Source: Oscillospiraceae bacterium (GTDB lineage Bacteria > Bacillota > Clostridia > Oscillospirales > CAG-272). From it: a stretch of 32,593 nucleotides of DNA. Shown here in pieces: positions 1 through 32,593 of the stretch. Position numbers and translations under genes: made by a program. The stretch spans positions 1-32,593 of the forward strand of contig SVSY01000009.1 in the NCBI GenBank assembly GCA_015064065.1, read 5' to 3'. Numbering within the stretch: position 1 is the first letter of the stretch; each line of letters starts with the position of its first letter. Under the pieces are notes generated by a model. That model saw only the letters and a list, made by a program, of their open reading frames with translations. It had not been told where the DNA came from and searched no databases.

Positions 1-1
1 T

Positions 2-3000
2 GCTCCGTATGCGATAGAGGATCAGCCCACTTATACCTTGATAGCGCATACGGAGCAGACGAAAGCAGAGTATCTGCCCAAGCTTGCAAGCGTCAACGCG
101 AGAACCACCTTCAAGGTCGTACCGCTCGATTTTGAAGGGGTTGAGGGCGAAGGTGTAATAGCTTATCAAAATCCTATCGATATAGAACCTAAGCTTATCG
201 GCTATGAGGCGTTCTACTTTGAAAACGGAGAGCTTCAGGTGACGCTCAAGGCTTCGGAGAATACTCAAAAATATAAGCTTTGGAGAAAAACGCAGGGAAG
301 TGAATACTCGCTTATTTGCGAAACTCCGTATCCGATAATCGTTTGTGAAGGATATTCCGAAAGCGATACCTACGCCGTATCGCTCGTTAGTAACGCGCTT
401 CGTACTGAGAGCGAGCTTGTTGAGCTGACGAAGATACGTAATTATATCGAGGGGGCTGACTCAAACTCTGCAGAGCGACGAATAAATCTGCTTGACGGAT
501 TGAAATTCGAAGCTGCCGCGGGAACGGCTGTTTGGAACTCGGATTACGGCTATGAAAAGCTTACCGACGGACTTTACGGCAGAAATCCGGACGGAAGTCT
601 GAACGTGCACGTCGGAAGATATTCGTCAAAGGGCGTGAAGGATGCCTATATGGACGGAACGGCCGTTTTTGAGAGCTCTTGCTTGCTCTCGGAAATGAGG
701 CTCTATGATTTCAGCGGGGCTACCTCTACAAGACTTGGCAACGAAGTCAAGGTCTATGCCCTGAACCTCGGCGAATGGAAGGAGGTCTACTCTTTGAGCG
801 GAAATGCGGCAGTCATCTCTGCGCGCATTTTGGATGCTGAGAAGCAGCTCTATTATCTGCCGATCGATCTTTCGGGAGTGAAGGCAGACGCCGTACGGGT
901 GTACGCTAAAAACTCGATAGACGCGAACGGTGTTACGTTTTACGAAATAACCTGCAGCGGAACGGCACTTGCAGGAGGCACGGCTTATACGGAAAATATG
1001 CTGCTTGGCAAAGCTCCCGACAGCTTTACTCACGGCACGGCTCTTTTTGCGGGCTACGATCAGAGCAAGCTGACCGACGGAAGCCTCCACTCTAAAAACG
1101 GTCGCTACGCACAGTACGACGGTACAAACAACGGCTTTACCGTTGAATATCTGCTTGACAGCGAGGCGTCGCTCGATACACTTAAGATATATGATTTTGC
1201 CGAGCCGACAGAGCCCGCATCAAGAATAAGCTCGGCAACCGTAGAGCTCTACAGCGACGGAAAATGGGTAAAATATCTTGATGCAAAGCCTCTGCTCGCG
1301 CACGAAAACCGAGCAACAGACGATTACGGAAAATATACTCCCGTCGGTTTGGACGGAGCGAAGGCAGAAAAGATAAGGATAACTCTTAAGAACACCGCAA
1401 GCAAGCTCGGCGTAACCGTTTACGAGATAATGCTCAGCGGATACGTAAGTAAGGTGAGAGCACCCGAACGTGAAAATATTCTGCTTGGAAAGGAATTTGT
1501 TGCTGCTGAGGGTACTAACATATGGAACGAATCCTACGGCTACGACAAATTGACCGACGGCGTATATAACAAGGATGCGGACGGAAATACAAATTATCAT
1601 ATAGGAAGATATTCCTCAGGCTCTGGCGCGAACGAGCGTCTTGAAGGTACTGCAGAGTTTGGCGGAGTATATGAGCTGTCCGAAATGCGTATCTACGACT
1701 ATACGGGGTCGAACGATACGAGAATAGGCAAAGAGGTAAGAGTTGATGCGTACTACGCAGGAGAGTGGCGCACAGTTTACTCAAAGACGGGATACACAAG
1801 CATATTGAATGCAAGAGTGAAGGACAATTCTCTCGGACTCTGGTATCTGCCCGTAGATCTTTCGGGAGTAAAAGCGTCGGCAATAAGAGTATACGTGCTG
1901 ACCGACCCGTCGGCTGCTAACGTGACCTTGTATGAGATCACCTGTTCAGGAAGCAAGCTCGCGGAGCTTTCGGACAAAAATATTATAGAATCCGCGACCC
2001 TTGTAACCGTTACGGCAGGCGAAGCGGAAGATAGAGAGCTTAGCGCGTCGGAAAAGGCTTCGCTCACGGATAAAAATGCGGATACCGTCTTTGATATCGG
2101 CACTGCCGCTCGGTCGTATTGCCTTGAATTCGACCTTGGTCAAAAGTATTCTTTGTATACCTTAAAGATAAAGGACAAGAGAGCTGCGACCGATATCGTA
2201 AGCGGTAGTCCTGCAACGAGAAGCGACGATACCTGCGTTGAGCTCTACGTCGACGGGGAATGGATAAAGGTCGTGAGCGCAGAAGCACTTTCACTGACCG
2301 AAGAATACACGCTGTTTGAACTTTACGGACTCACGGCATCAAAACTTCGCGTGCGCTTCAATAACACGCAGACCTTTGATAACGGCACAAGTCCCGCTGC
2401 AGTGATAAGCGAGATATATTTGTCGATCGCGGGGGCAGCCCCCGACAAGAAGCCGCTGCTCAACGCTTATGCGGGTCTGCCTATTATTGCAGACGGCGGA
2501 GAAAAGTACCTTGAGAATATGAAGAAGTTCAAGGAGTACGTTACCGAATTTGCACTTAAAGAGGAGGATGTCTCGGCTTACGCAAAGGAGATGTGGGATT
2601 ATAACCGCACGCTTTTGAATGGAACTCATACCGCCCACAGCATAAAGCAGTATGAGGAGAAAGCGCCTGACTGCGTTGAGGGAGGTTGGTTCGCCTATGA
2701 AGCTTGTGAGCTCTGCGATTATACGACGTTTGAAGCTGTAGTTCCCGCGGGACACGACGTATCCGGCGAATGGCAGAGTGACGGCGGGTACCATTGGAAA
2801 AAATGCTTGGTATGCGGAGAGCTTGACGAGAGCACAAAGGCAGAGCACGTGTTCGATAATAGCTGTGACGATAGCTGTAACGTTTGCGCACAAAAGAGAA
2901 GCGTAACGCATATGTACTCGGGAGAGTGCGATAGCGAATGCGATATCTGCGGTTTGACAAGAACTGCTACGGGCGCACACAGCGGCGGAGAAGCTACCTG

Positions 3001-3334
3001 TACGAAAAAAGCGGTGTGCAGCGTTTGCGGCGAGGAATACGGGGAGCTTGCAAAGCACTCATACTCAAGTGAGTGGAAGAGCGATGAAACTCACCATTGG
3101 CACGAGTGCTCCTGCGGAGAGACGTCGGAGAGGGAAGAGCACGTTTTCGGCGACTGGACTCAGAAGGACGGACAGCAGAGCAGAAGCTGCCTGTGCGGAT
3201 TTACTCAGACACAGCCGATAGAGAAGAAACCGATTTCTGCGCTCGCAATAACGGCGATCGCGGTAGGAGCAGTTCTTGTGCTTGGAACGGCAGGATTTTG
3301 TCTGTATCGCTTTGCTTTCAAAAAGAAAAAGTAA
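2..3334 (+). CDS. Large surface/secreted protein, 5'-truncated by window edge: discoidin/F5-8C-like modules, Cys/His-rich CxxC tail, C-terminal TM plus KKKK tail
   Basis: The ORF stays open upstream of the listed TTG at 38 (reads ...APYAIEDQPTYTLIAHTEQ), so the true start lies outside the window. Repeated 'N-LLG-K...KLTDG...GRY...' modules; C-terminal CxxC repeats; hydrophobic ISALAITAIAVGAVLVLGTAGFCLYRFAF followed by KKKK. Confidence 0.8.
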   Translation, partial: APYAIEDQPTYTLIAHTEQTKAEYLPKLASVNARTTFKVVPLDFEGVEGEGVIAYQNPIDIEPKLIGYEAFYFENGELQVTLKASENTQKYKLWRKTQGSEYSLICETPYPIIVCEGYSESDTYAVSLVSNALRTESELVELTKIRNYIEGADSNSAERRINLLDGLKFEAAAGTAVWNSDYGYEKLTDGLYGRNPDGSLNVHVGRYSSKGVKDAYMDGTAVFESSCLLSEMRLYDFSGATSTRLGNEVKVYALNLGEWKEVYSLSGNAAVISARILDAEKQLYYLPIDLSGVKADAVRVYAKNSIDANGVTFYEITCSGTALAGGTAYTENMLLGKAPDSFTHGTALFAGYDQSKLTDGSLHSKNGRYAQYDGTNNGFTVEYLLDSEASLDTLKIYDFAEPTEPASRISSATVELYSDGKWVKYLDAKPLLAHENRATDDYGKYTPVGLDGAKAEKIRITLKNTASKLGVTVYEIMLSGYVSKVRAPERENILLGKEFVAAEGTNIWNESYGYDKLTDGVYNKDADGNTNYHIGRYSSGSGANERLEGTAEFGGVYELSEMRIYDYTGSNDTRIGKEVRVDAYYAGEWRTVYSKTGYTSILNARVKDNSLGLWYLPVDLSGVKASAIRVYVLTDPSAANVTLYEITCSGSKLAELSDKNIIESATLVTVTAGEAEDRELSASEKASLTDKNADTVFDIGTAARSYCLEFDLGQKYSLYTLKIKDKRAATDIVSGSPATRSDDTCVELYVDGEWIKVVSAEALSLTEEYTLFELYGLTASKLRVRFNNTQTFDNGTSPAAVISEIYLSIAGAAPDKKPLLNAYAGLPIIADGGEKYLENMKKFKEYVTEFALKEEDVSAYAKEMWDYNRTLLNGTHTAHSIKQYEEKAPDCVEGGWFAYEACELCDYTTFEAVVPAGHDVSGEWQSDGGYHWKKCLVCGELDESTKAEHVFDNSCDDSCNVCAQKRSVTHMYSGECDSECDICGLTRTATGAHSGGEATCTKKAVCSVCGEEYGELAKHSYSSEWKSDETHHWHECSCGETSEREEHVFGDWTQKDGQQSRSCLCGFTQTQPIEKKPISALAITAIAVGAVLVLGTAGFCLYRFAFKKKK

Positions 3335-3358
3335 TATAAAATTTCCATAAAATATCTA

Positions 3359-3405
3359 AAAACACCGAAAGACCGAGCTTTGCTCGGTCTTTCGGTGTTT
3401 TACTA
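3359..3405 (+). terminator. Rho-independent terminator after the surface protein gene
   Basis: Perfect 20-bp stem AAACACCGAAAGACCGAGC/GCTCGGTCTTTCGGTGTTT with a TTT loop, ending in a short T run. Confidence 0.92.
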
Positions 3406-3665
3406 TACGATATAATAGTTAGCAAAAAATCATGTTAAGAATACGCGATATCCCTAACTAAATTTTGTGTTGCTTTACGTAATGATCTCGGCGATAGAAG
3501 CTGGAGAAAAACGAAAATGACAGTAAGTATTTGAAAGAATTGTAAAAAAAAGTAAATAGTGGCTTGAAAATGTGAAAAAAGGTTAAAAATTTGGGCAAAT
3601 CATAAGTTTTTTTCGAAAAAATAAAAAAAGTTTTTCTGTTTTTTGGCTTTTTTTAACGCTACCTC

Positions 3666-3694
3666 TTGATTATTTTGTAGAGTTAGTTTATAAT
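3666..3694 (+). promoter_or_regulatory. Predicted sigma-A promoter of mraZ/dcw operon
   Basis: TTGATT (3666-3671), 17-bp spacer, TATAAT (3689-3694), upstream of mraZ. Confidence 0.75.
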
Positions 3695-3704
3695 AATAGC
3701 ACCG

Positions 3705-3734
3705 ATGTGGTGAAAAGTGGTGCGAAATGGTGGA
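3705..3734 (+). promoter_or_regulatory. Predicted MraZ box (autoregulatory operator)
   Basis: Three direct repeats GTGGTG/GTGGTG/ATGGTG at 3707, 3717 and 3727, exactly 10-bp period, between the promoter and mraZ. Confidence 0.75.
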
Positions 3735-3844
3735 TAAAAGACCAAGAATACCACAAAACACCGCAAAGCCTTGAAAATCATAGAGAAGTGGGGTAAGAGT
3801 TCCCACAAAAAATATATAAAAATCATCGAAAGGAGGCATATCTG

Positions 3845-4267
3845 ATGTTTTCGGGAGAATTCAAACACACACTTGATCTTAAAAACAGACTTTTCATACC
3901 CGCAAAGCACCGCGAAGAGCTTGGCGAGAGTTTTATGGTAGCGAAGAGTATCAGAGAAAATTGCCTTAAGGTTTATTCGATGGCAGAATGGGAGGACTAT
4001 ATAAGTCCCATTCTTAAGATGGAAAGAAAAGCATCCGAGGCTATACTCAGAGCGTTGCACAGAGACGCTGCACAGGTATCTCCCGACTCGCAGGGAAGAA
4101 TAGTTATCCCTGCAGCACTCGTTGAATACGCGGGAATATCCAAATCGGCGGTTGTGGTCGGCTGTGGTAAATACGCAGAAATATGGTCAGAGGAAAATTA
4201 CAACGCGATGGTGGCAGAAGAGAACATTGCGGACATCAAGGATCTTCTTGAATCCTACGGACTCTGA
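3845..4267 (+). CDS. mraZ: Transcriptional regulator MraZ
   Basis: [24 protein letters not shown]... and second SpoVT/AbrB-like half [28 protein letters not shown] upstream; first gene of dcw cluster. Confidence 0.97.
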
Positions 4268-4272
4268 TCGAT

Positions 4273-5226
4273 ATGGCAGAGGAAAAAGTAAAAATAGAAT
4301 TTTCCCATCGCTCAGTCCTTCTTGACGAGTGTATGGACGGATTGAATATAAGACCCGACGGAATTTACGTCGACGGAACTGCAGGCGGAGCGGGGCACTC
4401 GAGCGAGATCGCAAAAAGGCTCGGGGGCGGAAGGCTCATCGCTATAGATCAGGACGAGACGGCTGTTGCGGTCGCGACCGAGAGATTGAATGCTCTCAAA
4501 AAGAATACGACGGTAGTTAGAAGCAACTTTTGCGAGCTTGCGAAGGTTTGCAGAGAGCTCGGTGTAGAGCAGATCGACGGAGTGCTGCTCGACCTTGGGG
4601 TTTCCTCCTATCAGCTCGACACGGCTGAGCGAGGATTTTCCTACAGCGCAGACGCACCGCTCGATATGAGAATGGACAACAGATGCACCCTCAGTGCATA
4701 CGACGTTGTCAATACTTACTCCGAGCAAGAACTAAAAAGAATACTTTTTGATTACGGCGAGGAGCGTTTCGCACCTGCGATAGCTTCAGCTATAGTCAAG
4801 AGACGCGAAAAATCCCCCATAGAGACCACGGCAGAGCTCAGCGACATAATCAAATACGCGATGCCGCCCGCCGCAAGAGAAGGCGGACATCACCCCGCAA
4901 AGCGAAGCTTTCAGGCTATACGCATTGAGGTCAACCGCGAGCTTGACGTTATCGAGCCTGCTATAAAGGGCGCGGTCGAGATGCTCTCTTCGGGCGGAAG
5001 GATAGCGATAATAACCTTCCATTCGCTTGAGGACAGAATAGTCAAGCAGGCGTTTGCGTCGCTTGCTTCGGGCTGTACCTGCCCGAAAGATTTCCCTATA
5101 TGCGTTTGCGGAAATAAACCAAAGGTGAAGATAGTTAATAAAAAACCGATACTGCCCACGAAGCAGGAGCTTGAGGAAAATCCTCGCTCCAGAAGTGCAA
5201 AGCTGAGGGTGGCAGAAAAAATTTAG
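4273..5226 (+). CDS. rsmH: 16S rRNA (cytosine1402-N4)-methyltransferase RsmH (MraW)
   Basis: [34 protein letters not shown], family-typical [13 protein letters not shown]; follows mraZ. Confidence 0.97.
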
Positions 5227-5280
5227 CACACGAACAAACATTAAAAAAACGAACTTTGATCAAAAGAGGAGAAGAGAACG

Positions 5281-6123
5281 ATGGCAACTGAGTACATGAA
5301 CGATTCTTATAGCCGCTGTATTGCAGAGCTCCGCACCCGCTATCGCGGAAGAGCTGTTTCGGGTAATGCGAAGAACGAAGCCGCGATGCTTGATAAACGA
5401 GAGAGCGAGCAGGAGGCAGCACTCGAATCCTATATTCTTTTCGACTCTCGCTCCAAGATAGCAGACAGCTACAGAAGCGGTGAATACAACGGAAGCAAAT
5501 ATATGACCTCCGATGATTTCGTTCGCTACTTCAAGAGCAGAAGAGCTTTCTATATGCCCAAGGTTCAGGAATCTGAGGAAGCGAAGGCAGAGGCGGTAAA
5601 GAACTCCTCTGTACCTCAGAGAAAAAACGGAGCTTCTCCGGCGAGCCCTGCTGAGTCAGGCTCGAAGGAGGGTCACATAGAAAGACTGTTGTCGGCAGGT
5701 AAGGAGCTTATACTCAAGTGGTTTCCCGTTGAGAGAACAGAGGGAAGGACCGAGGGACGACGTATGCGTTTTCCCGTATCCGCGCTTGCGGGTATCGCGG
5801 TCTTTGCAATATCAATGAGTCTTATCGTAGGTGGCTCGGTAATGGTAGGAGACGCAACCGCAGAGGTTGGCAGACTCGACTCCGAGATAGCTTCGCTTGA
5901 GGCACAGTACGATGATCTCGAGGGAAAGCTTGACCTCAAATATACTGCTGACGGTATTGAAGCCGACGCTAAAGAGCTCGGTATGGTAAAGCGTCAGTAT
6001 GCTGACAACGAATTTGTAACTATTGAAAATGAAGACGAGATAAACATATATGATGATGAAAAAGAGGAGAACGTAGGACTTGCGGCTCTGCTGTCAGCCT
6101 TCGGGCTCGACCTCAAGGATTGA
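5281..6123 (+). CDS. FtsL-like septum protein with long N-terminal cytoplasmic extension
   Basis: Position between rsmH and the PBP gene; single TM (FPVSALAGIAVFAISMSLIVGG) followed by a short coiled-coil-like segment (EVGRLDSEIASLEAQYDDLEGKLDLKYT). Assignment is by synteny and topology. Confidence 0.7.
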   Translation: MATEYMNDSYSRCIAELRTRYRGRAVSGNAKNEAAMLDKRESEQEAALESYILFDSRSKIADSYRSGEYNGSKYMTSDDFVRYFKSRRAFYMPKVQESEEAKAEAVKNSSVPQRKNGASPASPAESGSKEGHIERLLSAGKELILKWFPVERTEGRTEGRRMRFPVSALAGIAVFAISMSLIVGGSVMVGDATAEVGRLDSEIASLEAQYDDLEGKLDLKYTADGIEADAKELGMVKRQYADNEFVTIENEDEINIYDDEKEENVGLAALLSAFGLDLKD

Positions 6124-6213
6124 CCGTCATAAACACCGATCCTTCGTCATATCATATAAAGGATAAAATACACCGCTCTTGCGGTGACGATAAACAGGCG
6201 AAGGGAGAGCTCA

Positions 6214-8562
6214 ATGGGGCGCACGGTAGGATCGAAAGCACTAAAACGTTCGACATTTTTAGGCTTTATGGTTTTTTGCGTCTTTGGAGTGCTTCTTTTG
6301 CGAATATTGATGCTGCAGACCTGCAGCTTTGAAAAGTATCAGACTAAGGTCATCAATCAGATGACTACCGAGTCGGCAGTTCCCGCAAACCGCGGAAAAA
6401 TATTTGACCGAAACGGAAACGTCCTTGCTACAAACGTTACGACCTACAGACTCTTCATATCTCCCTCGAGTATATCGAGTGCACAGGAGGAGAGCGGAGA
6501 GAATTATTCGGATCTTGTTGCAAAGGGACTTTCTGTGCTCGTCGAGGACGTAGAATACGATAACGTCTATAAGCAGGCTACCGAGTACACGCAATATCTC
6601 GACAGAACTATAGCGCGCAAGGTGAGCGAGGCTAAGGCAGACGAGATACGCGAGTTTATAGCCGAGTATTCGCTTGAACAGATGGTGTTTCTCGAAGCGC
6701 AGAGTACACGCTATTATCCCGGCGGAGATATGGCGGCACACGTGCTTGGGTTTACGAGCAGTGACGGCGATGGACTGTATGGGCTTGAGCTTCAGTACGA
6801 CAAATATCTGAGCGGAGTTGACGGATACTACATAAAGGCACGTGACTCATACGGAAACGTTATGCCCTTTGAGTATGCGAGTTACATCAACGCTATCGAC
6901 GGATATGATCTTACGACCACTATAGACAGCACGGTACAGAGCTTTCTTGAAGAGGAGCTTGCGGCTACCGTGGAAAAACACAACGTAACTAATCGCGCTT
7001 GCGGAATAGTTATGGACGTGAATACCGGAGCTATCTTAGCGATGGCTACCTCATCTCCCTTTGATCTTAACGACCCGTGGCAGCTTGACGAAAATTCTGC
7101 AACGCGTCTTGAAAATCTTAAAAATGAGGGTTACGACGAGCAGAGCGACGAATATAACGATCTCTCCAGAGAGCTTTTGACTACTATGTGGTCAAATAAA
7201 GCGGTCACCGAGAGCTATATTCCGGGTTCTACGTTTAAAATAATAACCTCGTCGATGGCACTTGAGGAAAAGGTGGTCAGTATGACCGAATCGGTCAACT
7301 GCCCCGGACATAAGACTCTTTTCGGACACACGATACACTGTCACGAAACAAAAGGACACGGATCGCTGTCCTTTGCGCAAGGACTTCAGCAATCCTGCAA
7401 CGTGTGGTTTATGACGCTTGGAGAACGCATCGGCGTAGAGCGTTATCAGGATTACGTAGAAATTTTTGGTTATAAAGAAAAGACGGGAATAGATCTTCCC
7501 GGTGAAGGAAACAGTATTTTTGCCGCAGACATGACGGAGCTTGACCTTGCTATCTATGCCTTTGGACAGAACTTTACTGTAACTCCTATGCAACAGATAT
7601 GTGCGGTAGCTTCAGTCGCTAACGGCGGAGAGCTTCTTACTCCGTATCTGGTTGAAAAGATAAGTGATAACGCAGGTAACGTAATATACGCTCACGAAAC
7701 TGAACAGAAGCGTGAGACAATAAGCAAAGCTACCTGCGAGACGATATCTAAAATACTTGAAGAGGGTGTTTCGGGCGATGGCGGAGCGAAGACCGCTTAC
7801 GTCGCGGGATATCGCGTTGCAGCAAAGACGGGTACTTCGGAAAAGAAGGAACGCGAATGCCCCAAATGCGGATCTACCGGAATGCCGCAGACTATAGACG
7901 ATACGGTAATGTACGTTTGTAACATATGTAAATATACCGCCGAGGCGGACGATTTTCCCGTAAGTGAGAAGTATATATGCTCGACTGTTGCATATGCACC
8001 CGCCGACGATCCTGAGATAGCGGTGCTTATAATGGTCGACGAGCCTACGCGCGGTTCGCTCTACGGAAGCACGGTCGCCGCTCCGTACGTAAGAAACGTG
8101 CTCAAGAACGCTATGCCGTATCTTGGAGTAGAAGCGCGTTATACGCCCGAGGAACTCGAAAATATGAGAGTACGCGTGGCAAGCTACAAGAGCCGAAGCG
8201 TTGAAGCGGCTATCGAATCTATAAGCGAAGCGGGACTTCGCTATAAGGTTATAGGTGACGGTGAATACGTTACCTCACAGCTTCCTGCCGCAGGCGAATA
8301 CGTCGAGGAAGTATCGGGAACGATAGTCTTGTACGCGGGAGCAAAAATTGAAGATAACGTGACGGTGCCCGATCTTAGCGGAATGGTCGCCGCTACGGCA
8401 AATCAGGCTTTGATAAATCTCAATTTGAACGTAAGAATAGAAGGTGCCGACAGTTATCTGTCGGGCACGGGATATAAGGTGGTGGCACAGTCGGTCGCAC
8501 CCGGCGAGAAGGTCGCGGCGGGAACTGTGATAACGCTCACCTTTGCTAAGAGCAGCTCGTAG
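6214..8562 (+). CDS. Class B penicillin-binding protein, SpoVD/PbpB type, with two C-terminal PASTA-like domains and an inserted CxxC-CxxC knuckle
   Basis: PGSTFK (S at 7228), SCN, KTGTSEKK motifs; N-terminal NRGKIFDRNGNVLATN; PASTA-like C-terminus VTVPDLSGMVAATANQALINLNL... ATG at 6214 with GAAGGGAGAG RBS preferred over GTG at 6184. Confidence 0.95.
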   Translation: MGRTVGSKALKRSTFLGFMVFCVFGVLLLRILMLQTCSFEKYQTKVINQMTTESAVPANRGKIFDRNGNVLATNVTTYRLFISPSSISSAQEESGENYSDLVAKGLSVLVEDVEYDNVYKQATEYTQYLDRTIARKVSEAKADEIREFIAEYSLEQMVFLEAQSTRYYPGGDMAAHVLGFTSSDGDGLYGLELQYDKYLSGVDGYYIKARDSYGNVMPFEYASYINAIDGYDLTTTIDSTVQSFLEEELAATVEKHNVTNRACGIVMDVNTGAILAMATSSPFDLNDPWQLDENSATRLENLKNEGYDEQSDEYNDLSRELLTTMWSNKAVTESYIPGSTFKIITSSMALEEKVVSMTESVNCPGHKTLFGHTIHCHETKGHGSLSFAQGLQQSCNVWFMTLGERIGVERYQDYVEIFGYKEKTGIDLPGEGNSIFAADMTELDLAIYAFGQNFTVTPMQQICAVASVANGGELLTPYLVEKISDNAGNVIYAHETEQKRETISKATCETISKILEEGVSGDGGAKTAYVAGYRVAAKTGTSEKKERECPKCGSTGMPQTIDDTVMYVCNICKYTAEADDFPVSEKYICSTVAYAPADDPEIAVLIMVDEPTRGSLYGSTVAAPYVRNVLKNAMPYLGVEARYTPEELENMRVRVASYKSRSVEAAIESISEAGLRYKVIGDGEYVTSQLPAAGEYVEEVSGTIVLYAGAKIEDNVTVPDLSGMVAATANQALINLNLNVRIEGADSYLSGTGYKVVAQSVAPGEKVAAGTVITLTFAKSSS

Positions 8563-8611
8563 TTATACGCGCGCCGAGGAAGTTGAAATATCAATTTTTC
8601 GGAGGTGCGAT

Positions 8612-10102
8612 ATGACTTTTGAGCGATTGCTCGCGTCAATTGGGTGTGAATGCCCAAAAGAACTTCAAGGCAGAGAGGCATCGGGAATATTTACCGACTC
8701 TGCCAAGGTAAAAAAGAATGGAATTTTCGTCTGTATTCGCGGAGAGAAAAACGACGGACACGATTACGTCGGGCAAGCGATAAAGGCAGGCGCCGATGTT
8801 ATAGTAGCAGAGAACGTGCGTGGTATGCGTGAGGGTGGTGCCGCATTAACCTTGGTTAATAACACGAGACTTTGTGCTTCTTTGCTCTATAACGAGTGGT
8901 TCTTGCGACCTGCTGACGAAATGAAGATAATAGGTATAACGGGAACTAACGGAAAGACCTCGGTCGCTTCAATGCTAAAGGCGATATTTGAGGGAGCAGG
9001 GTACTCTTGCGCTCTTATAGGAACGCTTGGAGTCTGGTGCGGTGAGGAACGGATCGACGGCACGGCGCTGTCGGCTAAAAATCTTACGACACCCGAGCCC
9101 GAAGAGCTGTATGCCTATCTTGCGTGTATTAAGGAGCGCGGAGTTGAATTCGTATTTATGGAGGTCAGCTCACACGCGCTGAGCCAGTGCAGAACAAGCG
9201 CGATCGAATTTGATTGTGCGGTCTTTACAAATCTGAGTGCGGAGCATCTCGATTTCCATAAGGATATGGAGAGCTACTACTCGGCAAAGGAAAAATTATT
9301 CACACAGAGCCGCCGAGCAGTCGTCAATGCTGACGATGCGGCGGGGAGACGCCTTATACGCTTTTTAGAGCGTGAGCAGAAGAATTTTTTAAGCTGCTCG
9401 ACAATTAAGGGTGATCTTTGCGCTCTTTACGAAGCTCGAAAAGGCGAAGAGGGAATAGAATATATCCTGAAAACACAAAATGCTGAGCACAGGGTATCTT
9501 TGCCTAATTTTGCGGGAGAATTTCAGGTGATGAATTCACTTGAGGCAATAGCGGTCGCTTCTTTTTACGGAATATCCCGTGAGCTTGCCGTCGATGCGCT
9601 TTTAAAAATGCCGACGGTTTGCGGCAGACTTGAGAGAGTCGTGTGCGACAAGCAAAAAATAGATATATTTATCGATTACGCACATACCCCCGACGCACTT
9701 GAGCGCGTTCTCAAAAGCCTGCGCGCATCAAAACGCGAAGAGTCGAGAATAGTTCTTGTGTTCGGTTGCGGAGGAGACCGCGACAAAGGCAAAAGACGCG
9801 AGATGGGGCAGATAGCTTCGCTGCTCGCGGATACCGTGATAATCACCTCGGATAACTCGCGAAGCGAAGATCCGAATGCAATAATAGCCGATATCCTTAA
9901 GGGAATAAATAAAGAAAAGCAATATACCGTGATCGTCGATCGACGTGAGGCGATAGAACGGGCAATTAAGGAATACACGCGTAGCGGAGATATACTTCTG
10001 CTCGCGGGTAAAGGGCACGAGCGCTATGAAATAAGCAAGAACGGCGTACGTGCGTTTGACGAAAGAGAGATAATACGACAGGTCTATGAAGACCTTGAAT
10101 GA
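8612..10102 (+). CDS. murE: UDP-N-acetylmuramoyl-L-alanyl-D-glutamate ligase MurE (probably meso-DAP adding)
   Basis: GITGTNGKTS P-loop, DYAHTPDAL, GCGGDRDKGKR, TSDNSRSEDP; GGAGG RBS before ATG 8612. Confidence 0.95.
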   Translation: MTFERLLASIGCECPKELQGREASGIFTDSAKVKKNGIFVCIRGEKNDGHDYVGQAIKAGADVIVAENVRGMREGGAALTLVNNTRLCASLLYNEWFLRPADEMKIIGITGTNGKTSVASMLKAIFEGAGYSCALIGTLGVWCGEERIDGTALSAKNLTTPEPEELYAYLACIKERGVEFVFMEVSSHALSQCRTSAIEFDCAVFTNLSAEHLDFHKDMESYYSAKEKLFTQSRRAVVNADDAAGRRLIRFLEREQKNFLSCSTIKGDLCALYEARKGEEGIEYILKTQNAEHRVSLPNFAGEFQVMNSLEAIAVASFYGISRELAVDALLKMPTVCGRLERVVCDKQKIDIFIDYAHTPDALERVLKSLRASKREESRIVLVFGCGGDRDKGKRREMGQIASLLADTVIITSDNSRSEDPNAIIADILKGINKEKQYTVIVDRREAIERAIKEYTRSGDILLLAGKGHERYEISKNGVRAFDEREIIRQVYEDLE

Positions 10103-10128
10103 TAAGCGGTACGGAAGGAGAGGAAGAA

Positions 10129-11613
10129 ATGAAAGTAAACGTTGGTTGTAATTCGCTTACAATGAATGAGCTCGCAGGTATCTGCGGCGGTATGCTTTGC
10201 CTTGCAGGCGGGGAAACCAATATAAATCTGCCTTTTCGCTCCGTATGCACAGACTCGCGTGAGACCGAGAAGTACTCGCTTTTCGTAGCTCTCGGCGGCG
10301 CGCGCGTCGACGGTCACGATTATATCGGTGCGGCGCTTTCGCTCGGAAGCGAATGCGTTCTCTGCGAGCGTATTCCCGATACGGCGGATCTCCGCGATAA
10401 GAAATACGTAGCATTGGTAGTACGCGACACTCTGCGCGCAGTAGGCGAGCTTGCAAAGGCTTATGACCGCAGAATAAACAACCGCAAGGTAGCTATTACG
10501 GGAAGCGTTGGAAAGACTACGACAAAGGAATTCGTAGCGGCTGTTCTTGGCGAAAATCTTCGCCTTCATAAGACCGAGGGTAACTTTAACAGCAATATAG
10601 GTATGCCTCTTTCGATGCTTACGATGAAGAACGATACCGAGGTATCGGTTCTCGAGATGGGTATGAGCAATCTCGGTGAGATAGAGTATCTTTCCAAGAT
10701 AGCAGAGCCTGATATTGCTATCATTACGAATATTGGTACTTCTCATATGGAATATCTCGGAAGCAGAGAAAATATTTGCCGCGCAAAGCTTGAGATCGTT
10801 AAGGGACTCAAGAGCGACGGTATACTTTTGGTCAATGGCGACGAGCCGCTTCTCCGTAACCGTGAGGAGCTTGGAGAGAACGCGTTTTTCGTTGGATTTT
10901 CGCGTGACTGCCATTTCAGAGCAACCAATCTGCGATACGAAAACAGACATACTCTTTTTGATATATCCTACGGCGGAAAGACTGTAGAGAACGTAATTAT
11001 TCCCACTATAGGAAAGCATAACGTATATGCGGCTTGCTTTGCTTACGCGGTAGGAATAGAAATGGGACTTACCGACGATATGATAATGCGCGGATTGCGT
11101 AATTTCAGACCCGTTGGAATGCGTCAGCATATCTATGAGATCGGAGACGTTACTATAATCGAGGATTGTTATAATGCAGCGCCTGAGTCTATGAGAGCGG
11201 CTATCGACGTTCTTTGCGAGATAGTCGAGCAAAAGGGAAGAGGAAGAATGACGGCGTTGCTCGGAGATATGTACGAGCTTGGAGTCGGAGCTAAGCGCTT
11301 CCACGAGGAAGTCGGACTTGAATTCGCGCGCAGAGGCGGCTCTGCACTCTTTACCTACGGCGAGCTTGCAGATATGATCGCAGGCGGAGCTATGCTTGGC
11401 GGTATGCCTATAACTAACATTTACTGTAACAGAAACGTTCGTCAGCCCGAAGTCTCGGGTGAGATGCTGCTTGAAAATCTTCACCCCGGCGATACGTTGC
11501 TTGTAAAGGCGAGCAGAGGTGCGGCGGCGGAAAGAGTGCTGCGCTATCTCGAGGAGCACAAGGACAGACTTTGTGCGCGTAACTGGTTTGGCGAGGGTGT
11601 AGCGAATGTTTAA
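10129..11613 (+). CDS. murF: UDP-N-acetylmuramoyl-tripeptide--D-alanyl-D-alanine ligase MurF
   Basis: AITGSVGKTTTKE, TEGNFNSNIGMPLSML, EMGMSNLGEI, DCYNAAPESM; RBS AAGGAGAGG before ATG 10129. Confidence 0.96.
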   Translation: MKVNVGCNSLTMNELAGICGGMLCLAGGETNINLPFRSVCTDSRETEKYSLFVALGGARVDGHDYIGAALSLGSECVLCERIPDTADLRDKKYVALVVRDTLRAVGELAKAYDRRINNRKVAITGSVGKTTTKEFVAAVLGENLRLHKTEGNFNSNIGMPLSMLTMKNDTEVSVLEMGMSNLGEIEYLSKIAEPDIAIITNIGTSHMEYLGSRENICRAKLEIVKGLKSDGILLVNGDEPLLRNREELGENAFFVGFSRDCHFRATNLRYENRHTLFDISYGGKTVENVIIPTIGKHNVYAACFAYAVGIEMGLTDDMIMRGLRNFRPVGMRQHIYEIGDVTIIEDCYNAAPESMRAAIDVLCEIVEQKGRGRMTALLGDMYELGVGAKRFHEEVGLEFARRGGSALFTYGELADMIAGGAMLGGMPITNIYCNRNVRQPEVSGEMLLENLHPGDTLLVKASRGAAAERVLRYLEEHKDRLCARNWFGEGVANV

Positions 11614-12598
11614 TGAATTATTGATCGAATTTGTTATAGCGGGGGTATCGTCGTTTGCACTTACGGCGATACTCTCCCGTTGTATTATTCCGATTTTGGT
11701 TGCTAAAAAGGCAGGTCAGCCTATAAGAAAAGAAGGACCGAAATCGCATTTTTCAAAGCAGGGAACTCCAACGATGGGAGGAATTGCTTTTATTATGGCG
11801 ATAGCTATAGTGCTTACGGGAATGACGATTTGGTATGCTTATAAGGCAAAGCAGAGCGAGCTTATCCCTATGGCGCTTACTATGGCACTTGCCGTTATGA
11901 ACGGAATGATAGGCTTTGTAGACGACTACAGAAAGCTTATAAAAAAAGATAATGAGGGACTTAAGGCGGGACAGAAGTTTTTGCTTCAGGTACTTGCGGC
12001 AGTAGTATACGTGGTATTGCTCAAGCTTATAGGTCATATAGATACCGCACTTCATATTCCTTTTACCGACATCGTAGTTGAGCTTGGAATAGTTTATTAT
12101 ATCTTTGCCGTTATTCTTATAGTCGGAATAGTAAACAGCGTAAATCTTACCGACGGACTTGACGGACTTGCAAGTACTGTAACGCTTGTTGTGTCGGTGT
12201 TCTTCGGTGCAGTTGCGCTTACGTATCTCGTTCCGTCGCTTAATCTTATTTCTGCCGTTACCATCGGCGCTATGCTTGGTTTTCTGATATACAATCACCA
12301 TCCCGCAAAAGTATTTATGGGAGACACGGGTTCTCTCTTCCTTGGCGGTATAGCAGTCGGTTCTGCATTCCTTATCGACGAGCCTATGATAATCTTTATC
12401 GCAGGTGGAGTTTACGTCTTTGAGGCGGTATCGGTAATTTTGCAGGTGTTCTGGTTCAAGACCCTCCATAAGCGTATCTTCAAGTGCGCGCCGGTTCATC
12501 ATCACTTTGAGCAGTGCGGTTGGTCTGAGGTCAAGGTCGTTACGGTGTTTTCGCTTGTAACCGCGTTGCTTTGCGCGATAGCTTGGTTTGGTCTTTAA
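11606..12598 (+). CDS. mraY: Phospho-N-acetylmuramoyl-pentapeptide transferase MraY
   Basis: GTPTMGG, GFVDDYRK, NLTDGLDGLAS, MGDTGSLFLGG, APVHHHFE motifs; overlaps the murF 3' end by 8 bp. Confidence 0.98.
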   Translation: MFNELLIEFVIAGVSSFALTAILSRCIIPILVAKKAGQPIRKEGPKSHFSKQGTPTMGGIAFIMAIAIVLTGMTIWYAYKAKQSELIPMALTMALAVMNGMIGFVDDYRKLIKKDNEGLKAGQKFLLQVLAAVVYVVLLKLIGHIDTALHIPFTDIVVELGIVYYIFAVILIVGIVNSVNLTDGLDGLASTVTLVVSVFFGAVALTYLVPSLNLISAVTIGAMLGFLIYNHHPAKVFMGDTGSLFLGGIAVGSAFLIDEPMIIFIAGGVYVFEAVSVILQVFWFKTLHKRIFKCAPVHHHFEQCGWSEVKVVTVFSLVTALLCAIAWFGL

Positions 12599-12635
12599 CG
12601 CAGTATTTTAAATAATTTTTTGGGGAGGTATTGAT

Positions 12636-13940
12636 TTGAAAGAAAAGAACGAAGATCAAAATCTGCCCGAAAATATGCCCGAAGAGCCAAAGGCTAAGGG
12701 TGGAAAGCTCAAGCTTAAAATAAACAACGCACTTCTGCGGCGCGAGGAAGACGCCGCAAACAACGACGTTATATTTTACGCGCCTCTTAAGGAAGAGCCA
12801 AAAGACGAAAGTGCTCCCTTGCACAAGGGAAGCATCGATATGTGGTTCTTGCTTTGGGCGATGCTCATAGTTTGCTTTGGCATCGTAATGTCTTACAGTG
12901 CGAGCGCAGTGTTCGCACAGGAAAGATACGACAGCTCGATGCACTTTTTTATAAGGCATATAGCCTTTACGCTTGCGGCGGCGATAGTTACGGCTGTGTT
13001 CGTTATATTCGCAAGACCGTGGCATTGGAGAATTATCGGTGTCGGTATGTACGTGCTGGCTGTTTTACTTCTGTTAGTAGTCCAAGTAGCAGGAGACGAA
13101 GGTGGCGGAGCACAGCGTTGGATAGCGATAGGGTCGATAACCATACAGCCCTCAGAGATAGCTAAAACAGCGGTAGTTATGGTGCTTGCACTCTATCTTT
13201 CGAAATACGAAAAAGAAGTAAATTCTACGCATAAATTCGGTGGGAACTTCAAGCACGGATTTTTAATGCCGATGATAATAATCGGTATACTCTGTGCACT
13301 TATAGCAATTCAGCCTCATCTGTCGGGACTTATGATAGTGGGTATGATAGGAGTTGCCGTGATGTATCTCGGCGGTACGCGCCTCAAATGGCTCTTTGCG
13401 TTTCTCGGTATAATTCTCGTTGCAGGAATAATATTCATATCCTTCTTCGGCTACACCGTTGAGCGTATAAACATTTGGCTTCATATAGACGAGGTCGATC
13501 CTCTTGGTGAAGCTTGGCAGACGCTTCAAGGTCTTTACGCTATTGGTTCGGGCGGATTTTTTGGACTCGGACTTGGTAGCAGCAGACAGAAGTACGGATA
13601 CGTTTCTCAGCCTCAGAACGACTTTATTTTTACGATAATATGTGAGGAGCTCGGTTTTATCGGTGCTTTCGCACTTATGTTCCTCTTTGCTCTTCTGATA
13701 TGGAGAGGAATAAAGATAGGACAGAATGCCCCCGACAAATTCTGCGCGCTCACGGTTTGGGGACTTACCTTTAAAATTGCGCTTCAGGTACTTATGAATA
13801 TAGCGGTGGTGACCAATTCCATGCCGAACACGGGCGTATCGTTGCCCTTTATCAGCTCGGGAGGAACGTCGCTTATGATACAGATATTCGAGATAGGAAT
13901 AATACTTTCGATATCGAGGTTTTCTACACAAAAGAAATAA
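12636..13940 (+). CDS. ftsW: FtsW/SpoVE-family SEDS peptidoglycan glycosyltransferase
   Basis: Multiple TM segments, IQPSEIAK, IQPHLSG, FIFTIICEELGFIG, PFISSGGTS; TTG start with GGGGAGG RBS. Confidence 0.92.
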   Translation: MKEKNEDQNLPENMPEEPKAKGGKLKLKINNALLRREEDAANNDVIFYAPLKEEPKDESAPLHKGSIDMWFLLWAMLIVCFGIVMSYSASAVFAQERYDSSMHFFIRHIAFTLAAAIVTAVFVIFARPWHWRIIGVGMYVLAVLLLLVVQVAGDEGGGAQRWIAIGSITIQPSEIAKTAVVMVLALYLSKYEKEVNSTHKFGGNFKHGFLMPMIIIGILCALIAIQPHLSGLMIVGMIGVAVMYLGGTRLKWLFAFLGIILVAGIIFISFFGYTVERINIWLHIDEVDPLGEAWQTLQGLYAIGSGGFFGLGLGSSRQKYGYVSQPQNDFIFTIICEELGFIGAFALMFLFALLIWRGIKIGQNAPDKFCALTVWGLTFKIALQVLMNIAVVTNSMPNTGVSLPFISSGGTSLMIQIFEIGIILSISRFSTQKK

Positions 13941-13958
13941 AACAATGGGAGAAAGACG

Positions 13959-15092
13959 ATGAGAGTACTTTTCAGCGGCGGCGGTACGGGCGGACATATA
14001 AGTCCCGCGCTCGCTATGGCGGATATATTTAAAATGAATATTCCCGACGTAGAGATAGCTTTCGTGGGAACACCGAACGGAATAGAAAATTCACTTATAC
14101 CTCAGGCGGGATATAAGCTCTATCACGTTGAGATAGAGGGAATACGCCGTTCGGTAACGCTTGAAAACGTAAAAGCGTTTTATCTTGCTTTCACGTCTCC
14201 TATGAAGGCAAAGAAGATAATCAAGGAATTTGCTCCCGACGTAGTGATCGGCACGGGAGGGTACGTTTGTTGGCCTGCACTCAAGGCGGCGGCAGATATG
14301 GGTATTCCCACGCTTTTGCACGAGTCCAACGCTCTGCCGGGCATGGCGGTACGTAAGTTGCAGAACAAGGTCGACGTTATAATGACCAATTTCGAGAGCA
14401 CGAAGGATCTGCTCGATCCAAGCGCCAACGTCGTAAACGTCGGAAATCCGCTTCGCGCGGCGTGCAGTACGCTGAACAAAGAGAGTGCGAGAAAGATATT
14501 GAATATTCCCGACGACGTTAAATTCGTTACGCTTTCATTCGGCGGAAGTCTCGGCGCCCCCGAGCTCAATCGCGCGGCGTGCGAGATGATGGCAGATTTT
14601 TCACATTCGGGAAGTAAAGTAAGATGCTATCACGTGGGCGGAAAAAGATACTATGAGAGCGCGAGAAAATATTTCTCCGCGTACGATCTCGAGAGAGACG
14701 AGAGATTTGTGCTTATGGAATATACCTCGGATCTCCCCGTATATATGGCGGCGGCAGATATGGTAATATGCAGAGCGGGCGCTATGACGCTGACCGAGAT
14801 CGCAAAGATGGGAAAGGCAGCGGTGATAATCCCCTCACCCAACGTAGTAGATAATCATCAATATAAAAACGCCAAAGCACTTGCGGATAAGGACGCGGCA
14901 ATAGTTATTTGCGAGTCCGACCTTAACGTCGACGGAAGATGCGCAGTGTGTGATGCGGCGAGAAGACTTTACGGTGACGTTGAATACAGAAGAAAGCTCG
15001 AAGAGAACGTCAGAGCTTTTGCAAAGCAGGATGTTGAGAAGACTATTTTCGAGACAGTAATGCAATTGATAGAGAGCTACAAAAAGAATTAA
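13959..15092 (+). CDS. murG: UDP-GlcNAc:undecaprenyl-PP-MurNAc-pentapeptide transferase MurG
   Basis: MRVLFSGGGTGGHISPALA, GTGGYVCWPAL, CRAGAMTLTEIAKMGKAAVIIPSP. Confidence 0.97.
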   Translation: MRVLFSGGGTGGHISPALAMADIFKMNIPDVEIAFVGTPNGIENSLIPQAGYKLYHVEIEGIRRSVTLENVKAFYLAFTSPMKAKKIIKEFAPDVVIGTGGYVCWPALKAAADMGIPTLLHESNALPGMAVRKLQNKVDVIMTNFESTKDLLDPSANVVNVGNPLRAACSTLNKESARKILNIPDDVKFVTLSFGGSLGAPELNRAACEMMADFSHSGSKVRCYHVGGKRYYESARKYFSAYDLERDERFVLMEYTSDLPVYMAAADMVICRAGAMTLTEIAKMGKAAVIIPSPNVVDNHQYKNAKALADKDAAIVICESDLNVDGRCAVCDAARRLYGDVEYRRKLEENVRAFAKQDVEKTIFETVMQLIESYKKN

Positions 15093-15104
15093 GGAAATAG
15101 AACG

Positions 15105-15944
15105 ATGCGAAAAGACGAAACTGAAAGAAAGATAAAAGCGTTTATACTCAGTAAGCACTTTTTTGTCGCGCTTATGGCGTTTATGTGCGTGCTGGCGCTT
15201 ATCTCTCTTTTGTTCGTCTTTTTGCGTTTTGTGGGAGTAGGCGGGTTTGAGATAAAGGGTTCGACAGAGTATGAGCTAAGTGAACTTATAAGCGCCTCGG
15301 GAATTCGAAGCGGTGATGCTATGTCAAGCGTAAGAGTAAAGACGGCAGAAAAACTGCTTTTGGAAAAGTGCCCATATCTTAAAAGCGTAGACGTAAAAAA
15401 GAAATTTCCAAATAAGATAGTTTTTAAGGTAGAGGAGAGAGTCCTCGGTTGGTATCTGCAGGTCGGCGACGATTTTTATGCGCTTGATTACGATCTTCGT
15501 ATACTGCTTGAGACCTATGACGAGCAGTCTCTCATTGACCGTGGCTTGACAAAGCTCGTTCTGCCTGAGCTTGAAAGTGCAGTCTGCGACGAGCTTCCCG
15601 AATTTGGTAACGACGACGAGCAGCTCATAGGAGAGACGCTCAAGATAATCGATAGCTTCAGAACTCACGAAATGAAGCCGCGCCTTACGTATCTCGATCT
15701 GTCAAACAGATTTGAGATAACGCTTATCATAGACTCTACCTTTGAGGTGAAGCTTGGCGATATGAGCAATATCGAAACGAAGCTCGCAACGATCAAGAGT
15801 ACCATAGCACGCAGTATAGAGAAGGGGTACGCAGGCGGAGAACTGAATATGATAACTCCCACGTCCTTCAGCTTCAGAGGGTATTTTGCACAGAATAACG
15901 ATGAAAATGCTGCAGATGAGTCGGAAGTTGAGAAAACAGAATAA
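15105..15944 (+). CDS. DivIB/FtsQ cell division protein (POTRA domain)
   Basis: Single N-terminal TM then FEIKGSTEYELSELISASGIRSGDAM...KSVDVKKKFPNKIVFKVEER; located between murG and ftsZ. Confidence 0.88.
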   Translation: MRKDETERKIKAFILSKHFFVALMAFMCVLALISLLFVFLRFVGVGGFEIKGSTEYELSELISASGIRSGDAMSSVRVKTAEKLLLEKCPYLKSVDVKKKFPNKIVFKVEERVLGWYLQVGDDFYALDYDLRILLETYDEQSLIDRGLTKLVLPELESAVCDELPEFGNDDEQLIGETLKIIDSFRTHEMKPRLTYLDLSNRFEITLIIDSTFEVKLGDMSNIETKLATIKSTIARSIEKGYAGGELNMITPTSFSFRGYFAQNNDENAADESEVEKTE

Positions 15945-16003
15945 CAAGTATCGCGAAAAAGACGAAATAATTGTAAAAATATAATTAAATTTCAAAAAAA
16001 CTA

Positions 16004-16032
16004 TTGCAAAAAAGGCTAAAATATATTATTAT
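16004..16032 (+). promoter_or_regulatory. Predicted sigma-A promoter of ftsZ
   Basis: TTGCAA (16004-16009), 17-bp spacer, TATTAT (16027-16032), A-rich upstream flank. Confidence 0.7.
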
Positions 16033-16085
16033 ATATGTATATGTATTTATAGTGAGACACGATAAATTTTTTGGAGGATGTTAAA

Positions 16086-17228
16086 ATGATTTTTGAGCAT
16101 GACGACAGCTGCGAGAGCGGCGTTTGTATAAAGGTAGTAGGTGTAGGCGGCGGCGGAAACAATGCCGTAAACCGTATGATCTCATCTAACGTGCGCGGCG
16201 TTGAATTTATCTCTATCAATACCGACAGACAGGCACTTAAGAATTCTCTTGCACCCAATCAGGTAGTCATCGGAGAGAAGATAACCAAGGGATTTGGCGC
16301 AGGCGCAAACCCCAGCATCGGTGCGAGAGCCGCTGAGGAGTCTATCGACGAGATAAAGAACGCTCTTGCAGGCGCAGATATGGTATTCGTTACCGCAGGT
16401 ATGGGCGGCGGAACAGGAACGGGTGCGGCTCCCGTAGTGGCTAAGATCGCACACGAGATGGACGTACTTACCGTTGGTATCGTGACCAAGCCCTTTGCTT
16501 TCGAGGGTAAGAGAAGAATGGATCAGGCAGTAGAGGGAATAGCTGAATTTTCTCAGTACGTAGACTCTCTCGTCGTTATCCCCAACGAAAGACTTAAGCT
16601 CGTTACCGACAGCAGAATAACCCTCTTCAATGCCTTTTCTGAGGCTGACGACGTTCTTCGCCGCGGTGTACAGAGCATTTCCGAGCTTATCAACGTAACC
16701 GGATTTATTAACCTTGACTTTGCTGACGTTACTGCTATTATGGCTCATTCGGGTCTTGCTCATATGGGTATAGGCAGCGCAACGGGCAAGGATAAGGCAG
16801 AGGTCGCCGCAAGAATGGCTATCTCCAGCCCCTTGCTTGAGACCTCTATCAAGGGCGCTACCGGCGTTATCATCAGCTTCTCGGTATCTCCCGACGTAGG
16901 ACTTGAGGACATCGACCTCGCCTCTACTATGGTAAGCAACGAGTGCAATCCCGATGCTAACGTTATCTTCGGAGTTGCGTTCGACGAGTCTCTTGAGGAC
17001 GAGATGCGTATAACCATTATCGCTACCGGATTTACCGAAGAGTCCAACAGAGCCGCAGGTGTAAAGATCGAAACTCCCGCTCCCGCACCTCAGGCAAGTG
17101 CAAAGACTGAAACCTTCAAGAAAGTCATCGCTGAGGAAAAGCCCGAGCCCGCTCCCGTAAAGGAAGCTCCCAAGAAGGCTTCGTCGTCAGATCTTGATCT
17201 CGACGATCTTTTCGGAGACATTTTCTGA
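16086..17228 (+). CDS. ftsZ: Cell division protein FtsZ
   Basis: [43 protein letters not shown] 16086 with TTGGAGGATG RBS. Confidence 0.99.
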
Positions 17229-17243
17229 TTTGATTAAAAAGAT

Positions 17244-17276
17244 AAAAAGCACTTATGGAAACATAAGTGCTTTTTT
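17244..17276 (+). terminator. Rho-independent terminator after ftsZ
   Basis: AAAAAGCACTTATG-GAAA-CATAAGTGCTTTTTT, GNRA tetraloop and T tract. Confidence 0.92.
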
Positions 17277-17279
17277 GTG

Positions 17280-19946
17280 TTAAAATCCCACTTTCTTTCC
17301 TCTCAGACGCAGAAGCAGTTTTCGTAAAAATTCTGCCGGTATTACGAAAAGCGAAAGGATAAGTGTTGTAATGAGCTCGTTTTTGAGTAACGGTGCGGTG
17401 CGTAAAAACGAGCCGCCAAGATAGATGAATGCAAGCTGAATGAATAAAACAAGGGTTATTATAGATATGAAAGCTTTGTTTTTAGACAGCCCTGAAAAAA
17501 GCGAGAGGCGGTCGGTACGGCAGTTGAAGCAGTGAAATACCGACGTGAATATAAACAGCGCAAAAAAGGCTGTGAGCAGATATATATCGTCGTGGCTTTC
17601 TCTGAAAAGACACAGAATTTGGGGAGAAGACAAAAACAGCAGATACAGACCTACCGTGAAGATACCCGAAAAGGCTATCTGACCTATCATGTATCGGTTA
17701 AGTATCGGTTCTTCGCGTCTCTTCGGCTTTTCCTTCATATAGGAAGCAAGCGGTGCTTCTCCCGCGAATGCAAGACCGCCGAGGGTATCCATGATTATAT
17801 TTATCCAAAGCATTTGTACGACGGTTACGGGCGAGTCATATCCGATAAAAGGACCTATCATAGATATTCCGACGGCGCAGAAATTCATAGTGAGCTGAAG
17901 CGTGATGAATTTTCGTATACTTTTGAATATCGTGCGTCCGTAAAGCACCGCTTTTCCAATTGAGGCAAGATTGTTGTCAAGTATTATCACGTCGCCTGCC
18001 TCTCGGGCAACTCCCGTACCGCTTCCCATAGCAAATCCCACGTCGGCACGTTTGAGCGCAGGGGCATCGTTTACCCCATCGCCTGTCATACCGACTACCA
18101 TTCCCATATCCTGAGCAACGCGTACGAGTCGGCTTTTATCCGTAGGGAGAGCGCGGGACAGTACGGCGAGCGAGGGGAGCGCATGCGTAAGCTCAGAGTC
18201 GTCCATCTTTTGCAACTCGTCACTCGTTAGTACAAGATTTTTCTTTTGTGAGATTATGCCGCAATCCTTTGCAATATGCTCGGCAGTGTCACGATTATCT
18301 CCGGTTATCATCACGACCTGCACACCTGCATCGTCAAGCTCACGGACAGAGAAGGGGGCTTCTGCTCTCAGCTTGTCGCAAAGCGCAACGACACAAATAA
18401 AAGTCAGCTCTCCGAGGTCATTACCGTGCGGCATACGCTTTCCTTCCGCAATACAGATAAGACGAGTGCCTTCACTTGCAAGCGAGCTTACGTAGCTTAA
18501 AATTGAATATGCAACGCTTGAAAAGGAAATACGCTTGCCGTTCTCGGTGTACGCGTATTTGCAGAAGGAGGTTATTTTTTCGGGCGCGCCTTTTACGAGT
18601 ACCATTCGCCGCGACGCAGATATTTCGGCGGCGGAATACTTATTCGTGCTGTCAAAAGGAAGCTTTTCTTTGATAGATGCAGAATAAGTCTTTTGTTCGG
18701 CGTATTCAGATACCGAAGCCGACAGTGCGCGCTCGGTAGCGTTTCCGCCGAGTATCTCACCCGATGAGACCGCGGCAGAGGTGTTGTATAGCGAGCTGTA
18801 TGCGTAGAGCTCGCTTATATGGCGAGAATTCTTTTTTAATTCGTCGAAAGAGCGATAGCGATGCATTTGTGACGGCGTTGCCGTAACTATCTCAGAAACG
18901 CTCATTTTGCCCTCTGTGAGCGTCCCCGTCTTGTCGGTAAACAGAATGTTCATACTTCCCGCCGCCTCAATGCCGACGGGCTTTCGAACGATAACGTTGT
19001 CACGTATCATTCTGCGTATGTTTGCAGAGAGAACGACGGCTATCATCATAGGCAGACCTTCGGGGACAGCCATAACTATTACGGTAAGCGCGAGCATAAA
19101 TGCGTGAAGCAGATGCTCGATAGAATAATGCAGATCGCTTATTTTACGCAGTATCAGCTCGATAGAAGATCCGCTGTCGATAACGAAGGTGTTAAAGAGA
19201 TATGCCACGGCTACAAGTATTGCCGCTACGTAACCGAAACGGCTTATCTGGCGCGCAAGCTTAGTAAGTCTGAGCTTTAGCGGACTCTGACGCGTGTCTG
19301 CACCTATCTCGTCGGATATCTTACCTAAAAAGCTGTTGAGTCCAACGGCAAACACCTCGATCTCTGCTTCCCCCGAGAGAATTACAGAGCCGCGGAAGAC
19401 CGCACTTTTTGAAGAGGGAGAGCGCGTGCTGTCTCGGCTTTTATTCTTTTCTATTTCGCGACTTTCGCCCGTGAGCATAGATTGATCGACTCGCAAAGAG
19501 CCGTTTATAACAAAGGAATCTGCAGGTATCTGTTCGCCTGCGCTTACTGCTATTACGTCACCTACGACGATATCTTCAATAGGCACTTTTACAAGCTTGC
19601 CGTCTCTGTAGACTCGAAAGCAGGAGCGCGAGCACTCTTCCTCCAATCGCCTGAATGCCGCTTCGCTTCCTCGCTCGGAAAGGGTAGAGATAAGCGTCGC
19701 GAGAAAGACCGATATCGCTATACCGATAGTTTCTATCAGGTCTCCGCCGCGAAAGACGAAAAAAAGATTTACTATAAGTGCTCCTAAAAGTATACGTATG
19801 ACGGGGTCTCCGAGATTTTCAAAAAAAGTGCGCAGAAAGCTTTTGCTTTTTGCTTTGGCAAGCTCGTTTGAACCGTATTTTTTTCGCGATACATCGGCTT
19901 CTTCGCTTGAGAGTCCTTTGATCTTGTTTTTCGTATGGATATTCAT
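17280..19946 (-). CDS. P-type cation-transporting ATPase, Ca2+-ATPase-like
   Basis: TGES, MAVPEGLPMMIAV (M4), FTDKTGTLTEGKM, MTGDGVNDAPALKRADVGFAMG, WINIIMDTLGGLAFAGE (M6). ATG at 19946 with AAAGGAGAGG RBS preferred over the longer ORF start. Confidence 0.9.
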   Translation of the reverse strand: MNIHTKNKIKGLSSEEADVSRKKYGSNELAKAKSKSFLRTFFENLGDPVIRILLGALIVNLFFVFRGGDLIETIGIAISVFLATLISTLSERGSEAAFRRLEEECSRSCFRVYRDGKLVKVPIEDIVVGDVIAVSAGEQIPADSFVINGSLRVDQSMLTGESREIEKNKSRDSTRSPSSKSAVFRGSVILSGEAEIEVFAVGLNSFLGKISDEIGADTRQSPLKLRLTKLARQISRFGYVAAILVAVAYLFNTFVIDSGSSIELILRKISDLHYSIEHLLHAFMLALTVIVMAVPEGLPMMIAVVLSANIRRMIRDNVIVRKPVGIEAAGSMNILFTDKTGTLTEGKMSVSEIVTATPSQMHRYRSFDELKKNSRHISELYAYSSLYNTSAAVSSGEILGGNATERALSASVSEYAEQKTYSASIKEKLPFDSTNKYSAAEISASRRMVLVKGAPEKITSFCKYAYTENGKRISFSSVAYSILSYVSSLASEGTRLICIAEGKRMPHGNDLGELTFICVVALCDKLRAEAPFSVRELDDAGVQVVMITGDNRDTAEHIAKDCGIISQKKNLVLTSDELQKMDDSELTHALPSLAVLSRALPTDKSRLVRVAQDMGMVVGMTGDGVNDAPALKRADVGFAMGSGTGVAREAGDVIILDNNLASIGKAVLYGRTIFKSIRKFITLQLTMNFCAVGISMIGPFIGYDSPVTVVQMLWINIIMDTLGGLAFAGEAPLASYMKEKPKRREEPILNRYMIGQIAFSGIFTVGLYLLFLSSPQILCLFRESHDDIYLLTAFFALFIFTSVFHCFNCRTDRLSLFSGLSKNKAFISIITLVLFIQLAFIYLGGSFLRTAPLLKNELITTLILSLFVIPAEFLRKLLLRLRGKKVGF

Positions 19947-20020
19947 AGCCTCTCCTTTGATGTTCCTTATCATACTAATGTATATGAAAGAATAACGAAA
20001 ACAATTCAATGAGCAGAACG

Positions 20021-20064
20021 AAAAATCCCGAGCTTACCTGAAAGGGTAAGCTCGGGATATATTT
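20021..20064 (-). terminator. Rho-independent terminator after ftsH (possibly bidirectional)
   Basis: ATCCCGAGCTTACC...GGTAAGCTCGGGAT 14-bp stem flanked by A tract on the left (U tract for the minus transcript) and T tract on the right. Confidence 0.88.
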
Positions 20065-20079
20065 TTTGATCTTGATTGA

Positions 20080-22167
<2,088 letters not shown>

Positions 22168-22196
22168 TGGATTCCTCCGGGAGATTTGATATATGC

Positions 22197-22745
22197 TCAG
22201 TGACTGTAAATTTCGGGTTTAAGTACGCCGACGTATGGGAGATTTCTGTACTTCTCGTTATAGTCAAGACCAAAACCGACTACAAATTTATCAGGTATTT
22301 CCATTCCGATATAGTCGGGGGTGAACTCTACCGTTCTGCGTTCGGGCTTATCGAGCATAGTGCAGGTCTTAACGCTTGCCGCACCGCGCTCCTTGAGATA
22401 TCTGACGAGATGCGAGAGAGTATTTCCGCTATCGATTATATCTTCAATGATTATAAAATCCACGTTTTCCATATCATCACGCTTGATATCAAGGTGAATA
22501 TTGATTATACCCGAAGATACGGTCTTTGAACCGTAGGATGACGCTTTCATAAATTCCATTTCTACAGGTATATTTATTCTCTTCATAAGTTCTGAAGTGA
22601 ACATAAGCGATCCCTTGAGTATACATACGAGAACGAGCTTTTTTTCTGAATTTTCATAATCCTTGCTTATCTGAGCGGCTATTCTGTCACATATTTCGCT
22701 TATTTGATCTTCATTGATGAGTATGCTTTCGATGTCTTTTCTCAT
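22197..22745 (-). CDS. hpt: Hypoxanthine phosphoribosyltransferase
   Basis: [53 protein letters not shown]. Confidence 0.96.
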
Positions 22746-22783
22746 TTTATTTAGCCTTTCCTGTTTTTTTGAAGTAATTCTGA

Positions 22784-24163
22784 TTAAAGAATACCAAAGT
22801 GTAAAAGATTTTTGTCATTTTTGTCTTTTGTTGCAACCTTATCGCAAGCTCCCAAAAAGGGAATTGCAACTATCTGCGTGTCATCGCAGAGCACGGGAAT
22901 GATATTTCTAAGCTCGAGCGGTATCTTTTTTTCGCACATAAGCTTTTTTACGCTTTTGCTCATACCGTTCATTTTTATTTTATCACCCGCGGCGCGAGGA
23001 CGTGCGAAAAGCTTACCATCTATTTTATCAAAATCAATATACAGTATTGTTTCATTTTTGTAAACATTTTTCGCATTATGTGAAATTCCTATGAAAATTT
23101 CCGAATTTGTTTGTGAAATAGTGTTCCGCCCGTTAAAAAGTTCTATTTTATAGCTGTCTACCGTCAACTGCTCACTTTTTTCAGAGAGGCACAGTCTGCC
23201 GTTTTCTATCCTACCTTCAAACCCGTGCGGAAGCGAGACCGATGAGTGTGGCACGGCGCGCAGCGCGAGCTCGTAAAGAGCGCTTACGTGGGTATGCTCG
23301 AGAGTTTTGCCGCCCGATAGCTTTTCGTAAAGGCGAATAAAAGCTCGCTTGATTATCGGTGCAGGGGACTTGGAAATTTTACCGAGCTCTATCTCGTATT
23401 CTGCGTCGAGCTCATTTATAAATCCTTCCGCCATATTTTCAAGGCAGAGTGAATCCTCACGAAGATTTTGGCACATACGTTCAGCGTTTCTGAGCGCACC
23501 CGAATTTATCTTCTGCATAACCGGAATTATCTCTGCCCGTATGAGATTTCGGGTATAATCGGTATCGGTATTCGTGCTGTCGGTAACGAAATTGAGTGAA
23601 TGCTCCTGACAATACTTGATTATCTCGCTCTTCTGCATAGCAAGCATAGGTCGGATCACCGTTGTACTGCCCATAGGACGAGTACTCGGTATTCCGCAAA
23701 GTCCGCTGAGTCCCGAGCCTCTCGAAATGTTGAAGATAAGCGTTTCGAGATTGTCGTTTGCGTTGTGCGCAGTGGCTAATATCCTTATGCCGTTTTCTTT
23801 CATCACACGCTCGAAGAATTCGTACCTTACGAGTCTTGCTGCGGTTTCGATGCTTTCTTTTCGCTCCTTTGCAATAGACGGGACGTCTGCGCGCAGAACG
23901 AAAATTTCGACTCCGAGAGAGTCGCAAAGCTCTTTGCAAAATTTTTCGTCGCGATCTGCTTCATCACCGCGTATTCCGTGGTTTACGTGTGCGGCGAAGA
24001 TCTTTGCACCGCTCAGCTTTGAATACCGACAAAGAATGTGCAAAAGCGCACTTGAATCCGCGCCGCCCGAAAAAGCGACGAGTATAGGCTCTGATCTGTC
24101 AAGTCCGGAGAGCAGAGAAGGGTCGGTGAAATTTTGTGGCAGAGCGGTATATATGTTCTTCAC
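22784..24163 (-). CDS. tilS: tRNA(Ile)-lysidine synthase TilS
   Basis: PP-loop VAFSGGADSSALLHIL, HVNHGIRGDEADRDE, TAHNANDNLETL; GTG start; adjacent to hpt and ftsH as in many Firmicutes. Confidence 0.95.
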   Translation of the reverse strand: MKNIYTALPQNFTDPSLLSGLDRSEPILVAFSGGADSSALLHILCRYSKLSGAKIFAAHVNHGIRGDEADRDEKFCKELCDSLGVEIFVLRADVPSIAKERKESIETAARLVRYEFFERVMKENGIRILATAHNANDNLETLIFNISRGSGLSGLCGIPSTRPMGSTTVIRPMLAMQKSEIIKYCQEHSLNFVTDSTNTDTDYTRNLIRAEIIPVMQKINSGALRNAERMCQNLREDSLCLENMAEGFINELDAEYEIELGKISKSPAPIIKRAFIRLYEKLSGGKTLEHTHVSALYELALRAVPHSSVSLPHGFEGRIENGRLCLSEKSEQLTVDSYKIELFNGRNTISQTNSEIFIGISHNAKNVYKNETILYIDFDKIDGKLFARPRAAGDKIKMNGMSKSVKKLMCEKKIPLELRNIIPVLCDDTQIVAIPFLGACDKVATKDKNDKNLLHFGIL

Positions 24164-24164
24164 C

Positions 24165-25499
24165 TTAGCCCTCTTCTCTTTCCTTGTCGACGGTAAGGAA
24201 CTTGGTATAACGTCCTATCCAGCCCACCTTGACGTTTCCGAGAGAACCGTGTCGGTTCTTTGCGATGATGACCTCGGCAACGCTGCCTTCGTCACCCTGA
24301 TTTTGCGTATCGTAATATTCGTCACGGTAGAGGAAGATTACTGTATCCGCGTCCTGCTCGATAGCTCCCGAGTCACGAAGGTCGGAAAGCATAGGACGCT
24401 TATCTGTACGCGATTCAGGTCCACGTGAGAGCTGTGCACAGCATATTACGGGGACGTTGAGCTCTTTTGCCATAAGCTTAAGACCTCTTGAGATATCGCC
24501 TACTTCCTGTACTCTGTTATCGGTGCGCTTGTCGCTTTGCATAAGCTGCAGGTAGTCGACTACCACAAGCCCGAGATTTTGTACTCTGCGCAACTTACCC
24601 TTCATACCCGTTACGGTTATACCCGCCGTATCGTCTATAAGTATGTTACAGCCTGCGAGCTTCGTCGTGGTTGCTGCGATATCCTGCCACTGCTTCGTAT
24701 CGAGCTTTCCCGTACGGAGCGCATAGCTGTCGATCATTGCTTCACTTGATATTATACGCGTAACGAGCTGCTCGGCAGACATTTCGAGCGAGAATATGCA
24801 CACGTTTTTGCCGTTTTGCTGAGCTACGTTGGTAGCGATATTGAGCGCGAACGAGGTCTTTCCCATACCGGGACGCGCTCCGACGAGTATGAGGTCGGAG
24901 TTACCCATTCCCGCAAGAACGTTATCTATTCCCGAAAATCCCGTCTTGGTTCCTTGCGCTCCCTCACCCTCGGTAGAGAGTGTGAGCAGGTTCTGATATA
25001 CAGTTCCTATAACGTCGCGGATATGCTTGAAGCTTTTGGTGTCTCTGCCGCCCGCGATATCGAATATCTTCGCCTCGGCAAACTCGACCAGCTCGTCTGC
25101 GCTTCCTTCTTCGCTGTACGCCCTTTCAGAGATATCCAAGCAGGTATTTATAAGAGAGCGCAGCAGACTTTTTTGCTTTACGATGGTCGCGTAGTCTTTG
25201 ACGTTGAGCGCGTTCGGCACAGCCTGATAGAGCGAGCGGATATAATCCTCGCCGCCCGATTTGCTGTATATGCCCTTGGATACGAGCATATCGATAAGCG
25301 TTACGATGTCGATCTCCTTATTGATAAGGAAGAGCTCGTGCATAGCGGTGTATATCTGAGAATGCTCTGACAGGTAGAAATCTGTCGCGCTGATTATCTC
25401 CGCAACGTCGTTGAGCGACTCGGGGTCTACGAGTATCGAGCCGAGAAGCGATTGCTCGGCTATGAGTGAAAAGGGTAGCTTTCTTTGGAGTTCATCCAT
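24165..25499 (-). CDS. dnaB: Replicative DNA helicase DnaB
   Basis: LPFSLIAEQSLLGSIL, GARPGMGKTSFALNIA, FSLEMSAEQLVTRI, VVDYLQLM, DLRDSGAIEQDADTVIFLYRDEYY. Confidence 0.98.
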   Translation of the reverse strand: MDELQRKLPFSLIAEQSLLGSILVDPESLNDVAEIISATDFYLSEHSQIYTAMHELFLINKEIDIVTLIDMLVSKGIYSKSGGEDYIRSLYQAVPNALNVKDYATIVKQKSLLRSLINTCLDISERAYSEEGSADELVEFAEAKIFDIAGGRDTKSFKHIRDVIGTVYQNLLTLSTEGEGAQGTKTGFSGIDNVLAGMGNSDLILVGARPGMGKTSFALNIATNVAQQNGKNVCIFSLEMSAEQLVTRIISSEAMIDSYALRTGKLDTKQWQDIAATTTKLAGCNILIDDTAGITVTGMKGKLRRVQNLGLVVVDYLQLMQSDKRTDNRVQEVGDISRGLKLMAKELNVPVICCAQLSRGPESRTDKRPMLSDLRDSGAIEQDADTVIFLYRDEYYDTQNQGDEGSVAEVIIAKNRHGSLGNVKVGWIGRYTKFLTVDKEREEG

Positions 25500-25529
25500 T
25501 GTTATTACTGCCTTTCGGTTTTTTTGTGA

Positions 25530-25982
25530 TTACTTTGCTTTTGAGGTGACCCTTACGTTTATCTTACCTGAAACGTCGGTATAGAGCTTTACGTCAGCCT
25601 TAAAGTCGCCAAATGACTTGATAGGCTCTGCGAGCGTTATCTTTCTCTTGTCGATATCGATGCTATGCTTTTTCTTGAGCTCCTCGGAGATATCCTTTGC
25701 CGTTACCGAGCCGTAGAGCTTTTTATCCGGACCTGCGGCATATTCGAATACGACCACTATGTCCTCAAGCTTTTTTGCAAGAGCCTTAGCGTCGGCTATC
25801 TCAACGTCCACCTTGTGTTGCTTTGCAGCTTCTTTATTCTTTATATCGTTTACTGCCTTAGAGTCTGCGGGTACAGCAAGCTTTTTGGGGAAGAGAAAGT
25901 TTCTCGCGTATCCGTCGGATACCTCTACTATCTGATCCTTCTTGCCTTGACCTTTAACGTCGGCACACAAAATTACTTTCAT
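25530..25982 (-). CDS. rplI: 50S ribosomal protein L9
   Basis: [36 protein letters not shown]. Confidence 0.98.
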
Positions 25983-26021
25983 ATTTGTATCTCCTTTGCG
26001 ATGTTTATTTACTTGGTTATG

Positions 26022-28115
26022 TTAATTCTCGTCGTTGTTATCGAGATTGTCAAAATAAGCGTCTATTGCGTTTATTACGAGCTGCTCAGCCTCTTCTAAT
26101 GAGAGATCTGCAAAAAATGCACCTGCAGAATCGAAATGACCGCCTCCGCCTATATGCTCGGCAATCAACTGCACGTTGATACTTCCGTCAGAACGCGCAG
26201 AGAGGTTTACTCCGCTTTCGGAAAGTATCAAGGTGAATGCCGCGCTCACGTTGCGTACCGAAAGTAATTTATCGGCAGCCTTTGCCGCGAGGATACGGTC
26301 GTTGGGCGATCCGTTTCCTACCGATGAAGCGATAGCTATGCGGTCGCGGTATATCTTTGCACCGCTTCCGAACTGCGACTCGGAAAGATAGTCCTCAAAC
26401 GCTTCTTCAAAGAACGTGCGCGCATATTCGGTATCTGCTCCCGAGTTCTTCAGATAAAGTGCCGCGGCAAATGTTCTCATACCGACGGTCCTTGTGAAAT
26501 TCTTGGTATCGAGCATGATGCCGGCTATCATAAGGTTTGCCTCTTCGTTGAAGCTTACCTCGGGTGGCAATACCTCTTCGAGCATTTCAGCGATGAGCTC
26601 GCAAGCGGAAGAAGCAGAAGGGTCGATATAAGAAAGCTCGGGCTCATATTCAAATTCTTCTTTCTTTATGTGATGGTCTATTATCACCTTTTTAAAGGAA
26701 TTTTTTGCAAGCTCGGGGGCTTCGAGGATAGACATATTGTTTGCGTCTATGATTATAAGCAGAGTCTCGGTATTGTTATACTCAAGAGCACTTACCCTGT
26801 CGATAAACGTGTCCTGATAATCCGAAAGCATAAGCAAACGGGAGGTACACGCCTTGAAGTTGTCCGAGTCAACGTCGGTGACCACCTTGACGTCGATGTC
26901 CGGAAACATATTTCTTATAAGTGCGGTCATACCTACGCAAGCACCGATACAGTCAAAATCGGGCGAACGGTGTCCCATTATCAATACGTTAGAGGAGTTT
27001 TCGATAATAGCGGCGAGCTTGCCGAATATTATCTTTGCGTGTCCCTTCGTACGTTTTTGGAGCGTCTTGGTCTTAGCACCGTAGTAGAATATACCTGTCG
27101 GCGTCTTGAGGACTACCTGATCTCCGCCGCGCTGAAGTGCCATATCAAGAGATACCATTGCGTTGTATTTTCTTTCCTCAAGCTTGTCGCCTATAGTCGC
27201 AATACCCATAGAAACGGTCAGCGGTATGTGCGCGTCACCTATCTCTATTTTGTGTATAGCGTCGAGAATGCTGAACTTGTTGCGGATGCACTCTGAGAGC
27301 GATTCGTGAGTGAATACCATAAGGAATTTGTTGTTTTCGTATTCACAGAATATTCCACCCATATCGGATACCCAATCGGCAAGCAGACGTCCTGCCTCTC
27401 TTGTTTGGTCCTGATAGTCTACGCGGACGTATTGCGCTATTTCTTCAAGATTGTCTATCACAACGTATCCTACGGCAGCGAAATGATTGCGGTAACGTTG
27501 GTTTATTTCGATAAGCTCGGTCACGTCAAAGAATACCAGCATATAGTATTCTCTTCCTTTTGAGTGCAGAGGATAGCATTCGGTTTTGTATTTGATTTGT
27601 CCGAGTGTCGCGAGTTGAGCATCAACGATATCGTTAAGGTGTATGTTTCCCAAAAATTCTTCGTTCGGGTCAAGCTCCTCGGGCTCGACGTATTCAAGAA
27701 GTTTTTCGAGATTTATATTACACAGCTCCGATATATCCTTGCCGTATACCGTGCCCTTGTGCGAGATCGCTGTAGAAAAAGCGGAATTTGCGGTGATGAG
27801 CTTGCCCTTTTCGTCGATAACGGCGTAGGGGATCTTCAGCTGATTTTTAAAGCTGAATACTACGCTCTTGGTCTGCGCTTCCGAGGCACTTGATTCTATT
27901 TTGTAGAGGTTGAGTCTGTGCTTGACCAACAGATATACAGTCAAAGAGATAAGCGTATATATCGCTATGGAAATGATTCCTGTGAGCGCAGGGTCGGTGT
28001 GTGCAAAAACACAAACGATCGTGTTTGTTGCGAGCGTTGCGACAGCTAAGATCACGTATATGCGCGAGGGAAGCTCTTCGAGATGAGTCAGCCAATCAAA
28101 TTTCTTGTTATGCAT
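26022..28115 (-). CDS. gdpP: GdpP/YybT-type cyclic-di-AMP phosphodiesterase (TM + PAS + degenerate GGDEF + DHH/DHHA1)
   Basis: N-terminal TMs, PAS-like segment, MGHRSPDFDCIGA, IIDHHIKKE, C-terminal HIGGGGHFDSAGA; upstream of rplI-dnaB. Confidence 0.94.
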   Translation of the reverse strand: MHNKKFDWLTHLEELPSRIYVILAVATLATNTIVCVFAHTDPALTGIISIAIYTLISLTVYLLVKHRLNLYKIESSASEAQTKSVVFSFKNQLKIPYAVIDEKGKLITANSAFSTAISHKGTVYGKDISELCNINLEKLLEYVEPEELDPNEEFLGNIHLNDIVDAQLATLGQIKYKTECYPLHSKGREYYMLVFFDVTELIEINQRYRNHFAAVGYVVIDNLEEIAQYVRVDYQDQTREAGRLLADWVSDMGGIFCEYENNKFLMVFTHESLSECIRNKFSILDAIHKIEIGDAHIPLTVSMGIATIGDKLEERKYNAMVSLDMALQRGGDQVVLKTPTGIFYYGAKTKTLQKRTKGHAKIIFGKLAAIIENSSNVLIMGHRSPDFDCIGACVGMTALIRNMFPDIDVKVVTDVDSDNFKACTSRLLMLSDYQDTFIDRVSALEYNNTETLLIIIDANNMSILEAPELAKNSFKKVIIDHHIKKEEFEYEPELSYIDPSASSACELIAEMLEEVLPPEVSFNEEANLMIAGIMLDTKNFTRTVGMRTFAAALYLKNSGADTEYARTFFEEAFEDYLSESQFGSGAKIYRDRIAIASSVGNGSPNDRILAAKAADKLLSVRNVSAAFTLILSESGVNLSARSDGSINVQLIAEHIGGGGHFDSAGAFFADLSLEEAEQLVINAIDAYFDNLDNNDEN

Positions 28116-28212
28116 GAGTCAAAGGTCCTTCCTTCCAACCTGATTTCTATTGTACGAAGAATAATATTTCACGAGAGGAACAAATGTAATGACACAATTA
28201 TCCTATTATATT

Positions 28213-28241
28213 ATTATATCATACTTTTTGCATTTTGTAAA
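28213..28241 (-). promoter_or_regulatory. Predicted sigma-A promoter of gdpP operon
   Basis: On the minus strand: TTTACA (28241-28236), 17-bp spacer, TATAAT (28218-28213). Confidence 0.65.
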
Positions 28242-28309
28242 CAGTTATTTTGATAATTTTGGTGAGGCGGGAAAATTTTATAAAAAATTATAAAATTCAA
28301 AAAAAACTA

Positions 28310-28338
28310 TTGCAAAAAGTCAAAGAGTGTGGTATAAT
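28310..28338 (+). promoter_or_regulatory. Predicted sigma-A promoter of rimP-nusA-infB operon
   Basis: TTGCAA (28310-28315), 17-bp spacer, TATAAT (28333-28338). Confidence 0.75.
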
Positions 28339-28352
28339 AGTTAGCGTGATGG

Positions 28353-28376
28353 GAGTGGGCTTGAAAGAGCCCACTC
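28353..28376 (+). promoter_or_regulatory. Stem-loop in the rimP 5' leader
   Basis: GAGTGGGC-TTGAAAGA-GCCCACTC, perfect 8-bp GC-rich stem just downstream of the predicted TSS, not followed by a poly-T tract. Confidence 0.7.
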
Positions 28377-28430
28377 TTAATTGTTGTTGAAACCGAATAT
28401 AAGCGGATTTAACTTTCGAAAGGAGGAGCT

Positions 28431-28901
28431 ATGGCAAAAAACGCAAAAAGCATATCCGAAACGGTCAGAGAGCTTGCTGAGCCTATAGCCGATGAGCTTG
28501 GCTGTTGGGTCTGGGACGTGGAATACGTCAAGGAAGGCACGAGAAAAATACTTCGCATAACCATCGATTCCGAAGAAGGAGTAGATATCAACGTATGCGA
28601 GCAGCTTCACAGAACGATAGATCCTTTGCTGGATGAGGCAGATCCTATCGACGAGCCCTACTACCTTGAGGTATGCTCACCCGGAATCGAAAGAGAGCTT
28701 CGTACGCAGATACACGTTGATGCTTGCGAGGGCTGGGACGTGGAAGTAAAGCTCTATGCTCCTATAGAGGGAGTGAGGGTATTCAGAGGAGTTCTGCTTG
28801 CTTCGGGCGAAAACGGAGAGATACGGATAGACGCGAACGGAAAAACGCTTGAGTTTGCGCGTTCCGCAGTTGCAAAGATCAATACGGTGTTTGAATTCTG
28901 A
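28431..28901 (+). CDS. rimP: Ribosome maturation factor RimP
   Basis: ELAEPIADELGCWVWDVEYVKEGTRKILRITIDSEEGVDINVCEQ...YYLEVCSPGIERELR; AAAGGAGGAG RBS. Confidence 0.96.
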   Translation: MAKNAKSISETVRELAEPIADELGCWVWDVEYVKEGTRKILRITIDSEEGVDINVCEQLHRTIDPLLDEADPIDEPYYLEVCSPGIERELRTQIHVDACEGWDVEVKLYAPIEGVRVFRGVLLASGENGEIRIDANGKTLEFARSAVAKINTVFEF

Positions 28902-28967
28902 TGGATCAAAGCCGTTATTTATAAGCTGATTTGATATTTCAAAAAATTATTAAGGATGGATCGGAAA

Positions 28968-29993
28968 ATGAACAAGGAATTTTTTGTTGCGCTTGACCTG
29001 CTTGAAAAGGAAAAGGGTATTTCAAAGGAATATATGATCGAAAAGATCGAGGCGGCTCTTCTTTCCGCGTGTAAAAAAGAGTACGGTGCGAGCACGCTCG
29101 TACGCGTTGCGATCGACCCCGTAAAAGAAGACGTAAAGGTCTATATACAGAAGGAAGTCGTCGAGGAGGTCACCAATCCTCAGTGTGAGATATCTCTTGA
29201 GGAGGCAAAGGCACTCAGCCGCAGAAATACTCTCGGAAAGCTCGTTGAGACCGAAGTAAAGACGAAGAACGTTCGCAGACTCAGCGCTGCTGCGGCTAAG
29301 TCTGTTATTATTCAGGGAATTCGCGAGGGGGAGAGAAAGGTGATGCAGGATGCGTATGAGAGCAAGAGAGGAGAGATAATCACCGCAACTGTAAGCAAGG
29401 TGTTTTCCGATAACGGAAACGTTCTTCTCGAGACGGACAACGGTTTTGCAACTCTTATAAAATCCGAACAGATCCCCGGAGAGACCTTCGAGGTAGGAGA
29501 TAAGGTAAAGGTATTCGTTACCGAGGTAAGCAAAGAAACCAGAGGACCTCTCGTCACTCTTTCGCGTGTACATCCCGGACTTGTAAGAAGAATGTTCGAA
29601 CTTGAAATACCCGAAATACAGGACGGTATAGTTATGCTTGAGGGCGTTGCGCGCGAGGCAGGTTCGAGGACCAAGATCTCCGTGTGGTCAAGAGAAGAGG
29701 ACGTTGACGCTATCGGATCGTGTATCGGAGCTTACGGCTCGAGAATACAGTCTATAGTCAAGGAGCTTCGCGGCGAAAAGATAGATATCGTCAGATACAG
29801 CGAGGTACCTGAGGAATACGTTGCATCAGCACTCGCTCCCGCTAACGTAAAGTCGGTAGAATTTCTTGACGAGAGAACCTGTAAGGTATTGGTAGATCCT
29901 ACTCAGCTTTCCCTTGCTATCGGTAAAGAAGGTCAGAATGCCCGCCTTGCCGCAAAGCTTACGGGAGCTAAGATAGATATAAAGTCCGAGTAA
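28968..29993 (+). CDS. nusA: Transcription termination/antitermination factor NusA
   Basis: NKEFFVALDLLEKEKGISKEYMIEKIEAAL, S1 and KH regions, CIGAYGSRIQSIVKELRGEKIDIVRY, LAIGKEGQNARLAAKLTGAKIDIKSE. ATG 28968 preferred because the RBS-like AAGGATGG overlaps the ATG at 28956. Confidence 0.97.
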   Translation: MNKEFFVALDLLEKEKGISKEYMIEKIEAALLSACKKEYGASTLVRVAIDPVKEDVKVYIQKEVVEEVTNPQCEISLEEAKALSRRNTLGKLVETEVKTKNVRRLSAAAAKSVIIQGIREGERKVMQDAYESKRGEIITATVSKVFSDNGNVLLETDNGFATLIKSEQIPGETFEVGDKVKVFVTEVSKETRGPLVTLSRVHPGLVRRMFELEIPEIQDGIVMLEGVAREAGSRTKISVWSREEDVDAIGSCIGAYGSRIQSIVKELRGEKIDIVRYSEVPEEYVASALAPANVKSVEFLDERTCKVLVDPTQLSLAIGKEGQNARLAAKLTGAKIDIKSE

Positions 29994-30012
29994 TTCTTTA
30001 GCGAGGACGCTT

Positions 30013-30309
30013 ATGGGACAGAAGGAACAAAATCAACGACAAAAAAAGATTCCTTTGCGTCAGTGCCTCGGTTGTAACGAACATAAACCGAAGAAGGAGC
30101 TTTTGAGAGTGGTGCGAACTCCCGAAGGCGAAATAGTTCTCGATTTTACGGGAAAAAGATCGGGACGCGGTGCGTATATATGCTACGAATTGAAATGTCT
30201 TAAATTGGCAAGAAAATCGGGACGCATCGCAAAAAGTCTTGAGGTAGAGATACCCGAGGATATATACGACGGAATGGAAAGAGAGCTCGAGGAAAATGAG
30301 CGAGCTTAA
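30013..30309 (+). CDS. rnpM: YlxR-family protein (RNase P modulator RnpM)
   Basis: IPLRQCLGCNEHKPKKELLRVVRTPEGEIVLDFTGKRSGRGAYIC; between nusA and the L7Ae-family gene. Confidence 0.93.
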   Translation: MGQKEQNQRQKKIPLRQCLGCNEHKPKKELLRVVRTPEGEIVLDFTGKRSGRGAYICYELKCLKLARKSGRIAKSLEVEIPEDIYDGMERELEENERA

Positions 30310-30637
30310 AGTTGAACTTGAAAACGAAAAAAAGCTTTTGGGTGCACTTGGCCTTTGTGCGAGAGCACGAAAACTTGTTTTTGGAGTTCCGATGATATGT
30401 GAAGCGATGAAAAGCGGCGGTAAAAATGCTCCGCTTATGATATTCGAAGCAGCAGATACGTCGGAAAATACGCATAAAAGGATCGCCGACAGGTCGGCAT
30501 ATTATAACGTGAGAACGGTTCGCTTGAATTGCGACGGGGCTACATTGGCGTTGGCTCTGGGAAAGACCTCTTCTCTCGGTGCGGTGGCGATCACGGACGA
30601 GCAAATGTGCCGAATGGCAGAGAAATACGTTAACTGA
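30296..30637 (+). CDS. L7Ae/YlxQ-family ribosomal-like protein
   Basis: LLGALGLCARARKLVFGVPMICEAMKSGGKNAPLMIFEAADTSENTHKRI; overlaps the rnpM end; synteny. Confidence 0.9.
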   Translation: MSELKVELENEKKLLGALGLCARARKLVFGVPMICEAMKSGGKNAPLMIFEAADTSENTHKRIADRSAYYNVRTVRLNCDGATLALALGKTSSLGAVAITDEQMCRMAEKYVN

Positions 30638-30704
30638 CACGTAAGGGCAACCTTAAATCCAATGGAAAGGGAATTCTTCGCTATGCGGAGAATGGGTACG
30701 AAGT

Positions 30705-32593
30705 ATGGCAGCAGCAAATCAAACATCGAATTTATTGAAGGTCAATCAGCTCTCAAAGGATCTTGCTATGCGAAGCAAGGATCTTGCAGAGATGCTTGCA
30801 CGGGAGGGCATAGAATATAAAGCGCAAAAGGTTCTTGAGCCTAACGAGTTTGCAGTTCTTTTTAATACGCTTACAAAGGATAACCAGATAAACGGAATAG
30901 AAGATTATCTCGACGGTATCACGTATATTCCCAAAAAAGAAAAAACATCCGAAGAGCCTCAAAAGAAGGCAGAAGCAGCTCCCGAAGCACCCAAGTCAGA
31001 GCCTGAAAAGAAGGAAGAGACTCCTAAGGAAGCCAAAGCTACACCCGCACAGGAAACACCCAAGACCGCTGCAAAGACCGAGAGTGTCAGCTCGAAAGCG
31101 GTTGAAGCGACCGAAAAATCTGAGAAGGTCGAAAAGACCGAAAAAACAGAAAACTCTGAAAAGGCGGGAAATGCCGAAAAGATCGAGAAGACCGAAGCTG
31201 CGCCCAAGACAGAAAAAGTCGAGCCTAAGCCTGCTCCCGCACAGCAGAGCGCTCCAACTCCTCAAAAGGAGACTCCCGTCGCATCTAAGAATGAAAGACC
31301 TGCGCCTCAGCAGCCTGTACAGAAGACTGCCCCCAACGATCGTTTCGCACAGCAACCGCGCAACAACGATCGCTTTGCACAGGGAGGACAGAAGCCTGCT
31401 TCTAACGATCGCTTTGCTCAGCAGCCGCGCAATAACGACCGCTTTGCTCAGCAGGGTGCTCCCAAGGGAGACCGTCCCTTCAACCAGAATGCACAGGGTG
31501 GACAGAGACCGATGCAGAACGGCGCAAAGCCTAATGCACGTCCCAACAATCAGTCTTTTGATAAGGACGACAGGCAGCAGAATGCTCCCAGAGAGAAGTT
31601 CAAGCCTCAGCCTATCGTTCGTTCGCAGACTATGAAGGGAGATGAAGCTCCCAAGCAGAGAGGTGCTACCCGTGTCGTAGATATGAGAGGCAGCTCGGTA
31701 GACCTTTCCAAGTACGACGAGAAGCTTGATAATTTCGTGCCCGATTCTATTTCGGATATGCGCGGCGGTATGCAGCGTGTAAAGAAGCAGAGCGGCAGAG
31801 ATGCGTTTGCACAAAAGAATAACAAAATGAAGGGCAAGAAGAGCACTCAGCCTGTTACCAAGGCACCCACGAGCGTAACTCTTCCCGATGAGATAATAGT
31901 CAGCGACCTTGCGTCTCGTCTTAAGGTGACCTCGGGTGAGGTAGTCAAGAGACTTATGATGCTCGGCGTAATGGCAACTGTAAACCAGACAGTTGATTTT
32001 GATACTGCGGCTATAGTTGCGGACGAAATGGGTATTGCGGCTACTAAGGAAGTCGTCGTTACTATCGAGGAAAGACTCTTCGATGAGACAGAAGATAACG
32101 AGGACGTACTCGTTCCCAGAGCACCTGTAGTATGCGTAATGGGTCACGTTGACCACGGTAAAACGTCTATACTCGACGCTATACGCCATACGAGCGTAAC
32201 TCGCGGAGAGGCAGGCGGTATCACACAGCACATCGGTGCTTACCGCGTAAAGATAAACGGCGAGGATATAACCTTCCTCGATACTCCCGGTCACGAAGCG
32301 TTCACCGCGATGAGAGCAAGAGGTGCTCAGGCTACCGATATTGCTATCCTCGTAGTTGCCGCTGACGACGGAATCATGCCGCAGACTATAGAAGCGATAA
32401 ATCACGCAAAGGCTGCGGGTGTAGATATAATCGTAGCTATCAATAAGATGGATAAGCCCACGGCGAACCCCGATGCAGTTAAGCAGGAGCTTACCAAGTA
32501 CGAGCTTGTACCCGAGGAATGGGGCGGTGACGTTATCTGCGTTCCCGTATCTGCGCTCACGGGTCAGGGTATAGACGACCTTCTCGAGAGCGT
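30705..32593 (+). CDS. infB: Translation initiation factor IF-2, 3'-truncated by window edge
   Basis: Not in the supplied ORF list (no stop in window). Frame from ATG 30705 reads [38 protein letters not shown]...[20 protein letters not shown]...[33 protein letters not shown]...AINKMDKP. G-domain ATG (32139) checked to be in frame with 30705. Confidence 0.97.
31335..31451 (+). repeat. NDRFAQ tandem motif repeat within the IF-2 N-terminal linker
   Basis: Four in-frame NDRFAQ copies (31335, 31365, 31404, 31434), arranged as two [16 protein letters not shown] blocks separated by GGQKPAS. Confidence 0.9.

Follow-up and report, generated by a model that had tools for sequence, protein, structure and literature searches.

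A SpoVD-type PBP in a dcw cluster

The window, the whole 32,593-nucleotide stretch of Oscillospiraceae DNA analysed here, contains a dcw cluster in the order mraZ-rsmH-ftsL-like-PBP-murE-murF-mraY-ftsW/spoVE-murG-divIB-like-ftsZ. The PBP gene, an open frame at 6184–8562 (all features described below lie on the + strand), codes for a 792-aa class B PBP of the SpoVD/FtsI type (Pfam PF00905, PF03717, PF03793; TIGR02214), which consists of a TM anchor, a PBP_dimer domain, a transpeptidase domain and two PASTA domains. The hydrophobic N-terminal anchor, read from the sequence at residues ~25–44 (6256–6315), would leave all subsequent residues outside the cytoplasm, as expected from the topology of class B PBPs. 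Invariant alignment columns located the catalytic SxxK motif, STFK with Ser349, at 7228–7239 and the SxN motif, S404-C405-N406, at 7393–7401. The translation and the AlphaFold model placed the KTG motif, K548-T549-G550, on strand β3 (7825–7833), and the C-terminal PASTA pair detected by Pfam occupies approximately 8161–8550. A PBP_dimer domain joined to a transpeptidase domain with SxxK, SxN and KTG, followed by C-terminal PASTA, is the arrangement of a SpoVD-type class B PBP. TIGR02214 (spoVD_pbp) was the top model at 533.7 bits, below its 688-bit equivalog cut-off, and we therefore refer to the protein as SpoVD-type rather than as a certified SpoVD.

The dcw-encoded SpoVD and SpoVE of C. difficile contribute to septation during sporulation and to synthesis of the cortex (PMC10693644), and the genome carrying the window encodes SpoIVA, which together make a sporulation role of the window PBP likely by analogy. 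The protein may also serve vegetative division, because just three transpeptidase-domain proteins were found in this genome, which is 82% complete. Two other genes of the window have uncommon features: a 1098-aa ORF 5′ of the dcw cluster (38–3334) lacks any Pfam match, and the 280-aa product of the FtsL-like gene (5281–6123) resembles DivIC/FtsL only at residues ~173–239, its N-terminal part being unusually long.

A four-cysteine insertion follows the KTG motif

Translation from position 7825 gives KTGTSEKKERECPKCGSTGMPQTIDDTVMYVCNICKYTAEADDFPVSEKYICSTVAYA, with Cys codons at 7858, 7867, 7918 and 7927, in agreement with the residues and codons that the initial annotation of this DNA had listed after KTG. 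The insert (7849–7971; ERECPKCG...DDFPVSEK, residues ~556–596 as bounded by translation, model and alignments) contains Cys559, Cys562, Cys579 and Cys582 in the pattern KTG-x8-CPKC-x16-CNIC, the first knuckle, CPKC, being encoded at 7858–7869 and the second, CNIC, at 7918–7929. Its placement between β3 and β4, also proposed in that annotation, was established in several ways. The Pfam Transpeptidase match is broken at the insert, where model positions 2–250 stop at 7863 and positions 254–299 restart at 7963. Alignment to C. difficile SpoVD (7rcz), the solved structure nearest to the window PBP by sequence (E=5.5e-104) and by fold, extends through KTG..K and restarts from KYICS, with ~40 intervening residues in the window PBP and ~8 in 7rcz. 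The AlphaFold model of the PBP, built with 50 orthologues (mean pLDDT 86), has the KTG strand at 507–514, a hairpin of the insert at 526–532/535–540 and the next core strand at 558–566 (add 39 for full-protein numbering), with pLDDT of ~75–88 in the insert. All three agree that homology to other PBPs resumes at the start of β4, YICSTVAYA (7972–7998). Measured against insert-less sisters the insertion comprises 34 residues, where about 33 had been estimated; the expected extracytoplasmic location agrees with the topology, and the nearest solved PBPs lack the insert, as the short loop of 7rcz illustrates.

The cysteine pattern is not a product of chance, since CxxC-x(8,25)-CxxC within a 41-aa stretch arose in 2 of 20,000 whole-protein shuffles and was absent throughout all 78 insert-less orthologues. 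An assembly error or a one-off oddity, the concern raised in the initial annotation that the insert might be unique to this sequence, is ruled out by its recurrence in ~20 independently assembled species.

The insert adds a putative second metal site

Active-site Zn in PBPs of this kind was first reported in 2022 (Sacco 2022, PMC9334274). The Zn2+-binding motif C/D-x12-14-C/D-x5-9-H-x12-C, whose final Cys is the x of SxN, is found in C. difficile PBP3/SpoVD, with the related D-x14-D-x5-H-x12-C in A. baumannii PBP2 (PMC9334274, PMC9974482). By alignment, the window PBP carries this motif as CPGHKTLFGHTIHCHETKGHGSLSFAQGLQQSC, that is, C373-x12-C386-x5-H392-x12-C405 (7300–7398), C405 being the x of SxN; the strict spacing is kept in 94 of the 104 family rows and shifted in several others. 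Class B PBPs with a metal site were thus known before this ribbon, and so was a class B PBP that responds to metal or redox state, the property that the initial annotation considered for the ribbon (PMC9334274, PMC9974482). Because the known motif is kept in the window PBP, binding of metal by a PBP is not new, and the novelty is a second, ribbon site in known Zn-binding SpoVD-type PBPs, not a new class of PBP. Judging by the sequence, the window PBP probably binds metal on either side of its active site, at the known SxN site and in the ribbon that follows KTG. Outside both sites, further near-invariant cysteines occur 30 residues before KTG and in β4 (YICS), in PBPs with or without the ribbon.

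The insert is predicted to fold as a zinc ribbon

Like a zinc ribbon, the insert has two CxxC knuckles with a hairpin between them. Modelled alone with 17 sequences, it folded into a hairpin plus a third strand, the ribbon topology, with mean pLDDT 82.6; the AlphaFold prediction of the ribbon depends on 17–50 sequences. Nearly all of the best PDB matches of the isolated ribbon in Foldseek were RPB9/RPC11 zinc ribbons (probability mostly 0.96–1.00, rmsd ~1.5–2.9 Å), with E values of only ~0.1–0.3 for this 46-residue query. A profile search against PDB also returned RPB9 (E=1.2e-4). The Pfam profile Zn_ribbon_RPB9 scored 21.9 bits, under its 25.2-bit cut-off, and the insert thus escapes the curated profile. 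Taken together, the model fold, Foldseek and the profile search bear out a zinc-ribbon-like insert. The original description as a “rubredoxin/zinc-ribbon knuckle” holds in its second half, the ribbon being of the RPB9/TFIIS type, and fails in its first: rubredoxin should have CxxCGY first and CPxCG second, the reverse of the order in the insert, and its fold differs. The second knuckle of the insert, taken alone, does resemble rubredoxin. The modelled fold suggests coordination of a single structural Zn by the four Cys; a site of this sequence may bind Fe instead. The topology of the model would also bring the ribbon near the active site and Ser349.

The ribbon is confined to two genera and its cysteines are invariant

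PBP orthologues were detected in 364 of the 395 genomes searched in the family (E≤1e-40). The ribbon is present in 8 of 28 species of the genus of the window (g1) and in 13 of 30 species of another genus in its family (g47). Of the 28 readable loops of g1, 15 are short and one has 31 residues, while 7 hold a single ribbon, 1 a double ribbon, 3 a PASTA pair and 1 a module of ~91 aa; among the 30 readable loops of g47, 12 hold single ribbons, 1 a double ribbon, and the remainder are short. The double ribbon, which places eight Cys in the loop, occurs in one species per genus (L013/L082 and L083/L236). About 60 further loops, taken from g47 and additional genera of this family, were all short and contained no module. 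No ribbon was found outside g1 in samples of the order (394 genomes), the class (341) and the phylum (349, searched with a DNA pattern), samples that missed the ribbon-bearing species of g47 and which rare other holders can therefore escape. On this sampling the distribution is clade-restricted, as anticipated. Holders with a name are MAGs of uncultured gut Clostridia, recorded as Clostridia or Oscillospiraceae bacterium; many come from sheep, deer, cattle or buffalo and were sampled in the colon, caecum or rectum. Within the genome of the window, the KTG loops of the other PBPs are short and carry no insert, and a ribbon-profile search for a donor gave only partial matches (E>0.008), mainly to rubredoxin/rubrerythrin knuckles. 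A ribbon within a PBP was not found in the open-licence literature searched.

All four Cys are invariant in the alignment of 17 non-redundant single ribbons, as is, exactly or nearly so, the junction KTGTSEKKE(R)EC; the segment between the knuckles ranges from 16 to 24 residues, and the hairpin differs in length and sequence. Across 19 sequences, the Cys codons alternate between TGC and TGT at each of the four positions with no Cys lost. Nei-Gojobori ω, estimated with dS often near saturation, was mostly ~0.06–0.16 for the ribbon where estimable and ~0.03–0.14 for the core. The ribbon cysteines are under purifying selection. The near-identical junction in g1 and g47 argues for common descent of the ribbon in both genera. 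Ribbon identity was 57–60% within genera and 54% between them, compared to 73–77% and 61% for the core; this flatter profile hints at exchange of ribbons between the genera and would also fit a different constraint. On a tree of 70 rows built with the insert excluded, the ribbon label changed 12 times, with at least 8 changes forced by well-supported branches and 11–12 in bootstrap trees, counts in which gain, loss and exchange are not separated.

The β3–β4 loop accepts different modules

Among the 28 PBPs of g1, the KTG loop is the sole internal site with insertions of ≥10 aa relative to a short-loop reference, occurring in 13 of 28 rows and reaching 125 residues; the other cases of this size are N-terminal only. 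The loop is filled by a single or double ribbon, a PASTA pair or the ~91-aa module, or is left without any. The PASTA pair in the loop (Pfam E=5e-26), to which the C-terminal pair of the window PBP is homologous, was found in three species. In two of them (L032 and L033) the protein ends shortly after the transpeptidase domain with no C-terminal pair, and the third (L031) has PASTA pairs both in the loop and at the C-terminus. The loop pairs are closest to each other (45–55%) and the three species are monophyletic (100/95), and L031 therefore looks like an intermediate of a duplication into the loop followed by loss of the C-terminal pair, a direction suggested by the sequence comparison. In another species (L026), the ~91-residue insert of the loop matched no Pfam family and contained no CxxC.

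The initial annotation was right about the insert itself and overlooked that the same loop is a hot spot for the double ribbon, the PASTA pair and the ~91-aa module. Of our findings, this hot spot and the re-siting of PASTA domains to it are more surprising than the ribbon. The presence of other modules in the loop points to an exchangeable accessory module rather than specifically to a metal or redox sensor. A bolder reading is that the loop serves specifically as a port through which regulatory or ligand-binding modules that gate the active site are exchanged, with PASTA re-sited from the C-terminus and ribbons gained, lost or exchanged many times between sisters; we put it forward tentatively, as somewhat less than probable.

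Discussion

The explanation that we favour, and consider probable by a little, is that the insert is an extracytoplasmic four-Cys zinc ribbon acting as a structural module and that the loop is a port for such modules. With one structural Zn bound by the four Cys, the short, mobile β3–β4 loop would be stiffened or capped and form a rigid knob where the active site opens. This knob would hold the loop in one conformation and enlarge the surface at the groove entrance; the added surface might contact nascent peptidoglycan or a partner protein, and the knob might tune access of substrate and β-lactams. Single and double ribbons, the PASTA pair and the ~91-aa module would then be alternative fillings of one port. 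In PBP2 of N. gonorrhoeae the β3–β4 loop adopts an extended low-affinity and an inward high-affinity state (PMC8503634), and by analogy the ribbon would restrict movement of the loop and enlarge the surface of the groove. The patchy loss of the ribbon indicates that it is dispensable, and its effect may thus be small.

Since unrelated modules take its position in other species, the ribbon is more likely to serve structure, access or docking than to be a dedicated sensor of metal or redox state. Zinc ribbons often act as protein-binding modules, and the loop filling could bind a polar divisome or cortex partner such as FtsL, DivIB or SpoVE, the Zn being merely structural; the dcw set of the window includes ftsL, a SEDS gene and divIB, and C. 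difficile SpoVD interacts with FtsL, FtsQ and SpoVE (PMC10693644). Yet the differing fillings in sister species would require partners that change with them, and docking as the main role seems unlikely to us. A sensor, in which loss of Zn from the ribbon thiolates or disulfide formation between them, in oxygen or when Zn is scarce, inactivates the transpeptidase and supplements the known Zn/thiol switch of the active site, would account for the invariance of all four Cys and would suit hosts that are gut Clostridia and presumably strict anaerobes. The SpoVD-type thiol/Zn site, for which redox sensing has been proposed, is already present in the enzyme, and StoA acts on SpoVD of B. subtilis (PMC9334274). 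Close sisters that have no ribbon, or Cys-poor PASTA or other modules in its place, fit a structural or docking role better, however, which renders the sensor improbable. We give a similarly low probability to an inhibitor filter, in which a groove narrowed by the filling makes the enzyme less readily acylated by natural β-lactams, with fluctuating selection behind the patchiness. It draws on the control of drug affinity by the β3–β4 loop of N. gonorrhoeae PBP2 (PMC8503634), on the narrow active site to which the insensitivity of C. difficile PBP2 to cephalosporins has been related (PMC9334274) and on a loop label that is patchy and repeatedly changed on the tree, but SpoVD-type enzymes may not be a lethal target. 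Finally, a tolerant loop in which inserted segments persist as near-neutral decoration could explain the patchy distribution, the many loop lengths and the frequent absence of a module, and is made unlikely by the low ω and the four Cys invariant despite saturated synonymous sites, and by the survival of one ribbon over long times in both genera.

PBPs are classic targets of antibiotics, and their catalytic core is generally regarded as highly conserved. A loop that accepts domains right behind KTG would supply natural experiments on substrate access, β-lactam acylation and partner binding, for which sister species with and without each module allow direct tests. The ribbon would also bring an extracytoplasmic zinc ribbon, an unusual location for this fold, to an enzyme class whose active-site Zn is a recent discovery.

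The closest known systems share parts of this arrangement. The Zn2+-binding serine PBPs (C. difficile PBP2 and PBP3/SpoVD, A. baumannii PBP2) have a four-ligand site at a β-hairpin and the SxN Cys, conserved in the window PBP; the ribbon is a separate four-Cys site in the β3–β4 loop that is not described in the open-licence papers found on these enzymes. SpoVD of C. difficile (7rcz) and B. subtilis share with the window PBP the pedestal and transpeptidase domains, the dcw location and the active-site Zn motif, whereas 7rcz has no ribbon in its loop. The loop of N. gonorrhoeae PBP2, the conformation of which sets drug affinity, occupies the same structural position as the insert, but it is short and contains neither an inserted domain nor a metal. 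RPB9, RPC11 and TFIIS zinc ribbons match the insert in the CPxC...CxxC order, the hairpin plus third strand, profile and fold; they are intracellular, in contrast to the ribbon of the window PBP, which is predicted to be an extracytoplasmic loop insert in an enzyme. The PASTA domains of PBP2x and SpoVD belong to the module family found in the KTG loop of the three sister species, and while they are normally C-terminal, in two of these relatives they reside in the loop only.
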